From Cellulomonas aerilata (GTDB lineage Bacteria; Actinomycetota; Actinomycetes; Actinomycetales; Cellulomonadaceae): DNA of 64,000 nt. Shown piece after piece: positions 1 to 64,000 of this stretch. Position 1 is the first letter of the stretch. Each line of letters opens with the position of its first letter. The stretch spans positions 62,001-126,000 of the forward strand of contig NZ_BJYY01000022.1 of assembly GCF_007991755.1 (NCBI RefSeq). Reading direction: 5' to 3'. Made by a program: the position numbers and the translations under genes. The notes under the pieces are model-generated. The model ran no database searches and was not told the DNA's origin. It worked only from the letters and a program-made list of their open reading frames with translations.

Positions 1-1
1 C

Positions 2-868
2 GCCGCCGTCATCCACGCCGACGTCGACCCGGCCGAGATCGGCAAGAACCGCGCCGTGGACGTGCCGATCGTGGGGGACCTGCGCGAGGTCATCGCGGAC
101 CTGCTGCCCGAGCTGGAGCGCGAGCACGCCCAGCACGGCAAGCCGGACCTCGAGGGCTGGTGGCGCCAGGTCGACGACTGGCGCGAGACGTTCCCGCTCG
201 GCTACGACGAGCCCGACGACGGGCACCTCGCCCCGCAGCACGTCATCCAGCGCATCGGGGAGATCTCCGGTCCGGACTCGATCTACGTGTCCGGCGTCGG
301 TCAGCACCAGATGTGGGCCGCCCAGTTCATCAAGTACGAGCGGCCCAACACCTGGCTGAACTCCGGCGGCCTGGGGACCATGGGGTACTCGGTGCCGGCG
401 GCCATGGGCGCCAAGGTCGGCCAGCCGGACCGCACCGTGTGGGCGATCGACGGCGACGGCTGCTTCCAGATGACCAACCAGGAGCTGGCCACCTGCACGA
501 TCAACGAGATCCCGATCAAGGTCGCGGTGATCAACAACTCCTCGCTCGGCATGGTGCGCCAGTGGCAGACCCTGTTCTACGAGTCCCGCTACTCCAACAC
601 CGACCTGCACACCGGGCACGGGACCGTGCGCGTGCCGGACTTCGTCAAGCTGGCCGACGCCTACGGCTGCGTGGGCCTGCGCTGCGAGACCAAGGCCGAC
701 GTCGACGCGACCATCAAGCGCGCGATGGAGATCGACGACCGCCCGGTGGTCGTGGACTTCACCGTCTCGCGGGACGCGATGGTGTGGCCGATGGTCGCCG
801 CCGGGGTCTCCAACGACGAGATCCAGTACGCCCGCGGCATCAGCCCGGCCTGGGACCGGGAGGAGTAG
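2..868 (+). CDS. ilvB: Acetolactate synthase large subunit, C-terminal part (5' end outside window)
   Basis: Makes 2-acetolactate or 2-aceto-2-hydroxybutyrate from pyruvate (plus 2-oxobutyrate), the first common step to Val, Leu and Ile. The reading frame is open from base 2, so the gene enters from the left. About 288 residues of the C-terminal thiamine-diphosphate-binding domain are visible, with the GDG...N diphosphate/Mg signature near residue 151 of the fragment (IDGDGCFQM) and the conserved [12 protein letters not shown] segment. The TAG stop shares its last G with the GTG start of the next gene, so the two are likely translationally coupled. Promoter and any leader lie outside the window. 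Confidence 0.96.
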
Positions 869-1583
869 TGCGCCGCATCGGGCTGCTCGGCGGCACCTCC
901 TGGGAGTCGTCCGCCCACTACTACGCGCTGCTCAACCAGGGCGTCCGCGAGCGCGTGGGCGGGTTCCACTCCGCCGACCTCGTGCTGCGGTCGGTGGACT
1001 TCGCTGAGGTCGAGGCGCTGCAGAGCGCGGGGGACTGGGCCGCGCTCGGCGCCCGGTACGAGTCCGAGGCGGCGGCGCTGGCCGCCGCGGGGGCCGAGGT
1101 GGTCGGCATCCTCGCCAACACCATGCACCTCGTGCACGACGACGTCGTGCGCGGCGCCGGGGTGCCGGTGGTGCACGTCGTCGACGCCGTCGCTGCCGCC
1201 GCCGTGGATCTCGGCGTCACGCGCCTGGCGCTGCTCGGCACGCGCTACACGATGGAGTCCTCGCTGTACCCCGACCGGCTCGCCGGGCACGGGCTCACCT
1301 CGCAGGCGCCGTCCGGCGCGGACGCCGCCCTGGTGCACCGGGTCATCTACGACGAGCTGGTCCACGGGGTCGTGCGCGGCGAGTCGCGGACCGCCCTGCA
1401 GGGTGTCGTCGCCCGGATGGTCGCCGCCGGCGCCCAGGCGGTCGTCCTCGGGTGCACGGAGCTCTCGATGATCCTCACCGCGCACGACCTGCCCGTCCCG
1501 GTCCTGGACACCACGGCCCTGCACGTCGGGGCGCTTCTGGACGCCGCACTGGAATCGCAGACCACTCAGGAAAAGGGTGCAGC

Positions 1584-1587
<4 letters not shown>
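868..1587 (+). CDS. Aspartate/glutamate racemase family protein inserted between ilvB and ilvN
   Basis: A 239-residue protein of the cofactor-independent Asp/Glu racemase family, closest by memory to E. coli YgeA: it keeps the N-terminal IGLLGGTSWESS loop, LLGTRYTME, and the second catalytic cysteine in LGCTEL (Cys196). The first catalytic position, Thr in YgeA or Cys in archaeal aspartate racemases, reads Ala83 here (ILANTMH), so a standard two-base racemization is doubtful. It may act as an epimerase with other acid-base groups, a hydrolase-like enzyme or a binding protein. GTG start overlaps the ilvB stop by one base, and the stop overlaps the ilvN start (ATGA). It is therefore embedded in the ilv operon, which is not the usual ilvBN arrangement. 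Confidence 0.85.
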
Positions 1588-3192
<1,605 letters not shown>

Positions 3193-3264
3193 CCCGACCT
3201 CTGTGCGGTGGGGCGACTCGCCCGCCCCACCGCCTCACCCTCCCCGCCGCCTCACCCCTCCGCC

Positions 3265-3418
3265 AAGTGCGACGTTGCGGACCTCTCGCTCCGTGCTCGA
3301 GGTCCGCAACGTCGCACTCGGGTGCTGTGAGGTCCGCAACGTCGCACTCGGCTGCTGTGAGAGGTGGGCGACGTCGCAGTCGGCTGCCGGTCGAGGTCTG
3401 CGACGTCGCACCCGGCGG
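3265..3418 (+). repeat. Palindromic repeat array A (GAGTGCGACGT family) after ilvC
   Basis: Five half-elements: one forward copy (AGTGCGACGTTGCGGACCTC, 3266-3285) and four reverse copies near 3299, 3329, 3361 and 3394, the last two degenerate. The first forward and reverse copies form a perfect 20-bp stem (3266-3285 with 3299-3318) around a 13-base loop. It fills the convergent gap between ilvC and the YihY gene. There is no T tract, so termination by itself is uncertain. The same core recurs at 8.3-8.5, 34.7-34.8 and 37.9-38.0 kb. Confidence 0.88.
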
Positions 3419-3428
3419 CCGGGGACGG

Positions 3429-4448
3429 TCAGCCCTCGGCGCGGGCGGAGCGGTCCAGGTCGTCGGGCTGGTCGTCCGCAGCGGGCTCGTCCGTCGGGTG
3501 CGGTGCAGGTCGGCCGACGGCCTGGTCGGCCTTGACCGCCTCGCGGGCGCCCCGGGGCTGCTCCGGCCCGACGGTGGAGTCGGCGTCGGTCTGGTGCTCG
3601 GCCTCCGCGTTGATCTCGGCGCCGAGCAGGATCGCCAGCACGGACAGCCACATCCACACCAGCAGCACGACGACGCCGGCGAGCGCGCCGTAGCTGCGCG
3701 AGTACCGGTCGAACTCGGCGACGTACAGCGAGAAGACGGCCGAGGCGACCAGCCAGAACCCGGTGGCGACCAGCGCGCCGACGGTCACCCAGGAGACCCG
3801 GGGCTTGCGGCGGTCGGGGCCGTAGCGGTAGATCGCGCCCAGGGACAGCGCGAAGACGCTGAGCACCAGCAGCCAGCGCCCGAGACCGAGCAGGAAGCCG
3901 CCGTCGAGGACGGCCGGGACCACGGCCACCAGGGTGAGCAGGACGGCGAACACCACCGCCGAGCCCAGCGTGAACAGCAGCGCGAGCCACCGCCGGCGCA
4001 GGAACCCGGACCGCTCCGTCTCCTCGTAGACGACGTTGACCGAGATGAGCAGGTGGTCCATCCCGACGAACGCCGACCACAGCGCGACGAGGACCGACAC
4101 GACGGCCGCGAGTCCCAGCCGTCCCCCGTCGGCGGCGACCAGCTCCTGCATCTGCTCCGCGAGCAGGTCCGCCGCCGCGGCCGGCAGGGTGCGGGCGAGC
4201 GCGTCGACGTGCTCGGCCAGGTCGGCCGGGGTGCTCACGAGCCCGTAGAGCAGGACGGCGGCGATGAGCGACGGGAACAGGGCGAGGAACCCGAAGAAGG
4301 CGATGCCCGCCGCGATGAGCGTGACGCGGTCGACGAAGGCCCGCTGCAGCGCGCGCAGGACGATCTGCCGCCATCCCCGCGCCGGGATGCGGATCGGCGA
4401 GTCGGCGTGCGCACCCGGGTGCGCCCGCTCGTGGTGGTCGACGCTCAC
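3429..4448 (-). CDS. YihY/BrkB-type inner-membrane protein
   Basis: A 339-residue polytopic membrane protein of the YihY/virulence factor BrkB family, whose biochemical role is unsettled (transport or envelope function has been proposed). The family pattern is visible: basic N-terminus, first helix LIAAGIAFFGFLALFPSL (about 47-65), the loop with WSAFVGMDHLL, several long hydrophobic helices, YRYGPDR after the fifth helix, and the terminal helix pair ending LGAEINAEAE. The C-terminus is a charged tail of about 55 residues. I chose GTG at 4448 because GGAGGTG stands six bases upstream; the open frame runs further back but only through low-complexity sequence antisense to the next gene. Confidence 0.85.
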   Translation of the reverse strand: MSVDHHERAHPGAHADSPIRIPARGWRQIVLRALQRAFVDRVTLIAAGIAFFGFLALFPSLIAAVLLYGLVSTPADLAEHVDALARTLPAAAADLLAEQMQELVAADGGRLGLAAVVSVLVALWSAFVGMDHLLISVNVVYEETERSGFLRRRWLALLFTLGSAVVFAVLLTLVAVVPAVLDGGFLLGLGRWLLVLSVFALSLGAIYRYGPDRRKPRVSWVTVGALVATGFWLVASAVFSLYVAEFDRYSRSYGALAGVVVLLVWMWLSVLAILLGAEINAEAEHQTDADSTVGPEQPRGAREAVKADQAVGRPAPHPTDEPAADDQPDDLDRSARAEG

Positions 4449-4538
4449 GGGGCGCACCTCCGGTCGGGTGGTCCCAGTGTGGTGCGGGCGGGGCGGGTCG
4501 TCGCGCCCGACGGGCGGCCGGGAGGGGAGGATGGGTCC

Positions 4539-5189
4539 ATGACCGATCCCGACGGCGCCGCGGGGCTGGACGCCCCTGACGGCGTGCCGGCCCCCGACGG
4601 CCTTCAGGCGCCCGACGTCGCGGCCCCCGACGACGTCCCGGCCCCCGACGGCGTCCCGGCACCGGACGGCGTCCCGGCCCCCGACGGTGACGAGATCGCG
4701 GCGTTCTGGCACCTCGCGCGGACCCGTGCCGGGCTAGGACGGCTGGCGGTGCTCGTCGGCCCCGGTGCCGCCGCGAGCGTCGCGCCACCCGCGTGGGCCT
4801 TCGGCGACTCCCCGGGGCTCGCGGACGAGCTGCTGGACCTCGTGCTGCGCGGGCTGAAGACGGCGACGACGACGGCGCTGTGGGAGCTGACCGACGCGGG
4901 CCAGCCCGTCCCCGAGCGGGGCGACCTCTCGATCGTGCTGGACGGCCGAGGCCACCCGCGGGCGCTCATCCGCACCACCGAGGTCCGCATCGCCCGGTTC
5001 GCCGACGTGGACGCCGACCACGCCCGCCGCGAGGGGGAGGGCGACCGGTCGCTGGAGACCTGGCGCGCCGAGCACGAGCGGTACTTCGGGCGCCTCGGGG
5101 CCGCGGTCGGCCGGGCCCTGGATGACGACACCCCGATGGTGCTGGAGCGGTTCGAGGTCCGCTTCCCCACGGGTGTCCGGACGCGCTGA
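4539..5189 (+). CDS. ASCH-domain protein with a repetitive N-terminal tail
   Basis: 216 residues. From about residue 50 it resembles stand-alone ASCH-fold proteins, small beta-barrel proteins thought to bind RNA or modified nucleotides: FWHLAR at the start, WAFGDSP, then GLKTATTTALWEL, a DLSIVLD strand and RTTEVRIARFADV, ending with the usual acidic/aromatic tail. Residues about 10-48 are a repeat of the type APDGVP, encoded by a 15-18-base tandem repeat, absent from ordinary family members. ATG at 4539 has GGAGGGGAGG about 10 bases upstream. Divergent from the YihY gene with about 90 bases between. Confidence 0.78.
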   Translation: MTDPDGAAGLDAPDGVPAPDGLQAPDVAAPDDVPAPDGVPAPDGVPAPDGDEIAAFWHLARTRAGLGRLAVLVGPGAAASVAPPAWAFGDSPGLADELLDLVLRGLKTATTTALWELTDAGQPVPERGDLSIVLDGRGHPRALIRTTEVRIARFADVDADHARREGEGDRSLETWRAEHERYFGRLGAAVGRALDDDTPMVLERFEVRFPTGVRTR

Positions 5190-5286
5190 CCGGGTGGGCC
5201 GGGTGCTGCGACACCGGGTGCTGCGACGCGGTGTGGTGCGACGCCGGGCGCCCGAGGGGCGCGGGTCGGCCCGGGAGAGCAGTCGG

Positions 5287-5841
5287 ATGACGCCTCGCGT
5301 GCGCTCGGTCGCACCGGTCGCCGCCGTCGTCCTCGCCCTGCTGCTCGCCGGCTGCGGCGGCGCGGACCCCACGCCCGTCGCGCTCGGCGGGCCGCCCGAG
5401 ACCGGTTCCCCGGCGACGGCCTCATCGACCCAGGCGGCACGTCCTCCGCAGACCACCGCGCCGGAGGACCTGACAGCCGAGGACCTGCTCGGGCTGTGGG
5501 GCGCGGGCGAGGACGGAGGCGCCGAGATCGTCCTGGAGCTGGACGCCGACGGCACGTTCACCCGGGTCAGCCTGCTGCGCGAGGAGCGCGAGGGCGGGAC
5601 GTTCCGGTTCCAGGACGTCGTCGAGGGGACGTTCCGGGTCGGCGACGGACGCCTCACGCTGCGCCCCACGGCCGGGACGCAGACCGTGGACGACCCCGAG
5701 TCCGGCGACGGGCCGGTGAGCACGCGCAAGGCCGACCTGGACCGCGAGCAGCACGGCGTCGAGCTGCGCGAGGGCGGTGCCGTCCTCGTCCTGACCCCCG
5801 CCGACGGCGCCCCGCTGCTCCTGGCGCGCCAGCAGTCCTGA
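5287..5841 (+). CDS. Predicted lipoprotein, function unknown
   Basis: 184 residues. The N-terminus is a lipoprotein signal: basic MTPRVR, a hydrophobic stretch and the lipobox LLAGC, so the mature chain would begin at Cys22 and be anchored outside the membrane. A Thr/Pro/Ala-rich linker (about 25-60) leads to a small beta-rich domain (about 62-184) with alternating strands such as GTFTRVSLLREE, GTFRFQD and GRLTLRPT, reminiscent of lipocalin-like extracytoplasmic domains. I do not recognise a named family. It stands alone between the ASCH gene and leuB. Confidence 0.72.
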   Translation: MTPRVRSVAPVAAVVLALLLAGCGGADPTPVALGGPPETGSPATASSTQAARPPQTTAPEDLTAEDLLGLWGAGEDGGAEIVLELDADGTFTRVSLLREEREGGTFRFQDVVEGTFRVGDGRLTLRPTAGTQTVDDPESGDGPVSTRKADLDREQHGVELREGGAVLVLTPADGAPLLLARQQS

Positions 5842-5933
5842 CCGGTGCCGCCGCGCCCGGGTCCCGTGCGGCCGTGCTCGGATGCCGAGACATGCGTCCC
5901 GAGTGATGGACGATTCACGCTAGGGTCGCGGGC

Positions 5934-6995
5934 ATGACGCGCAGCATCGACCTGGCCGTGATCGCGGGCGACGGGATCGGCACCGAGGTCGTCGAGCAGG
6001 GGCTGCTCGTCCTCGAGGCCGCGCTCGCCGGGAGCGACGTCACCGTCGCCACGCGCGACTTCGACCTCGGCGCACGGCGCTGGCAGGCCACCGGCGAGAC
6101 GCTGACCGACGCGGACCTCCAGGCCATCCGCGGCCACGACGCGATCCTGCTCGGCGCGATCGGGGACCCGCAGGTCCCGTCCGGCGTCCTGGAGCGCGGG
6201 CTGCTGCTCAAGCTGCGGTTCACGCTGGACCACTACGTCAACCTGCGCCCCAGCCGCCTCTACCCCGGGGTCACCGGGCCGCTCGCGGACCCGGGCGAGG
6301 TCGACTTCGTCGTCGTCCGCGAGGGGACCGAGGGCCCGTACGTCGGAAACGGCGGCGCGCTGCGCGTCGGCACGCCGCAGGAGATCGCGAACGAGGTCAG
6401 CGTCAACACCGCGTTCGGCGTCGAGCGCGTCGTCCGGGACGCGTTCGCCCGGGCCGCCGCCCGCCCGCGCAGGAAGCTCACGCTGGTCCACAAGCACAAC
6501 GTCCTCGTGCACGCCGGGCACCTGTGGCGCCGGACGGTCGAAGCCGTCAACGCGGACTTCCCCGACGTCACGGTCGACTACCTGCACGTCGACGCGGCGA
6601 CCATCTTCATGGTCACCAACCCGTCCCGGTTCGACGTGATCGTCACCGACAACCTGTTCGGCGACATCCTCACCGACCTCGCGGCCGCCATCACCGGCGG
6701 CATCGGGCTGGCCGCCTCCGCGAACATCAACCCGGACCGGGACGCGTCCGGCGCCAGCGTGGCGCCGTCCATGTTCGAGCCGGTGCACGGCTCGGCGCCC
6801 GACATCGCCGGCCAGGGCAAGGCCGACCCGACGGCCACCGTGCTGTCCGTCGCGATGCTGCTGGAGCACCTGGGGCTCCCCGACCAGGCCACCCGGGTCG
6901 AGGCCGCGGTGGCCGCCGACCTGACCGAGCGGGGCGGACGAGTACGGTCGACGGCCGAGGTGGGCAAGGACCTCGCCGCGCGCGTCGCCGGCTGA
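5934..6995 (+). CDS. leuB: 3-isopropylmalate dehydrogenase
   Basis: NAD-dependent oxidative decarboxylation of 3-isopropylmalate in leucine synthesis. 353 residues, the actinobacterial short form. Motifs: AGDGIGTEV at 10-18, the substrate arginines in [15 protein letters not shown] (about 85-100), [12 protein letters not shown], the catalytic lysine/tyrosine region [20 protein letters not shown] with the metal aspartates (about 238-253), and [12 protein letters not shown] for NAD. A TAGGGT -10 box (5921-5926) ends seven bases before the ATG, so the message is probably leaderless. Confidence 0.96.
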
Positions 6996-7110
6996 CCCTC
7001 GCCCGTCCCGCCCTCGGTGCCGCCCCCCGCTCGGGGAGCGGCGCCCGGCGTCCTCGGCCGTCATCACCGGTACCGTCAGCAACGACCACCAGGTGAAAGG
7101 CCCCACCCTC

Positions 7111-8235
7111 ATGACCCGCTCCGACACCGACCTCGCGACCGTCGCCGTGGCCGAGGACGCGTTCGTCGTCCACCGCACCGGCAGCCCCTTGCCGGACGCC
7201 CAGCGTGAGGCAGCGCTGGCCCAGCCCAAGTTCGGCACGGTCTTCACCGACCACATGGCCCGGGCCACCTGGACGGCCGGGGACGGCTGGCACGACCGCC
7301 GGGTGGAGCGGTACGGGCCCCTGCAGCTGGACCCCGCGGCCGCCGTCCTGCACTACGGGCAGGAGATCTTCGAGGGGCTCAAGGCCTACCGGCACGACGA
7401 CGGGTCGGTCTGGACCTTCCGCCCGTGGGCCAACGCCGCGCGGTTCGCGGCGTCGGCGTACCGCATCGCGCTCCCCGAGCTCCCGCAGGAGGACTTCCTC
7501 GGCGCGATCACCGCGCTCGTGCGCACCGACGCCGCGTGGGTGCCGGGCGGCGAGGAGATGAGCCTGTACCTGCGGCCGTTCATGTACGCCTCGGAGCGGT
7601 TCCTCGGGGTGCGGCCGTCGCTCGAGGCCGAGTTCCTCGTGATCGCCTCGCCGGTGGGCCCCTACTTCGCCGGCGGGGTGCAGCCGGTGTCCATCTGGGT
7701 CGCCCAGGACTTCCACCGGGCCGGCGCGGGTGGCACCGGGGCGGCGAAGTTCGGCGGCAACTACGCCGGCAGCCTGCTGCCGCAGCAGGTCGCGCACGCC
7801 AAGGGCTTCGACCAGGTCTGCTTCCTCGACGCCGCCACGAACAGCGTGCTGGAGGAGCTCGGCGGGATGAACGTGTTCGTCGTCGAGGCCGACGGCCGGG
7901 TGTCCACCCCCGAGCTCACCGGCTCGATCCTCGAGGGCGTGACCCGGTCGTCCATCCTGCGGCTGCTGTCCGACGCGGGCCACGAGGTCGCCGAGCGCCG
8001 CATCCCGCTCGACGAGGTCCGAGCCGGCCTCGCCGACGGGCGCGTCGCGGAGGTCTTCGCGTGCGGCACCGCCGCCGTGGTGACCCCGATCGGGCGGCTG
8101 GCGGGGGACGACTTCGACCTCACGGTCGGCGACGGGACGTCCGGACCCGTCACCACCCGCATCCGCGCCCAGCTCACCGACATCCAGTACGGCCGAGCCG
8201 CCGACCCCCACGGCTGGATGCACCGCCTCATCTGA
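7111..8235 (+). CDS. ilvE: Branched-chain-amino-acid aminotransferase
   Basis: PLP-dependent class IV aminotransferase for the last step of Leu, Ile and Val synthesis. 374 residues. Visible are YGQEIFEGLKAYR (about 83-95), the arginine-bearing FRPWANAARF, the PLP lysine in GAAKFGGNYAGSL (about 213), LEELGGMNVF, and the phosphate-binding end ACGTAAVVTPIG. ATG at 7111 is used; GGTGAAAGG lies about 10 bases upstream, and the in-frame GTG inside that purine run (7093) is less likely. Repeat array B follows. Confidence 0.96.
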   Translation: MTRSDTDLATVAVAEDAFVVHRTGSPLPDAQREAALAQPKFGTVFTDHMARATWTAGDGWHDRRVERYGPLQLDPAAAVLHYGQEIFEGLKAYRHDDGSVWTFRPWANAARFAASAYRIALPELPQEDFLGAITALVRTDAAWVPGGEEMSLYLRPFMYASERFLGVRPSLEAEFLVIASPVGPYFAGGVQPVSIWVAQDFHRAGAGGTGAAKFGGNYAGSLLPQQVAHAKGFDQVCFLDAATNSVLEELGGMNVFVVEADGRVSTPELTGSILEGVTRSSILRLLSDAGHEVAERRIPLDEVRAGLADGRVAEVFACGTAAVVTPIGRLAGDDFDLTVGDGTSGPVTTRIRAQLTDIQYGRAADPHGWMHRLI

Positions 8236-8287
8236 CACCCACCGCCCGCCCGGCCCCTGCCCACCCCTCAGCGCCCCTCCACTCCCA

Positions 8288-8350
8288 CCGCCGGGTGCGA
8301 CGTCCCGGACCTCTCCCGCGAGGCCATGGGTCCACGACGTCGCACTCGGC
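8288..8350 (+). repeat. Palindromic repeat B1 (GAGTGCGACGT family)
   Basis: A diverged forward half-element (GGGTGCGACGTCCCGGACC, near 8293-8311) faces a reverse one (GGTCCACGACGTCGCACTCG, near 8329-8348). Together they can fold into an imperfect stem-loop just downstream of ilvE. Same family as arrays A, C and D. Confidence 0.8.
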
Positions 8351-8399
8351 AGCCTGGAGCGCTCGGCTCGGCCCGGCACGCACGTGGCCCCCGCAACTC

Positions 8400-8460
8400 G
8401 CCGAGTGCGACGTTCCGCACCGTTCGCACTTCGGGTTGGGACCGAAACGTCGCACTCGGC
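8400..8460 (+). repeat. Palindromic repeat B2 (GAGTGCGACGT family)
   Basis: Perfect 15-bp inverted repeat: GCCGAGTGCGACGTT (8400-8414) against AACGTCGCACTCGGC (8446-8460), with a 31-base loop that carries further short complementarity. It is the second element in the gap between ilvE and the cimA leader. The bases from 8461 to about 8536 show nothing I can name. Confidence 0.85.
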
Positions 8461-8536
8461 GTGGAGGGGGTGCGGGGTGGAGGGCAGGGCCCGAGGGGGC
8501 GGCCGGCGGGACAGACCGACCGCATGGTGGATGGTG

Positions 8537-8565
8537 TTCTCACCTGCCGGACGCTGTGCCATGAT
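8537..8565 (+). promoter_or_regulatory. Predicted promoter of the cimA leader transcript
   Basis: TTCTCA (8537-8542, 4/6 to TTGACA) and CATGAT (8560-8565, 4/6 to TATAAT) with an exact 17-base spacer. The expected start of transcription falls at 8571-8573, on the ATG of the leader peptide at 8572, so the leader message would be leaderless. Both hexamers are weak; the support comes from spacing and from the position of the leader. Confidence 0.5.
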
Positions 8566-8571
8566 GACGGG

Positions 8572-8601
8572 ATGCAGCACCGCAGCATCGTCATCGCCTA
8601 G
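8572..8601 (+). CDS. Leader peptide of the cimA attenuator (9 residues)
   Basis: A nine-codon open frame, peptide MQHRSIVIA, stop TAG at 8599-8601. Three consecutive codons near the end are ATC GTC ATC (Ile-Val-Ile), the end products downstream of citramalate synthase. No ribosome site is needed if the transcript begins at the ATG, as the promoter position suggests. The stop codon abuts a perfect hairpin, followed by a terminator with a T tract. This is the classic layout of a ribosome-mediated attenuator; the peptide itself would have no other function. Confidence 0.72.
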   Translation: MQHRSIVIA

Positions 8602-8628
8602 CGCGTCCGGCCCACCCGCCGGACGCGC
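8601..8628 (+). promoter_or_regulatory. Attenuator hairpin, mutually exclusive with an antiterminator
   Basis: Perfect 11-bp stem GCGCGTCCGGC (8601-8611) with GCCGGACGCGC (8618-8628), loop of six. The loop and 3' arm (ACCCGCCGG, 8614-8622) can instead pair with the 3' arm of the terminator (CCGGGGGGT, 8643-8651) over eight base pairs with one central G-G mismatch. A ribosome stalled on the Ile codons would cover 8601-8610, block this hairpin and favour the second pairing. Folding was judged by eye. Confidence 0.62.
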
Positions 8629-8658
8629 AGACCCTCCGCACCCCGGGGGGTCTTTTTG
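8629..8658 (+). terminator. Intrinsic terminator (attenuator) before cimA
   Basis: AGACCC (8629-8634) pairs with GGGTCT (8648-8653), extended inward by CCG/CGG with one bulged T, and is followed by TCTTTTTGTT. Such a T run is rare in this GC-rich sequence. It ends about 125 bases before the cimA start and right after the leader-peptide hairpin. Confidence 0.8.
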
Positions 8659-8782
8659 TTGCCGGGCACCACCCACGCCCGACGACGTCGTCGCCTCGCC
8701 CCGGCACCACCCGCCGCCGGGGGCACCCGAGCCACCGCGAGCGCCGACGAAGAGAACCAGTCATCCCTCGAGAGGTGCCATC

Positions 8783-10396
8783 GTGACCAGCCAGTCGACG
8801 GCCTTCGACGTCTACGACACGACCCTGCGCGACGGCGCGCAGCAGGAGGGCATGAACCTGTCGGTCGCCGACAAGCTCGCGATCGCCCCGCTGCTGGACG
8901 AGCTCGGCGTGGGGTTCATCGAGGGCGGCTGGCCGGGCGCCATCCCGAAGGACACCGAGTTCTTCGCCCGGGCCGCCAAGGAGCTGACCCTGCGTCACGC
9001 CCAGCTCGCCGCGTTCGGCGCGACCCGCAAGCCCGGCGTCCGGGCCGGCGACGACCCGCAGGTCCGGGCGCTGCTGGACTCCGAGGCGCCGGTCGTGACG
9101 CTGGTCGCCAAGAGCGACATCCGGCACGTGGAGCGTGCGCTGCGCACCACCGGCGAGGAGAACCTCGCGATGATCGCGGACACGGTGGCCCTGCTCGTGG
9201 GCGAGGGCCGCCGGGTCGTGCTCGACGCCGAGCACTTCTTCGACGGCTACCGGTTCGACCCCACCTACGCCCTGAGCGCGGTCCGCACCGCCTTCGAGGC
9301 CGGTGCCGAGGTCGCGGCCCTGTGCGACACCAACGGCGGCATGCTGCCCGACGGCGTCCTGGAGACGGTCGCCGTGGTCCGCGCCGCGCTCGGGCCCCAG
9401 GGCCGCCTGGGGATGCACGCCCACAACGACTCCGGGTGCGCCGTCGCCAACTCCCTCGCCGCGGTCGCCGGGGGGGCCGACCACGTCCAGGGGACCGTGA
9501 ACGGGTACGGCGAGCGCACCGGCAACGCGGACCTGATCGCCGTCGTCGCCAACCTCGAGCTCAAGCAGGGCCGCGCGCTGCTGGCCGACGACGGCCTGCG
9601 GGACGCGACCCGGATCGCGCACGCGATCAGCGAGATCACCAACATCAGCCCGTTCGCGCGACAGCCCTACATCGGGGCGAGCGCGTTCGCGCACAAGGCC
9701 GGCCTGCACGCCTCGGCGATCAAGGTCGACCCGGACCTCTACCAGCACATCGACCCGACCCAGGTCGGCAACGACATGCGCATGCTGATCTCCGACATGG
9801 CCGGACGCGCGTCGATCGAGCTCAAGGGCCGCGAGCTCGGGATCGAGCTGGAGGGGCGCAGCGACGTCCTCAGCCGGGTCACCAACCGGGTCAAGCAGTC
9901 CGAGGCGGAGGGGTACACGTTCGACGCCGCGGACGCGTCCTTCGAGCTGCTGCTGCGCGAGGAGGTCGACGGCTCGCGGCTCGCCTACTTCGACGTGGAG
10001 AGCTGGCGGGTCATCGTCGAGACGCTGCCCGGGCGCCCGGACGAGGCCAACGCCGAGGCGACCGTCAAGCTCACCGCCGGCGGGCGGCGGGTCGTCGCGA
10101 CCGGCGAGGGGAACGGCCCGGTCAACGCGCTGGACCACGCGCTGCGCCTCGCGCTGGTGGGCTCCTACCCCGAGATCGAGCGGTTCGAGCTCATCGACTT
10201 CAAGGTGCGGATCATGGACGCGATGCACGGCACCGACGCCGTGACCCGCGTGCTCGTCGAGACCATGGACAACGGCGCGGAGACCACCTGGCGGACCGTG
10301 GGGGTGGGCCCCAACGTCATCGAGGCGTCGTGGGAGGCGCTCGTCGACTCGGTGGTCTACGGGCTGCTCAAGGCCGGGGTCGAGCGGCGGTCCTGA
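8783..10396 (+). CDS. cimA: Citramalate synthase
   Basis: Condenses pyruvate and acetyl-CoA to (R)-citramalate, feeding 2-oxobutyrate to isoleucine synthesis without threonine. 537 residues, the length of the CimA/LeuA2 group rather than 2-isopropylmalate synthase. DRE-TIM barrel at about 1-280: YDTTLRDGAQQEGMNLS with the metal aspartate, FIEGGWPG (typical of citramalate synthases), LCDTNGG, and metal histidines in GMHAHNDSG. The C-terminal LeuA dimer/allosteric domain covers about 395-530. GTG start with AGAGGTG five bases upstream. Control by the preceding Ile/Val attenuator fits its place in the pathway. Confidence 0.93.
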   Translation: MTSQSTAFDVYDTTLRDGAQQEGMNLSVADKLAIAPLLDELGVGFIEGGWPGAIPKDTEFFARAAKELTLRHAQLAAFGATRKPGVRAGDDPQVRALLDSEAPVVTLVAKSDIRHVERALRTTGEENLAMIADTVALLVGEGRRVVLDAEHFFDGYRFDPTYALSAVRTAFEAGAEVAALCDTNGGMLPDGVLETVAVVRAALGPQGRLGMHAHNDSGCAVANSLAAVAGGADHVQGTVNGYGERTGNADLIAVVANLELKQGRALLADDGLRDATRIAHAISEITNISPFARQPYIGASAFAHKAGLHASAIKVDPDLYQHIDPTQVGNDMRMLISDMAGRASIELKGRELGIELEGRSDVLSRVTNRVKQSEAEGYTFDAADASFELLLREEVDGSRLAYFDVESWRVIVETLPGRPDEANAEATVKLTAGGRRVVATGEGNGPVNALDHALRLALVGSYPEIERFELIDFKVRIMDAMHGTDAVTRVLVETMDNGAETTWRTVGVGPNVIEASWEALVDSVVYGLLKAGVERRS

Positions 10397-10478
10397 GGGT
10401 CGGCGAGCGCCGTGCCGAGGTTGGCCGACGCCGGCACGGCCCGGCGGGACCGGTGTCCGGGCGACCTACGATGACGTG

Positions 10479-11549
10479 GTGAGCAGCCAGAACGGCGTCC
10501 TGCGGGGCGAGTACAAGGTCCCCGGCGGCAAGCTGGTCGCCGTCGACGTCGAGGTCCGGGACGGACGGCTGGACCGGGTAGCCGTCAGCGGTGACTTCTT
10601 CCTCGAGCCCGACGACGCCCTCGCCCGGCTCGACACGGCGCTCACCGGCCGCCCGGAGGACTCCTCGGCGGCGCAGCTGACCGCGGCGGTCGAGGCCGCG
10701 CTGCGGCCGACCGACACGCTCGTCGGGTTCACGCCGGAGTCGGTGGCCATCGCGGTCCGCCGGGCCGTGGGCCGGGCCACCGGGTGGCACGACCACACCT
10801 TCGAGCTCATCCACGAGGGTCCGCGGCCGCCCGTGCTGCACGCGGCGCTGGACCAGGTGCTGTCCGAGGAGCTGGCCGCCGGTCGCCGCGGGCCGACGCT
10901 GCGCTTCTGGGAGTGGGTCGACCCGGCCGTGGTGATCGGGTCCTTCCAGTCCCTGCGCAACGAGGTGGACCTCGAGGCGGCGGAGCGCTACGGCGTCGAC
11001 GTCGTGCGCCGCATCTCCGGCGGTGGGGCGATGTTCATGGAGGCCGGCAACTGCATCACGTTCTCGCTCGTCGTCCCGGCGTCGCTGGTGGACGGGCTGA
11101 CCTTCGAGCAGTCGTACGCGTTCCTGGACGACTGGGTGCTCGGTGCGCTGGCCGACGTCGGCGTGACGGCGTCCTACGCGGGCCTGAACGACATCGCGTC
11201 CCCGGCCGGCAAGCTCGCTGGTGCGGCGCAGAAGCGGCTGGTCGGCGGCGCCGTCCTGCACCACGTGACCATGGCCTACGACATCGACGCCGAGAAGATG
11301 ACCCAGGTGCTGCGCATCGGCCGGGAGAAGCTGTCCGACAAGGGCACCCGCAGTGCGGCCAAGCGGGTGGACCCGGTGCGCTCGCAGACCGGGCGGTCGC
11401 GCACCGAGGTCATCGACGCCTTCAAGGCGCACTTCCGCTCGCGGTACGACACGGTCGACGGGTCCCTGCGTCCGGAGGAGGTCGCGTCCGCGGAGAGGCT
11501 CGTGGCGACGAAGTTCGGCACTCCGGAGTGGACCGCCCGGGTGCCGTAG
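10479..11549 (+). CDS. Lipoate-protein ligase A family protein
   Basis: Attaches lipoate (or a related acyl group such as octanoate) to lysines of 2-oxoacid dehydrogenase subunits or GcvH. 356 residues. Residues about 1-100 form a small domain that in E. coli LplA sits at the C-terminus; the catalytic BPL/LplA domain follows (about 115-345) with RFWEWVDPAVVIGSFQS, the lipoate loop RRISGGGAMF (RRxxGGG), and the substrate lysine loop near AGKLAGAAQKR. A TACGAT box (10467-10472) ends six bases before GTG 10479, suggesting a leaderless start there; GTG 10476 is the alternative. Confidence 0.85.
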   Translation: MSSQNGVLRGEYKVPGGKLVAVDVEVRDGRLDRVAVSGDFFLEPDDALARLDTALTGRPEDSSAAQLTAAVEAALRPTDTLVGFTPESVAIAVRRAVGRATGWHDHTFELIHEGPRPPVLHAALDQVLSEELAAGRRGPTLRFWEWVDPAVVIGSFQSLRNEVDLEAAERYGVDVVRRISGGGAMFMEAGNCITFSLVVPASLVDGLTFEQSYAFLDDWVLGALADVGVTASYAGLNDIASPAGKLAGAAQKRLVGGAVLHHVTMAYDIDAEKMTQVLRIGREKLSDKGTRSAAKRVDPVRSQTGRSRTEVIDAFKAHFRSRYDTVDGSLRPEEVASAERLVATKFGTPEWTARVP

Positions 11550-11615
11550 GACGCCCGACGGCGCGGGGCGTCCCACGCGCGGGCGGTCGGGGTTCGCCCG
11601 ACGCCCACCTGCCGG

Positions 11616-12041
11616 TCAGCTGCGCCGGTCGATCACCACGAACGACACGACGCCGACGACGATGAACACCCACGGCAGCGCGCCCAGCAGGACCTCGGCA
11701 TCCGCGCCGAACAGGTTCGCCACCATGGCGACCGGAGCGGCGACGAAGGCGGACATGCCCACGGCCGCCGCGGCGCGCTGGTGGACCAGCCGGTCCCGCT
11801 CGTCCGGCTCGCCGCCTACCACCCGGGACGCGGTGGCCGCCTGCAGGCCCCGCCGGACGCTGCGGACCCGCGCCAGCACGGCGAGCCCCAGCACGAGCAG
11901 GCCACCGGTCAGCATCCCGGCGGCGGTGTCGCGCTCGCCACCGGCGGCGGTGACCGCGGCGAGCACGAGAAGGACCGCGAGACCGCCGAGCATCGTGCCC
12001 CACCACACCAGGCGTCGGGTCCGGGCGTCAGAGGTCGGCAT
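11616..12041 (-). CDS. Small membrane protein in an Xre/CPBP operon
   Basis: 141 residues with about four predicted transmembrane helices (around 11-33, 42-60, 92-112, 118-138) and a charged loop containing EPDERDRLVHQRAA between helices two and three. This EPDERD/ER pattern is typical of the DUF2178-like proteins found beside small Xre regulators. It is the last gene of a three-gene operon: its start overlaps the upstream HTH gene by 14 bases. Role unknown; co-occurrence suggests the regulator controls it or senses its state. Confidence 0.75.
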   Translation of the reverse strand: MPTSDARTRRLVWWGTMLGGLAVLLVLAAVTAAGGERDTAAGMLTGGLLVLGLAVLARVRSVRRGLQAATASRVVGGEPDERDRLVHQRAAAAVGMSAFVAAPVAMVANLFGADAEVLLGALPWVFIVVGVVSFVVIDRRS

Positions 12042-12222
12042 GGAAGATCTCCTCGATGGTGGTGCCGAAGTAGCGGGCGATGGCGAAGGCCAGGGGCAGC
12101 GACGGGTCGTACTTGCCGGTCTCGAGCGAGTTGACCGTCTGCCGGGAGACGCCGAGCTCGGTGCCGAGCGCGCCCTGCGACAGCCCGGCCTCCTCGCGCA
12201 GGCGACGGATCTCGTTCCTCAT
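12028..12222 (-). CDS. Small Xre-type helix-turn-helix regulator
   Basis: 64 residues, essentially one HTH_3 domain: MRNEIRRLREEAGLSQ, then GALGTELGVSRQTVNSLETGKYDPSLPLA, ending with IARYFGTTIEEIF. This is the YozG-like short Xre group that often neighbours DUF2178 membrane proteins. ATG overlaps the stop of the CPBP gene (ATGA), so it is translated from the same message. Likely DNA site: the CTTGACA palindrome upstream of the operon at 13248-13271. Confidence 0.88.
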   Translation of the reverse strand: MRNEIRRLREEAGLSQGALGTELGVSRQTVNSLETGKYDPSLPLAFAIARYFGTTIEEIFHADL

Positions 12223-13118
12223 GCGCTCACGGGCTGCGCGGGCTGCACGGTCCCGGCGGTGTCCCGCCGGCGGACGGGCCGCGGCGTCAGGAGCAGCGCA
12301 CGCAGGTCCACGAGCACGTGCAGCCCCATCGGGACCACGAGGCTGCCGGTGGCGAGGTACAGGCCGGCGAACACGGCGCCGGCCAGCCCGGTGGCCAGCA
12401 TCCCGGCCCACCCCTGGTAGGCGTGGGCGGCCCCGAACAGGACCGCGGCGATCACGACGACGACGCGCGGGTCTGCGGTGGGCAGCAGCAGCGCCAGCGT
12501 GAGCAGCACGAGCCCGCGGTAGGTGATCTCCTCGGTCACGCCGGCGGTGACGGACAGCGCCGCCCACCCGCGCCGACCGCGCGGCGTGGTGGGGAGCATC
12601 GGGGTGAGAGCGGCGGAGCCGGCCAGGGGAATGCCGCCGGAGCCGGCCCTTGGGGCCTGGGCGGAGCGCGACCGCGCGCGTGCCACCAGCCGGAGCACCG
12701 CGACCACTACGGCGGTGCCGAGCAGCAGGCCGACGAGCATCCCCGCGGCCGTCTCGAGCACGTCGCCGGGCGGGACGTCGACCGCGGACGACGTCCCGCG
12801 CCACACCGACGTGCCGAGCCCGGCGAGGTCCGGAGCGCGCAGGCCCAGGGCGGCGAGACCGACGTCGGGCAGCGCGGTGACGAGTGCGACGACCGCGGCG
12901 GCCCACAGCCAGCCGCCACGCACCCACCGGCGGTAGAAGCGCACCCGGGCCGCTTCCGCCCCGGCCGGGTCGGCGGCGAGCTCGGCGAGCAGCGCACGGT
13001 GGTCGCGCCGCCCCAGGACGGGGTCGGTCACGCCCAGCACGACGACGGCGAGCACGAGAGCCGCCACGGTCGCAGGCGCGACGTCGAGGGACTGCAGGGC
13101 GTCCAGAGTCGGGTTCAT
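12219..13118 (-). CDS. CPBP-family intramembrane glutamic protease
   Basis: 299 residues, multi-spanning membrane protein with an Abi/CPBP protease domain in the C-terminal half: motif 1 TEEITYRGLVLL (EExxxR), motif 2 FGAAHAYQGW, motif 3 PMGLHVLVD. These supply the glutamate and histidines of the active site. The N-terminal third has three helices and a long soluble loop. ATG at 13118 has CGGAGG upstream; the longer open frame lacks a better signal. First gene of an operon with the Xre regulator and the small membrane protein. Confidence 0.85.
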   Translation of the reverse strand: MNPTLDALQSLDVAPATVAALVLAVVVLGVTDPVLGRRDHRALLAELAADPAGAEAARVRFYRRWVRGGWLWAAAVVALVTALPDVGLAALGLRAPDLAGLGTSVWRGTSSAVDVPPGDVLETAAGMLVGLLLGTAVVVAVLRLVARARSRSAQAPRAGSGGIPLAGSAALTPMLPTTPRGRRGWAALSVTAGVTEEITYRGLVLLTLALLLPTADPRVVVVIAAVLFGAAHAYQGWAGMLATGLAGAVFAGLYLATGSLVVPMGLHVLVDLRALLLTPRPVRRRDTAGTVQPAQPVSA

Positions 13119-13208
13119 GCGTGCCTCCGGTCGGTGGTCAGTGGTCGGTGGGCGTTGGTCGGTGCGCCGCTGCTCCGGCAGGACGCCGGCGCAGAGGTCG
13201 GCGGTGGT

Positions 13209-13271
13209 GGTCAAGGACCCTTGACAGCGCCTCTGGTGACAAGAGTGCTTGACACCTGTCGGGGTGTCAAG
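13209..13271. promoter_or_regulatory. Candidate operator: CTTGACA repeats upstream of the CPBP-Xre operon
   Basis: A perfect 9-bp inverted repeat CTTGACACC (13248-13256) with GGTGTCAAG (13263-13271), spacer six, plus another CTTGACA at 13220-13226 and a CAAGG/CCTTG pair at 13212-13223. TTGACA on either strand also resembles a -35 element, so operator and promoter overlap. The nearest DNA-binding protein is the Xre regulator of the operon. Confidence 0.55.
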
Positions 13272-13407
13272 CGTCTTTGTCAGTTGCGATGCGCCTCAGT
13301 AGCGCGGAGGCCCGCTGGCTCGACGGCGCGGTGGCTGTGTACGCAGTGGGTCCGGCGGCCCAGTGGCCCGACGGCCGAGTGGCCCGGCGGCCCGACGGCC
13401 CGGCGGC

Positions 13408-14298
13408 TCAGGTGCTCGGCGGCTGGGCGTCGGCAGCCACCGGCGGACGGCTGCCGAAGACCGCGGTGCCGAGGCGGACCACGGTCGCGCCCTCCGCGAC
13501 GGCCGCCTCGAGGTCGCCGCTCATCCCCATGGACAGCTCGGTGACCGCCTCCGTCCCCGGCGCACCGGAGCCGCGGACCTCGTCGCGCAGCCGTCGCAGC
13601 ACCGCGTAGCCGGCGCGCACGACGGCGTCGTCGGGGGAGCGGGCACCCACGGTCATCAGGCCACGCAGCCGCAGCCCCTCCAGGGCGCCGACCGCGAGGG
13701 CGAGGGCGACGGCGTCGTCCGGCGCGACACCGGACTTGGTCGTCTCGCCCGACACGTTGACCTGCACCAGGACGTCGAGCGGGCGCACGTCGGCGGTCGC
13801 CCGGGCGGCCAGGCGGGTGGCCAGCGCGAGGGAGTCGACGGTCTGCACGCACGACACCCAGCGCAGCGCGGCGTTGACCTTGTTGGACTGCAGCGGCCCG
13901 ATGAGGTGGACGTCGGGGTGGAGGTCGGCCAGGTCCGGTCCCTTGGCGACGAGCTCCTGGACGCGGTTCTCGCCGATCAGCACGGGGCGGTGGGCGACCG
14001 ACGGCGCGGCCAGGAGGGCCGCGCGGATCGCCGGCGCGCCGACGGTCTTGGTGGCCAGCAGCAGCCGCACGGACCCCACCGACCGCCCCGCGGCCGTCTC
14101 GGCGGCGGCGATGCGTTGGTGCACCTCCCGCAGGCGGGTCGCGACGTCGTCGCGCGCGGGCACGGCGATGTCGTCGCGCGCGGGCACGGCGACGTCGTCA
14201 CGCGCCGGGACCGCGACGTCGTCGCGCGCGGGAACTGCGACGTCGTCGCGCGGCGGAGGCGTGGCGCCGTCGTGACGGGCCGCGTCGTCGGGGGTCAC
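13408..14298 (-). CDS. YggS-type PLP homeostasis protein
   Basis: Non-catalytic PLP-binding TIM-barrel protein involved in vitamin B6 and amino acid balance. 296 residues, longer than the usual 220-240 because residues about 17-50 are a tandem octapeptide (RDDVAVPA and variants, four to five copies) encoded by a 24-base repeat. The barrel follows: LLATKTV with the PLP lysine, IGENRVQE, HLIGPLQSNKV, VQVNVSGETTKSG, LRGLMTVGA, LSMGMSGDLEAAVAEG and RLGTAVFG. Start overlaps the ybaK stop (ATGA). Confidence 0.9.
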   Translation of the reverse strand: MTPDDAARHDGATPPPRDDVAVPARDDVAVPARDDVAVPARDDIAVPARDDVATRLREVHQRIAAAETAAGRSVGSVRLLLATKTVGAPAIRAALLAAPSVAHRPVLIGENRVQELVAKGPDLADLHPDVHLIGPLQSNKVNAALRWVSCVQTVDSLALATRLAARATADVRPLDVLVQVNVSGETTKSGVAPDDAVALALAVGALEGLRLRGLMTVGARSPDDAVVRAGYAVLRRLRDEVRGSGAPGTEAVTELSMGMSGDLEAAVAEGATVVRLGTAVFGSRPPVAADAQPPST

Positions 14299-14801
14299 GA
14301 GTCCCGCGCCACGGGGGCGACGACGGCGCCGGTGAGGCGCACCAGGTCGGCCGGCGCCAGCTCGACGTCCAGGCCCCGGCGCCCGCCGGAGACGAACACG
14401 GTGTCGAAGAGCTCGGCGCTCTCGTCGACGACGGTGGGGTGGAGGGTGCGCTGACCGAGCGGCGAGATGCCGCCGAGCACGTACCCCGTGACCCGTTCGG
14501 CGACCGCCTTGTCGGCCATCACCGCACGCTTGCCGCCGACCGCGTGCGCGAGCGCCTTGAGGTCGAGCATGCCGGTCACCGGGACGACGGCGACGGTGAG
14601 CACGCCGTCGACGGACGTCATGAGGGTCTTGAACACCTGCTCGGCCGGGATGCCCAGCACCTGCGCGGCCTCCAGGCCGTACCCCACGTCGCTCGCCGGG
14701 TCGTGCTCGTAGGCATGCGCGGTGTGCGGGACGCCCGCGGCCTCCAGGGCGACGAGCGCGGGGGTGCCGCCGTGCGCGGACCGGGAGGCCTTCTTCACCA
14801 C
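14295..14801 (-). CDS. ybaK: Cys-tRNA(Pro)/Cys-tRNA(Cys) deacylase, YbaK family
   Basis: Trans-editing factor that hydrolyses mischarged aminoacyl-tRNA. 168 residues, normal length. YbaK/EbsC fold features: ALEAAGVPHTAHAYEHDP at the start, VFKTLMTSVDG with the substrate lysine, VVPVTGMLDLKALA, KRAVMADK, GYVLGGISPLGQ (family signature), and VFVSGGRRGLDVELAPADL. On the minus strand a TACGCT box (14808-14813 complement) ends six bases before GTG 14801, so it is probably leaderless. yggS follows with a four-base overlap. Confidence 0.9.
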   Translation of the reverse strand: MVKKASRSAHGGTPALVALEAAGVPHTAHAYEHDPASDVGYGLEAAQVLGIPAEQVFKTLMTSVDGVLTVAVVPVTGMLDLKALAHAVGGKRAVMADKAVAERVTGYVLGGISPLGQRTLHPTVVDESAELFDTVFVSGGRRGLDVELAPADLVRLTGAVVAPVARDS

Positions 14802-14847
14802 CCGGGCAGCGTAGGCCAGCCGGACGTGCGGCTCGTCGGGCGCCTCG

Positions 14848-15564
14848 TCAGACGGCCAGGCCGACGACGTTGCCGACGCCGAACGTGATCGCCATCGCGA
14901 GCCCGCCGCCGACGAGGTTGCGGACCACCGCCGGTGGGACGGGCGCGCGTCCGAGCCGTGCCGCCAGCACCCCGGTGAGGGCGAGCGCCGCGAGGACGGA
15001 CGCCACCGTGACCGGGACCCGGGCGGCGACGGCTGGAGCCAGGACGGCGACCAGCGGCAGCGCCCCGCCGACCAGGAACGCGGCCAGCGAGGCGTGCCAC
15101 GGGTTCACCAGGGCGTCGGGGTCGATGCCGAGCTCGACGCGCGCGTGCGCGGCCAGAGCGTCGTGCGCGGTCTGCTCCGCCGCGACGGCCCGGGCCAGGC
15201 CGTCGGACAGCCCGTTGGCCCGGTGCAGCCCGGCCAGCTCCTCGAGCTCCTCCTCGGGTGCCTCCGCGAGCTCGCGACGCTCGAGGTCGAGCAGCGCGCG
15301 CTCGGAGTCGCGCTGGCTGGAGACGGACACGTACTCACCGACCGCCATCGACAGGGCCCCGGCGGCCAGCGCGGCGGCCCCGGCGATCGCGATCGCGGGA
15401 CGCGCGCCGGTGGCGCCGGCGACGCCGACCACGACGCCCGCCACCGAGACGATGCCGTCGTTGGCCCCCAGCACGCCCGCACGCAGCCGGTTCAGCCGCG
15501 CAGCGGTGCCCGCGTGGTGCGGCTCGGCCGGGCTCTGACCGAGGAGTCGTGAGGGTCGGTCCAC
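14848..15564 (-). CDS. VIT1/CCC1 family transporter
   Basis: 238 residues, five predicted helices; the family moves Fe or Mn across membranes. Seen: RLRAGVLGANDGIVSVAGVVVGVAGA (conserved first helix with the NDGIVS motif), the helix with ALSMAVGEYVSVSSQRDSE, a cytoplasmic helical arm rich in Glu (about 80-110, LEELAGL, metal-binding in plant VIT1), NPWHASLAAFLVGGALPL, and the last helices ending AITFGVGNVVGL. GTG 15564 chosen: a TAGCCT box on the minus strand ends seven bases upstream (leaderless). Confidence 0.9.
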   Translation of the reverse strand: MDRPSRLLGQSPAEPHHAGTAARLNRLRAGVLGANDGIVSVAGVVVGVAGATGARPAIAIAGAAALAAGALSMAVGEYVSVSSQRDSERALLDLERRELAEAPEEELEELAGLHRANGLSDGLARAVAAEQTAHDALAAHARVELGIDPDALVNPWHASLAAFLVGGALPLVAVLAPAVAARVPVTVASVLAALALTGVLAARLGRAPVPPAVVRNLVGGGLAMAITFGVGNVVGLAV

Positions 15565-15675
15565 CCGGCTCAGGCTAGGAGCCGGAGCACACCACGTCAC
15601 CGAAGGGGAGGCTGCCCTCAGCGGGCGGCGGGCGCGGCACCCGTCGGAGCGACCCGACAGGCGCCGCGCCGGACC

Positions 15676-17391
15676 TCACCCGAGCACGCCGAGGGCGTTG
15701 ACCAGCCCGTGCCCGTACAGCGAGTTCAGTGCCGCGTCCCCGGTGCACACGGCGTCCCACTCGGCCGTCCGGCCCTCCCGGACGTACGACTGCACGCCGC
15801 CCGCCGGGCAGGCCTGGTCCACGGCCGTGTCGATGAGCAGGTCGCCGACGGCGTCCGGCGCCATGGTCAGCCCGTGGCCCGCCACCGGGTCCACCGCGCC
15901 ATGCGCGCTCACGGCCAGGGCGGCCACACCGGTGGCGTGCGGTGCCGCCATGGAGGTGCCCTGGAACCACCCGTAGTAGCCGCAGTCCGACCGCTTGCTG
16001 ACGCACTGCTTGAGGATCCCGTTCTGCCGACCCAGGCGGGTGATGTTGCCCTTGCGGTCGATCTCGCCGGTCTCCACCAGGTACGCGAACGGCACAGTCG
16101 ACAGGATCAGGTTGCCGTTGGTCATGTGCGCCTCGGTGCCGAACCGGTCCCGGTACCAGCCGCCCGGCGCGGACAGCTCGATCTCGCCGGACGTCACCTC
16201 GGTCGCGTGGTTGGAGTAGTCGGCCTTCGCGCCGGACGGGCCGACGGCCGAGACGCCGAGGACGTGCGGGCCCTCGACGGGCAGGTCGAAGCACGTGTCG
16301 TCGTCGATGGTCCGCGGGTACGGGTCCGCTCCGTAGTCGGGGCTGGTCTCGTCGACCCGCGGGTTGGAGATGTCCTCGTGGCCGTTGCCCAGCGACCCGA
16401 CCAGGGTCACGTCGTGGTCGTGCGCGAAGTCGAGCGCGCGCGTCATGGCCTCGATGACGACCTCCTGCTCCGACGCGGCGGCGTCGGAGTCCTCCGGGGC
16501 GCCGCCCAGGCAGTTGTAGAGCCACGGGTCCACGTAGAACGACATGTTGACCACGTCGAGACCTGCCTCACCGGCGTAGGTGAGGGCGCTGGTGACCGGA
16601 CCGAGGAAGAAGAAGCCGCTGTCCTGCCCGCCACGGATGTTCACGAGCGTGACGTCGGGGGCCACGCCGCTGATGCCCAGCCCGTTGAGGGAGGCCGCGA
16701 TGGTCCCCGCCACGTGGGTGCCGTGCCCGCCCTCGTCGACCGTCGCCGGGTCGATGCAGCCGGCCACCTCGCACGGCCCGTCGATGTCCTCCATGTCCGT
16801 GACGAAGTTCCGGGACAGCGCGGTGTCGACGCTGTCGCGGAGGTCGGGGTGGTCGGCCTGGACCCCGGTGTCCAGGACGCCGACGGTCACCCGCTCGTCG
16901 CCCGTCTCCACGGCGTGCGCCTGGAACGCGTCGATCATCTCCATCCCCCACAGCAGCCCGTCGAGCGGGTCGTGCCCGAACGGCGGGGCAGGCAGGTCGC
17001 GGACCGTGCCGTTGCGCCTGCTGCGGTCGAACACGTTCTCGCGCTCCACCGGGTCGGGGGCCGCGCGCCGGGGCGTGACCCCGACGACCCTGTCGGTCGC
17101 GACGCCCTGCACGCCGTCCACGGCGTTCGCACGCGCGGCGAAGCCCACGTCGGCCGAGCGGACGGAGACGAGGCCGATGGCCTCGTTGACGGAGGTCACC
17201 TCCGCCCCCGCGGCCGCCAGGTCCTGCGCGAGCCGCCCGGTGTCGCCGACGTCCTCGGCCAGCACGAGCCAGCTCGACGGCGTGGTGGTGCCCGCGACGT
17301 CGGCGGACGCCGCGCCGGCCGTCGCACCGCTCAGTCCCGCGGCCACGAGTGCCGCGGTCGCGAGGACGGCGAGGGATCGATCTCTGCCCAT
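15676..17391 (-). CDS. Secreted subtilisin-family (S8) serine protease
   Basis: 571 residues. Signal peptide: basic MGRDR, hydrophobic core to about residue 27, likely cut near ASA-D. An inhibitor-I9-like propeptide region spans about 40-110. The catalytic triad is complete: Asp174 in GVLDTGVQADHPDL, His223 in GGHGTHVAGT, Ser480 in GTSMAAPHATG; the oxyanion Asn lies in SLGNG (about 336). No C-terminal domain or cell-wall anchor follows the catalytic domain. ATG 17391 has CGGAGG six bases upstream. The gene stands alone. Confidence 0.93.
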   Translation of the reverse strand: MGRDRSLAVLATAALVAAGLSGATAGAASADVAGTTTPSSWLVLAEDVGDTGRLAQDLAAAGAEVTSVNEAIGLVSVRSADVGFAARANAVDGVQGVATDRVVGVTPRRAAPDPVERENVFDRSRRNGTVRDLPAPPFGHDPLDGLLWGMEMIDAFQAHAVETGDERVTVGVLDTGVQADHPDLRDSVDTALSRNFVTDMEDIDGPCEVAGCIDPATVDEGGHGTHVAGTIAASLNGLGISGVAPDVTLVNIRGGQDSGFFFLGPVTSALTYAGEAGLDVVNMSFYVDPWLYNCLGGAPEDSDAAASEQEVVIEAMTRALDFAHDHDVTLVGSLGNGHEDISNPRVDETSPDYGADPYPRTIDDDTCFDLPVEGPHVLGVSAVGPSGAKADYSNHATEVTSGEIELSAPGGWYRDRFGTEAHMTNGNLILSTVPFAYLVETGEIDRKGNITRLGRQNGILKQCVSKRSDCGYYGWFQGTSMAAPHATGVAALAVSAHGAVDPVAGHGLTMAPDAVGDLLIDTAVDQACPAGGVQSYVREGRTAEWDAVCTGDAALNSLYGHGLVNALGVLG

Positions 17392-17554
17392 GGCAAGCCT
17401 CCGATCAGGTGAACGCGCCGTTGCGTCCGATCGCCACACGGTAGGCCGAGGGGCCGACATCCCCAAGCAGCTCGTGGCCGGGCAGCGCCGAAGCGCGCCG
17501 GATCCGCGCCGGATGCGCACCGGCGGCTCCAGGCCGCACCCGGCGGGAGTGCCG

Positions 17555-20164
17555 CTACAGGCGCCCGACGGCGGTCACGCGCACGACGACCTCGCCCGCG
17601 GCGTCGCTCGCAGGCAGGTCGACGACGGCGTCGATGCGCCAGTCGTGGTCGCCGGCCGGGTCGTCGAGGACCTGGCGCACCTCCCACGCGTCGCGCGCGT
17701 GCGGGGGCCGCTCGGTGATCTGCAGCAGGGCGGGTCCGCGCGCGTCCGGGCCGACCCCGATCGCGTCGTGGTCGTCGTAGAACGGGTCCAACGCCGCGGC
17801 CCACGCGTCGGCGTCCCAGCCCGAGGCGCCGTCGAGCGCCGCCAGGCCGCGGTAGTCCTCGCGGGCGGCCAGGTCGACCCGGCGGAACATCGCGTTGCGG
17901 ACCAGGGCACGGAACGCACGGTGGTTGGCGGTGATCGGACGGGCCGACTCGTCCTCGGTGTCCAGGCCCGGGACGGCGCCGGCGTCGGCGTGCTCGGGGT
18001 CGCGCAGGCGCTCCCACTCGTCCAGCAGGCTGGAGTCCGTGCGCCGGACGAGCTCGCCGAGCCACTCCACGAGCTCGGCGAGCTCCTCGGTGCGGCTGTC
18101 CTCGGGGACGGTGTGGCGCAGCGCCCGGTACGCGTCGGCGAGGTAGCGCAGCAGCACGCCCTCGGTGCGCTCCAGGGCGTAGAAGGAGACGTACTCGGCG
18201 AAGGTCATGGTCCGCTCGTGCAGGTCGCGGACGACCGACTTCGGGGACAGCTCCAGGTCCGCCACCCAGGGGTTCGTCTGCCGGTACGTCGCGAACGTCG
18301 CGGTGAGCAGCTCGGCGAGCGGCTTGGGGTAGCTGATGTCCTCCAGCGCCGCCATCCGCTCCTCGTAGTCGTAGCCCTCGGCCTTCATCGCCCCGATGGC
18401 CTCGCCGCGGGCCTTCTTCTCCTGGGCGAAGAGCACCTGTCGCGGGTCGTCGAGGGTCGACTCGATGATCGAGACGGTGTCGAGCGCGGCCGTGGGGGAG
18501 GCCTGGTCGACGAGGTCCAGGGCCGCGAAGGCGAACGGCGACAGCGCCTGGTTCAGCGCGAAGTTCGGCGGGACGTCGACGGTGAGCCGGACGGTCCAGC
18601 CGGACCCGTCCGGCCGCCGGACGCGCTCCACGACGCCGGCCGCCCGCAGCGACCGGTAGACGGCGATCGCCCGCCGGACGTGGCGACCACGGGCCGACTC
18701 CGGCTCGTGGTTGTCGGTGAGCAGCTTCGTCATGGCCGCGACCGGGTCGCCCGGACGCGCCAGGACGTTGAGCACCATGGCGTGGGAGACCGCGAAGCTG
18801 GAGGTCAGCGGCTCGGGGTCGGCGTCACGCAGGCGCTCGAAGGTCTTGTCGGTCCAGTTGACCGACCCCTCGGGCGCCTTCTTCCGGACGATCTTCTTGA
18901 GCTTCTTCGGGTCGTCCCCGGCACGCTCCAGCAGCTTGCGGTTCTCGATGACGTGGTCGGGGGCCATGACGATGACCTCGCCGACCGTGTCGTAGCCGGC
19001 GCGTCCGGCTCGGCCCGCCACCTGGTGGAACTCCCGCGCGGTCAGGTGCCGCATCCGGACGCCGTCGTACTTCACGAGCGACGTGAGCAGGACGGTACGG
19101 ATGGGCACGTTGATGCCGACACCGAGGGTGTCCGTGCCGCACACGACCTTGAGCAGCCCCTTCTGCGTCAGCCGCTCCACGACCCGGCGGTACTTGGGCA
19201 GCATCCCGGCGTGGTGGACGCCGACGCCGTGCCGCAGCAGGCGCGACAGCGTCCGCCCGAACCCGGGGCCGAAGCGGAACGCGCCGAGCTCGTCCGCGAT
19301 CCGGTCGCGCTCCTCGCGGCTGGCGACGTTCGTGCTGAGCAGCGACTGGGCGCGCTCGACGGCGGCGGCCTGCGTGAAGTGCACGACGTACACCGGGGCC
19401 CGCCGGGTCCGCACGAGCTCCTCGATGAGCTCGTGCAGGGGCTCGATCGCGTAGGAGAACGTCAGCGGAACCGGCCGCTCGGTGTGGGCGACGACGGCGA
19501 CGGGCACCCCGGTGCGCCGTTCGATGTCGTCGGCGAAGAAGGAGACGTCCCCGAGGGTGGCCGACATCAGCAGGAACTGGGTCTGCGCCAGCTCCAGCAG
19601 CGGCACCTGCCACGCCCAGCCACGCTGGGGGTCGGAGTAGAAGTGGAACTCGTCCATGACGACCTGGCCGACGTCGGCACCCGCGGCACCCGAGGCGCTC
19701 GCGGCCCGGACGAGGTCGTCGTCGGTGGCGTCGTCGTCGGCCCCGCCGGTGCGCAGGGCGTGGTTGGCGAGGATCTCCGCGGTGCAGCAGATGATCGGCG
19801 CGCCGGGGTTCACGGCCGAGTCGCCGGTCATCATGCCGACGTTCTCGGAGCCGAACGCCGCCACGAGGGCGAAGAACTTCTCGCTCACCAGCGCCTTGAG
19901 GGGGGCGGTGTAGAACGTGCGCCGGCCCTGCGCGAGGGCGACGAAGTGCGCGGCCATCGCGACGAGCGACTTCCCGGACCCGGTCGGTGTCGCCAGGATG
20001 ACGTGCGACCCAGTGACCAGCTCCATCAGCGCCTCGGACTGCGCGGGGTACAGGGTCAGGCCCTGGTCGCCGGCCCACCCGGTGAACGCCTCGTAGAGGG
20101 CGTCCGGGTCCTGGGGGTCGTCCGGGATGCGGGCGGTGAGGGTGCTGCTGGGGTCGGGGCTCAT
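17555..20164 (-). CDS. Ski2-like DEAD/DEAH helicase with DUF3516 C-terminus
   Basis: 869-residue superfamily II helicase. N-terminal RecA domain: Q-like motif LYPAQSEAL, Walker A ATPTGSGKS (about 59-67), TAPLKALVSEKF, Walker B variant DEFHFY, LLMSATLGD. Second RecA domain: VVHFTQAA, GVGVHHAGMLPKYR, GTDTLGVGINVP, QVAGRAGRAGYD. The rest (about 480-869) matches the actinobacterial DUF3516 extension in content and length. Substrate is unknown; RNA turnover is the usual guess from Ski2/Mtr4 kinship. Predicted ATG at 20164. Confidence 0.88.
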   Translation of the reverse strand: MSPDPSSTLTARIPDDPQDPDALYEAFTGWAGDQGLTLYPAQSEALMELVTGSHVILATPTGSGKSLVAMAAHFVALAQGRRTFYTAPLKALVSEKFFALVAAFGSENVGMMTGDSAVNPGAPIICCTAEILANHALRTGGADDDATDDDLVRAASASGAAGADVGQVVMDEFHFYSDPQRGWAWQVPLLELAQTQFLLMSATLGDVSFFADDIERRTGVPVAVVAHTERPVPLTFSYAIEPLHELIEELVRTRRAPVYVVHFTQAAAVERAQSLLSTNVASREERDRIADELGAFRFGPGFGRTLSRLLRHGVGVHHAGMLPKYRRVVERLTQKGLLKVVCGTDTLGVGINVPIRTVLLTSLVKYDGVRMRHLTAREFHQVAGRAGRAGYDTVGEVIVMAPDHVIENRKLLERAGDDPKKLKKIVRKKAPEGSVNWTDKTFERLRDADPEPLTSSFAVSHAMVLNVLARPGDPVAAMTKLLTDNHEPESARGRHVRRAIAVYRSLRAAGVVERVRRPDGSGWTVRLTVDVPPNFALNQALSPFAFAALDLVDQASPTAALDTVSIIESTLDDPRQVLFAQEKKARGEAIGAMKAEGYDYEERMAALEDISYPKPLAELLTATFATYRQTNPWVADLELSPKSVVRDLHERTMTFAEYVSFYALERTEGVLLRYLADAYRALRHTVPEDSRTEELAELVEWLGELVRRTDSSLLDEWERLRDPEHADAGAVPGLDTEDESARPITANHRAFRALVRNAMFRRVDLAAREDYRGLAALDGASGWDADAWAAALDPFYDDHDAIGVGPDARGPALLQITERPPHARDAWEVRQVLDDPAGDHDWRIDAVVDLPASDAAGEVVVRVTAVGRL

Positions 20165-20575
20165 CGGGACTCATTGTTCCTGGTGGTGGAGCGCGGTGTG
20201 GTGCAGGGGTCTGCGGCAGGCGTCTCCGGCATGCGGGACCGGGCACCGGTGGGGGTCGGGCGTCACCCTTGGCGTCGGGTGGCGTCCCGCGGACCGTCGG
20301 CCGGTGCGCGCGCTGAGTCGTCCACAGGGCGAGCGCGGAATCGGCGGGACGTGTCAGTGGCGCGTGCTTTCTCGGGGACATTGGCGCGTGTCTGGGTCCA
20401 TGATGCTCCGGGGGTCTCTTCCTCCGCCACAACGCCGCGCCGGCGACGTGTCCACAGGCAGGCCCGACGACGTGCCGTCCACAATGCTCGGCCGGCCGCC
20501 GGGAATGTCAGTGGGCCGCCCGAGAATGGGAGCAACAAGCCGATTCGGTGCAGACGCCGGGAAGGGGTGAGCGCC
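20165..20575. other. 411-base gap between helicase and HNH pseudogene
   Basis: No gene seen. It holds three TCCACA motifs (20321, 20451, 20478), one of which, GTGTCCACA at 20448-20456, differs by one base from the actinobacterial DnaA box TTGTCCACA, and two copies of TGTCAGTGG (near 20348 and 20506). The two-copy motif lies on the promoter side of the HNH gene. Confidence 0.5.
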
Positions 20576-21962
20576 ATGGACGACGACGTGTCGGACGAGC
20601 CGGGCGTCACCCCGGCGCGTGCCACCGGCACCGATCATGCGACGGTGCGCCCGGAGATCGCGGAGCTGCTGGCGGCGTTGGACGCGGTGGCCGATGCCGC
20701 GGTCGCCGTGGCTCGCTCGGACGCCGGGGTGGACGGTCGTGAGGCGGCGGTGGTCGCCGCGGGGATCGCGGCCGCGACGAGCCGGCTGGGGGTGGTGCAG
20801 GCCCGCCTGCTGGCGGTGGTGGAGGCGGACGGGATGTGGTCGGTGGAGTCGCGGTCGCTGGTCCGGTGGGCCGCACGCCGGCTGGACGTCAGCGTCCGTA
20901 GCGCCCAGGCCCAGGTGCGCCTGGGCCGCAAGCTGCGTGACGACCTGCCGCTGACCGCTGCCGCAGCCGCGGTCGGGGAGATCGGCGGGGAGCACGCGCA
21001 CGTGCTTGCAGCGCTGGCCCCGACCACGGAGCGGCGGCGTGCGGCGCTGAGCAGCCCGGACGGCGAGTGCGACGAGGCGTGGCTGGTGAGGCAGGCCAGG
21101 CTCAACACGGTCGACGACCTGCGCACGGTGGTCCGGCACTGGGCCGCGGCCGCCGACACCGAGGCGGACGACCGCGGGTACGTGCAGGCGTGCGAACGTC
21201 AGCACCTGCAGGTCTCACCGACCTTGGGCGGGTACCACGTGCAGGGGTTCCTCACCGTGGATGTGGGGCAGGCGCTGGTCACCGCCCTCGAGGCCGTGAC
21301 TCCCGTCCCGGCCGCGGGCGACACGAGCACGGCCGACCAGCGCCGCGCAGGCGGTCGGGGTGCTGGCGAACCTCGCGCTCGACAAGGGGCTGGCCGGTGA
21401 GGGACGCGCGTCCCGGCCCTCCCTCAACGTGCTGGTGTCGTACGAGACGCTGCAGGCCGTCACCGAGCGGGCGATCGCGCGGCAGGACGGGCTCCCGTTG
21501 CTTGAGGCAGCGCCGATATTGACGGCCAAAAGCGTGCTGCACGGCCCGCAGTTCGAGGACGGCACGCCGATCCCGCGCATTCTGCTGGACCGCCTCGCGT
21601 GCGACGGGGAGCTGAACCGCGTCATATTCGGCCCGACGTCCGAGATCCTCGACGTGGGCCGAGCGGAACGGACGTTCACCCGGGCGAGGCGAAATGCGAT
21701 CATCGCCCGCGACCGGCATTGCCGGTTCCCCGGCTGCAGCGCACCACCGACCTTGTCCGAATGTCACCACGTCCGACATTGGGGACGAGATCACGGCAGC
21801 GCCTCGGTCAGCAACGGGATCCTGCTGTGCTGGCACCACCACGGGCATGTGCATGCGCGCGGGATCGAGATCCACCGGCAGGGTGCCCGGTGGGTGTTCA
21901 CCGACGCGGCCGGACGCGAGCTGCCGGACCTTCGAGAGGACCGCCACGACGACGGCGCGTGA
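20576..21962 (+). pseudogene. DUF222/HNH endonuclease-like gene, broken by a frameshift
   Basis: Actinobacterial DUF222-HNH family. The first part (20576 to about 21346) encodes the helical DUF222 domain (AELLAALDAVADAAV, RLLAVVEADGMWSVESRSLVRWAARRLDVS). Near 21346-21349 (after TADQRRA) the frame is lost and stops at 21400; the remainder continues one frame over with LANLALDKGLAGEGR, RHCRFPGCSAPPTLSECHHVRHW and LLCWHHHGHVH, a complete HNH/zinc module. Adding one base restores a single 460-residue protein. Codon use at the 3' half (gcgatcatc, gatattgac, attctgctg) is less GC-biased than the neighbours. Either a real recent inactivation or a sequencing error. Confidence 0.85.
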
Positions 21963-21989
21963 CCGGGCGAGGCGCCCGTCGCTCACGCC

Positions 21990-22892
21990 CTACGACGCCG
22001 GACCGACGAGCCCGTCCGCCACCTCGAGCAGCCGCTGCCGCAGCACCGCCGCACGCTCGGCGAACGCCCGCTGCCGCCCCACGTACTCCGCCTTGCCGGC
22101 GGGCGTCTCGATCGCGACCGCGGGCTCGTACAGGGAGGACACGTCGTACGGGGACGCCTGCATGTCGAGCGTCCGGATGTCCCGCGCAAGCACGAAGCAG
22201 TCCAGCAGGAGCTCGCCCGGCACCGCCGGGACGAGCTTGGCCGACCACTTGTACAGATCCATGTTCGCGTGCAGGCAGCCCGGCTGCTCCGTGGCGGTCT
22301 GCGTCTCGCGGGTCAGCTGCTCACGGTTGCGCCCGACCGCGTCCGGCGTGAAGAACCGGAAGGCGTCGAAGTGGCTGCACCGCAGCGGGTGCGCCTCCAC
22401 CACCGCGTCGGTGCCCTCCCGTCCGAGCCGCAGCGGCAGGGAGTGACGGCGTCGGGTGTCGTCCTGCCGGTAGACCATCGCCCACTCGTGCAGCCCCAGG
22501 CAGCCCACGTGCGCCGGCCGTGACGCCGTGCCGGCGAGAAGCGTGCGCACGTGCTCCACCGTCGACCGGCGCTCGGCGAGGAAGCCCTCGGCGTCCAGCG
22601 CGACGCCGCCGTCGACGGCCCGGTACCAGCGCCACGACGCGTGCGCGGCCAGGTCGTCGGGCGAGCCCGCGAGCACGACCCCCGGGCCGGGGTGCCAGCG
22701 CCGCAGGTGGGAGGACTTGACGCCGTAGTAGTCGTACATGAAGTCGTCGATCGCGTGCCGCTCGCCCTGGGCCCGGCGCTCGCGGTAGCCGGCGGTCAGC
22801 GCGTCCGCCCGCTCGGCGTGGTCGCGGGCGCGCGGGAGCCAGGCCTCGGCGGGCAGCACGACGCCGGTCGCTGGGGCCGCCGACGTCGTCAT
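21990..22892 (-). CDS. Conserved actinobacterial protein usually labelled 3-methyladenine DNA glycosylase
   Basis: 300 residues. Matches by memory an actinobacterial family with the segment DFMYDYYGVKSSHLRRWHPGPGVVL near residue 50, LHEWAMVYR near 160, HFDAFRFFTPDA and HANMDLYKWSAKL. The glycosylase label is common, but I see no helix-hairpin-helix or AAG-type signature, so the activity is unproven. A TACCCT box on the minus strand ends seven bases before ATG 22892, giving a leaderless start; GTG 22898 is the alternative. Divergent from pdxH with about 80 bases between. Confidence 0.75.
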   Translation of the reverse strand: MTTSAAPATGVVLPAEAWLPRARDHAERADALTAGYRERRAQGERHAIDDFMYDYYGVKSSHLRRWHPGPGVVLAGSPDDLAAHASWRWYRAVDGGVALDAEGFLAERRSTVEHVRTLLAGTASRPAHVGCLGLHEWAMVYRQDDTRRRHSLPLRLGREGTDAVVEAHPLRCSHFDAFRFFTPDAVGRNREQLTRETQTATEQPGCLHANMDLYKWSAKLVPAVPGELLLDCFVLARDIRTLDMQASPYDVSSLYEPAVAIETPAGKAEYVGRQRAFAERAAVLRQRLLEVADGLVGPAS

Positions 22893-22970
22893 GGCCACCA
22901 GGGTAGGCGGGGCCTAGGGTGCTCAGGCGCGGGTGCCGTCGCACCCGACCCCCGACCCCGGAGCCGCCCC

Positions 22971-23687
22971 GTGAGCACCCAGGAACCCGGCGAGCTGCGA
23001 CCGCTGCTGCGCCGGCTGCCGGCCCTGGCCGGGCCCTTCCCGGTCCTCGACCCCGCGGACCTGCCGGACCGGCCGGACGCGCTGTTCGTGCGCTGGCTGC
23101 ACGAGGCGGTCGACGCGGGTGTCCGCGAGCCGCACGCCATGACGGTCGCGACCGCGGACGGAGCCGGACGCCCGTCGGCCCGCGTGGTGATCCTCAAGGA
23201 CCTGGTCGACGGCGGCTGGCAGTTCGCCACCGACGCCCGCAGCCGCAAGGCCACCGACCTGGAGGCGAACCCGGCCGCGTCGGTGTCCTTCTACTGGCGC
23301 GAGCAGGGCCGGCAGGTGCGGCTCGACGGGACGGCCCGCGCGCTCGGTCCGGAGGCGTCCGCGGCAGACTTCCTGGCTCGCTCGCCCGCCTCGCGCGCCG
23401 CCGCGCTGGCCACCCGACCCGGGGAGCCGCTGCCGTCGACCGCGGACCTCCAGGAGGCGATGGCCGGGGCGCTCGCGCGCGTCGAGCAGGACCCGGGCAC
23501 GGTGCTCGCGGAGTGGGTGCTCTACAGCGTCGTGCCGCACACGGTCGAGTTCTGGCAGGGCGACCCGCGACGCGCGCACACCAGGGTCGTCTACCGGCGG
23601 GGCGCGCCCGGCGGCGGCGCGGTCGGTGCGGGGGACTCGGCCGGCTCGACGTCGGCCGGCTGGAGCCGCGAGCTCGTCTGGCCCTGA
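22971..23687 (+). CDS. pdxH: Pyridoxine/pyridoxamine 5'-phosphate oxidase
   Basis: FMN enzyme that makes PLP. 238 residues. PNPOx barrel: AMTVATADGAGRPSARVVILKDL with the FMN arginine, FATDARSRKATDLEANP, VSFYWREQGRQVRLDG, then the C-terminal dimerization region VEFWQGDPRRAHTRVVYRR. A Gly/Ser-rich insertion of about 20 residues precedes the end GWSRELVWP (the family usually ends R-L-x-P). GTG 22971 has GGAG eight bases upstream; another in-frame GTG is at 22932. Its last 97 bases overlap the tail of the convergent DUF418 gene. Confidence 0.85.
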   Translation: MSTQEPGELRPLLRRLPALAGPFPVLDPADLPDRPDALFVRWLHEAVDAGVREPHAMTVATADGAGRPSARVVILKDLVDGGWQFATDARSRKATDLEANPAASVSFYWREQGRQVRLDGTARALGPEASAADFLARSPASRAAALATRPGEPLPSTADLQEAMAGALARVEQDPGTVLAEWVLYSVVPHTVEFWQGDPRRAHTRVVYRRGAPGGGAVGAGDSAGSTSAGWSRELVWP

Positions 23688-24769
23688 GGGCCGACCTGGC
23701 CCTGCGGGCCGATCGACCCCGAGCCCCCCGCGGGTGACTCGTCCCGGTCCACCACCGATGCCGCCACGCTCGTCGACACGACGTGCATCGCGCGCTCCAG
23801 CGGCCCGCGACCGAGCACGGCCCGCCACAGGCTGGTGAGCACGAGGGTCGTGACGAGGAAGCCCAGGTGGACGGTCACCTGCGGCTCGCGGACGACCTCG
23901 TCGCCCATGACCGCGATCGCGACGATGTGGGTGCTGTACGCCGTGAGCGCGAGGGCACCGGTCGCGGCCAGCGGGTACACGACCCGCGGCCAGCGGTCGG
24001 CCACCACGAGGCTGACCGCGATGACGACGAACGCGACCCCGGTGTTGCCGGCGACCTCGAACGTGGAGTCGGCGTGCGGCTCGACGCTGAGCAGCCGCAG
24101 CACCTGGGCTGACTGGCCGGCCGCCATCGCCGTGAGCAGGACGCCGCCCCCGTACCCCGCCACGGCGAGCCCGGCACCGAGCAGCCCGAGCCGGACGCGC
24201 AGCGCCGTCGAGCGCAGGTCGGACCGGCCCAGCGCCAGACCGGCCAGCACGTACGCCAACCAGACCGCCGCAGGGTAGTAGCCGGCCACGAGCAGCTCCA
24301 GCAGCCCGGTCGGCGGCCGCCCGGCGGAGGTGAGCGTGTCCGTGAGCGCGAAGCACAGCCCGGGTCCGCCGAGCGCCACCGCCACCGCCAGCAGCGCGAG
24401 CGAGGTGCGGGGGAGCCGGAGGACGGGCAGGGCGAGGGCGAAGAGCAGGCCGTAGGACTGCAGGATGATCGCGATCGGCGCCCCGAGCGCGGCGAGGAAC
24501 ATCCCGAGCAGCAGCAGGAGCCCGCCCCGGACGGCGATCCGCACGCGCGCCCGGCCGAGGGCGGACCCGGACACCGGCCGCGGGCCGCCGCTGAGCAGGG
24601 CGATCGACAGCCCGGCGAGCACCCCGAAGAGCGCCGCCGAGCGTCCGTCCGCCACACCGAGCCAGCCGTCCGTCGACCACAGGTCCGGGCCCGCCACCCC
24701 GACGTGCGCGCTCATCATGCCGAGCACCGCGACACCGCGGGCGACGTCGACGCCACCGATGCGTTCCAC
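23591..24769 (-). CDS. DUF418-type multi-pass membrane protein
   Basis: 392 residues, about ten transmembrane helices, heparan-acetyltransferase/DUF418-like: GGVDVARGVAVLGMMSAHVG at the start, RSAALFGVLAGLSIAL, ILQSYGLLFALALP, ALALTAYSTHIV, and a final DUF418 helix block ending SLWRAVLGRGPLE. The C-terminal tail (about 345-392) is hydrophilic and contains GPQGQVGPQGQ. GTG 24769 is preceded at seven bases by a TACGCT box on the minus strand (leaderless). The tail is read antisense to the last 97 bases of pdxH. Confidence 0.8.
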   Translation of the reverse strand: MERIGGVDVARGVAVLGMMSAHVGVAGPDLWSTDGWLGVADGRSAALFGVLAGLSIALLSGGPRPVSGSALGRARVRIAVRGGLLLLLGMFLAALGAPIAIILQSYGLLFALALPVLRLPRTSLALLAVAVALGGPGLCFALTDTLTSAGRPPTGLLELLVAGYYPAAVWLAYVLAGLALGRSDLRSTALRVRLGLLGAGLAVAGYGGGVLLTAMAAGQSAQVLRLLSVEPHADSTFEVAGNTGVAFVVIAVSLVVADRWPRVVYPLAATGALALTAYSTHIVAIAVMGDEVVREPQVTVHLGFLVTTLVLTSLWRAVLGRGPLERAMHVVSTSVAASVVDRDESPAGGSGSIGPQGQVGPQGQTSSRLQPADVEPAESPAPTAPPPGAPRR

Positions 24770-24904
24770 GCCCCGCAGCGTACGTCCGCCCGGCCGCCGG
24801 CCGGCTCGTCGCGACCTGTGCACCGGCGACGAATCCGTCTCACCTTCCGGTACCGCCTGTCCCGCCACTTGATCTCTGCGCCTGGGACCGGCCTACTGGG
24901 GTGC

Positions 24905-25717
24905 GTGAGCAGCCAGGACACCTACACGCACGGTCACCACGAGAGCGTCCTGCGCTCGCACCGGTGGCGCACCGCGGAGAACTCCGCCGCCTACCTCCTC
25001 CCGGCGCTGCTGCCGGGTCAGCGGCTGCTCGACGTCGGCTGCGGCCCGGGCACGGTCACCATCGACCTCGCGGCCCGGGTCGCACCGGGCGAGGTCGTCG
25101 GCCTGGACCGGTCCGCCGTCGTGGTCGAGATGGCGCGCGAGGAGGCGGCAGCCGCCGGGGCGACCAACGTCAGCTTCACCGCCGGCGACGTCTACGCCCT
25201 GCCCTACGACGACGACTCGTTCGACGTCGTGCACGCCCACCAGGTCCTGCAGCACCTCACCGACCCCGTCGCCGCGCTGCGCGAGATGCGGCGCGTGACC
25301 CGCCCCGGCGGCGTCGTCGCCGTCCGGGACGCCGACTACTCCGCGATGACCTGGTACCCGCCGTCGGACGGGCTGGACGAGTGGCGCGCGCTGTACCACG
25401 AGGTCACCGAGGCCAACCACGCCGAGGCCGACGCCGGGCGCATGCTGCACTCGTGGGTGCTCGAGGCGGGCTTCGACCCGGCCGGCGTCGTCCCGGGCGC
25501 GGGCGTGTGGTGCTACGCCACCCAGGAGGACCGCACCTGGTGGTCCGACCTGTGGGCGGACCGCTGCACGGAGTCGGACTTCGCCCGCCAGGCACTGGCG
25601 CACGGCCTCGCCGACGACGTCGCCCTGGAGCACCTGGCGGACGGCTGGCGGCAGTGGGGGACCTACCCCGACGGCTGGTTCGCCGTCCTGCACGGCGAGG
25701 TCCTGGCCCGCGCCTGA
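24905..25717 (+). CDS. Class I SAM-dependent methyltransferase
   Basis: 270 residues, UbiE/COQ5-like fold. SAM motif I LLDVGCGPGTVTIDLA (about 39-54), motif II DRSAVVVEMA, motif III FTAGDVYALPYDDDSFDVVHAHQVLQHL (about 93-120), then LREMRRVTRPGGVVAVRDADY. The C-terminal third has WWSDLWADRC and the end PDGWFAVLHGEVLARA. Substrate unknown. GTG 24905; TACTGG five bases upstream is a poor -10. Upstream in-frame sequence is antisense to the DUF418 gene. Confidence 0.85.
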   Translation: MSSQDTYTHGHHESVLRSHRWRTAENSAAYLLPALLPGQRLLDVGCGPGTVTIDLAARVAPGEVVGLDRSAVVVEMAREEAAAAGATNVSFTAGDVYALPYDDDSFDVVHAHQVLQHLTDPVAALREMRRVTRPGGVVAVRDADYSAMTWYPPSDGLDEWRALYHEVTEANHAEADAGRMLHSWVLEAGFDPAGVVPGAGVWCYATQEDRTWWSDLWADRCTESDFARQALAHGLADDVALEHLADGWRQWGTYPDGWFAVLHGEVLARA

Positions 25718-25759
25718 CGCCGCGTCGGCGCACTCCGGCCGTCCACCTAGGGTGTGCGC

Positions 25760-26545
25760 ATGCGCATCGCCAGGTTCACGACCGGGAACGACCCCCGCTA
25801 CGCCCTCGTCGACGGCGAGGCCGGCTCCGAGCGGCTCGTGGTGATCAGCGGGGACCCCATCTACACCCCCGTGCAGCCGACCGGCGAGGAGATCCCGCTC
25901 GCCGACGACGCGGTGCGCCTGCTGGCGCCGGTGATCCCGCGGTCCAAGGTGATCGGCATCGGGCGCAACTACGCCGCGCACGCCGCCGAGCTCGGCAACG
26001 ACGTGCCCACCCGGCCGCTGGTGTTCCTCAAGCCGAACACCTCGGTCGTCGGGCCGGACGACCCCATCGTGCTGCCGTCCTACTCGGACGAGGTGCACCA
26101 CGAGGCCGAGCTCGCCGTCGTCATCGGCAAGGTCGTCAAGGACGTCACCCCGGAGCGGGCGCTCGACCACGTGTTCGGCTACACCGTCGCCAACGACGTG
26201 AGCGCGCGCGACGTGCAGCGCTCGGACGAGCAGTGGACCCGCGCCAAGGGCTTCGACTCCTCGTGCCCGCTCGGCCCCTGGATCGTCACCGGGCTGGACG
26301 TGGACGACCTGCAGGTCACCGCGCGCGTCAACGGCGACACCCGGCAGGACGGTCGGACGTCGCAGCTGATCTTCGACGTGCCGTACCTGATCTCGTACGT
26401 GTCGGAGATCTTCACGCTGCTGCCCGGCGACGTCATCCTCACCGGCACCCCGGCCGGCGTCGGGCCGATCGTGCACCGCGACGTCGTCGAGTGCGAGGTC
26501 GAGGGGATCGGCGTCCTGCGCAACCCGGTCATCCGGCGCGACTGA
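25760..26545 (+). CDS. Fumarylacetoacetate hydrolase family protein
   Basis: 261 residues. FAH C-terminal-type fold used by hydratases, decarboxylases and acylpyruvases of aromatic or keto-acid catabolism. Metal ligands appear in EVHHEAELAVVIGK (ExE) and in the later FTVANDVSARD segment, followed by RAKGFDSSCPLGPWIV and TPAGVG. The short N-terminal region (1-60) is the usual non-catalytic cap. Exact substrate not determinable. TAGGGT (25748-25753) ends six bases before ATG 25760: leaderless start preferred over GTG 25754. Confidence 0.87.
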   Translation: MRIARFTTGNDPRYALVDGEAGSERLVVISGDPIYTPVQPTGEEIPLADDAVRLLAPVIPRSKVIGIGRNYAAHAAELGNDVPTRPLVFLKPNTSVVGPDDPIVLPSYSDEVHHEAELAVVIGKVVKDVTPERALDHVFGYTVANDVSARDVQRSDEQWTRAKGFDSSCPLGPWIVTGLDVDDLQVTARVNGDTRQDGRTSQLIFDVPYLISYVSEIFTLLPGDVILTGTPAGVGPIVHRDVVECEVEGIGVLRNPVIRRD

Positions 26546-26589
26546 GCGCGACCGGCGCCGGCCGGCGGGCGGGCGACCACGCCGATCCC

Positions 26590-26633
26590 GCGCCGAGCCT
26601 GCGCCGAGCCTGCGCCGAGCCCGCGCCGAGCCC
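26590..26633. repeat. 11-base tandem repeat in a convergent gap
   Basis: Four head-to-tail copies of GCGCCGAGCCT with small changes, between the FAA hydrolase gene and the LOV-GGDEF gene (convergent). No coding role; possible folding into GC-rich stems, function unknown. Confidence 0.75.
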
Positions 26634-26652
26634 GGTCCGGGAGCCGGCCGGG

Positions 26653-27552
26653 TCAGCGGCCGCGGTGGTCGGCGCGCGCGGCCGCTCGCCGCTTGCGCGC
26701 GTACATGGCGGAGTCCGCCTCGTCGAGGAGCTGACGTCCGGTGGCGGCGCCTGCGGTGTGGACCGCGGCCCCGATGCTGACGGTGGTGCGGTACTCGGTG
26801 CCGTCGAGGGGCACCGGCTGCGCCAGGGACCGCTCGAGGTCCTCGACCACCGCGTCGACGCTGTCCTGCGCGAGCTCGACGGGCAGGTCCGTGAGCAGGG
26901 CGACGAACTCGTCCCCGCCCAGACGTGCGACGGCGTCCTGCGTGCGCAGGCTGCGTCGCAGCAGCCGGGAGACGTGCCGGAGGAACTCGTCGCCCACCAG
27001 GTGCCCGCGGGTGTCGTTGACCTTCTTGAAGTGGTCGACGTCGGCGAACAGCACGCCGACCGCCGTGCCGTTGCGCGCCGCCCGGGCGAGCTCGCGGTCG
27101 AGCTCCTCCACGAAGGCGGTGCGGTTGAGCAGTCCGGTCAGGGGGTCGTGCGTGGCGGCCTGACGTTCGGCCTCCCGCTCGGTCATCTCGTCGGTGACGT
27201 CGCGCTGGGTCGCCATGTAGTGGGTGATGCTGCCGGTGGCGTCGTGGACGGGGGAGATCCGCAGCTCGTTCCAGAACTCCGTGCCGTCGGCGCGGTAGTT
27301 CACGATCCGGCACTCGACCGGCTCCCCGGCGCGCACGGCGTCGCGGATCGCCCGCACCGTCCCGGGGTCGGTGGCGGGACCCTGCAGGAAGCGGCAGTTC
27401 GTCCCGACGGCCTCGGCCTCGGTGTACCCGGTGAGCTCGGTGAAGGCGGGGTTGACGTACACCACGGGCAGGTCCGGGGCGGACGCGTCGCAGATGACGA
27501 CCGTCGTGCGGGACGCCGCGACGCTCGCCATGATCAGGGCAGCGACCTCCAT
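26653..27552 (-). CDS. LOV-domain diguanylate cyclase (blue-light GGDEF protein)
   Basis: 299 residues from ATG 27552. A PAS domain of the LOV type spans about 5-120: VVYVNPAFTELTGY, then TNCRFLQGP with the photoactive Cys53, and NYRADGTEFWNELRISPV with flavin-binding residues, ending THYMATQRDVT. A short linker helix joins the GGDEF domain (about 135-290): DPLTGLLNR, FADVDHFKKVND, and the active site LGGDEF (212-216). An inhibitory site RTQD sits five residues before GGDEF. So it should make c-di-GMP under blue-light control, with product inhibition. GAGGTG six bases before this ATG decides the start; GTG 27672, nine bases after a TAGGCT box, would add 40 low-complexity residues. Confidence 0.88.
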   Translation of the reverse strand: MEVAALIMASVAASRTTVVICDASAPDLPVVYVNPAFTELTGYTEAEAVGTNCRFLQGPATDPGTVRAIRDAVRAGEPVECRIVNYRADGTEFWNELRISPVHDATGSITHYMATQRDVTDEMTEREAERQAATHDPLTGLLNRTAFVEELDRELARAARNGTAVGVLFADVDHFKKVNDTRGHLVGDEFLRHVSRLLRRSLRTQDAVARLGGDEFVALLTDLPVELAQDSVDAVVEDLERSLAQPVPLDGTEYRTTVSIGAAVHTAGAATGRQLLDEADSAMYARKRRAAARADHRGR

Positions 27553-27772
27553 CGGGCCCACCTCGCCTTCTGCGTTCGTCCGGGGCTGCCTGCTGGTGGC
27601 CGGGCGGGGCGCGTCGCCTGCGACCGTAGCCGGGGCGGCGCCCGTCGGCACGGTGTCCCGGGCATGGGGCACGCGACCGCGAGCCTAACGGCGCCCGGCG
27701 GGACGTGCCGCCGGCCGTGCGGGCACCCTCGCCCGCCCCGGGGCCACGCGGCGCCCGCACTACGCTGGCGCG

Positions 27773-29314
27773 GTGACTCCCGCCCCCACCGACACCCCGA
27801 CCGACACGCCCACCGGACGCGACGTCCGGGTGCGGTTCTGCCCCTCGCCGACCGGCACGCCGCACGTCGGGCTGATCCGCACCGCCCTGTTCAACTGGGC
27901 GTACGCGCGGCACACCGGCGGCACGTTCGTGTTCCGCATCGAGGACACCGACGCCGCCCGGGACAGCGAGGAGAGCTACCGGCAGCTGCTCGACGCGCTG
28001 CGCTGGCTCGGCCTGGACTGGGACGAGGGCGTCGAGGTCGGCGGGCCGCACGAGCCGTACCGGCAGTCGCAGCGGATGGACCTCTACCGCGACGTCGTCG
28101 AGCGCCTCGTCGCCGGCGGGTACGCCTACGAGTCCTTCTCCACGCCCGAGGAGATCGAGTCGCGCCACCGCGCCGCCGGGCGCGACCCCAAGCTCGGCTA
28201 CGACGGCGCCGACCGGCACACGACGGAGGAGGAGAAGGCCGCTTTCCGCCGCGAGGGCCGCGCGCCCGTGCTGCGCCTGCGCATGCCGGACGACGACGTC
28301 ACGTTCACCGACCTCGTGCGCGGCGACGTGACCTTCCGGGCGGGCTCGGTGCCCGACTACGTGATCGTGCGCGGCAACGGCCAGCCGCTCTACACGCTGG
28401 TCAACCCAGTCGACGACGCCCTCATGGGCATCACCCACGTGCTGCGCGGGGAGGACCTGCTGTCCTCCACCCCCCGCCAGGTCGCCCTCTACCGCGCGCT
28501 GCTCGACATCGGCGTCGCCACGGTGATGCCGCTGTTCGGGCACCTGCCGTACGTCATGGGGGAGGGCAACAAGAAGCTCTCCAAGCGCGACCCCGAGTCG
28601 AACCTCTTCCTGCACCGCGAGCGCGGGTTCACCCCCGAGGGGCTGCTCAACTACCTCGCGCTGCTCGGCTGGGGCCTGAGCCACGACCGGGACGTCTTCA
28701 CGGTCGAGGAGATGGTCGAGGCGTTCGACATCGTCGACGTGAACCCCAACCCGGCCCGCTTCGACCTCAAGAAGGCCGAGGCGATCAACGCCTCGCACGT
28801 GCGGCTCATGTCGCCCGAGGAGTTCCGGGACCGGCTGGTCCCGTACCTGCACCGCGCGGGCCTGGTCGCCGGGGACTCGTACGCCGACCTGCGGCCCGAG
28901 CACCGCGCCCTGCTGGACGCCGGCGCCCCGCTCGTCCAGGAGCGCATGACGCTGCTCGGCGAGGCCCCCGGCATGCTGGGCTTCCTGTTCGTCGCCGACG
29001 ACGCCGTCGTGCTCGAGGCCGAGGCCGTCGGCGCCCTGCGCGAGGAGGCGCCCGCGGTCCTCGACGCCGCGCTGACCGCGCTGGAGCCGATCCCGGCCGA
29101 CGGCTTCACCGCCGAGCCGGTGCAGGACGCCCTCAAGGCGGCCCTCGTCGACGGGCTCGGCATCAAGCCGCGGTTCGCCTACACCCCGCTGCGCACCGCC
29201 GTGTCCGGCCGGCGCGTGTCGCCGCCGCTGTTCGAGTCGATGGAGATCCTCGGCAAGGACGCCTCGCTGGCCCGGCTGCGGCGTCTGCGCGCGACCCTCG
29301 GGGACGCCGGGTGA
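27773..29314 (+). CDS. gltX: Glutamyl-tRNA synthetase
   Basis: Charges tRNA-Glu (and, in most actinobacteria, tRNA-Gln before amidation). 513 residues. Class I signatures: [21 protein letters not shown] (HIGH-like) at about 22-42, [10 protein letters not shown], and the KLSKRDP loop (KMSKS equivalent, about 265). The C-terminal anticodon-binding helical domain covers about 330-510. N-terminal residues 4-13 are a small [10 protein letters not shown] repeat. TACGCT (27761-27766) ends six bases before GTG 27773: leaderless. The next gene overlaps the stop by four bases. Confidence 0.97.
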
Positions 29315-30060
29315 GCGCCCGGGCGGCCGACCGGCCGTTCGACGGCGTCCTGTTCGACATCGACGACACGCTCGTCGACACCCGCGGAGCCTTCGCGGCC
29401 GCGCTCGGCGTGGTCGCTGAGCGGTTTCTGCCGCACCTGCCCGCCGGGCGCCACCCCGAGCTGCTCACCCACTGGCGCGCCGACGCCGCCGGTCACTACT
29501 CGCGCTACACGCGCGGGGAGGTCGGCTACCGCGAGCAGCGCCTCGCGCGCGCGAACGCGATGCACGCGGCGTTCGGCGGCTCGATGCTCGACGACGACGG
29601 CTTCACCACCTGGGACGAGGTCTTCGAGGAGGCGTTCCGCACGGCGTGGGAGCCGCACGACGACGCCGCCGCGGCGGTCGACGAGCTGCGCGGCCTCGGC
29701 GTGGCCGTCGGCGCGCTGTCGAACGCGTCGGTCGACTACCAGAGCCTGAAGCTGGAGCGCGTGGGTCTCGCCGAGACGGTGCCCATGCTCGTCGGGGTGG
29801 ACACGCTCGGGTTCGGCAAGCCCGACGCGCGGGTGTTCGTCGAGGCCTGCCGGCGGCTCGGCACCGACCCGTCCCGGACCGCGTACGTGGGCGACGAGCT
29901 GGACGTCGACGCGGTCGCCGCGCGCGCCGCGGGGCTGACCGGCGTCTGGCTCGACCGGCCGGGGCCCCGGCGGGTGCCGGTGTCGGCCGCGGAGATCGCC
30001 ACGTCCGGCGTGCTCGTGGTCAGCGGTCTGGCGGAGCTCCCCGGGGCGCTCGGGCTGTGA
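29311..30060 (+). CDS. HAD-superfamily hydrolase
   Basis: 249 residues. HAD motif [10 protein letters not shown] (Asp nucleophile near residue 16, Asp18 acid), a helical C1 cap (about 25-95), motif II ALSNAS, motif III lysine in [10 protein letters not shown], and motif [15 protein letters not shown]. Likely a small-molecule phosphatase; substrate unknown. GTG start overlaps the gltX stop (GTGA), so it is cotranslated with glutamyl-tRNA synthetase. Confidence 0.88.
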
Positions 30061-30105
30061 GGTCCCGCGCGGGGGTCGCCGCCGGCCCCGGCGCCGGGGC
30101 TCGAC

Positions 30106-30121
30106 CATGACATCCGTCATG
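30106..30121. promoter_or_regulatory. Candidate response-regulator operator before the ABC operon
   Basis: CATGAC ATCC GTCATG, a perfect 6-bp inverted repeat with four-base spacer, about 80 bases upstream of the ABC ATPase start. Half-sites of the TGAC/GTCA type are usual for NarL-family regulators of ABC/two-component operons; the operon ends with such a regulator. Confidence 0.5.
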
Positions 30122-30199
30122 CCCGACCCGTGCGGCCCTCACCGGGACCGGTGACGGGCGCCACTGCCGCCCGGCGCCGACGGCCGGGAGCGTGGAGCC

Positions 30200-31258
30200 A
30201 TGGACCCCACCGACCACGTCATCACCGTCCGAGGCCTGCACCGCACCTACGGCGCCGGCCGTGACTCCTTCGACGCCGTCCGCGGCGTGGACCTGCACGT
30301 CCGGCCGGGCGAGCTGTTCGCCCTGCTGGGCACCAACGGCGCCGGCAAGACGTCACTCCTCGAGGTCGTCGAGGGACTCGCGCCGGCGACCCGCGGCGAG
30401 GTCCGCGTCTTCGGGCTGGACCCCTACCGGCAGCGCGCCCGGATTCGCCCGCGCACCGGGATCATGCTGCAGGAGGCGGGCTTCCCGTCCGACCTGACGA
30501 CGGCGGAGACCGCCCGCATGTGGGCGGGCACGCTCGGCGACCCGATGCCGGTCGCCGAGGCGCTGGAGCTGGTCGGGCTGCGCGGCCGCGCCGGCGTCCC
30601 GGTCGCGTCGCTGTCCGGCGGGGAGCGGCGCCGGCTCGACCTGGCGCTCGCGCTGCTCGGGCGTCCCGCGGTGCTGTTCCTCGACGAGCCGACCACGGGG
30701 CTGGACCCGCAGTCGCGCCGGGACGCCTGGGAGCTCGTGCGCCGCCTCCTCGACGAGGGCACGACCATCGTCCTGACGACGCACTACCTCGAGGAGGCCG
30801 AGCGGCTCGCCGACCGTCTCGCGATCATGCACGCCGGACGCGTCGTGCGGACCGGGACCGTCGCCGACATCGTCGCCGGGGAGCCCGCGCGCATCCGCTT
30901 CCGGACGACCGCCCCCGACCTGCGGGACGCCGCCCGGCTCGCCGCCCTGCCGGCGCTCGCCGCGCCGCCGCGGTCCGACGCCACGGGTGTCGAGCTCACC
31001 TCCACGGACCTCCAGGCGACCCTCACGCGTCTGCTCGTGCAGGCGGACGGCGCCGGTGCGGTCCTCACCGACCTGGACGCCAGCCCCGCCTCGCTGGAAC
31101 GCGCGTTCCTGGCCGTCGCCGCCGGCGGCGCGGGCGGGGTCGGCGACGCCGCCGACCCCGGTGATGCCCACGCACCCGGTGGGTCCGACCGAACCCGCAG
31201 CACCCGCAGCGCCACCGGCCGCCGCCGGGGCGCCCCGCTCGAGAGGACCTCCCGATGA
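30200..31258 (+). CDS. ABC-2 type transporter, ATP-binding protein
   Basis: 352 residues. Walker A GTNGAGKTS (about 44-52; Thr replaces the usual Pro), Q-loop MLQEAGF, signature LSGGERRRLDLA, Walker B AVLFLDEPTTGLD, H-loop LTTHYLEEAERLA. After residue about 225 a non-catalytic domain follows, with an Ala/Gly/Arg-rich tail. The DrrA/CcmA-type subgroup exports drugs, lipids or antimicrobials. ATG 30200; permease start overlaps its stop. Operon: ATPase, permease, kinase, regulator. Confidence 0.9.
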   Translation: MDPTDHVITVRGLHRTYGAGRDSFDAVRGVDLHVRPGELFALLGTNGAGKTSLLEVVEGLAPATRGEVRVFGLDPYRQRARIRPRTGIMLQEAGFPSDLTTAETARMWAGTLGDPMPVAEALELVGLRGRAGVPVASLSGGERRRLDLALALLGRPAVLFLDEPTTGLDPQSRRDAWELVRRLLDEGTTIVLTTHYLEEAERLADRLAIMHAGRVVRTGTVADIVAGEPARIRFRTTAPDLRDAARLAALPALAAPPRSDATGVELTSTDLQATLTRLLVQADGAGAVLTDLDASPASLERAFLAVAAGGAGGVGDAADPGDAHAPGGSDRTRSTRSATGRRRGAPLERTSR

Positions 31259-32091
31259 CCACGTCCACCACCGCCGCGATGCCCGCGGCCGCCCGGCCGG
31301 CTCCCGCCCGTCGGCCCGCACCCGCCCGGGTGTGGTCCCTGGCGCGGGCGGAGATCCTGCTGCTGGTCCGCAACCGGACTGCGCTGTTCAACGCGCTCGC
31401 GGTCGCCCCGGCGACCGTGGCGTTCCTGGCCTGGATCGGCGCGGGCTCGTTCCCCGGGGCCGGCGGGGGAGCCGAGGCGACCGCGACGTTCCTGCTGACC
31501 GTGCTGGCGGCGATCGCGCTGGTCTTCGTCGTCTACTACAACCTCACCACGACCCTCGTCGCCCGCCGGGAGGAGCTCGTGCTCAAGCGCCTGCTCAGCG
31601 GCGAGGTGTCCGCCACCGAGATCGTCGCGGCGTGCGCGACGCCCGCGGTCGCCGTCGTCCTCGGCCAGCTCGTGCTGGGCGCGGTCGCCGTCGGCGTCTG
31701 GTTCACGGTGCCGGACGTCGCCGACCCGCTGTGGCTGCTCCTGGGGCTCGCGGGCGGCACCGTGGTGTTCGTGCTGCTGGCCGTCGTGAGCTCCGGCCTG
31801 ACGCGGACCGTCGAGTCCGCCCAGCTGACCACGCTGCCGGTGATCATGCTGACCATGGTCCTGTCGGGCTTCACCGTGCCGCTGGAGGCCCTGCCGGACG
31901 TCGTCGGCACGATCGCGTCGTGGACGCCGATGTACCCCGTCGTCGCCCTCGTCGAGGCGGGCCTCGGTGCCGGCCCGGCAGCGGGCGGGACCCTGACCGC
32001 CGTCGGGCAGCCCCTCCTGTGCCTGGCGCTCTGGACCGTCGCGGGCCTCGGGGGTGCACGCCGGTGGATGCGCTGGGAGCCCCGCCGCTGA
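31255..32091 (+). CDS. ABC-2 type transporter, permease
   Basis: 278 residues, six predicted transmembrane helices in the ABC-2 arrangement, with the RARAEILLLVRNRTALFN amphipathic start, RREELVLKRLLSGEVSATEI (coupling region after helix two), and the conserved end MLTMVLSGFTVPLEALPDVVGTIASWTPMYPVV. Partner of the preceding ATPase (ATGA overlap). 99 bases separate it from the kinase gene, in which I see only a GC-rich stretch and the kinase ribosome site. Confidence 0.9.
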   Translation: MTTSTTAAMPAAARPAPARRPAPARVWSLARAEILLLVRNRTALFNALAVAPATVAFLAWIGAGSFPGAGGGAEATATFLLTVLAAIALVFVVYYNLTTTLVARREELVLKRLLSGEVSATEIVAACATPAVAVVLGQLVLGAVAVGVWFTVPDVADPLWLLLGLAGGTVVFVLLAVVSSGLTRTVESAQLTTLPVIMLTMVLSGFTVPLEALPDVVGTIASWTPMYPVVALVEAGLGAGPAAGGTLTAVGQPLLCLALWTVAGLGGARRWMRWEPRR

Positions 32092-32190
32092 CCCGCACCG
32101 GCGGCACCGGCAGCACCGCCGGTGCCGCGGCACCGGCGCCCGACGCCGGCGCACGCCCTCCCTGGCCCCGCTGCCTGGGAGGGTGAGCCC

Positions 32191-33585
32191 ATGACCGGCA
32201 TGCTGACCGCCTGGCAGCGGCAGACCGACCCCGAGCGGGTCGACATGTACACCCGCTGGACGATCTACCTGCTGCTGGCCAGCGCACCGCTGGTCGCCCT
32301 GTCCCTGACCTCCGGGCTCACCACCCGCGCCGCCGCGGTGTTCGTCACGCTCACGGTCGCGCAGACGGTCGCGGCGGTGGGTGTCGTCCGGGCGGCGCTG
32401 GTCCGGCTGGTGACCGGCGCGCCGCTGTCGCGCCCGTGGCTGGCCGCGCTCGCAGCCACGACCCTCGGCGCCCTGGGGGTCGCGGTCGCCGCCCTGCCGC
32501 TGACCGGCGACCTCGACCAGCCGGTCCGCTCGCTAGCCCTGCTCGTGACGCTCGCCCTGGCCCTGATGGCCGTGGCGCCCGTGCTGGGTGTGCGCACCCT
32601 GGGGCTGTGCGGCGTCGGCGTCGGCGTCGTGGTCGCGGTCACCGAGGTCGCGGCCGGTCGGGAGGGCGCCTGGGTCGTCGGCGTGCTGTGCGTCCTGGTC
32701 GTGTGGGGGATGGCGGTCAGCTTCCGGATCTCGGGCTGGATGCTCGCGGTCGTGTGGGAGCAGGAGCGCTCGCGGACCGTGCACGCCCGGCTCGCGGTGG
32801 CGGAGGAGCGCCTGCGCTTCTCCCGTGACCTGCACGACGTCGTCGGCCGCACGCTGTCCGCCATCGCGGTGAAGAGCGAGCTCGCCGCCGAGCTGGCACG
32901 GCGCGGGCAGGACGGCGCCGTCGAGCAGATGGCCGAGGTCCGCGACCTCGCGCAGGAGTCGCTGCGGGAGGTCCGCGGGGTCGTCTCCGGTCTGCGGACG
33001 GCCGACCTCGCCGCCGAGCTCACCGGGGCACGGTCCGTGCTGCGCTCCGCCGGGATCGACACGCGCGTCGTGGGGGAGGGCACGGCGCTGCCCGACGACG
33101 TCCAGCGCGCCCTGGCCTGGGTGGTGCGCGAGGCGGTCACGAACGTCGTCCGGCACGCGCACGCCCGGCGCTGCACCATCGACCTCGACGTGATCGGCAC
33201 CGGCGCACCCAGCAGCGCCGGCAGGCACGGCCGGCACGACCGCGCGGTCGCCGTCCTCACCATCACCAACGACGGGCTGACGGACGACGGCGGCACGGGT
33301 GAGGGCGGCACGGGCGAGGGCGGCACGGGCGAGGGCGGCACGGGCGGTGGCACGACCAACGGCCTCTCGGGGGAGGGCCGCACCGCCGACGGTGGCACCG
33401 GCGACGGCCTCGTCAGCGACGGCGTCGCCGCCGTCCGGCCGGGCACCACCGGCTCCGGCCTGGTCGGTCTCACCGAGCGGCTGGCGGAGGTCGGCGGCTC
33501 CCTGACCGCCACCGCCGACGGCGACCGGTTCACCCTGCGCGCCACCGTCCCGCTGCCGGCGGCTGACAGCATGGCCGCACGATGA
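32191..33585 (+). CDS. NarL-type sensor histidine kinase with a repeat-expanded ATP lid
   Basis: 464 residues. Five to six helices (about 25-190) with no large extracellular domain, then a HisKA_3 dimerization box with the phosphoacceptor His in FSRDLHDVVGRTLSAIAVK, and a HATPase domain: N box REAVTNVVRHAHA, G1 ITNDG, G2 GSGLVGLTERL. Between G1 and G2 (about 366-418) lies a Gly/Thr-rich insert of about 50 residues with four GEGGT repeats (15-base units), where related kinases have only a short ATP lid. Such kinases without a sensor domain often sense the adjacent transporter. GGGAGGGTGAGCCC precedes ATG 32191. Confidence 0.9.
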   Translation: MTGMLTAWQRQTDPERVDMYTRWTIYLLLASAPLVALSLTSGLTTRAAAVFVTLTVAQTVAAVGVVRAALVRLVTGAPLSRPWLAALAATTLGALGVAVAALPLTGDLDQPVRSLALLVTLALALMAVAPVLGVRTLGLCGVGVGVVVAVTEVAAGREGAWVVGVLCVLVVWGMAVSFRISGWMLAVVWEQERSRTVHARLAVAEERLRFSRDLHDVVGRTLSAIAVKSELAAELARRGQDGAVEQMAEVRDLAQESLREVRGVVSGLRTADLAAELTGARSVLRSAGIDTRVVGEGTALPDDVQRALAWVVREAVTNVVRHAHARRCTIDLDVIGTGAPSSAGRHGRHDRAVAVLTITNDGLTDDGGTGEGGTGEGGTGEGGTGGGTTNGLSGEGRTADGGTGDGLVSDGVAAVRPGTTGSGLVGLTERLAEVGGSLTATADGDRFTLRATVPLPAADSMAAR

Positions 33586-34187
33586 TCCGCATCCTGCTCG
33601 CCGACGACGAGACCCTCATCCGCGACGCCCTGGCCGGACTGCTCGGGCTCGAGGACGACCTGGAGGTGGTCGCCACGGCGGCGTCCGGGACGGAGGCGGT
33701 GGACGCCGGCCGCCGGCACCGGCCGGACGTCGCAGTCCTGGACCTGCAGATGCCCGGGCTGGACGGCATCGCCGCCGCGCAGCGGCTCTCGGCCGAGGTG
33801 CCCGGCTGCCGGACCGTCATCGTGACCAGCCACGGGCGGCCCGGGCACCTCAAGCGCGCCCTCACGGCGGGGGTCGCGGGGTTCCTGCCGAAGACCGTGT
33901 CCGCACGCGTGCTCGCCGACGTCGTCCGGCAGGTGCACGCCGGCGGCCGGTACGTCGACCCCGAGCTCGCCGCGGAGGCGATCAGCGCGGGGGAGTCACC
34001 CCTGACGCCGCGCGAGGCCGACGTGCTCGAGCTCGCCGCCGGCGGCGCCGGCGTGGAGGAGATCGCCCAGCGCGCGCACCTGAGCCCCGGCACGGTGCGC
34101 AACTACCTGTCGGCGGCGGTCACCAAGCTCGGTGCGGCGAACCGGCACGAGGCCGTCCACGTGGCCCGCCGGCACGGCTGGATCTGA
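33582..34187 (+). CDS. NarL/LuxR-family response regulator
   Basis: 201 residues. Receiver domain (about 1-120): acidic pocket ADDE, phosphoacceptor Asp in VAVLDLQMPGLDG (about 52), Thr/Ser in VTSHG, Lys in LPKTV. LuxR-type HTH at about 140-200: LTPREADVLELAAGGAGVEEIAQRAHLSPGTVRNYLS. Start overlaps the kinase stop (ATGA). Probable target: the CATGAC palindrome ahead of the operon. Confidence 0.93.
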   Translation: MIRILLADDETLIRDALAGLLGLEDDLEVVATAASGTEAVDAGRRHRPDVAVLDLQMPGLDGIAAAQRLSAEVPGCRTVIVTSHGRPGHLKRALTAGVAGFLPKTVSARVLADVVRQVHAGGRYVDPELAAEAISAGESPLTPREADVLELAAGGAGVEEIAQRAHLSPGTVRNYLSAAVTKLGAANRHEAVHVARRHGWI

Positions 34188-34252
34188 CGCCGCACGACGG
34201 CTGTCACGGCGGGTGCCCTTCGTCACGTTCCGCCGCCCGAGCGCCACGAGGT

Positions 34253-34282
34253 TTGGTCCGTGCCGCCCGGCTCGGGTAACGT
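34253..34282 (+). promoter_or_regulatory. Predicted tRNA-Gln promoter
   Basis: TTGGTC (34253-34258) and TAACGT (34277-34282) with an 18-base spacer, about 78 bases before the mature tRNA-Gln. No gene lies between the response-regulator stop and this site. Confidence 0.5.
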
Positions 34283-34359
34283 CTCTCCCCGGTACGAAGT
34301 CCACCGCACCTCGACGGGTCCTCACGGGCACGGCGGGCGCACCGGACGGGTTACCCCCA

Positions 34360-34431
34360 TGGGGTATGGTGTAATTGGCAACACAACGGTTTCTGGTACC
34401 GTCATTCTAGGTTCGAGTCCTGGTACCCCAG
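34360..34431 (+). tRNA. tRNA-Gln (CTG anticodon)
   Basis: 72-base cloverleaf: acceptor TGGGGTA/TACCCCA, D arm with AATTGG, anticodon stem ACGGT/ACCGT around loop TTCTGGT (anticodon CTG), T arm with GGTTCGAGTCC. CCA is not encoded; discriminator base G. Confidence 0.95.
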
Positions 34432-34540
34432 CGCGAGGCAGTGCCAGTACGTGCCGGTCTCCGGCCCGGACATCCGGTACAGTCTCCACCCGTGGTTCCC
34501 CGCGAGATCGGCTCCGGCCCTTCTCGCGGATTGCTGCAAG

Positions 34541-34613
34541 GCCCCCGTTGTGTAGCGGCCTAGCACGCCGCCCTCTCACGGCGGTAGCGCCGGTTCGAAT
34601 CCGGTCGGGGGTA
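34541..34613 (+). tRNA. tRNA-Glu (CTC anticodon)
   Basis: 73-base cloverleaf: acceptor GCCCCCG/CGGGGGT (closing G-U), anticodon stem CCGCC/GGCGG around loop CTCTCAC (anticodon CTC), T arm CCGGTTCGAATCCGG. CCA not encoded. A TACAGT at 34478-34483 may be its own -10 box. Confidence 0.95.
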
Positions 34614-34618
34614 CGCAC

Positions 34619-34650
34619 GAAGGCCCGGTCACCTCGGTGGCCGGGCCTTC
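34619..34650 (+). terminator. Hairpin terminator after tRNA-Glu
   Basis: GAAGGCCCGG (34619-34628) with CCGGGCCTTC (34641-34650), extended by CACC/GGTG inside. Starts five bases after the tRNA. T-poor tail (GCCGTTCC), as is usual in GC-rich actinobacteria. Confidence 0.75.
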
Positions 34651-34672
34651 GCCGTTCCTGCGGTCCGCCGCC

Positions 34673-34825
34673 GCCGAGTGCGACGTGCTGGTCGGTCCGT
34701 CGCTGCGTCTGCGGACGTGACCGCGCCCGGGCGGGCCGAGTGCGACGTCCCGGACCGTCCGTCGCCGCCGAGTGCGACGTGCTGGACCCTTCTGGGTGAC
34801 CGAAAGGTCCAGGACGTCGCACTCG
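34673..34825 (+). repeat. Palindromic repeat array C (GAGTGCGACGT family)
   Basis: Three forward half-elements (starting near 34673, 34735 and 34767) and one reverse (34806-34825). The third forward and the reverse copies pair over 18 of 19 positions. This makes up most of the 307-base gap between the tRNA-Glu terminator and the end of the IclR gene; the rest (34826-34920) shows nothing further. Confidence 0.85.
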
Positions 34826-34920
34826 ACGCAGGGGGCAGGGCGCGGGGGGCCGGGGTAGCGGAGGGCGGAGGGTGTGGAGGGCGGACGGGTGCGGGTCGCG
34901 GGACGCGGTACGGGCGTGGC

Positions 34921-35640
34921 CTACTCGCCGGTGCGGCGCAGGACCTCGGTGAGGCGGTTCGCGGCGGCCACCACGGCGCCGGCGTGCAGGCGGCCGGGCT
35001 GGCGGCTGAGCCGCTCCACCGGACCGGAGATCGACACCGCGGCGACCACGCGGCCGGACGGCCCCCGCACCGGGGCGGACACCGAGGCGACGCCGGCCTC
35101 GCGCTCGGACACCGACTGCGCCCATCCACGGCGCCGGACGCCGGAGAGGATCGTCGCGGTGAACTTCGCTCCCTGCAGCCCGCGGTGCAGCCGGTCCGGC
35201 TCCTCCCACGCGAGCAGGATCTGGGCGGCCGACCCGGCCTGCATGGACAGCGACGCGCCGACCGGGATGGAGTCGCGCAGGCCGATCGGCCGTTCGGCGG
35301 CCGCCACGCAGATGCGCTGGTCGCCCTGCCGCCGGTACAGCTGGGCGCTCTCGCCGGTGTGGTCGCGCAGCGCGGTGAGCACCGGACCGGCGGCGGCCAG
35401 CAGCCGGTCCTCGCCCGCGGCGGTCGCGAGCTCGGAGAGCCGCGGACCGAGCACGAATCTTCCCTGCATGTCGCGGGTCACCAGCCGATGGTGCTCGAGG
35501 GCGACGGCGAGCCGGTGTGCGGTGGGTCGGGCGAGGTGGGTGGCGGCGACGAGCTGGGCGAGCGTCGCCGGGCCGGCCTCGAGGGCACTGAGTACCGACG
35601 CGGCCTTGTCCAGGACGCCGACTCCGCTAGAGTTGTCCAT
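34921..35640 (-). CDS. IclR-family regulator divergent from leuCD (NdgR/LtbR type)
   Basis: 239 residues. Winged HTH at about 8-68 (LDKAASVLSALEAGPATLAQLVAATHLARPTAHRLAVALE) and an IclR effector domain at about 75-235 with RLHRGLQ... and VSAPVRGPSGRVVAAVSISGP. In corynebacteria and streptomycetes the IclR protein in this position (LtbR, NdgR, AreB) controls leuCD; the same divergent arrangement is seen here, so that role is inferred. Promoters of both genes lie in the 107-base gap, which holds a palindrome. Confidence 0.9.
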   Translation of the reverse strand: MDNSSGVGVLDKAASVLSALEAGPATLAQLVAATHLARPTAHRLAVALEHHRLVTRDMQGRFVLGPRLSELATAAGEDRLLAAAGPVLTALRDHTGESAQLYRRQGDQRICVAAAERPIGLRDSIPVGASLSMQAGSAAQILLAWEEPDRLHRGLQGAKFTATILSGVRRRGWAQSVSEREAGVASVSAPVRGPSGRVVAAVSISGPVERLSRQPGRLHAGAVVAAANRLTEVLRRTGE

Positions 35641-35649
35641 AGGACGATA

Positions 35650-35676
35650 TTGGCGTCTCGATGCGTGAGACGCAAG
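35650..35676. promoter_or_regulatory. Candidate IclR (LtbR/NdgR-like) operator between the regulator and leuCD
   Basis: GCGTCTC (35653-35659) and GAGACGC (35667-35673), perfect 7-bp arms with seven-base spacer, flanked by TTG and CAA that extend the symmetry. It sits 10-35 bases upstream of the regulator start and about 75 bases before leuC, so one bound dimer could act on both promoters. Confidence 0.65.
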
Positions 35677-35747
35677 TAGCAGGACGAAAGACGGCAGGAC
35701 GGAGCCCCGGGACCACCCCGGGGACGCACACGAAGGGACACCACGAC

Positions 35748-37187
35748 ATGGCCGGCACGCTGGCGGAGAAGGTCTGGGACGCGCACATCGTGCGCCGCGG
35801 CAGCGACGGCGCGCCGGACCTGCTCTACATCGACCTGCACCTGGTCCACGAGGTGACCAGCCCGCAGGCCTTCGAGGGGCTGCGTCTCGCCGGTCGTCCG
35901 GTCCGCCGCCCGGACCTGACGATCGCCACCGAGGACCACAACACCCCGACGCTCGACATCGACCGGCCGATCGCCGACACGACCAGCCGCACGCAGATCC
36001 AGACGCTGCGCAACAACGCGGTGGAGTTCGGCATCCGCCTGCACTCCCTGGGCGACGCGGACCAGGGCATCGTGCACGTCGTCGGGCCGCAGCTCGGCCT
36101 GACGATGCCGGGCCTGACGGTGGTCTGCGGCGACTCGCACACCTCCACGCACGGGGCGTTCGGCGCGCTGGCGTTCGGCATCGGCACCAGCGAGGTCGAG
36201 CACGTGCTGGCGACCCAGACGCTGCCGCTCAACCCGTTCAAGACGATGGCCATCACCGTCGACGGGCAGCTCAAGCCGGGGACGACCGCCAAGGACATCA
36301 TCCTGGCGGTCATCGCCAAGATCGGGACCGGCGGCGGTCAGGGCTACGTGCTGGAGTACCGCGGCGAGGCGATCCGCTCGCTGTCGATGGAGGCGCGGAT
36401 GACCATCTGCAACATGTCCATCGAGGCCGGCGCACGCGCCGGGATGATCGCCCCGGACGAGACGACGTTCGAGTACCTGCAGGGCCGCCCGCACGCGCCC
36501 GAGGGTGCCGACTGGGACGCCGCCGTCGCCTACTGGAGCACGCTGAGGAGCGACGACGACGCCGTCTTCGACGCCGAGGTCGTGCTCGACGCCGACGACC
36601 TCGAGCCGTTCGTCACCTGGGGGACCAACCCCGGCCAGGGGCTCCCGCTGTCCGCCACGGTCCCGGTGCCCGACCAGATCGCCGACGCCGGCGACCGCCA
36701 GGCCGCCGAGCGCGCCATCGAGTACATGGGCCTGACCCCGGGCATGCCGCTGCGCGACATCGCCGTCGACACCGTCTTCATCGGCTCGTGCACCAACGGG
36801 CGCATCGAGGACCTGCGGTCGGTCGCGGAGGTGATCAAGGGCAAGCACCGGGCCGAGTCGCTGCGGGTCCTGGTCGTCCCGGGGTCCGCCCGGGTGCGCC
36901 TGCAGGCCGAGGCCGAGGGGCTCGACAAGGTCTTCCTGGACTTCGGCGCCGAGTGGCGCAACGCCGGCTGCTCCATGTGCCTGGGCATGAACCCCGACCA
37001 GCTGGCCCCGGGCGAGCGCAGCGCGTCGACCTCCAACCGCAACTTCGAGGGCCGCCAGGGCAAGGGCGGTCGCACGCACCTGGTGTCCCCGCTGGTCGCG
37101 GCCGCCACCGCCATCCGCGGCACCCTGTCGTCGGTCGCGGACCTGGGCCCGGACGCCGTCCGCGAGCCCGAGCCCGTCCACGCCTGA
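35748..37187 (+). CDS. leuC: 3-isopropylmalate dehydratase large subunit
   Basis: With LeuD isomerizes 2- to 3-isopropylmalate. 479 residues. Aconitase-fold motifs: EDHNTPT (about 64), [27 protein letters not shown], and the [4Fe-4S] cysteines in FIGSCTNGR (about 348) and [10 protein letters not shown] (about 409-412), followed by [25 protein letters not shown] 35748 is the family start; the open frame reaches back to 35661 but that part overlaps the operator region. leuD follows after 40 bases. Confidence 0.96.
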
Positions 37188-37227
37188 GCCCGCACCAGCA
37201 CCCAGACCCCCAGACCGGAGCGCCCCC

Positions 37228-37911
37228 ATGGAGAAGTTCGCCCAGCACACCGGGGTCGGCGTGCCGCTGCGACGCAGCAACGTCGACACCGACCAGATCA
37301 TCCCGGCCGTCTACCTCAAGCGGGTCACCCGGACCGGCTTCGAGGACGCGCTGTTCGCCGCCTGGCGCGGGGACCCCGGGTTCGTCCTCAACCAGCCCGC
37401 CTACGCGACCGGCTCGGTCCTGGTCGCCGGCCCCGACTTCGGCACCGGCTCGTCCCGCGAGCACGCCGTGTGGGCGCTGAAGGACTACGGCTTCCGCGTC
37501 GTGCTGTCCCCCCGTTTCGCCGACATCTTCCGCGGCAACTCCGGCAAGCAGGGCCTGCTGGCCGCCGTCGTCGCCCCGGAGGACATCGAGCTCATCTGGA
37601 AGGTGCTGGAGACCCGCCCCGGCACCGAGATCACGGTGGACCTGGTCTCGCGGACGGTCGTGTGCGACGACGTCGTCGTGCCGTTCCAGGTGGACGACTA
37701 CACCCGGTGGCGCCTCATGGAGGGCCTGGACGACATCGGCCTGACCCTCAACCACGAGGCCGAGATCGTCGAGTTCGAGGCGTCGCGCGAGCCGTGGCGG
37801 CCCAGGACCCTGCCCGCCAAGCACCTGCCGCCGGTCGAGATCGAGGCCGCCCGTCCCGTGCCGGTGTCGATCGGCTCGCCGACCGGCCAGGGCACCGTCC
37901 CGCTGGCCTGA
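37228..37911 (+). CDS. leuD: 3-isopropylmalate dehydratase small subunit
   Basis: 227 residues, slightly longer than usual (about 200) through a Pro-rich tail of about 28 residues after AKHLPP. Motifs: [17 protein letters not shown] at the start, [22 protein letters not shown] (swivelling-domain signature with the catalytic Ser), [18 protein letters not shown]. Second gene of leuCD; GGAG lies about eight bases before the ATG. Followed by repeat element D. Confidence 0.96.
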
Positions 37912-37940
37912 CCCCCCACCACTCCCACCGCCCGATCCCA

Positions 37941-38005
37941 CCGCCGAGTGCGACGTCGTGGACCCCTCCGCGCAGCGGAAGGGGCCACGACGTCGCACTC
38001 GGCGG
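37941..38005 (+). repeat. Palindromic repeat D (GAGTGCGACGT family), near-perfect 30-bp hairpin
   Basis: Perfect 21-bp arms: CCGCCGAGTGCGACGTCGTGG (37941-37961, 5' part CCGCCGAGTGCGACGT) and its complement at 37985-38005, continued inward by CCCCTCCGC/GCGG-A-AGGGG around a tiny loop. Single, most regular member of the family, 30 bases after the leuD stop and 80 before murA. Confidence 0.92.
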
Positions 38006-38086
38006 GGTGGTGGCCTGTGAAGATCTCGGGGTGTGACGCGGCACGCGCGGCGCGTGGCTAGGTGGCAGGGGCAGGCGTAGGCGACC

Positions 38087-39412
38087 ATGGGTTCCATGAC
38101 TGACCTGCTCTACGTGAACGGCGGCAACCCCCTCGGTGGAGAGATCACCGTGCGTGGGGCGAAGAACTTCGTCTCCAAGGCGATGGTGGCCTCCCTGCTG
38201 GGCGAGACGCCGAGCGTGCTGCGCAACGTCCCGCAGATCCGCGACGTCGCGGTGGTCACCGGGCTGCTCGAGCTGCACGGCGTCGACGTCGCGGTCGACG
38301 ACGGCGCCGGGACCCTGCACCTGGACCCCAGCGAGGTCGAGTCCGCGCACGTCGCCGACATCGACGCGCACGCCGGCTCCAGCCGCATCCCGATCCTGTT
38401 CTGCGGGCCGCTGCTGCACCGACTGGGTGAGGCGTTCATCCCCGACCTCGGTGGCTGCCGCATCGGGGACCGCCCGATCAACTACCACCTCGACATCCTT
38501 CGCCAGTTCGGCGCCGTGGTGGACAAGCGCGAGCAGGGCATCCACATCCGCGCCCCGCACGGTCTGCACGGCACCAAGATCGCGCTGCCGTACCCGAGCG
38601 TCGGCGCCACGGAGCAGCTGCTGCTGACCGCGGTGCGCGCCGAGGGCCTGACCGAGCTCGCGAACGCGGCGATCGAGCCCGAGATCATGGACCTCATCAA
38701 CGTCCTGCAGAAGATGGGCGCGATCATCTCGGTCGACACCGACCGGGTGATCCGGATCGAGGGCGTCCCGCGCCTGCGCGGCTACCACCACACCGCGCTC
38801 TCGGATCGCATCGAGGCCGCGTCCTGGGCGTCGGCCGCGCTGGCCACCCGCGGCGACATCTACGTCCGCGGCGCGACGCAGCCGGAGATGACGACGTTCC
38901 TCAACACCTTCCGCAAGGTCGGCGGGGAGTTCGAGGTGGACGACGACGGCATCCGCTTCCTGCACCCCGGCGGCGACCTGAAGTCCATCGTGCTCGAGAC
39001 GGACGTCCACCCCGGGTTCATGACGGACTGGCAGCAGCCGCTGGTCGTCGCGCTGACCCAGGCCACGGGCCTGTCCATCGTGCACGAGACGGTCTACGAG
39101 AACCGCTTCGGGTTCACCGACGCGCTGGTGGGCATGGGCGCGAACATCCAGGTCTACAAGGAGTGCCTGGGTGGGCGCCCGTGCCGGTTCGGCCAGCGCA
39201 ACTTCCTGCACTCCGCCGTCATCTCCGGCCCGACGCCGCTCGAGGCCGCGGAGATCGAGGTCCCCGACCTGCGGGGCGGGTTCAGCCACCTCATCGCCGC
39301 GCTGACGGCCAAGGGCACCTCGACGGTCCGTGGCATCGGGCTCATCGACCGCGGCTACGAGCACTTCACCGACAAGCTCACCGCGCTGGGCGCGGAGTTC
39401 AGCCGGGACTGA
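38087..39412 (+). CDS. murA: UDP-N-acetylglucosamine 1-carboxyvinyltransferase
   Basis: First committed step of peptidoglycan synthesis: transfers enolpyruvate from PEP to UDP-GlcNAc. 441 residues. Lys26-Asn27 in RGAKNFVSK (the usual Ala-Ala after GAKN is replaced), active-site Cys124 in GGCRIGDRPINYH, so fosfomycin target cysteine is present. LSDRIEAASWASAA and the final IRGxxLIDRGYEHF-like segment are conserved. Cytoplasmic. Starts at ATG 38087; ATG 38096 is an alternative. plsC follows after 76 bases. Confidence 0.94.
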   Translation: MGSMTDLLYVNGGNPLGGEITVRGAKNFVSKAMVASLLGETPSVLRNVPQIRDVAVVTGLLELHGVDVAVDDGAGTLHLDPSEVESAHVADIDAHAGSSRIPILFCGPLLHRLGEAFIPDLGGCRIGDRPINYHLDILRQFGAVVDKREQGIHIRAPHGLHGTKIALPYPSVGATEQLLLTAVRAEGLTELANAAIEPEIMDLINVLQKMGAIISVDTDRVIRIEGVPRLRGYHHTALSDRIEAASWASAALATRGDIYVRGATQPEMTTFLNTFRKVGGEFEVDDDGIRFLHPGGDLKSIVLETDVHPGFMTDWQQPLVVALTQATGLSIVHETVYENRFGFTDALVGMGANIQVYKECLGGRPCRFGQRNFLHSAVISGPTPLEAAEIEVPDLRGGFSHLIAALTAKGTSTVRGIGLIDRGYEHFTDKLTALGAEFSRD

Positions 39413-39488
39413 GGACGTCCGCGGCGTCCGGCGCGCGCAGGCTGCCCGACCGCCTGCGCGCCGGGCGCGCCCGGTAGCATCGTCGCTC

Positions 39489-40262
39489 GTGCCTGCCCCC
39501 CGACGCTCCTCTCGCGCGTACCGCACCGTCGCCCGTGTGATCCGACCGCTGCTGTTCGCGATGACCCGGCCGGACTGGCACGGCGCCGAGCACCTGCCCA
39601 CCGACCGCGGGTTCCTCGCCGCGGCCAACCACATGACCAACGTCGACCCGCTGACGTTCGCGCACTACCTGTACGACAACGGCGTCGCCCCCCGCATCCT
39701 GGCCAAGTCGTCGCTGTTCGGCGTCCCCGTGCTCGGCCCGGTGCTGCGCGCCACCGGCCAGATCCCGGTCTTCCGCAACACCGCGCAGGCCGGCGACTCG
39801 CTCAAGGCCGCGGTCGAGGCGATCGACGCCGGCGAGTGCGTGGCCGTCTTCCCCGAGGGGACCCTCACCCGCGACCCCGACCTGTGGCCGATGGTCGGCA
39901 AGACCGGCGTGGCCCGGCTCGCGCTGACCACCCGGGCCCCGGTGATCCCGATCGCGCAGTGGGGCCCCCAGGACCTGCTCGGTCAGTACGCGAAGGTGCT
40001 CAAGCCGTTCCCCCGCAAGCGGGTCACCGTCGTCGCCGGCCCACCGGTCGACCTGGACGACCTCTACGGCCGCCCGCTGGACGCCGCGACCCTGCGCGAG
40101 GCGACCGAGCGCGTCATGGCCGCGATCACCGTGCTGCTGGAGGGCATCCGGGGCGGGCACGCGCCGGAGGTCCGCTTCGACGCCCGACGCCGCCCGTCCG
40201 GCACCGCGGGCACGGAGTCACCCGGCACCGATCTGCCCGCCGTCGGGGAGGAGCCCGCGTGA
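39489..40262 (+). CDS. plsC: 1-acyl-glycerol-3-phosphate acyltransferase (PlsC family)
   Basis: 257 residues. Block I NHMTNVDPLTF (HX4D variant: NHxxxxD), block II with FGVPVLGPVLRATGQIPVFR, block III VFPEGTLTRDPDLWP, block IV TRAPVIPIAQWG. Makes phosphatidic acid at the membrane. TAGCAT (39475-39480) ends eight bases before GTG 39489: likely leaderless. A 45-residue Gly/Thr/Pro-rich tail ends in a four-base overlap with gpsA, pairing two phospholipid steps in one transcript. Confidence 0.92.
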   Translation: MPAPRRSSRAYRTVARVIRPLLFAMTRPDWHGAEHLPTDRGFLAAANHMTNVDPLTFAHYLYDNGVAPRILAKSSLFGVPVLGPVLRATGQIPVFRNTAQAGDSLKAAVEAIDAGECVAVFPEGTLTRDPDLWPMVGKTGVARLALTTRAPVIPIAQWGPQDLLGQYAKVLKPFPRKRVTVVAGPPVDLDDLYGRPLDAATLREATERVMAAITVLLEGIRGGHAPEVRFDARRRPSGTAGTESPGTDLPAVGEEPA

Positions 40263-41266
40263 CGGGGCTGCGCGCCGCCGTCCTGGGGACCGGGTCGTGG
40301 GGGACCACCTTCGCCGCCGTGCTGGCCGACGCCGGCTGCGACGTCGCCCTGTGGGGGCGCCGGGACGACGTCTGCCACGACATCACGGTCGAGCACCGCA
40401 ACGAGGAGTACCTGCCGGGCATCGAGCTGCCCGCGGGGCTGCGGGCGTCCACCGACGCGGAGGAGGTCCTCGACGCCGCGGACCTGGTCGTCGTGGCGAT
40501 CCCCTCGCAGAGCGCGCGGGCGACCCTCGAGCCGCTGGCCGACCACGTCCCGGCCGGGGCGATCGCCGTCTCGCTGATGAAGGGCGTCGAGCTGACGTCC
40601 GACCGGCGGATGAGCCAGGTCGTCGCCGAGGCGCTCGGCGTGGCGTACGACCGGGTCGCCGTGGTCTCCGGGCCGAACCTGGCCCGGGAGATCGCCGAGC
40701 GGCAGCCGACCGCCACCGTGGTCGCCGCCGTGGAGGAGGGAACCGCCCAGCTGGTCGCGGGGGCGTGCGCGACCGGGTACTTCCGGCCGTACACGAACAC
40801 CGACGTCGTCGGCGTGGAGCTGTGCGGCGCCGCGAAGAACGTCATCGCGCTCGCGGTCGGCATCGCCCAGGGGCGCGGCCTCGGCTACAACACCATGGCC
40901 ACCGTCATCACCCGCGGACTGGTGGAGATCACCCGGCTCGGGCTCGCCCTGGGCGCCGACGCCGAGACGTTCCCCGGCCTGGCCGGCATGGGCGACCTCA
41001 TGGCGACCTGCGCGTCCCCCTTGTCGCGCAACCACACGCTCGGGTCCCACCTCGGTCAGGGACTGACGCTGGAGCAGGCGATCGCGGTCACCGGCGGCAC
41101 CGCCGAGGGCGTGAAGTCGTCGAGGTCCATCCTCGAGCTCGCCACGTCGGTCGGGGTCGAGATGCCGATCGCCGAGGCGGTGGTCGCCGTCCTGCACGAG
41201 GGACTGCCGGTCGACGAGCTCGCGCCGCGCCTGCTCGGCCGTCCGCACCGGGCGGAGGGGCTCTAG
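40259..41266 (+). CDS. gpsA: Glycerol-3-phosphate dehydrogenase, NAD(P)+
   Basis: Makes sn-glycerol-3-phosphate for phospholipids. 335 residues. NAD motif VLGTGSWGTTFAAVLA (about 7-22), WGRRDDV, the substrate/catalytic region SGPNLAREI, the active-site lysine in CGAAKNVIALAVGI (about 193), and RNHTLGSHLGQG. GTG start overlaps the plsC stop. Confidence 0.95.
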   Translation: MTGLRAAVLGTGSWGTTFAAVLADAGCDVALWGRRDDVCHDITVEHRNEEYLPGIELPAGLRASTDAEEVLDAADLVVVAIPSQSARATLEPLADHVPAGAIAVSLMKGVELTSDRRMSQVVAEALGVAYDRVAVVSGPNLAREIAERQPTATVVAAVEEGTAQLVAGACATGYFRPYTNTDVVGVELCGAAKNVIALAVGIAQGRGLGYNTMATVITRGLVEITRLGLALGADAETFPGLAGMGDLMATCASPLSRNHTLGSHLGQGLTLEQAIAVTGGTAEGVKSSRSILELATSVGVEMPIAEAVVAVLHEGLPVDELAPRLLGRPHRAEGL

Positions 41267-41294
41267 GCCGCATCGGCCGGCCGGCGCGGGACGG

Positions 41295-41867
41295 TCAGGG
41301 CAGGCGGGACGGGCGGCGCCACTCGGCCACGCCGGCGCGGTCCGGGTCGAGGGGCACCGGGCTCAGCAGGACGGCCGGCCCACGGCGCAGGACGCCGTCG
41401 GACAGGGGCCGACACCTCAGCCCGCCCCGCCCGCGCATCGCCGCGTGCGCGCCGGGGGCCAGCACGCGGTCCATCCACGCGCACGGGTTCGCCGGCCGCC
41501 CGGCCCGGAACCGCACCGACGTCTCGCCGGTCCGCAGCTCGAACTCCTCGCCGAGCAGGGGCGCCAGGTGCGCGCCGCGCAGGACGACGTTGCGCCGGGT
41601 CAGCAGCGGGTCGAACGGTCCGGCGCCCAGCTCGGCGGCGATCGCCTCCAGGCCCTCCACCGCGAACAGCGTGACCGCGGCGTCCATGTGCGCCGCCTTG
41701 CCGAAGAACCGGTCCCCGACGATGCCCTTGCCGGCGACGACCTGCGCGAGGTCCGCGTCGGTGGTCGGGACGTCCGCCGCGCCGTCCCGGGCCCGGCCGA
41801 AGTAGGCGTGCGCGGGGGAGACCAGGAGGTGCAGCACCTCGACGTCGTACCGGTGCATCGAGGGCAT
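41295..41867 (-). CDS. MOSC-domain protein
   Basis: 190 residues, a stand-alone MOSC (molybdenum cofactor sulfurase C-terminal) domain. Seen: VAGKGIVGDRFFG (conserved GDRy/f loop), TLFAVEGLEAIA, RRNVVLRGAHLAPLLGEEF, and the conserved cysteine in ANPCAWMD (about 122), the proposed Mo-cofactor or sulfur ligand, followed by GLRCRPLSDG. Function inferred only from the fold: binding or delivery of metal-sulfur groups. Convergent with gpsA. Confidence 0.88.
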   Translation of the reverse strand: MPSMHRYDVEVLHLLVSPAHAYFGRARDGAADVPTTDADLAQVVAGKGIVGDRFFGKAAHMDAAVTLFAVEGLEAIAAELGAGPFDPLLTRRNVVLRGAHLAPLLGEEFELRTGETSVRFRAGRPANPCAWMDRVLAPGAHAAMRGRGGLRCRPLSDGVLRRGPAVLLSPVPLDPDRAGVAEWRRPSRLP

Positions 41868-41898
41868 GGGCGGGAGTCTCCCACCCGGGGAGCGGCGG

Positions 41899-42291
41899 CT
41901 AGCTCTCCGCGTCCCGTGCGGGGGCCCAGGACGGGAGCTGCTGCAGCGCCCAGGTGTTGCCGTCGGGGTCGGCGAAGTGCACGAACCGGCCCCACGGCTG
42001 CTCGTCCACCTCGCTCACCTCGACCCCCCGGCCGAGCATCTCTGCGCGGGCGGCGTCGGCGTCGTCGACCACGGCCTGCAGTCCCCGCTGCGACCCCGGC
42101 GCCATGGCGCCGGAGAAGGAGTCCAGCATGATCGAGCACGCCGAGCCGGGCGGGGTCACCTGGATGAACCGCACCGTCTCGTCCACCCGGACGTCGTGGT
42201 CCAGGACGAACCCGGCCCGGTCGACGTAGAAGGCGATCGCCCGGTCGGCGTCCGACACGGGCACCATGACCAGCTCCAGACGCACGTCCAT
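41899..42291 (-). CDS. VOC-family (glyoxalase-like) protein
   Basis: 130 residues, two beta-alpha-beta-beta-beta units: LELVMVPVSDADRAIAFYVDRAGFVLDHD and QAVVDDADAARAEMLGRGVEVS, ending with FVHFADPDGNTWALQQLPS. The final D-P-D-G-N-x-W segment is the usual metal-ligand strand of this group. Substrate unknown. ATG 42291; 31 bases from the MOSC gene, probably cotranscribed. Confidence 0.85.
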   Translation of the reverse strand: MDVRLELVMVPVSDADRAIAFYVDRAGFVLDHDVRVDETVRFIQVTPPGSACSIMLDSFSGAMAPGSQRGLQAVVDDADAARAEMLGRGVEVSEVDEQPWGRFVHFADPDGNTWALQQLPSWAPARDAES

Positions 42292-42450
42292 CGAGGGCTC
42301 CCGTCGGTGTCGAGGCCGCCCACGCTAGCCCCGGCCGCCTCCGCGCAGGAAGGGCGTCGCGCCGCCGTGCCGGGCGCCGAGCAGGCCAGGTGCGCCAGCC
42401 CGGTGGGACGCTGGCGACCCGAGGTCATGCGATCCACCGGAGGTCCGCCC

Positions 42451-43317
42451 ATGAGGTCCGTCGTCGTCACCGGGGCGTCCACCGGCATCGGCCGCGAGCT
42501 GGTCGCGGGGCTCGTCCGGTCGCGCGCCCGTGTGTGGGCGACCGTGCGCCGGACTGAGGACGCCGAGAGCCTGCGGGCCGAGCACGGTGACGCCGTCGAG
42601 CCGGTGCTCATGGACGTCACCGACGAGGCGTCGGTGCGGGCGGCCGGGGAACGTGTGGGCGCAGCCGGTCCGCTCGACGCCCTGGTCAACAACGCGGGTG
42701 TGGCGCTGCCTGGGCCGCTGGAGCACCTCCCGCTGGACGTGCTGCGCCGCCAGCTGGAGGTCAACCTCGTCGGTCAGCTCGCCGTGACCCAGGCGATGCT
42801 GCCCGCCCTGCGGGCCGGCCGTGAGCGAGGACGGGACGTGCGGATCGTCATGATCGGCTCGATCGGCGGCCGGATCGCCGGGCCCATGCTCGGGCCGTAC
42901 CACGCCGCCAAGTTCGGGCTGGTCGGGCTCACCGGGTCCCTGCGCGCGGAGCTCGCGCCGTGGGGGATCCGCGTCCTGCTCGTCGAGCCGGGGGTCATCG
43001 CGACGCCGATCTGGGGGCGGGGCGCCGCGGACGGTCGCGCCATGGCCGCCGGGATGTCGCCGCAGGCGCAGGCGCACTACGGGGCGCGGATGGACGCCGC
43101 CGTCGCCGGCGCGGCACGCAGCGCGGCGACCGGGCTGCCTGCCGACCGAGCCGCCGCGGCCGTCCTGCGCGCCCTGACCGAGCGTCACCCGCGGCCGCGG
43201 CGCGTCGTGGGGCGCGACGCCCTCGTGGTCGCCGCCGTGGTGCGGCTCCTGCCGGACCGGGCGGTCTACCGCCTGGCCGCGCACCAGGCGGGCCGGCGGC
43301 GTCCGGCTCCGTCGTGA
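42451..43317 (+). CDS. Short-chain dehydrogenase/reductase
   Basis: 288 residues. Classical SDR: cofactor loop TGASTGIGREL (about 8-18), LVNNAGVALPG, the catalytic Ser in IGSIGGRIAGP, and YHAAK (Tyr-Lys, about 152-156), then LVEPGVIATPIW. The Arg after the first strand (VRRTED) hints at NADP. C-terminal 60 residues are the retinol-dehydrogenase-like helical end. CGGAGG precedes ATG 42451. Confidence 0.88.
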   Translation: MRSVVVTGASTGIGRELVAGLVRSRARVWATVRRTEDAESLRAEHGDAVEPVLMDVTDEASVRAAGERVGAAGPLDALVNNAGVALPGPLEHLPLDVLRRQLEVNLVGQLAVTQAMLPALRAGRERGRDVRIVMIGSIGGRIAGPMLGPYHAAKFGLVGLTGSLRAELAPWGIRVLLVEPGVIATPIWGRGAADGRAMAAGMSPQAQAHYGARMDAAVAGAARSAATGLPADRAAAAVLRALTERHPRPRRVVGRDALVVAAVVRLLPDRAVYRLAAHQAGRRRPAPS

Positions 43318-43432
43318 GGGAGCGGACGTCGTCGCCGGACCTCGTCGGGACCTGCGGCCGGCGAGTCGGACCTCGTCGACGTGCGGCCGGCGAGGAGGGC
43401 CGCTGCCGGCGCCGCGGTGCTTGACTACGGCC

Positions 43433-44065
43433 GTGGACACGACAGCGGCGGCGTCGCCGGCGTGGGAGGACTCCCGCCGGGCGTTCGCGGAGGCGGCGCA
43501 GTGGTTCGTCGGGACGGTCGCGCTGGTGGCCGACCGGTGGGGCGAGCCGGGCCTGGGGGAGTGGGACGTGCGGGCCCTCGTCGGGCACACCAGCCGCTCG
43601 CTGCTCACCGTCGAGTCGTACCTGGCCCGACCGGCGGAGCGCGTCGAGGTCGCCTCCGCGCCGCACTACTACCGCGCCACCCGGGCGATCTCGTCCGGGC
43701 CGGAGGTGGCGCAGCGAGGCCGTGACGCGGGCGTCGCGCTGGGTGAGGACCCCGCCGGCGCCGTGGCCGCGATCGCCGCCCGCGTCGTGCCGCTCGTCGA
43801 CGGGTCCGACCCGGCTGCGCTGCTCACCACGGTCGCCGGCGGCATGCGCCTCGCCGACTACCTGCCCACGCGCACGTTCGAGCTCGTCGTCCACACCACC
43901 GACCTGGCCGCGGCGCTGTCCGTGCCCGCCGCGGTCCCGCCGGTCGCGGCGACGCAGGCGCTGCACCTCGTGGCCGCGCTGGCCGTGGAGGACGGCCACG
44001 CCGCGCCGCTGCTGCTCGCGGTGACCGGTCGCGCGCCCCTGCCGCCCGGGTTCTCGGTGCTCTGA
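43433..44065 (+). CDS. Mycothiol-dependent maleylpyruvate isomerase-like protein (DinB fold)
   Basis: 210 residues. N-terminal four-helix DinB-like metal domain with ALVADRWGEPGLGEWDVRALVGHTSRSLLTVESYL (His of the metal site in VGH), LPTRTFELVVHTTDLAAAL supplying a second His, and a small C-terminal MDMPI domain. The family uses mycothiol, supporting an actinobacterial source. GTG 43433; TTG 43421 is in frame. Substrate unknown. Confidence 0.8.
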   Translation: MDTTAAASPAWEDSRRAFAEAAQWFVGTVALVADRWGEPGLGEWDVRALVGHTSRSLLTVESYLARPAERVEVASAPHYYRATRAISSGPEVAQRGRDAGVALGEDPAGAVAAIAARVVPLVDGSDPAALLTTVAGGMRLADYLPTRTFELVVHTTDLAAALSVPAAVPPVAATQALHLVAALAVEDGHAAPLLLAVTGRAPLPPGFSVL

Positions 44066-44117
44066 GGGGCGGCGGTGGCGCCGGCGAGGGGCACGGCGCG
44101 GACGGCGCACGGAATCG

Positions 44118-44603
44118 TCAGCCGGCGTCGACGAGCGCCAGGTCCTGCGGCGCCCAGCTCTTGCGCCAGGCCGTCGACGCGGGGGTCAGGGCCGTCCCGC
44201 AGTGCGTGCAGCGGTCGGGGCTCTGCGTGGTGCGACCGCAGTCGCGGTGCACGATGCCCATCGTGAGGTCCGGGTCCCGGTGCGGTCGGTGCGCCTCACC
44301 CCAGAGCGCCAGCGCGTTGAGGATCGGCAGGGTCTGGGCGCCGGCGTCGGTGAGCACGTACTCCTCGCGGGTCCGGGCGCCGTCGCGGTAGGGCGACCGG
44401 CGGAGCAGCCCGTGGTCCACGAGCGCCCGCAGGCGCGAGGCGAGGACGTTGTCGGCGGCGCCGAGGGACGCGCGGAAGTCCTCGAACCGGCGCGCACCCG
44501 ACAGCGCCTGCCGGAGCACCAGCAGCGCCCAGGGGTCGCCGAGGACGTCCAACGAGCGCGCGATCGGGCAGGGCTCTCCCGACCAGTCCGACCTGAGAGG
44601 CAC
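44118..44603 (-). CDS. HxlR-family transcriptional regulator
   Basis: 161 residues. Winged HTH of the HxlR/MarR-like type: CPIARSLDVLGDPWALLVLRQALSGARRFEDF at about 12-45 with the conserved N-terminal Cys, then LASRLRALVDHGLLRRSPY, REEYVLTDAG. The C-terminal extension has HRDCGR and CTHCG, a possible zinc or redox cluster. Divergent from an MFS gene; a 17-bp perfect palindrome lies between, 23 bases before the start. It probably represses itself and the transporter. Confidence 0.9.
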   Translation of the reverse strand: MPLRSDWSGEPCPIARSLDVLGDPWALLVLRQALSGARRFEDFRASLGAADNVLASRLRALVDHGLLRRSPYRDGARTREEYVLTDAGAQTLPILNALALWGEAHRPHRDPDLTMGIVHRDCGRTTQSPDRCTHCGTALTPASTAWRKSWAPQDLALVDAG

Positions 44604-44625
44604 GTCTTCTCCCTGCTCGCTCCAT

Positions 44626-44642
44626 GCTTGCTTGAAGCAAGC
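44626..44642. promoter_or_regulatory. Candidate HxlR operator
   Basis: GCTTGCTT-G-AAGCAAGC, a perfect palindrome in the HxlR/MFS divergent gap. A minus-strand TAGGCT (complement of 44640-44645) overlaps its edge, so binding would block the regulator promoter. HxlR proteins bind such dyads as dimers. Confidence 0.65.
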
Positions 44643-44712
44643 CTAGGTGGTTAGTGTCCCGCGTCAAGCGTCCGGCACGAGGCGGCACGCGCGGACCGGA
44701 GCCGGAGGACCG

Positions 44713-46008
44713 ATGAGCACCACCGCCACCCCACGACGCGTGGTCCGCCGCGGCGCCCTGCACCCCGCCGTGCTGGTCGCCGCGGTGACCTTCGTCGCGC
44801 TGGTCGGCGCGGCCGCGTTCCGCGCCGGGCCCAGCGTCCTGATGGTGCCGCTGGAGGAGGAGTTCGGGTGGTCCCGCGGCGTCCTGTCGGCGGCGGTCGG
44901 GCTCAACCTCGTGCTGTTCGGGCTCACGGCGCCGTTCGCCGCGGCCCTCATGGAGCGCTTCGGGATCCGCCGGGTGGTCGCCTCCGCGCTCGTCCTCGTC
45001 GCGGCGGGCAGCGGCCTGACCGTGTTCGTGACGGCGTCGTGGCAGCTCGTGGCCCTGTGGGGCGTCCTGGTCGGCGTCGGCACGGGGTCGATGGCGCTGG
45101 TGCTGGCGGCGACGGTCGCGTCCCGGTGGTTCGTCCAGCGCCGCGGGCTGGTCATGGGTCTGCTGACGGCGGGCAGCACCATGGGCCAGCTCGTCTTCCT
45201 GCCGGTCGTCGCGCTCGTCGCCGAGGCGTGGGGCTGGCGGGCCGCGTCGCTCGTCATCGCGGGTGCCAGCCTCGCCGTCGTCCCGCTCGTCGTGCGCTAC
45301 CTCCACGACCACCCCCGCGACCGCGGCGTCCAGCCGTACGGCGCCGCCGAGCCGCTCGACCTGCTGGACCCGGTGCCGGCCGGGCGCCCGGGCTCCGGCG
45401 CCGCCCGCCGTGCGGTCACCGCGCTGCGCTCGGCCGCACGACGGCGCACCTTCTGGGCCCTGGCCGGCGGCTTCGCCATCTGCGGTGCCACGACGAACGG
45501 GCTGGTCGGCACCCACTTCATCCCGGCGGCGCACGACCACGGGATGGGCGAGACGACCGCCGCCGGTCTGCTGGCGGTCGTCGGCGTCTTCGACCTGGTC
45601 GGGACGCTGGGCTCGGGCTACCTCACCGACCGCGTCAACCCCCGCCTGCTGCTCGGGGTGTACTACGCGTTCCGCGGCGTCGGCCTGCTGCTCCTGCCGT
45701 CGCTGCTGTCCGACGCCGTGCACCCCAGCATGCTGGCGTTCGTCATCGTCTACGGGCTCGACTGGGTGGCCACCGTCCCGCCGACCGTGGCGCTGTGCCG
45801 GGAGTCGTTCGGGGACGACGCCACCATCGTCTTCGGCTGGGTCTTCGCCGCGCACCAGGTGGGTGCCGCCGTGGCCGCCGTCGCCGCGGGGGCGATCCGG
45901 GACCAGACCGGCACGTACACGATCGCGTGGCTCGGCGCCGCCGGGATGTGCGCCGTGGCGGCCCTCGTCTCGGTCCGGATCGGGGCCACCGCAGCGCGGA
46001 CGGTCTAG
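44713..46008 (+). CDS. Major facilitator superfamily transporter
   Basis: 431 residues, twelve predicted helices. Conserved: FRAGPSVLMVPLEEEFGWSRGVLSAAVG (typical of the oxalate/monocarboxylate-like group), the loop 2-3 motif MERFGIRRV, SRWFVQRRGLVMGLLTAG between helices four and five, and GSGYLTDRVNPR in the second half. Substrate not determinable. Divergent from the HxlR gene and likely controlled by it. Its stop overlaps that of the convergent AlkD-like gene by four bases. Confidence 0.88.
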   Translation: MSTTATPRRVVRRGALHPAVLVAAVTFVALVGAAAFRAGPSVLMVPLEEEFGWSRGVLSAAVGLNLVLFGLTAPFAAALMERFGIRRVVASALVLVAAGSGLTVFVTASWQLVALWGVLVGVGTGSMALVLAATVASRWFVQRRGLVMGLLTAGSTMGQLVFLPVVALVAEAWGWRAASLVIAGASLAVVPLVVRYLHDHPRDRGVQPYGAAEPLDLLDPVPAGRPGSGAARRAVTALRSAARRRTFWALAGGFAICGATTNGLVGTHFIPAAHDHGMGETTAAGLLAVVGVFDLVGTLGSGYLTDRVNPRLLLGVYYAFRGVGLLLLPSLLSDAVHPSMLAFVIVYGLDWVATVPPTVALCRESFGDDATIVFGWVFAAHQVGAAVAAVAAGAIRDQTGTYTIAWLGAAGMCAVAALVSVRIGATAARTV

Positions 46009-46709
46009 GCGCTGGTGCTGCGCCGCACCATCTCGGCGATCCAGGTCGGCGCGAACGGGGACGTGCAGCCCGGCGGGGTCGGGTAGTCCTTCAGGACCTC
46101 CAGGCGCTCGCCGATGTCGACGGCCCGGGCGCGGTGGTCGGGGTGGTCGATCCCGATCTGCGCCAGGCAGTGGTTCATGGCCCACTGCAGCCGGTCCGGG
46201 GCGTCCTTCAGCTGCGTCTCGACGACGTCGAGCAGCCCCGCGAGGTCCAGCCCGTCGGGGCTCTTGGCCACCCGGTCGGTGGTCAGCGCCCAACCGGCGC
46301 CGGCGACCACCGGATCGGGATCGGTGGACCAGGCCACGCGCAGCTCCTCGGCGTGCGGGCTCTTCCTCACCACGTACCCCACGAGCCAGTCGTGCACCTT
46401 CGGCGCGCCGGCCTCGCGGACCATGGCGTCCAGCTCGGACCGCGAGAAGGCCTTCGGGCGGCAGACGAGGACCGCGAGCAGCCGCGCCGCGGTGTCCTGC
46501 GTCGCCCACAGCGCGATCGCGAGCTCGTGCTGGGTCCGCAGCCGCTTCGCCAGCGCCCGGAGCCGGCCGAGGTTCACGCCGTGGTCGTCACCGTGACGCT
46601 CGTTCACCGCACGTGCCCTCGGGTCCTCGAGCGAGGCGAGCTCGGCCCTCACCTCGGCCAGCAGGTCGGCCACCGACGCGGTGGTCGCCGTCGTCCCCGG
46701 TTCAGACAC
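46005..46709 (-). CDS. AlkD-like DNA alkylation repair protein
   Basis: 234 residues, all-helical HEAT-like repeats. Family segments: NLGRLRALAKRLRTQHELAIALWATQDTAARLLAVLV, VREAGAPKVHDWLVGYVVRKSPHAEEL and WAMNHCLAQIG. Bacterial AlkD excises bulky N3/N7-alkylpurines; this shorter group is often annotated alkylation repair without proof. GTG start overlaps the stop of the upstream gamma-family gene by eight bases. Confidence 0.78.
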   Translation of the reverse strand: MSEPGTTATTASVADLLAEVRAELASLEDPRARAVNERHGDDHGVNLGRLRALAKRLRTQHELAIALWATQDTAARLLAVLVCRPKAFSRSELDAMVREAGAPKVHDWLVGYVVRKSPHAEELRVAWSTDPDPVVAGAGWALTTDRVAKSPDGLDLAGLLDVVETQLKDAPDRLQWAMNHCLAQIGIDHPDHRARAVDIGERLEVLKDYPTPPGCTSPFAPTWIAEMVRRSTSA

Positions 46710-48036
46710 CGCTGGGCACCGTGCTGTCCAGCGCGGCGCACAGGTCCGCCCACAGGTCCTCGACGTCCTCGACGCCCACCGACAGCCGCAGCAGGTCCTC
46801 CGGGACGGTCTCGGACTCCGTGGCGAACCGGCGGCGCCGCTCCAGCGTCGACTCCACCCCGCCCAGGCTGGTGGCCGGCACCCACAGGCGCAGCGCGTCG
46901 ACGACCGCGTCGGCCACGCCTGCGCCGCCCGCGGGGCGCAGGCCGATGATCGAGCCGTAGCCGGTCATCAGCGTCGACGCGCGCTCGTGGCCCGGGTCGT
47001 CGGGCAGGCTCGGGTGGCGCACCTCCAGCACGGCCGGGTGCTCGGCCAGGCGCCGGGCGAGCTCGGCGGCGTTCGCCTGCGACCGCTCCACCCGCAGGTG
47101 CAGGGTGCGCAGGCCCCGCAGCGCGAGCCAGACCTCCCACGGGCCGGCGATCGCGCCGTGCAGCGTCCGGTACGCCAGGAAGCGGGCGTGCAGGGCGGCG
47201 TCGTCGACGACGACGGCCCCGAGGACCACGTCGCTGTGGCCCGCGAGGTACTTGGTGACCGAGTGCACGACGACGTCCGCCCCGAGGCCCAGGGGGCGCT
47301 GCCCGAGCGGGGTCGCGAAGGTGTTGTCCACGGCGACCGGGACGCCCACGGAGTGGGCCGCCTCGACGAGCGCCGGCAGGTCGGCGACCTCGAGCATCGG
47401 GTTGGTCGGGGACTCCAGCCACAGCAGCGAGGTCGGCGCCGCGCGGACGGCGGCCACCACGGCATCGGTGTCGGCGATGTCGACCTTGACGACCTCGACG
47501 CCGGCACGCGTGGCCAGGTCGGCCGCGAACCCGAGCGTCACCTGGTAGGCGTGCCGCGGGACGACGAGGCGCCCGGCGGCCGGGACCAGCGACATCACGG
47601 CCGCGATGGCCGCCATGCCGGAGGAGAACACCAGCGCCGGCTGGGCGGCGCCCTCGAGGTCGGCGAGCGCCCGCTCGAATGGCACCCACGTCTCGGTGCC
47701 GGAGCGGGCGTAGAGCAGCTCCCCGGGCGGCGGGGTGCCGGTGGAGACGTACGTGGACGACAGCACCACAGGCGGGTTCACGGGTCCGCCGGGCGTGCGC
47801 GACGGACGTCCGGAGGCCACGGCGACCGTGGCCGGGGCGAGCCCGGTCAGGTGCCGGTCGGCGGCGTCGGGCGCGCCGGCGGACGCCGTCGGGGCGGGCG
47901 TGCCGGTGACGGTCGGTGCACCGGGGTCGGGTGCACCGGGGTCGGGTGCGCCGCGGTCGGGTGCGCCGCGGTCGGGTGCACCGGCGGGCTCGACGGCGCC
48001 GACGGCCTGGTCCACGGGGGACGTCTGGGGATCCAC
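46702..48036 (-). CDS. Cys/Met-metabolism PLP enzyme (cystathionine gamma-synthase/lyase group)
   Basis: 444 residues. PLP lysine in SVTKYLAGHSDVVLG (about 263), SSGMAAI for the phosphate, RHAYQVTL with the conserved Tyr, ESPTNPMLEVADLP, DNTFATPLGQRPL. Synthase versus lyase cannot be decided by eye. Residues about 18-45 are a GAPDRGAPDPG repeat (15-base tandem units) not found in the enzyme core. A TACCCT box on the minus strand (complement of 48043-48048) ends six bases before GTG 48036: leaderless. Divergent from ddl. Confidence 0.87.
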   Translation of the reverse strand: MDPQTSPVDQAVGAVEPAGAPDRGAPDRGAPDPGAPDPGAPTVTGTPAPTASAGAPDAADRHLTGLAPATVAVASGRPSRTPGGPVNPPVVLSSTYVSTGTPPPGELLYARSGTETWVPFERALADLEGAAQPALVFSSGMAAIAAVMSLVPAAGRLVVPRHAYQVTLGFAADLATRAGVEVVKVDIADTDAVVAAVRAAPTSLLWLESPTNPMLEVADLPALVEAAHSVGVPVAVDNTFATPLGQRPLGLGADVVVHSVTKYLAGHSDVVLGAVVVDDAALHARFLAYRTLHGAIAGPWEVWLALRGLRTLHLRVERSQANAAELARRLAEHPAVLEVRHPSLPDDPGHERASTLMTGYGSIIGLRPAGGAGVADAVVDALRLWVPATSLGGVESTLERRRRFATESETVPEDLLRLSVGVEDVEDLWADLCAALDSTVPSGV

Positions 48037-48127
48037 GCCGTCAGGGTAGTGCGGGGCCGGGGCCGCCCTCGCGCCACCCTCGCGCCGTGGCGGGCCGGAC
48101 GCCCCCCGGCCGGTAGGGTCGGGCGCG

Positions 48128-49285
48128 ATGGAGACCTCGCCCGCGCCCGTGCCGCCCCTCGACCCGGATCAGCCGCGGGACCGTCCGCGGGTCATGCTGC
48201 TGTTCGGCGGCCGCTCCGGCGAGCACGCCATCAGCTGCTCGACCGCCGGCGGGGTGCTGCGGGCGATCGACCGGACGAAGTACGACGTCGTCCCGGTCGG
48301 CATCACCCGGTCCGGACGCTGGGTGCTGGTCGACGACGACCCGGACGCGTGGTCCATCACGGACGGCCACCTGCCCGAGGTGCTGGACGGTCCGGCGCAG
48401 GTGCTGCTGCCGCAGTCGGCAGGCGACCGTGACCTGCAGGTGCTCAGCAACGGAGCCCCACCGGCCCTGCTCGGGTCCGTCGACGTCGTCTTCCCCCTGC
48501 TGCACGGGCCGTTCGGCGAGGACGGCACGATCCAGGGGATGCTCGAGCTCGTCGACCTGCGCTACGTCGGTGCGGGTGTGCTCGCGTCGGCCGTCGGCAT
48601 GGACAAGCACGTGATGAAGATGGTGCTCGCCGGGCACGGGCTGCCGATCGCGCCCTTCACCGTGATCCGTCCCGGGGAGTTCGACCGGGACCCGCAGGTG
48701 TGGACCGAGACCGTCGCGGCCCTCGGGCTCCCGGTGTTCGTCAAGCCGGCGCGGGCCGGGTCGAGCCTGGGCATCACCAAGGTCGAGAACCTCGCCGACC
48801 TGCCGGCTGCGATCGCCGCGGCGCAGCAGCACGACCCGAAGGTCGTCGTCGAGGCCGGCATCCGCGGCCGGGAGATCGAGTGCGCGGTGCTCGGCGGACG
48901 TCCGGGTCAGCCCGCGCGGGCCTCGCAGCCCGGCGAGATCGTCGTGACCGACACCCGGCACGGGTTCTACGACTTCGAGGCCAAGTACCTCGACGAGGCG
49001 GGCGTGCAGCTGACGTGCCCGGCGGACCTGCCGGCCGACGTGCTGGAGGAGGTGCGGGCGATCGCCGTCCGGACCTTCGACGCCGTGGGCTGCGAGGGGC
49101 TCGCCCGCGTCGACGTCTTCGTCACGCCCGACGACGGCGTGGTCGTCAATGAGATCAACACCATGCCGGGCTTCACGCCGTTCTCCATGTACCCCCGGAT
49201 GTGGCAGGCCTCGGGGCTGTCCTACCCCGACCTGATCGACGAGCTGGTCGAGCTCGCGCTCGGCCGCCCCACCGGCCTGCGCTGA
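48128..49285 (+). CDS. ddl: D-alanine--D-alanine ligase
   Basis: ATP-dependent synthesis of D-Ala-D-Ala for peptidoglycan. 385 residues. ATP-grasp motifs: FGGRSGEHAISCSTAGGVL (about 24-42), PLLHGPFGEDGTIQGMLEL, FVKPARAGSSLGI, the D-Ala2-specific FYDFEAKYL (Phe/Tyr pattern of Ddl rather than vancomycin-type Lac ligases), and NEINTMPGFTPFSMYP. TAGGGT (48114-48119) ends eight bases before ATG 48128. Confidence 0.95.
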   Translation: METSPAPVPPLDPDQPRDRPRVMLLFGGRSGEHAISCSTAGGVLRAIDRTKYDVVPVGITRSGRWVLVDDDPDAWSITDGHLPEVLDGPAQVLLPQSAGDRDLQVLSNGAPPALLGSVDVVFPLLHGPFGEDGTIQGMLELVDLRYVGAGVLASAVGMDKHVMKMVLAGHGLPIAPFTVIRPGEFDRDPQVWTETVAALGLPVFVKPARAGSSLGITKVENLADLPAAIAAAQQHDPKVVVEAGIRGREIECAVLGGRPGQPARASQPGEIVVTDTRHGFYDFEAKYLDEAGVQLTCPADLPADVLEEVRAIAVRTFDAVGCEGLARVDVFVTPDDGVVVNEINTMPGFTPFSMYPRMWQASGLSYPDLIDELVELALGRPTGLR

Positions 49286-49364
49286 GCCGGCTCGCCGCCG
49301 GCTCCCCGCGTCCGGCTCGCGGCCGGCCGGCCACCGGCCGGCTACGGGCTCGGCTGCGGGCGGG

Positions 49365-49892
49365 CTACAGGCACTGCCGGACCTGCTCGGTGTGCGCGAT
49401 CGCGCGGCCGAGGTCGACGAGGAACGACGTCGACCGCTCGGACGTGACGGACGTCGGCACGGTCACCTCCACCGCGGGCAGCCGCCCGTAGGTGGTGAAG
49501 GTCCACGGCGTGCCGGCCGCCTCGTCGCCGGGGACGGTCACCCAGTCCACGCTCGTGCCGGACTCGTCGGTGGCGGTCACGCACTGGTCGGTGGTGGGAG
49601 GCAGCGGCTCGACGCCGCAGCGGAGCACGATGGCGTCCCGCGCGTCGCCGTCGGTCCACGCGGCGGTCGCCTGGCTCGTCGTCTCGGTCCGCCGGGCGAC
49701 CCCGAGCTCGTCCGGCAGGGCCAGGACGACCTGCGCGCACACCGGGTCGCCGGCGAACGGTGCGGCGCCCACGCTCACCGCAGACGAGCAGCCCGCGAGC
49801 AGCGTCAGGCCGACCCCGACCCCGACCGACGCCGGGGTCGTCCACCGGCGCGCGGACGGGCGCGCGCGGACGGAGGCGCTCGCGGGGGGCAT
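49365..49892 (-). CDS. DUF3515 lipoprotein
   Basis: 175 residues. N-terminal basic region, hydrophobic stretch and lipobox LLAGC (Cys35). The DUF3515 part shows DPVCAQVVLALPDELG, AAWTDGDARDAIVLRCGVEPLPPTTDQC and TYGRLPAVEVTVP with conserved cysteines likely disulfide-bonded outside the membrane. Standard actinobacterial neighbour of ddl and thiL; function unknown. Minus-strand TACCGT ends seven bases before ATG 49892. Confidence 0.87.
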   Translation of the reverse strand: MPPASASVRARPSARRWTTPASVGVGVGLTLLAGCSSAVSVGAAPFAGDPVCAQVVLALPDELGVARRTETTSQATAAWTDGDARDAIVLRCGVEPLPPTTDQCVTATDESGTSVDWVTVPGDEAAGTPWTFTTYGRLPAVEVTVPTSVTSERSTSFLVDLGRAIAHTEQVRQCL

Positions 49893-50056
49893 GACGCCAC
49901 GGTACCCGCGGCACGTGCGGCGGATCCGGCGGCGAGCCGCACGGCGACCGCGGGCGCGGGCGCACGGTGGTGGGACCGCGGTGGGACCACGGGGCGGGAC
50001 CGCGGTGGGACCAGCGGTGCGGCCCGGCGGGGACGGCGGTGGGTACCGTGTCGGCC

Positions 50057-51058
50057 GTGACCCCCGAGCCGCCCGCGCGGTCCCCGCTGACCGTGTCCGA
50101 CGTCTCCGAGGACGACCTGCTCGCCCTGATCTTCCCGCTGCTGCCCGCCGGCGCGGACACCGTGCTCGGCCCCGGCGACGACGCCGCGATCGTCCGGGCC
50201 CCGGACGGCCGGGTGGTGGTGTCCACCGACGTGCTGGTCGAGGACCGCCACTTCCGGCGCGACTGGTCCAGCGGGGAGGACGTCGGCTGGCGCGCCGCCG
50301 TGCAGAACCTCGCCGACATCGCGGCGATGGGCGCGCGGCCGACGTCGGTCGTGGTCACCCTCGTGGCGCCGGGCGACCTGCCGGTGGAGTGGGTGACCGG
50401 GTTCGCGCGCGGGCTCGCGGCGGCCTGCGGTCCGGCCGGAGTCGGCGTCGTGGGGGGCGACCTGTCCGGCGGGGACCGGGTGGTGGTGACCGTCGCGGTC
50501 CACGGCGACCTCGGCGGGCGGGCGCCGGTGCTGCGGTCCGGTGCCCGGGCGGGCGACGTCGTCGCGCACGCCGGGGTCCGCGGCCGTTCCGCGGCAGGGC
50601 TGGCGCTGCTCCTCGCGGGACACGCCGACGCCGCCCCGGAGCTGGTCCGCGCCTACCTGCGCCCCGACCCGCCGCTCGCCGCCGGACCGGCCGCCGCGCT
50701 CGCCGGGGCCACCGCGATGCTGGACGTGTCCGACGGGCTGCTGCGCGACGCCGGCCGCATCGCCCGCGCCAGCGGCGTCGTGCTCGACCTCGACGCGGTC
50801 GCGACCGCGCTCCCGGACGACCTGGCGGCCGTGGGGGCGGCTGCCGCACTGCTCGGGGCGAGCGCGGCGGAGTGGGTGCTGACCGGTGGCGAGGACCACG
50901 GCCTGCTGGCGACGTTCCCCGCCGGAGCGGACCTGCCCGCACCGTTCCGGCGCATCGGCCGGGCGCGGACCGTCGGGCCCGACGCGAGGGGCGGGGTGCT
51001 GGTCGACGGCGAGCCGCCTGCGGTCGGCACGACCGGCTGGGACCACTTCGCGCGCTGA
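50057..51058 (+). CDS. thiL: Thiamine-monophosphate kinase
   Basis: Makes thiamine diphosphate, the IlvB cofactor among others. 333 residues. Motifs: GPGDDAAIV (about 40), STDVLVEDRHFRRDWSSGEDVGWRAAVQNLADIAAMGA (metal and nucleotide aspartates), GVVGGDLSGGDRVVV, LDVSDGLLRDAGRIARASGV, LTGGEDHGLLATF. TACCGT (50044-50049) ends seven bases before GTG 50057 (leaderless). The 110 bases before that box contain an imperfect GC-rich repeat of the type GTGGGACC. Confidence 0.94.
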   Translation: MTPEPPARSPLTVSDVSEDDLLALIFPLLPAGADTVLGPGDDAAIVRAPDGRVVVSTDVLVEDRHFRRDWSSGEDVGWRAAVQNLADIAAMGARPTSVVVTLVAPGDLPVEWVTGFARGLAAACGPAGVGVVGGDLSGGDRVVVTVAVHGDLGGRAPVLRSGARAGDVVAHAGVRGRSAAGLALLLAGHADAAPELVRAYLRPDPPLAAGPAAALAGATAMLDVSDGLLRDAGRIARASGVVLDLDAVATALPDDLAAVGAAAALLGASAAEWVLTGGEDHGLLATFPAGADLPAPFRRIGRARTVGPDARGGVLVDGEPPAVGTTGWDHFAR

Positions 51059-51092
51059 GCCAGCCGCCCGCCCGGGGCGGCAGCCGGACGGC

Positions 51093-51626
51093 TCAGCCTC
51101 GGCGCAGGCGGACCTCGAGCAGGGGTGCGCCGCCGAACTCCTCCATGCGCTCGGACCCGTCCGGGGTGAACCCGTGCCGGCGGTAGAAGTGCCGTGCGCG
51201 CTCGTTGGCGGCCAGCACCCACAGCGACACGGGGGTCCCGCTGCGCACGGCGTTCAGCACGGTGCGCATGAGGTCGCGGGCCACGCCCTTGCCCCACATC
51301 GTGGGGTCGAGGTACATGGAGTAGATCTCCTCCTGCTCCCGCGACGCGTCCTCGTCGCGGGCCGGGCCCACGCTGGCGAACCCGAGGATGCGACCGCCGT
51401 CGTCGGCCACCCAGGTCCGGACGCCGTCACGCTCGGCGTTGCGCAGGTCCGTGGCCCAGCGCTCGGTGCGGTCGGCCGGGTCGAGTGCTCTCAGGTAGTC
51501 CGCGGGGACGATGCCCTCGTAGGCCTGCTGCCACGACGCGATGTGCACACGTGCGATCGAGGCCGCGTCGTCGACGCGGGCGGTCCTGATGGCGACCTCG
51601 GCTTCTTCACCCATGGGCCACACCAT
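51093..51626 (-). CDS. GNAT-family N-acetyltransferase
   Basis: 177 residues. Acetyltransferase fold: IRTARVDDAASIARVHIASWQQAYEGIVP (typical of one GNAT subgroup), TWVADDGGRILGFASVGPARD, then EIYSMYLDPTMWGKGVARDLMRTVLNAV with the acetyl-CoA loop (GxGxA variant GKGVA), and NERARHFYRRHGFTPDG. Substrate unknown. ATG 51626 or the in-frame ATG at 51614. Confidence 0.88.
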   Translation of the reverse strand: MVWPMGEEAEVAIRTARVDDAASIARVHIASWQQAYEGIVPADYLRALDPADRTERWATDLRNAERDGVRTWVADDGGRILGFASVGPARDEDASREQEEIYSMYLDPTMWGKGVARDLMRTVLNAVRSGTPVSLWVLAANERARHFYRRHGFTPDGSERMEEFGGAPLLEVRLRRG

Positions 51627-51803
51627 GCCATCGACGGCTCGGGCATGCAGCCATCTGCCCGACAGGCGGCGGGTCGCCGGACCGATGTCACCGGGGCGTC
51701 ACCCGGGGGACGGCTCCGGGTCGCCCACCGGCCCTCCCGCGTTCGCCGGGACGCGACGCGGCGGGCGCCGGCGCCGGCCGACGGGACGGCGCCCCGGACA
51801 CGG

Positions 51804-51838
51804 CAGAGCCCGCCGGAGCGGTGCTCCGGCGGGCTCTG
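51804..51838 (-). terminator. Hairpin terminator downstream of rpmB
   Basis: Perfect 16-bp stem CAGAGCCCGCCGGAGC (51804-51819) with its complement at 51823-51838 and a three-base loop, 21 bases past the rpmB stop on the minus strand. No T tract on either side. Confidence 0.75.
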
Positions 51839-51859
51839 GGACGTTCTCGGGCGGCAGGC

Positions 51860-52051
51860 TCAGACGTGCCGGACGACCTTGCCGGCCTTCAGGCACGAGG
51901 TGCACACGTTCAGGCGCTTCGGAGCACCGGCCACCAGTGCGCGGACGCGCTGGATGTTCGGGTTCCAGCGGCGCTTCGTGCGGATGTGCGAGTGCGAGAT
52001 GCTGTGCCCGAAGCTGGGGCCCTTGCCACAGACGTCGCAGTTGGCAGCCAC
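51860..52051 (-). CDS. rpmB: Ribosomal protein bL28
   Basis: 63 residues; large-subunit protein. MAANCDVCGKGPSFGHSISHS, KRRWNPNIQ and CTSCLKAGKVVR are conserved. Both CxxC pairs are present, so this is the zinc-binding (C+) form. GTG 52051 has AGGAGA six bases upstream; the longer open frame is not the gene. Divergent from fakA. Confidence 0.96.
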   Translation of the reverse strand: MAANCDVCGKGPSFGHSISHSHIRTKRRWNPNIQRVRALVAGAPKRLNVCTSCLKAGKVVRHV

Positions 52052-52139
52052 GGTCTCTCCTGATCGTCGTGCACGCGCGACAGCGCGTAGGTAAATGGTC
52101 GGGGTTGCGGTGCGCGCCCTTGCCGGAGCGCTCCACATC

Positions 52140-52160
52140 TGCCCGGGCGCGGCCCGGGCA
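52140..52160. promoter_or_regulatory. Perfect dyad in the rpmB/fakA divergent region
   Basis: TGCCCGGGC-GCG-GCCCGGGCA, 9-bp arms with a three-base centre, about 90 bases upstream of rpmB and 130 upstream of fakA. Could be an operator or an RNA hairpin in one of the leaders. The rest of the 237-base gap shows only the two ribosome sites. Confidence 0.45.
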
Positions 52161-52288
52161 ACCTGCACAGACTAGCCGATGACCGGCGCGGTCCCCAACC
52201 CGCGCCCGGTGGGGCAGGGTGTGATCTGCGCCGGGTCCCCGGCGGTCCCCTCCGCGCCGCGGCGCGTCGACCCCCAGGAGAGCACACG

Positions 52289-53962
52289 GTGGACGCAGGC
52301 ACGGTGCGCGCCTGGGCCACCGCCGCCGCCCGTGCCCTCGCCGGGGCGCGCGGGTCCATCGACTCCCTCAACGTCTTCCCGGTGGCGGACGGCGACACCG
52401 GCACCAACCTCGCGCTGACCGTGGCCGAGGGGGCGGAGCACGCCGCCGACGCCGCCCCGGACGCGGCGGCGACCGAGGTGGCGGCGGCGTTCGCCCGCGG
52501 TGCGCTGCGCGGCGCCCGGGGCAACTCAGGGGTCATCGTCAGCCAGTACCTGCACGGCTTCGCCGCCGGCCTGGCCGCGGGTGGTCGGCCGTCCGGCCCC
52601 GCGACCGCGGGCGCATCGACGGACGCGACCGGGGGCGGGTCGACGGACGCGACCGGGGGCGGGTCGACGGGTGCGACCGCCGGCGGCCAAGGCCTGGTCG
52701 TCGCCGGCGCGCTGGACGAGGCGCAGCGTGCGGCGCGCGCCGCCGTCGCGCGGCCGGTCGAGGGGACCATCCTCACCGCGGCCACCGCCGCGTCGGCCGC
52801 CGCCACCCGGGTGGCTCGCGAGGGCGGGGACGCCGTCGCCACCGCGGCCGCTGCCGCGAGCGCGGCGCGCGAGGCGCTCGCGCGCAGCACGCAGGCGCTG
52901 GACGTCCTGCGCGCCGCCGGCGTGGTCGACGCCGGTGCGTCGGGGCTCGTGGTCATGCTCGAGGCGCTCGCGGCGGTCGTCCGCAACGCCGAGGTCCGCA
53001 CGAGCGAGATCGCCGCGGTGGTCGCCCGTGCCGGGGCCGGGGCCGGAGCTGGGGCCGCGGCCGGTGTCGCGAGCGCGAGCGGGTCCCCGACCACGGTCGG
53101 CGGTGGGCCGCAGGCCCCCGGGCACCCGGAGGCCGCGGGGGACGGCGAGCTCGAGGTGATGTTCGTCGTCGAGCCGAGGGAGGCCGCCGAGGCCGGCCAG
53201 GCGCGGGACGACCTGGCGCCGGCGCTCAGCGCGCGCATGCAGGCGCTGGGGGGATCGGTCGCCGTCGTCGGCGGGAGCGACGGCTGGCACGTCCACGTGC
53301 ACACGGACCGTCCGGCGGACGCGATCCGCGCCGGGGCGGACGTCGGCGTGCTGAGCCAGGTCGTCGTCGGCCGGCTGACGTCCCCGGACGCGGACGGCCG
53401 GGACCTGGGCGTCGTGGCCGCGACCGGGGCGACCGGGCTGGTGGCGGACCTCGCCCGTGCCGGCGCGCTCGTCCTCGTCCTGACCGGCGCGCCGGTCCGG
53501 GCGCGGGACGTCCTGCGGGTCGTCGTGGACACCGGCGCGCGGCACGTCGTCGTGCTGCCCGGGTCGCCGGCGGCCGCCGCGGCGGCGCGCGCCGCGACCG
53601 GGCTCGCCGACGTGTCGGTCGACGTCCTGGACGCCGACGACGACGTCCGCGTCGTCGTCGCGGTCACCGCGGGTGCCGGCACGGACGTCGACCGTGTGGG
53701 AGCGATGCGGGACGCCCTCGCCGCCGTCCGGACGACCACCGTCGAGGTCCCGGACACCGCCGCCGTGCTCGGCGCCGCCCGAGCCCTCCTCGACGACCAC
53801 GGCGGCGAGCTGGTCACGGTGGTGGCCGGCGCGGACCTGGGTGCGCTCGCCCCGCTGCGTGCGGACCTGGTGCGTGCGCTGGGGGAGTCGCACCCGGACG
53901 TCGAGGTGGTCGTCCTCGCCGGCGGGCAGCCGGCGCCGGCGGCAGCGGTGGCGGTCGAGTGA
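52289..53962 (+). CDS. DAK2-domain (YloV/FakA-like) protein
   Basis: 557 residues. N-terminal DhaL/DAK2 nucleotide domain (about 1-200): SLNVFPVADGDTGTNLALT with the Mg aspartates, GARGNSGVIVSQYLHGFA, RPVEGTILT, AGVVDAGASGLV. A middle domain (about 290-360) and a C-terminal DegV-like domain follow. Firmicute homologues are the kinase subunit of fatty-acid kinase; a FakB partner is not in the window. Residues about 110-135 are STDATGGG repeats (24-base units) and about 248-262 an Ala-Gly run. AGGAGA precedes GTG 52289. Conserved rpmB-yloV-recG order. Confidence 0.87.
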   Translation: MDAGTVRAWATAAARALAGARGSIDSLNVFPVADGDTGTNLALTVAEGAEHAADAAPDAAATEVAAAFARGALRGARGNSGVIVSQYLHGFAAGLAAGGRPSGPATAGASTDATGGGSTDATGGGSTGATAGGQGLVVAGALDEAQRAARAAVARPVEGTILTAATAASAAATRVAREGGDAVATAAAAASAAREALARSTQALDVLRAAGVVDAGASGLVVMLEALAAVVRNAEVRTSEIAAVVARAGAGAGAGAAAGVASASGSPTTVGGGPQAPGHPEAAGDGELEVMFVVEPREAAEAGQARDDLAPALSARMQALGGSVAVVGGSDGWHVHVHTDRPADAIRAGADVGVLSQVVVGRLTSPDADGRDLGVVAATGATGLVADLARAGALVLVLTGAPVRARDVLRVVVDTGARHVVVLPGSPAAAAAARAATGLADVSVDVLDADDDVRVVVAVTAGAGTDVDRVGAMRDALAAVRTTTVEVPDTAAVLGAARALLDDHGGELVTVVAGADLGALAPLRADLVRALGESHPDVEVVVLAGGQPAPAAAVAVE

Positions 53963-54156
53963 GCCCGCACGCAGCAGTGGCGCGCGTGACGGACCACGCC
54001 GTGCACCGTGCCGTGGACCGAGCAGTGGACCGCGCGGTGGACCGAGCCGCGTCGGTGTGGGCGGCGCGTCGTACCGTGCGCAGGGCAGACCTGCGGTCCG
54101 GTGCGACGCCCGGCCCGGGGACCCGAGGTCGGGCGAGCACGGGGAGGGACCGGTGA
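53959..54156 (+). CDS. Possible 65-residue coupling ORF between fakA-like gene and recG
   Basis: GTG start overlaps the preceding stop (GTGA, 53959-53962) and its TGA overlaps the recG GTG (54153-54156), so translation could run through all three. The product contains HRAVDRAVDRAVDRA from a 12-base tandem repeat and is otherwise Arg-rich; no family recognised. It may be a real small protein, a coupling device, or a 190-base spacer that happens to be open. Confidence 0.35.
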   Translation: MSPHAAVARVTDHAVHRAVDRAVDRAVDRAASVWAARRTVRRADLRSGATPGPGTRGRASTGRDR

Positions 54157-56435
54157 CCAGCGAGCTGGGTGAGGTGGTGGCCGCGCCCGCGGACCGGCTG
54201 TCCGAGCCCCTGACCCGGCTGCTCGGGCCGCGCACCGCGACCGCGCTGGCCAAGCTCGGGCTGCACACCGCCCACGACCTGCTGCGCCACTACCCGCGCC
54301 GGTACTCCGAGCCGGGGACGCTGACCGACCTGTCCTCCCTGGTGGTCGGCGAGCACGTGACCGTGATGGCCGAGGTCCGGCAGGCCACCGTCCGGTCGAT
54401 GCGGTCCCGCGGCGGCGCCATGCTGCAGGCCGTGGTGACCGACGGCCGCCACTCGCTGCACCTGACGTTCTTCGCCAAGGGCGCCGGGGCGCTGCGCAGC
54501 CACGAGCACAAGCTCCGCGCCGGCCGGGTCGGCCTGTTCACCGGGGTGGTGGGGGAGTACCGCGGCGACCGGCAGCTCACCCATCCCGACTACCGGATCA
54601 TCGGCGTGGACGTGGAGGACGAGGACGAGGCGCTCGCCGAGGCGAGCCGGCCCATCCCGATCTACCCGGCCGGGGCGGCGATCCCGTCCTGGCGGATCGC
54701 GACCAGCGTCCGGACGGTGCTGGACCCGTTGACGCCCGCGGACGTCCCGGACCCGGTGCCGGACGAGCTGCGCACCCGTCGTGGCCTGGTGACGCTGCTC
54801 GGCGCGCTGACCGACGTCCACGCGCCGCACGACGACGCGCAGTGGCGGCAAGGTCTGAAGCGGCTGAAGTACGAGGAGGCCTTCGTCCTGCAGGCCGAGC
54901 TGGCCCGCCGCCGCGCCCGGGCCGCCGCCCAGCACGCCACCGCCCGACCGCCGCGCGCCGGGGGGCTGCTCGACGACTTCGACGCGCGGCTGCCGTTCAC
55001 GCTCACCGCCGGTCAGCGGGCGGTCGGGGCCGAGATCGGGGCCGAGCTCGCGCAGCCCCGACCGATGCAGCGGCTCCTGCAGGGGGAGGTCGGCTCGGGC
55101 AAGACCGTCGTCGCGCTGCGGGCGATGCTGCAGGTGGTGGACGCAGGCGGCCAGGCGGCCCTGCTCGCGCCCACCGAGGTGCTCGCGGCCCAGCACGCCC
55201 GCACGCTGCGGGCGCTGCTCGGCCCGCTCGCCGAGGCGGGCTTCCTCGGCGGCGCCGACCAGGGGACCCGGGTCGCGCTCCTGACCGGGTCGCAGGCCAC
55301 CGCCGCCCGCCGGGAGAACCTGGCGGACGCGGCCGGCGGCCGGGCCGGGATCGTCGTGGGCACGCACGCCCTGCTCAGCGAGACGGTGCAGTTCGCCGAC
55401 CTCGGCCTGGTCGTCGTGGACGAGCAGCACCGCTTCGGCGTCGAGCAGCGGGACCTGCTGCGCGCCAAGGGCAGCACGACCCCGCACCTGCTCGTGATGA
55501 CCGCGACCCCCATCCCGCGCACGGTGGCCATGACGGTGTTCGGCGACCTAGAGACGTCGTCGCTGACCGAGGTGCCGGCCGGCCGCAGCGGCGTGACCAC
55601 GCACGTGGTGCCCGCCGACAACGCGGCGTGGACACGACGCACCTGGCAGCGCGTGAAGGAGGAGGTCGACGCCGGACGACGCGCCTACGTGGTGTGCCCG
55701 CGCATCGAGGCAGGCGAGGCGCCCGACGGCACCACGGGTCGGGCGCGGGCGGACGACGACGGCGCGGACCTCGTGCTGGACGTGGAGCAGGATGCGGGTC
55801 CGGGTGGCGGCCCCCAGCCGCCGCTGCGGGCCGTCGTCGAGGTGGCCGACATGCTCCGCGGCCTGCCGGTGCTGGCCGGCGTGGGCGTCGGCGTCCTGCA
55901 CGGGCGGATGCCCCCGGAGGACAAGGAGCGCGCCATGGCGGACTTCGCCTCCGGCCGGGTGCCGGTCCTGGTCTCCACCACCGTCATCGAGGTGGGCGTC
56001 GACGTGCCGGAGGCCACCGTCATGGTGGTCCTGGACGCCGACCGGTTCGGGCTCTCGCAGCTGCACCAGCTGCGCGGCCGGGTCGGGCGGGGCACGGAGC
56101 CCGGACTGTGCCTGCTGGTGTCCGGTGCGTCCCCGGGCACGCCCGCCGGCACGCGGCTGCAGACGCTCGCCGAGACGACCGACGGCTTCGCGCTCGCGGC
56201 CGTCGACCTCGAGCTGCGGCGCGAGGGCGACGTGCTGGGCGCCGCCCAGTCCGGCGCGGCGAGCTCCCTGCGCCTGCTGCGCGTGGCCCGTGACGCCGAC
56301 GTGATCGAGCGGGCCCGTGCCGACGCGCGCGAGCTCGTGGACCAGGACCCCACCCTCGACGCGTGGCCCGCCCTCGGCGCCGCCATCGACCGGCAGCTCG
56401 CCGGTGAGCGCGAGGAGTTCCTCGAGCGGACCTGA
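54153..56435 (+). CDS. recG: ATP-dependent DNA helicase RecG
   Basis: Branch-migration helicase that remodels stalled forks and Holliday junctions. 760 residues. Wedge/OB domain at about 15-190 (TALAKLGLHTAHDLLRHYPRRYSE), helicase motifs GEVGSGKT (about 313-320), LAPTEVLAAQH, VVDEQHRFGVEQR, VMTATPIPRT, and in the second lobe GVLHGRMPPEDKERAM, VSTTVIEVGVDVP, QLHQLRGRVGRG. A 40-residue Asp/Gly-rich insertion sits near 530-560. GTG 54153 follows GGGGAGGGACCG. Confidence 0.95.
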   Translation: MTSELGEVVAAPADRLSEPLTRLLGPRTATALAKLGLHTAHDLLRHYPRRYSEPGTLTDLSSLVVGEHVTVMAEVRQATVRSMRSRGGAMLQAVVTDGRHSLHLTFFAKGAGALRSHEHKLRAGRVGLFTGVVGEYRGDRQLTHPDYRIIGVDVEDEDEALAEASRPIPIYPAGAAIPSWRIATSVRTVLDPLTPADVPDPVPDELRTRRGLVTLLGALTDVHAPHDDAQWRQGLKRLKYEEAFVLQAELARRRARAAAQHATARPPRAGGLLDDFDARLPFTLTAGQRAVGAEIGAELAQPRPMQRLLQGEVGSGKTVVALRAMLQVVDAGGQAALLAPTEVLAAQHARTLRALLGPLAEAGFLGGADQGTRVALLTGSQATAARRENLADAAGGRAGIVVGTHALLSETVQFADLGLVVVDEQHRFGVEQRDLLRAKGSTTPHLLVMTATPIPRTVAMTVFGDLETSSLTEVPAGRSGVTTHVVPADNAAWTRRTWQRVKEEVDAGRRAYVVCPRIEAGEAPDGTTGRARADDDGADLVLDVEQDAGPGGGPQPPLRAVVEVADMLRGLPVLAGVGVGVLHGRMPPEDKERAMADFASGRVPVLVSTTVIEVGVDVPEATVMVVLDADRFGLSQLHQLRGRVGRGTEPGLCLLVSGASPGTPAGTRLQTLAETTDGFALAAVDLELRREGDVLGAAQSGAASSLRLLRVARDADVIERARADARELVDQDPTLDAWPALGAAIDRQLAGEREEFLERT

Positions 56436-56460
56436 CCCGCAGCGTGCATCGTGGTCGCGG

Positions 56461-56526
56461 GCACGGTGACAGAGGGCACAGTGACAGAGCATGCACAGTG
56501 ACAGAGCAGGCACCGTGACAGAGCGG
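56461..56526. repeat. 15-17-base tandem repeat between recG and an SGNH-hydrolase gene
   Basis: Four copies of GCACAGTGACAGAGCAG and variants (starting at 56461, 56476, 56493 and 56510), with a decayed fifth. Not coding in a plausible frame. The GTGACAGAGC core is strictly kept in all four copies. Confidence 0.85.
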
Positions 56527-56603
56527 GCACGACGACCCAGCGGGCCCCGTGGGGCGGCGCTCCCCGTGAGGCCGCACGACGCCGACGGCGCCGAGGAGGA
56601 GCC

Positions 56604-57251
56604 ATGACGCACGCCGAGGATCGCCCGGGACACGTGGTCCTGCTGGGCGACTCGATCTTCGACAACGGCGTCTACGTGCCCGGCGGCCCGGACGTGGTGA
56701 CGCACCTGCGCGGGGAGCTGCCGGCGGGCTGGGCGGCGACCCTGCTCGCCGTCGACGGCGACGTCACGGCCGGGATCCCCCGGCAGCTCGCGTCCCTGCC
56801 GGCCGACGCGACGCACCTCGTGGTGAGCGTCGGCGGCAACGACGCCCTCGGGCACGCACACCTGCTGGGGGCCCCGGTGCGGTCGGTCGCCGAGGGCATC
56901 GCGCTGCTGGGCCGGGCGCAGTCCGCGTTCGAGCGGGACTACGCGGCCATGCTGGACGGCGTCCTGGCGACCGGGCTCCCGACGGCGGTGTGCACCGTCT
57001 ACGACACCAACCCGTCGGCACCCGAGCACGCGGTGATCCGCAGCGCGCTCGCGCTGTTCAACGACGCCATCACCCGGACCGCGTTCGCCCGCGCGGTCCC
57101 CGTGGTCGACCTGCGGCTGGTCTGCACGCAGGCCGCGGACTACGCCAACCCGATCGAGCCGTCGGTGGTGGGCGGCGCCCGGATCGCCCGCGCCGTCGCC
57201 GCGGCCGTGCTGGTGCACCGCGACGCCCGACGCTCGACCGTCACCGCGTAG
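56604..57251 (+). CDS. SGNH/GDSL-type hydrolase
   Basis: 215 residues, no signal peptide, so cytoplasmic. Block I GDSIFDNG (nucleophile Ser about 14), block III GGNDALGHA, block V region DLRLVCTQAADYANPIEPS, where D and a later residue replace the usual DxxH: I do not see the canonical catalytic His. Esterase or lipase-like activity is inferred from the fold. GAGGAGCC precedes ATG 56604. Confidence 0.8.
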   Translation: MTHAEDRPGHVVLLGDSIFDNGVYVPGGPDVVTHLRGELPAGWAATLLAVDGDVTAGIPRQLASLPADATHLVVSVGGNDALGHAHLLGAPVRSVAEGIALLGRAQSAFERDYAAMLDGVLATGLPTAVCTVYDTNPSAPEHAVIRSALALFNDAITRTAFARAVPVVDLRLVCTQAADYANPIEPSVVGGARIARAVAAAVLVHRDARRSTVTA

Positions 57252-57376
57252 CCGCGAGAGCGCGTGGCCGCGTGGCCGCGTGGCCGCGTGGTCGCGTCGC
57301 CAGCGGGCCCTTGGCCTGACCCGGCCGACCGGCCTACCGTCGGGTGTCCACCGCTCGCCGAGCCGGGGTGCCCACG

Positions 57377-59188
57377 ATGAAGAAGCTCGTCGCACTGCTC
57401 GTCGCCGCCACCCTGGCCCTGGTCGCCGCCGTGCCGTCCGCGGCTGCGACGGCCCGCGAGGCGGCTGTCGCGTCGCTCGCGACGCCGGCCGGCACGTCGG
57501 CCGGCACGGCGGCCGCCACGGCGACGCCCGTCCCCGCACCGCCCAGCCGCGCCTCGGTGATCGCGGCGGCGCGGTCCGCCGTCGACCACTTCTACATTGC
57601 CGGCGGGGGAGCCACGTCGAACGCCGGCTGGCGGTGGACGCCGTACTTCATGGCGGTCGAGACCCTGCACCGGCAGACCGGTGACCCGAAGTACCGCCAG
57701 TGGCTGCAGTCCTGGGGGGACCGCAACCGCTGGACCCCCGACGCCCCGGTGAGCCCGACGTCCAACCCGGACAGCCGGGCCGCGATCCAGGTCTGGCAGG
57801 ACTCCGTCGCCTCCGGCGTGACCGCCGACCTCGCGCCGTCGGACCGGTTCATGGCCGCCGACCGGGCGCTGCCCGCGTCGCAGTACTGGTGGGTCGACTC
57901 CATGTTCATGGGCCTGCCGCTGTGGCCCCGGTGGGCGGCCCGCACCGGGGACCCGGCCTACCGAGCCAGGTCGGCGGAGTTCTACGCCTTCCTCAAGCGG
58001 GACGGCACGACGGTCTGGCGTCCGGGCTGCACCGCCTCGGGGCTGTTCGACGCCACCGAGGACCTGTGGTGGCGCGACTGCAAGTTCGTCGCGCAGCGGG
58101 ACGCGCTCGGCCACAAGGTCTTCTGGGCCCGCGGCAACGGCTGGGTCATCGCCGCGATGGCGCGCACGCTCATGGCGCTGCCCTCCGGTGACCCGCAGGC
58201 GGCCGAGTACCGGTCGATGCTGCAGCGGATGGCGGCACGGCTGGCCCGGCTCCAGGGCGCCGACGGCATGTGGCGGTCCAGCCTGCTGAGCCCCTCCCTC
58301 TACCCCGCGCCGGAGACGAGCGCCACGGCGCTGTTCACCTACGCCATGGCGTACGGCATCCGCACCGGCGTGCTGGACGCGGGGACCTACCTGCCCGTGG
58401 TGCTCAACGCCTGGAAGGGGCTGACCACCACGTCGCTGAAGAGCACCGGGTTCGTCTCCCACTGCCAGGGCGTGGGCGACGCGCCCGCGGCGCCGAGCCT
58501 GACGACGTCGATCGCCTACTGCGTGGGCGCCTTCGGGCTGGCCGCCTCGGAGGTCGCCCAGCTCGAAGGCTACCTCGCCGCCGACACGTTCAGCCGCACC
58601 GTGAGCGGGGGACTGGGCACCGCCGACGTCGGCGGACCGTGGACCACCACCGCGGTCGCCGCCGACCTCGCCGTCGACGGCCGCACCGGGACCCTGCGGA
58701 CCCCCGCCGCGACGACACGCTCGGCGGTCCTGGCGGGCGTCCAGGCGCGGGACACCGACGTGCGGGCGACGGTGGGCTTCCTCCGCCCGACGCGCGGCAG
58801 CGTCCACGTCGCCCTGCTCGGGCGGCGGGTCGGGACGGCGGAGTACGCGGGCCGCGCCGTCGTCGACCCGGCCGGCGCGGTCCAGGTGCAGGCGCTGCGC
58901 TCGGGGACCACGCTGCGTGCGCTGACCCTCCCCGGGCTGACCTACGCGTCCGGGGACCGGCTCGTGGTGCGGGTCCAGGTGACCGGTGCGTCGCCCACCA
59001 CCGTCCGGGTCCGGGTCTGGAAGGCGGGCGCACCGGAGCCCACGACGTGGCAGGTCACGTCCACCGACTCCACCGCCGGGCTGCAGACGGCCGGGTCGGT
59101 CGGGATCACGACGTACCTCGGCAGCGGGGCGCTGCCGGCCTCGGTGGTGGTGACGGTCGACGACGTCGTGGTGCGGCGCGCGGGCTGA
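57377..59188 (+). CDS. Secreted GH88/GH105-type glycoside hydrolase with C-terminal beta domain
   Basis: 603 residues. Signal peptide MKKLVALLVAATLALVAAVPSAAA. The (alpha/alpha)6 barrel (about 50-400) has the GH88/105 pattern: WTPYFMAVETLHR, YWWVDSMFMGLPLWPRWA with the catalytic-type Asp, GLFDATEDLWWRD, VFWARGNGWVIAAMARTL, SATALFTYAMAYGI. Known members remove unsaturated sugars left by pectin or glycosaminoglycan lyases. The last 190 residues are a beta-sandwich-like module (FSRTVSGGLGTADVGGPWTT...) typical of carbohydrate-associated domains. TACCGT lies at 57334-57339; GTG 57344 is a possible longer start. Fits a plant-polymer degrader. Confidence 0.83.
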   Translation: MKKLVALLVAATLALVAAVPSAAATAREAAVASLATPAGTSAGTAAATATPVPAPPSRASVIAAARSAVDHFYIAGGGATSNAGWRWTPYFMAVETLHRQTGDPKYRQWLQSWGDRNRWTPDAPVSPTSNPDSRAAIQVWQDSVASGVTADLAPSDRFMAADRALPASQYWWVDSMFMGLPLWPRWAARTGDPAYRARSAEFYAFLKRDGTTVWRPGCTASGLFDATEDLWWRDCKFVAQRDALGHKVFWARGNGWVIAAMARTLMALPSGDPQAAEYRSMLQRMAARLARLQGADGMWRSSLLSPSLYPAPETSATALFTYAMAYGIRTGVLDAGTYLPVVLNAWKGLTTTSLKSTGFVSHCQGVGDAPAAPSLTTSIAYCVGAFGLAASEVAQLEGYLAADTFSRTVSGGLGTADVGGPWTTTAVAADLAVDGRTGTLRTPAATTRSAVLAGVQARDTDVRATVGFLRPTRGSVHVALLGRRVGTAEYAGRAVVDPAGAVQVQALRSGTTLRALTLPGLTYASGDRLVVRVQVTGASPTTVRVRVWKAGAPEPTTWQVTSTDSTAGLQTAGSVGITTYLGSGALPASVVVTVDDVVVRRAG

Positions 59189-59212
59189 CCGGCCCTGGTT
59201 AGGGTGACCGCC

Positions 59213-59992
59213 GTGCCGACCGACGTGCCGACCGACGTGCCGACCGACGTGCCGACCGACGGGCTGACCGACGTGCCGACCGGCCGGCTGGGCGACCGGC
59301 CGACCGACCCCGTCGTCCGGGCCGACTCCCTGCTCGTCGGCTACGGCGGGGAGCCCGTGTGCGCCCCCGTCACGTTCGACCTGCCCGCCGGGACCGCGCT
59401 CGCGCTCGTCGGGCCCAACGGGTCGGGCAAGTCGACGGTGCTCCGCGCCGTGCTCGGCCTGCTCACCCCCGCCGACGGCGTCCTGCACGTCCTGGGACGG
59501 GAGGTGGACGAGCGCGAGCACCTCTTCCGGGCCGAGGTCGCCGGCGTCCTGGACGACGACGCGTACTTCCCGGCGCTCACGGTGGCCGAGCACCTCGTCC
59601 TGACCGCACGCGGGCACGGCGTGCCGGACGCGGAGGGCGTGGTCGACGAGCTGCTCGAGGACTTCGGCCTGGCCGGCCACGCCGACGTCCTGCCGGTGAC
59701 GCTGTCCTCGGGGCAGCGCCGCCGGCTGCTGCTCGCGGCCGGGTTCGCCCGACCTCGCCGGCTGCTGGTGCTCGACGAGCCGGAGCAGCGCCTGGACCAG
59801 CGGATGCGGTCCGCCCTGGCCGCGCGGCTGCGGGCCGAGACCGCCGCGGGGGGAGCGGTCCTGCTGGCGACCCACGACCCCGCGCTGCTGGCCGCCGTGG
59901 CGGACGCCGCGGTGCTCGTCGGGGAGGACGAGTCGCCCGTGCTCGACGTCCCCGAGGCGGTGCGCGCGATCCGCGCCGAGCCGCCCCGGTGA
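59213..59992 (+). CDS. ABC transporter ATP-binding protein
   Basis: 259 residues. Walker A GPNGSGKST (about 64-72), a Q-loop region without the usual Q (GVLDDDAYFPALT), signature variant LSSGQRRRLLLAAG, Walker B LLVLDEPEQRLD, H-loop LATHDP. Residues 2-22 are a PTDV repeat (12-base units). TAGGGT (59200-59205) ends seven bases before GTG 59213 (leaderless); GTG 59204 is less likely. Permease start overlaps the stop. Confidence 0.87.
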   Translation: MPTDVPTDVPTDVPTDGLTDVPTGRLGDRPTDPVVRADSLLVGYGGEPVCAPVTFDLPAGTALALVGPNGSGKSTVLRAVLGLLTPADGVLHVLGREVDEREHLFRAEVAGVLDDDAYFPALTVAEHLVLTARGHGVPDAEGVVDELLEDFGLAGHADVLPVTLSSGQRRRLLLAAGFARPRRLLVLDEPEQRLDQRMRSALAARLRAETAAGGAVLLATHDPALLAAVADAAVLVGEDESPVLDVPEAVRAIRAEPPR

Positions 59993-61524
59993 CCCTCACC
60001 GCGACCCCGGTGCCGACCGGCCGGCAGGTGCGCCGGTACACCGCCGCCCGCGCCCGCCGCCGCGGCGGGGCGTCCATCGGCTCCCTGCTCGTCGACGTCT
60101 ACACGGTGCTGATCACCACGGCCGTCGGCGTCGGGCTCGCGATCGGCCTGGTGGACGGGGTCCGCGAGGTGCTGCCGCCGGACACCGGCGGCCGTGCGGC
60201 AGGACCCGAGGTGAGCCTGCCGACGCTCGGTGCGCTGGTCGTCCTGGCACTCGTCGGGACCGTGGTGTCCCTGGCTGGCCGGCTCGGCCCGGTCGGCGTC
60301 GGGGGTGCGGAGGCCACGTGGTGGCTCACGCTGCCCGTCGGGCGCCGCGCGCTGCTGCGACCCGCTGCCGTCCGGCTGCCGCTGGCCGCCGGGGCGGTCG
60401 GGGCGGTGGTCCTCCCGGTGCTGGACCTCGCCGTGCACGAGGCCGGCCGGCCGGCGCCGGAGCGGGTGCTCGCGGTCGCCGCCGCCGGGGCGCTGGGGGC
60501 CGCCGCCCTGGTGCTCGCCGCCGGCGTCGGGCAGACGTTCGGCGCCTCGCGCCGTCGGATCGCAGCCGCCGGGGACGTGCTCGTGGCGCTGGCGCCCGCC
60601 TTGGCGGTCGGCGCGGCGGTCACCGGGGTGAGCCTGCCGCCCGCACCCACGCCCGACGCCGGCGTCCTGGCCGGACTGGGCGTCGTCGTGGTCGCCGCGT
60701 CGGTCGCGCTCGACCGGCGGCTGGACCGGATCCCGGCCCGCGCCCTGCGCGAGAGCGGCTCCGTCGCCGGGCAGGCGGTCGGTGCGGTCGTCTCCCTGGA
60801 CTCCCGCGAGCTCGGCCGCGCGCTCGGCGAGGGCATCCCGGCACGCCGGCGGCGGCGCAGCGCCCGGCTGCGTCCGGTCCGGTCCGCGGCCGCCGCGCTC
60901 GTCACCGCGGACGCGCTGCTGCTCCTGCGGTCCGGACGGCACCTCGCCCAGCTGGCCGGGGCGGCGTGCGTGCCCGCGGCCGTGCTCTCCGTCCCGCACC
61001 TGCGCACACCGGTCGTCGTGCTGCCCGCGCTGCTCGCCGCGGGCTACGTGGCCACGCTGGCGACCGCGGAGGGCGCCCGCCGGGCCGAGATGGCGCCCGT
61101 CGTCGACCGCCTGCTGCCCATCGGCGCGCGACGCGTGCGGTGGCTGCGCATGGTCGTCCCCGGGGTCGCGATCGCCCTGTGGTCCGTGCCCGCGTTCACG
61201 CCGCTCGTGCTGCTCGGCGCCCAGGTCCCGGAGTGGGTCGTGCTCGGGCTGCTCGCGGCGCCGGTGTGGGCCGGTGCCGCGGTCCGGGCGGCGTACCGGC
61301 CGGCCCCCGACTGGGGCGGTCCGCTCGTCTCCACCCCCGCCGGGGCGCTGCCCATCGGGGCCGCGAGCGTGCTGTCCCGGGGGCCGGACGTCGTCGTGCT
61401 CGGCCTGGTGCCGGTCCTCGTGGCTGTCGCGCTGGGGACCGTGGTGCCGGGCGTCCTGGTCGCCCAGGCGCTGGTGTCCGCGCTGGTCGCCGCCGTGTGC
61501 GCCCACGTCCCCGACGCCGCGTAG
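59989..61524 (+). CDS. Multi-pass membrane protein, permease partner of the ABC ATPase (DUF6297-like)
   Basis: 511 residues, about ten to twelve hydrophobic helices (first near 36-56, last near 475-500) with Arg-rich loops ([22 protein letters not shown]). It starts inside the ATPase stop (GTGA), so the two form a two-gene export system. Family assignment is tentative. Substrate unknown. Confidence 0.75.
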   Translation: MTLTATPVPTGRQVRRYTAARARRRGGASIGSLLVDVYTVLITTAVGVGLAIGLVDGVREVLPPDTGGRAAGPEVSLPTLGALVVLALVGTVVSLAGRLGPVGVGGAEATWWLTLPVGRRALLRPAAVRLPLAAGAVGAVVLPVLDLAVHEAGRPAPERVLAVAAAGALGAAALVLAAGVGQTFGASRRRIAAAGDVLVALAPALAVGAAVTGVSLPPAPTPDAGVLAGLGVVVVAASVALDRRLDRIPARALRESGSVAGQAVGAVVSLDSRELGRALGEGIPARRRRRSARLRPVRSAAAALVTADALLLLRSGRHLAQLAGAACVPAAVLSVPHLRTPVVVLPALLAAGYVATLATAEGARRAEMAPVVDRLLPIGARRVRWLRMVVPGVAIALWSVPAFTPLVLLGAQVPEWVVLGLLAAPVWAGAAVRAAYRPAPDWGGPLVSTPAGALPIGAASVLSRGPDVVVLGLVPVLVAVALGTVVPGVLVAQALVSALVAAVCAHVPDAA

Positions 61525-61533
61525 GTTGACGCC

Positions 61534-62100
61534 GTGACGAGGGTCGTGGCCGGGACGGCCGGTGGGCGCACCCTGCGCGTGCCGCCCAGGGGGACCCGCC
61601 CCACCAGCGACCGGGTCCGCGAGGCCCTGTTCTCCCGCCTGGAGCACCTCGGCGCCGTCGACGGCGCGCGGGTGCTGGACCTGTACGCCGGTTCCGGTGC
61701 GCTGGGCATCGAGGCCGCCAGCCGCGGCGCCACCGCGGTGACGCTCGTCGACTCCGCGCGTGCCGCGACCGACGTGTGCCGCCGCAACGTCGCCGACCTG
61801 GGACTGAGCGGCATCGACGTGGTCACCCAGCGCGCCGAGCGGTACGTGCGGTCCGCGCCGCCCGCGCCGTGGGACCTCGTCCTCGTCGACCCGCCCTACG
61901 ACCTCACCGACGACGACCTCGCCGCCGTGCTCTCGCCGCTCGCGGCAGCCCTCGCCGGCCACGCCGTGGTCGTCGTCGAGCGCTCCTCGCGCAGCCCGGA
62001 GCCGGCGTGGCCCGCGGGGCTGGAGCGCACCGACCGGCGCGCCTACGGCGAGACCGTCGTGTGGTTCGCGTCGCCCGTCGGCCTCGACCAGCAGCGCTGA
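61534..62100 (+). CDS. rsmD: 16S rRNA (guanine-966-N2)-methyltransferase
   Basis: 188 residues. RVVAGTAGGRTLRVP at the start, PTSDRVREALFSRL, SAM motif VLDLYAGSGALGIEAASRGA, and the N-methyltransferase motif DPPYDL. Acts on 30S assembly intermediates. TAGGTT (61522-61527) ends six bases before GTG 61534. Conserved neighbour of coaD. Confidence 0.94.
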   Translation: MTRVVAGTAGGRTLRVPPRGTRPTSDRVREALFSRLEHLGAVDGARVLDLYAGSGALGIEAASRGATAVTLVDSARAATDVCRRNVADLGLSGIDVVTQRAERYVRSAPPAPWDLVLVDPPYDLTDDDLAAVLSPLAAALAGHAVVVVERSSRSPEPAWPAGLERTDRRAYGETVVWFASPVGLDQQR

Positions 62101-62115
62101 CATACCCTCGTCCCC

Positions 62116-62619
62116 GTGACCATCGCCGTCTGCCCCGGGTCGTTCGACCCTCTCACCCTCGGGCACCTGGACGTGGTCCGGCGGGCGCGCGCCCTGTTCG
62201 ACGAGGTCGTCGTCGGCGTCGCCCGGAACTCGTCGAAGACCGCGCTGCTCAGCCTCGAGCGGCGGGTCGAGCTCGCCCGCGCCGCGGTCGCGGGCACCGA
62301 CGGCGTCCGGGTCGAGCCCGTCCACGGACTGCTCAGCGAGTTCTGCCGAGAGGTCGGCGCCGTGGCGGTCGTCAAGGGCCTGCGCGGCGGGGCCGACGTC
62401 GACCACGAGGTGCCGATGGCGCTGATGAACCGGCACCTGACCGGCGTCGAGACCGTGTTCGTGCTCGGGGACCCGCGGCTGGCGCACGTCGCGTCGTCGC
62501 TGGTCAAGGACGTGGCCCGGCACGGTGGGCGGGTCGGCGACCTGGTACCGGCCGGGGTGGAGGACGCCGTACGTGACGCGCTGGGCGTGGGCCCGGCCCA
62601 GGGAGGAGAGGCGCGATGA
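62116..62619 (+). CDS. coaD: Phosphopantetheine adenylyltransferase
   Basis: Penultimate step of coenzyme A synthesis. 167 residues. Nucleotidyl-transferase motif CPGSFDPLTLGHLDVVRRA (HxGH variant TLGH), KTALLSLERRVELA, GLRGGADVDHEVPMALMNRHLTG, and ASSLVKDVARHGG. TACCCT (62103-62108) ends seven bases before GTG 62116. Next gene overlaps by four bases. Confidence 0.94.
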   Translation: MTIAVCPGSFDPLTLGHLDVVRRARALFDEVVVGVARNSSKTALLSLERRVELARAAVAGTDGVRVEPVHGLLSEFCREVGAVAVVKGLRGGADVDHEVPMALMNRHLTGVETVFVLGDPRLAHVASSLVKDVARHGGRVGDLVPAGVEDAVRDALGVGPAQGGEAR

Positions 62620-63122
62620 GCGTGAGCGACCACGGACCGGACCGGACGCAGCCGGAGGGCCTGACCGGCATCCTGGACGCCCTCGCGGACGCGATCGGCC
62701 AGGCCCGCTCCATGCCGATGTCCTCGTCGGTGCTCGTCAACCGGGCCGAGCTGCTCGACCTCGTCGACCAGGCCCGCGACGTCCTGCCCACCCAGCTGAC
62801 CCGCGCCGACGAGGTGCTCGCGGCCGCGGACGCCGCCCGCGTGGCCGCGCAGGCGGAGGCCGACGCGATCATCGCCGGCGCCCGCGCTCGCGCCGCCGAG
62901 CTGGTCGAGGAGCACGAGCTGACCCGCGCCGCCCAGGCACGCGCCGAGCAGATCGTCGCCGACGCGCAGGACGTCGCCGACGGCCTGCGCCGGGACGCGG
63001 ACGACTACTGCGACCGGCGCCTGGCGGACTTCGAGATCGACCTGACCCGGCTCATGACCCAGGTGCAGGCCGGACGGGCGAAGCTCGCCACGCGGCTGGG
63101 GACCGACGACGACGAGGACTGA
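62616..63122 (+). CDS. Coiled-coil protein, function unknown (ATP-synthase-b/DivIVA-like)
   Basis: 168 residues. After a short N-terminus (1-38) a helix ELLDLVDQARDVLPTQLTRADEVL leads into a long Ala/Glu-rich coiled coil (about 65-150) with heptads such as AQAEADAIIAGARARAAELVEEHEL, and an acidic end DDDED. No membrane segment. Standard actinobacterial gene between coaD and yceD; homologues are often called cell division initiation protein without evidence. Start overlaps coaD (ATGA). Confidence 0.8.
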   Translation: MSVSDHGPDRTQPEGLTGILDALADAIGQARSMPMSSSVLVNRAELLDLVDQARDVLPTQLTRADEVLAAADAARVAAQAEADAIIAGARARAAELVEEHELTRAAQARAEQIVADAQDVADGLRRDADDYCDRRLADFEIDLTRLMTQVQAGRAKLATRLGTDDDED

Positions 63123-63271
63123 CGCCCGGGCCTGGCGCCGCTCCGGCGACACCCGCGCAGCGGTGTGACGTGCGCCCGGGCGTTTGGGCGGCGCCGCGGC
63201 CATGACGTAGCATCGTCCGTTGGTCCCGCCGGTCTGGCGGATCCCCCACCCGATCAGACTGGAATCCTTCC

Positions 63272-63856
63272 GTGGACACGCCCCACCGGCTCGACCCGCG
63301 CTCCGCGCTCGTGCTGGACACGCACGAGCTCGGTCGGCGTCCGGGATCGATGCGGCGTGTGCAGCGCACGGTGGCGGCGCCCGAGCACCTCGGCACCGAG
63401 GTGATCGGCATCCCCACCGGCACCGACCTGGAGCTGGACCTCCGGCTCGAGGCCGTCATGGAGGGCGTGCTCGTCACCGGCCACGTCCGCGGGCGTGCGG
63501 TCGGGGAGTGCGTGCGGTGCCTGGAGGAGGTCGTCGAGGACCTCGACGTCCCCTTCCAGGAGCTGTACGCGTATGCCGAGCGGGTGAAGGCTGCCGGCGA
63601 GGCCGGGCTCGACGAGGACGAGGACGAGGTCCGCGAGCTGGACGGCGACCTCATCGACATCGAGCCCGCGCTCCGCGACACCGTGGTGCCGGCGCTGCCG
63701 TTCCAGCCGCTCGACACGCCGGACTGCCCGGGGCTCTGCTCCGAGTGCGGGTTCCGGCTGGCGGACGACCCAGACCATTCGCATGAGATCCTTGACCCGC
63801 GCTGGGCCGAGCTGAACCGGCTCCAGGGCATGTTCGACGAGACGAAAGAGAGCTAG
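63272..63856 (+). CDS. yceD: YceD (DUF177) family protein
   Basis: 194 residues. [45 protein letters not shown] (first Cys pair), FQELYAY, an acidic segment [24 protein letters not shown] and CPGLCSECG, the zinc-like second pair. Linked to 23S rRNA/ribosome biogenesis through invariant pairing with rpmF, which begins two bases after its stop. GTG 63272. Confidence 0.92.
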
Positions 63857-63858
63857 CC

Positions 63859-64000
63859 GTGGCTGTTCCGAAGCGCAAGATGTCGCGCAGCAACACCCGT
63901 GCGCGACGGTCGCAGTGGAAGACCACTGCCACGACGCTCACCACCTGCCCGCAGTGCAAGAGCAACGTGATGCCGCACACCGCGTGCCCGAACTGCGGTG
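63859..64000 (+). CDS. rpmF: Ribosomal protein bL32 (3' end outside window)
   Basis: First 47 codons: [21 protein letters not shown], then CPQCKSN and CPNCG, the zinc-binding (C+) form. GTG 63859; the purine run GACGAAAGAGAG inside yceD is the ribosome site. The gene runs off the right edge. Confidence 0.96.

Follow-up and report, generated by a model that had tools for sequence, protein, structure and literature searches.

The window, i.e., the whole stretch of 64,000 nucleotides of Cellulomonas aerilata DNA that was analysed (GC 75%), contains on its minus strand an open frame at 26653-27672 in which a PAS/LOV domain is followed directly by a GGDEF domain. Translation and Pfam bear out what the first-pass annotation had said of this frame, namely that it is open and holds the motifs attributed to it. 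The features of the locus, which includes one gene on either side, are as follows:

25754-26545, plus strand: fumarylacetoacetate hydrolase (FAH)-family gene, convergent neighbour.
26653-27552, minus strand: ladC-like gene of 299 aa (LOV sensor, helical linker and GGDEF diguanylate cyclase), with its stop at 26653-26655.
26686-27156, minus strand: GGDEF domain (Pfam, 5.1e-44).
26905-26919, minus strand: GGDEF active-site motif, residues 212-216 (motif reading).
26935-26946, minus strand: RTQD, the RxxD product-inhibition motif, residues 203-206 (motif reading).
27148-27204, minus strand: helical linker between LOV and GGDEF, residues 117-135, short by 14 residues relative to MsLadC.
27199-27504, minus strand: LOV core, residues 17-118, with NCRFLQ, NYRADGTEFWN and Gln116 (Pfam, alignment and motif reading).
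27394-27396, minus strand: codon for Cys53, at which the flavin adduct is expected (sequence and motif reading).
27561-27564, minus strand: GAGG, a candidate ribosome-binding site 8 bases upstream of the ATG at 27552.
27773-29314, plus strand: glutamyl-tRNA synthetase-type gene (gltX), divergent neighbour.

The ATG at 27552 is favoured as the start, given that the 40 codons of the upstream extension lack the coding pattern of the remainder of the frame (codon-position GC of 0.80/0.73/0.88 and 0.74/0.49/0.96, respectively) and that GAGG precedes this ATG. The GTG at 27672, from which the extension would be read, was rejected on the first of these grounds. A point against the ATG comes from the five other stand-alone relatives: the local matches of two of them start well within the extension, at query residues 8 and 16, and those of the remaining three at query residues 30, 40 and 45. 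The GTG at 27561 may be a further candidate. The structure model discussed below was built from the ATG start only, and is thus no test of this choice. Given that both adjoining genes lie on the other strand, a single-gene unit is likely, in agreement with the earlier description of the gene as monocistronic, and a consensus scan of 26500-27900 returned neither a promoter nor a terminator.

The ladC-like gene occupies the 1.2-kb gap between gltX and the FAH-family gene, on the opposite strand. A search for gltX in 20 relatives besides the own genome gave matches at threshold in 13, and the FAH-family gene was found inside the fetched 1.5 kb in 10 of these 13 loci, at less than 250 bases from gltX (between match ends) in eight; two of the 10 have a wider gap holding other open frames, and in the remaining three loci the fetched 1.5 kb gave no FAH match. 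A ladC match (E 1e-10) was found at none of the 13 gltX loci. As gltX and the FAH-family gene are close neighbours in eight of the 13 relatives and the gap is filled by ladC in the window, the arrangement fits a lineage-specific gain. Composition does not mark the gene as foreign, its GC and third-position GC (0.729/0.957) standing beside 0.711/0.992 and 0.732/0.988 in the neighbours. Elsewhere in the window, at 32122-34187, histidine kinase and response regulator genes follow an ABC transporter pair (names given by eye).

The protein had been credited with a LOV photoadduct motif, a flavin-contact segment, an intact GGDEF domain and an RxxD site five residues before it, and all four are present: TNCRFLQG holds Cys53 (numbered from the ATG at 27552), NYRADGTEFWN begins at residue 85, GGDEF and DVDHFKKVND read complete, and RTQD lies at the expected distance. 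Cys53, Gln116, N85 and N95 correspond to the adduct cysteine, the glutamine and the flavin-contact asparagines, and the motif spacing is that of a product-inhibited diguanylate cyclase, the inhibition itself being predicted. The Pfam matches (GGDEF, 5.1e-44; PAS_9, 3.4e-22) are far above chance, and the LOV half is also hit by two blue-light models of NCBIfam, BluLightHisKinLov (3.4e-41) and YtvA_fam (7.7e-40), both matches spanning this half only and falling under the whole-protein cut-offs.

Sequence and fold together support the reading as a diguanylate cyclase of the LOV type that has an RxxD site. The top PDB sequence match is 8c05_A (8.8e-45, residues 39-333 of the long reading), and the AlphaFold2 model (mean pLDDT 96), a monomer computed from an alignment with 25 relatives and therefore silent on the dimer arrangement, has the same LOV-activated diguanylate cyclase as its first Foldseek match (8c05, 5.5e-27). 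The full-length rmsd between the model and 8c05 is 15.6 Å, a large value that is expected if the placement of the domains differs, and the LOV part alone lies at 0.6 Å from the Meiothermus LOV domain 9vf7_A over 130 alignment columns. As a point against the LadC reading, strand I-beta reads YMATQ, and the column of Ala114 is Gly in seven of the nine other alignment rows and Ala in the two copies of genome G004.

Structure 8c05 is MsLadC, from Methylotenera sp., which shares the domain order of the window protein and is its best match in both sequence and fold; by own count on the alignment, its residue numbers coincide with those of the window protein from the ATG at 27552 as far as the linker, as at Glu96 and Gln116. 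Between Gln116 and the Asp of DxLT, the spacing is 20 in the window protein and, by the same count, 34 in MsLadC, so that the window linker is 14 residues, or two heptads, shorter. Among the 46 LOV/PAS-GGDEF regions gathered, the spacing is 20 in 33 and 34 in 13, with nothing intermediate, and on this basis the window protein is assigned by its sequence to the short-linker LadCs. In addition to the shorter linker, it has the other marks of this class, i.e., the adduct Cys, Gln and Asn and a GGDEF domain placed directly after the LOV domain, with no EAL; the 35-residue linker and caged dark state of the long-linker class would call for the 14 residues that are missing here.

According to the parts of PMC10396304 consulted, the LadC linkers form two subfamilies, of 21 (short) and 35 (long) residues, and light raises activity approximately 15-fold in short-linker LadCs and more than 10,000-fold in long-linker ones. 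In the dark, the long-linker LadC keeps its GGDEF domains caged, a state that the authors deduce from the structure to be beyond the reach of the shorter form, the 14 additional residues of MsLadC being what permits the cage. Activity is set by the register of the linker and by the I-site, as described in the portion of PMC12805367 seen. Given the short-linker class, the response is better predicted to be graded, and the connector would probably act as a dimmer with a modest output rather than a strict on-off control; a tight switch like that of MsLadC was rejected on the grounds of linker length. The gene had been described earlier as a direct switch, and this part of the description is not supported, given the modest response predicted by the short linker and a sign of the response that is not readable from the sequence.

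AoLadC (Aquella oligotrophica) and DpLadC (Deinococcus peraridilitoris), compared here by their description in PMC10396304 only, are likewise stand-alone proteins with a short linker, and a modest light response like theirs is predicted for the window protein. The RxxD motif of the window protein is implied by that paper for DpLadC as well, and AoLadC is described as lacking it. A point of difference is the linker core of the window protein, which is acidic and Ala-rich: counted here against the LadC papers, its presumed heptad-core positions are Glu122, Glu125, Arg126, Glu129, Ala132 and Ala133, and these charged or small residues suggest that the coiled coil may be weak. The string Actinobacter* does not occur in the main text of PMC10396304, and among the matches listed by literature searches on LOV and c-di-GMP, actinobacterial LOV, Cellulomonas c-di-GMP and DICT, this gene was not found in titles or abstract openings.

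Given this, the product of the gene is read as a short-linker LOV-activated diguanylate cyclase (LadC) that is soluble and stands alone, at a probability of about 0.7. Domain content, motifs, linker length and predicted fold are read directly, and from this point on we infer flavin binding, the photocycle, the dimer, the sign and size of the response, the feedback and the cellular output. In the proposed mechanism, blue light would be absorbed by FMN in the LOV domain, where a reversible flavin adduct would form with Cys53; protonation at flavin N5 would then be passed on by Gln116 to the LOV dimer's beta sheet, from which the signal would continue into the parallel linker helices.

The same parts could also be coupled in the opposite direction through the short linker, in which case blue light would repress the cyclase. 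A precedent is found in the LOV-GGDEF-EAL protein of Mesorhizobium loti, whose LOV-GGDEF fragment acts in E. coli as a cyclase that blue light represses (PMC9098866, as far as consulted), which is why the sequence does not reveal the sign; the acidic residues at the presumed core positions of the window linker, which differ from MsLadC, point the same way. The M. loti protein resembles the window protein in the order LOV then GGDEF and differs from it in having an EAL domain and lacking the Gln. On the other hand, light activation was measured for all four purified LadCs, two of them with short linkers (PMC10396304), which makes repression unlikely.

Activation by light, the preferred reading, would operate in a host that is rich in related genes. 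The genome (4.06 Mb) has 37 GGDEF matches, two of which stem from a single decayed gene on contig C10, and 28 EAL matches (27 above cut-off), together with one PilZ and two flagellin matches, from which motility may be guessed as the output. The earlier statement that other c-di-GMP genes are absent nearby is correct for the contig of the window (C22, 146,942 bases), on which there is no other GGDEF match and no EAL match. The sole PilZ match is a 239-residue frame at L185:6728-7444 on contig C10, near a pyruvate carboxylase-like gene.

Seven LOV-like matches were found in the host genome, of which two are weak (C9, C12) and the other five were examined. Two of these five belong to Cys-bearing LOV-GGDEF proteins that Pfam resolves as EAL-DICT-PAS/LOV-GGDEF, both on contig C13 of the host (G000):

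L184:4873-7239 (G000:C13): EAL-DICT-LOV-GGDEF protein.
L183:2816-5164 (G000:C13): EAL-DICT-LOV-GGDEF protein.

The pair lies at about 159 kb and 267 kb of the contig, in frames of 782 and 788 aa. As in the window protein, their LOV domain stands directly before the GGDEF domain, and they differ from it in their N-terminal EAL and DICT domains; the long spacing (34) occurs in the member that reads GGDEF, and the short spacing (20) in the one that reads SGDEF. The decayed gene on contig C10 is a broken LOV-GGDEF copy (L182, about 7376-8313, minus strand), with a LOV half that retains NCRFLQ in one frame and GGDEF pieces in others, and it stands next to genes of the GGDEF-EAL and TetR types. On contig C1 (L186:4536-6692, minus strand), a LOV-like PAS domain without the Cys (GRGVGLLHG) begins a 718-aa protein, the rest of which appears by eye to comprise GAF, a SpoIIE-type phosphatase and an ATPase.

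The idea that this is the only light or c-di-GMP gene of the host was therefore rejected, given the other LOV-GGDEF, GGDEF and EAL genes of the genome. The description of the system as unusual for its host is likewise not supported, because the genome has this large c-di-GMP and LOV set and because GGDEF, with or without EAL, is found in approximately 18% of bacterial LOV proteins, according to the part of PMC4844311 consulted; neither the architecture nor the use of c-di-GMP is out of the ordinary. With two more Cys-bearing LOV-coupled enzymes, one short-linker and one long-linker, light control of c-di-GMP in this host resembles a network more than an isolated curiosity.

Relatives were sought in the family at 1e-60, where at least six of 221 genomes match, five of them with stand-alone copies (six proteins) and the sixth with a longer one only, and at 1e-58 in the order (at least 15 of 396 genomes) and the phylum (at least 11 of 396), the own genome being included in each; as the family, order and phylum searches scored nine, five and five candidates per genome, all of these counts are minimum values. 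The six stand-alone proteins fall into a single clade (bootstrap 100, SH-aLRT 95), within which the window protein and four others group at 100/97. The tree was built without the decayed own copy (L182), and the plus-strand copy of G004 was taken from L187. In G004, contig C26, the two copies form a convergent pair (L187:7464-9441) between an MBL-fold gene and rph (neighbours identified by eye), one copy lacking both Cys and Gln and the other retaining Cys but lacking Gln.

Cys53 is replaced by Ala in three of the six clade members (G112, G107 and the minus-strand copy of G004), and both G004 copies have Leu or Val for Gln116 and Val or Ala for Asn95. The copy of G052 keeps Cys and Gln and reads GGDEL, and DLDDDKQVND with no Phe before the Lys, while G112 additionally reads FKGGND, so that the window copy is the only member of the six in which both the photochemical and the cyclase motifs are complete. 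As four of the five other members lack Cys, Gln or both, adduct-based light sensing is dispensable in the clade, which counts against the preferred reading. In the 22 other LOV-GGDEF regions of the same family and order (rows L073, L077, L078, L100, L101 and L210-L226), Cys and Gln are kept in all, and a Fisher test of four of six against none of 22 gives 0.0007, a value that ignores shared ancestry.

This comparison leaves out 18 rows that belong to a different family of the phylum (f34) or to proteobacteria; among them, the Cys position holds another residue in nine (Pro in seven, Tyr in one, Ser in one) and the Gln position in five. Although many of these 18 are apparently ordinary PAS domains, they show that in the wider sample the absence of Cys is not special to the stand-alone clade; all rows, moreover, were fetched by their similarity to the Cys-bearing window protein, which biases the sample toward Cys-bearing ones. 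Parsimony on the tree places two losses of Cys and one of Gln, although a single loss of Cys is possible, given the low support (86/67) of the fork at which the G004 copies join.

In the closest Cys-less pair, G112 and G107, dN and dS are 0.041 and 0.23 in the LOV half and 0.082 and 0.16 in the GGDEF half, and the low dN of the former relative to its dS suggests, for this single gene pair, that the LOV half is under constraint without the adduct. Flavin reduction, either chemical or by light, can signal in Cys-less LOV domains (PMC4682037, as far as seen). It is thus conceivable, as a tentative proposal with the odds against it, that the clade is shifting from adduct photochemistry to a light-independent sensing of flavin (redox) state while the c-di-GMP output is kept.

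Extended to the window protein itself, this would mean that flavin is bound and the cyclase answers mainly to redox state or flavin occupancy rather than light, with Cys53 as a remnant. The Ala found at the Cys position in three of the five other members, the absence of Gln in two, the little-changed LOV half of the Cys-less pair, as if an adduct-free task had been retained, and the signalling by reduction just cited would all agree with this. The window copy, however, retains Cys53, Gln116, N85, N95 and NCRFLQ, and as Cys-less LOV domains can still respond to light through photoreduction (PMC4682037), loss of the Cys alone is no proof of light independence, which leaves this account decidedly unlikely. 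That the protein might be light-switchable and catalytically idle, its GGDEF domain serving only as a receptor of c-di-GMP or GTP, is barely credible, since GGDEF, DVDHFKKVND and RTQD are intact in the window copy, even if the GGDEL and DLDDDKQVND of G052 indicate that decay of the output does occur in the clade.

The preferred reading, a short-linker LadC activated by light, adds a member of this class from a GC-rich genome to an architecture that was already known. The losses in the clade are the only part with some surprise, and they bear on the relatives more than on the gene of the window. With members that have lost Cys or Gln, the clade offers a natural test of what adduct chemistry contributes. 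Finally, if the shift toward light-independent sensing is true, the window copy would represent the fully photoactive state, and the clade would provide natural before-and-after pairs of a photoreceptor that becomes a different sort of flavin sensor.
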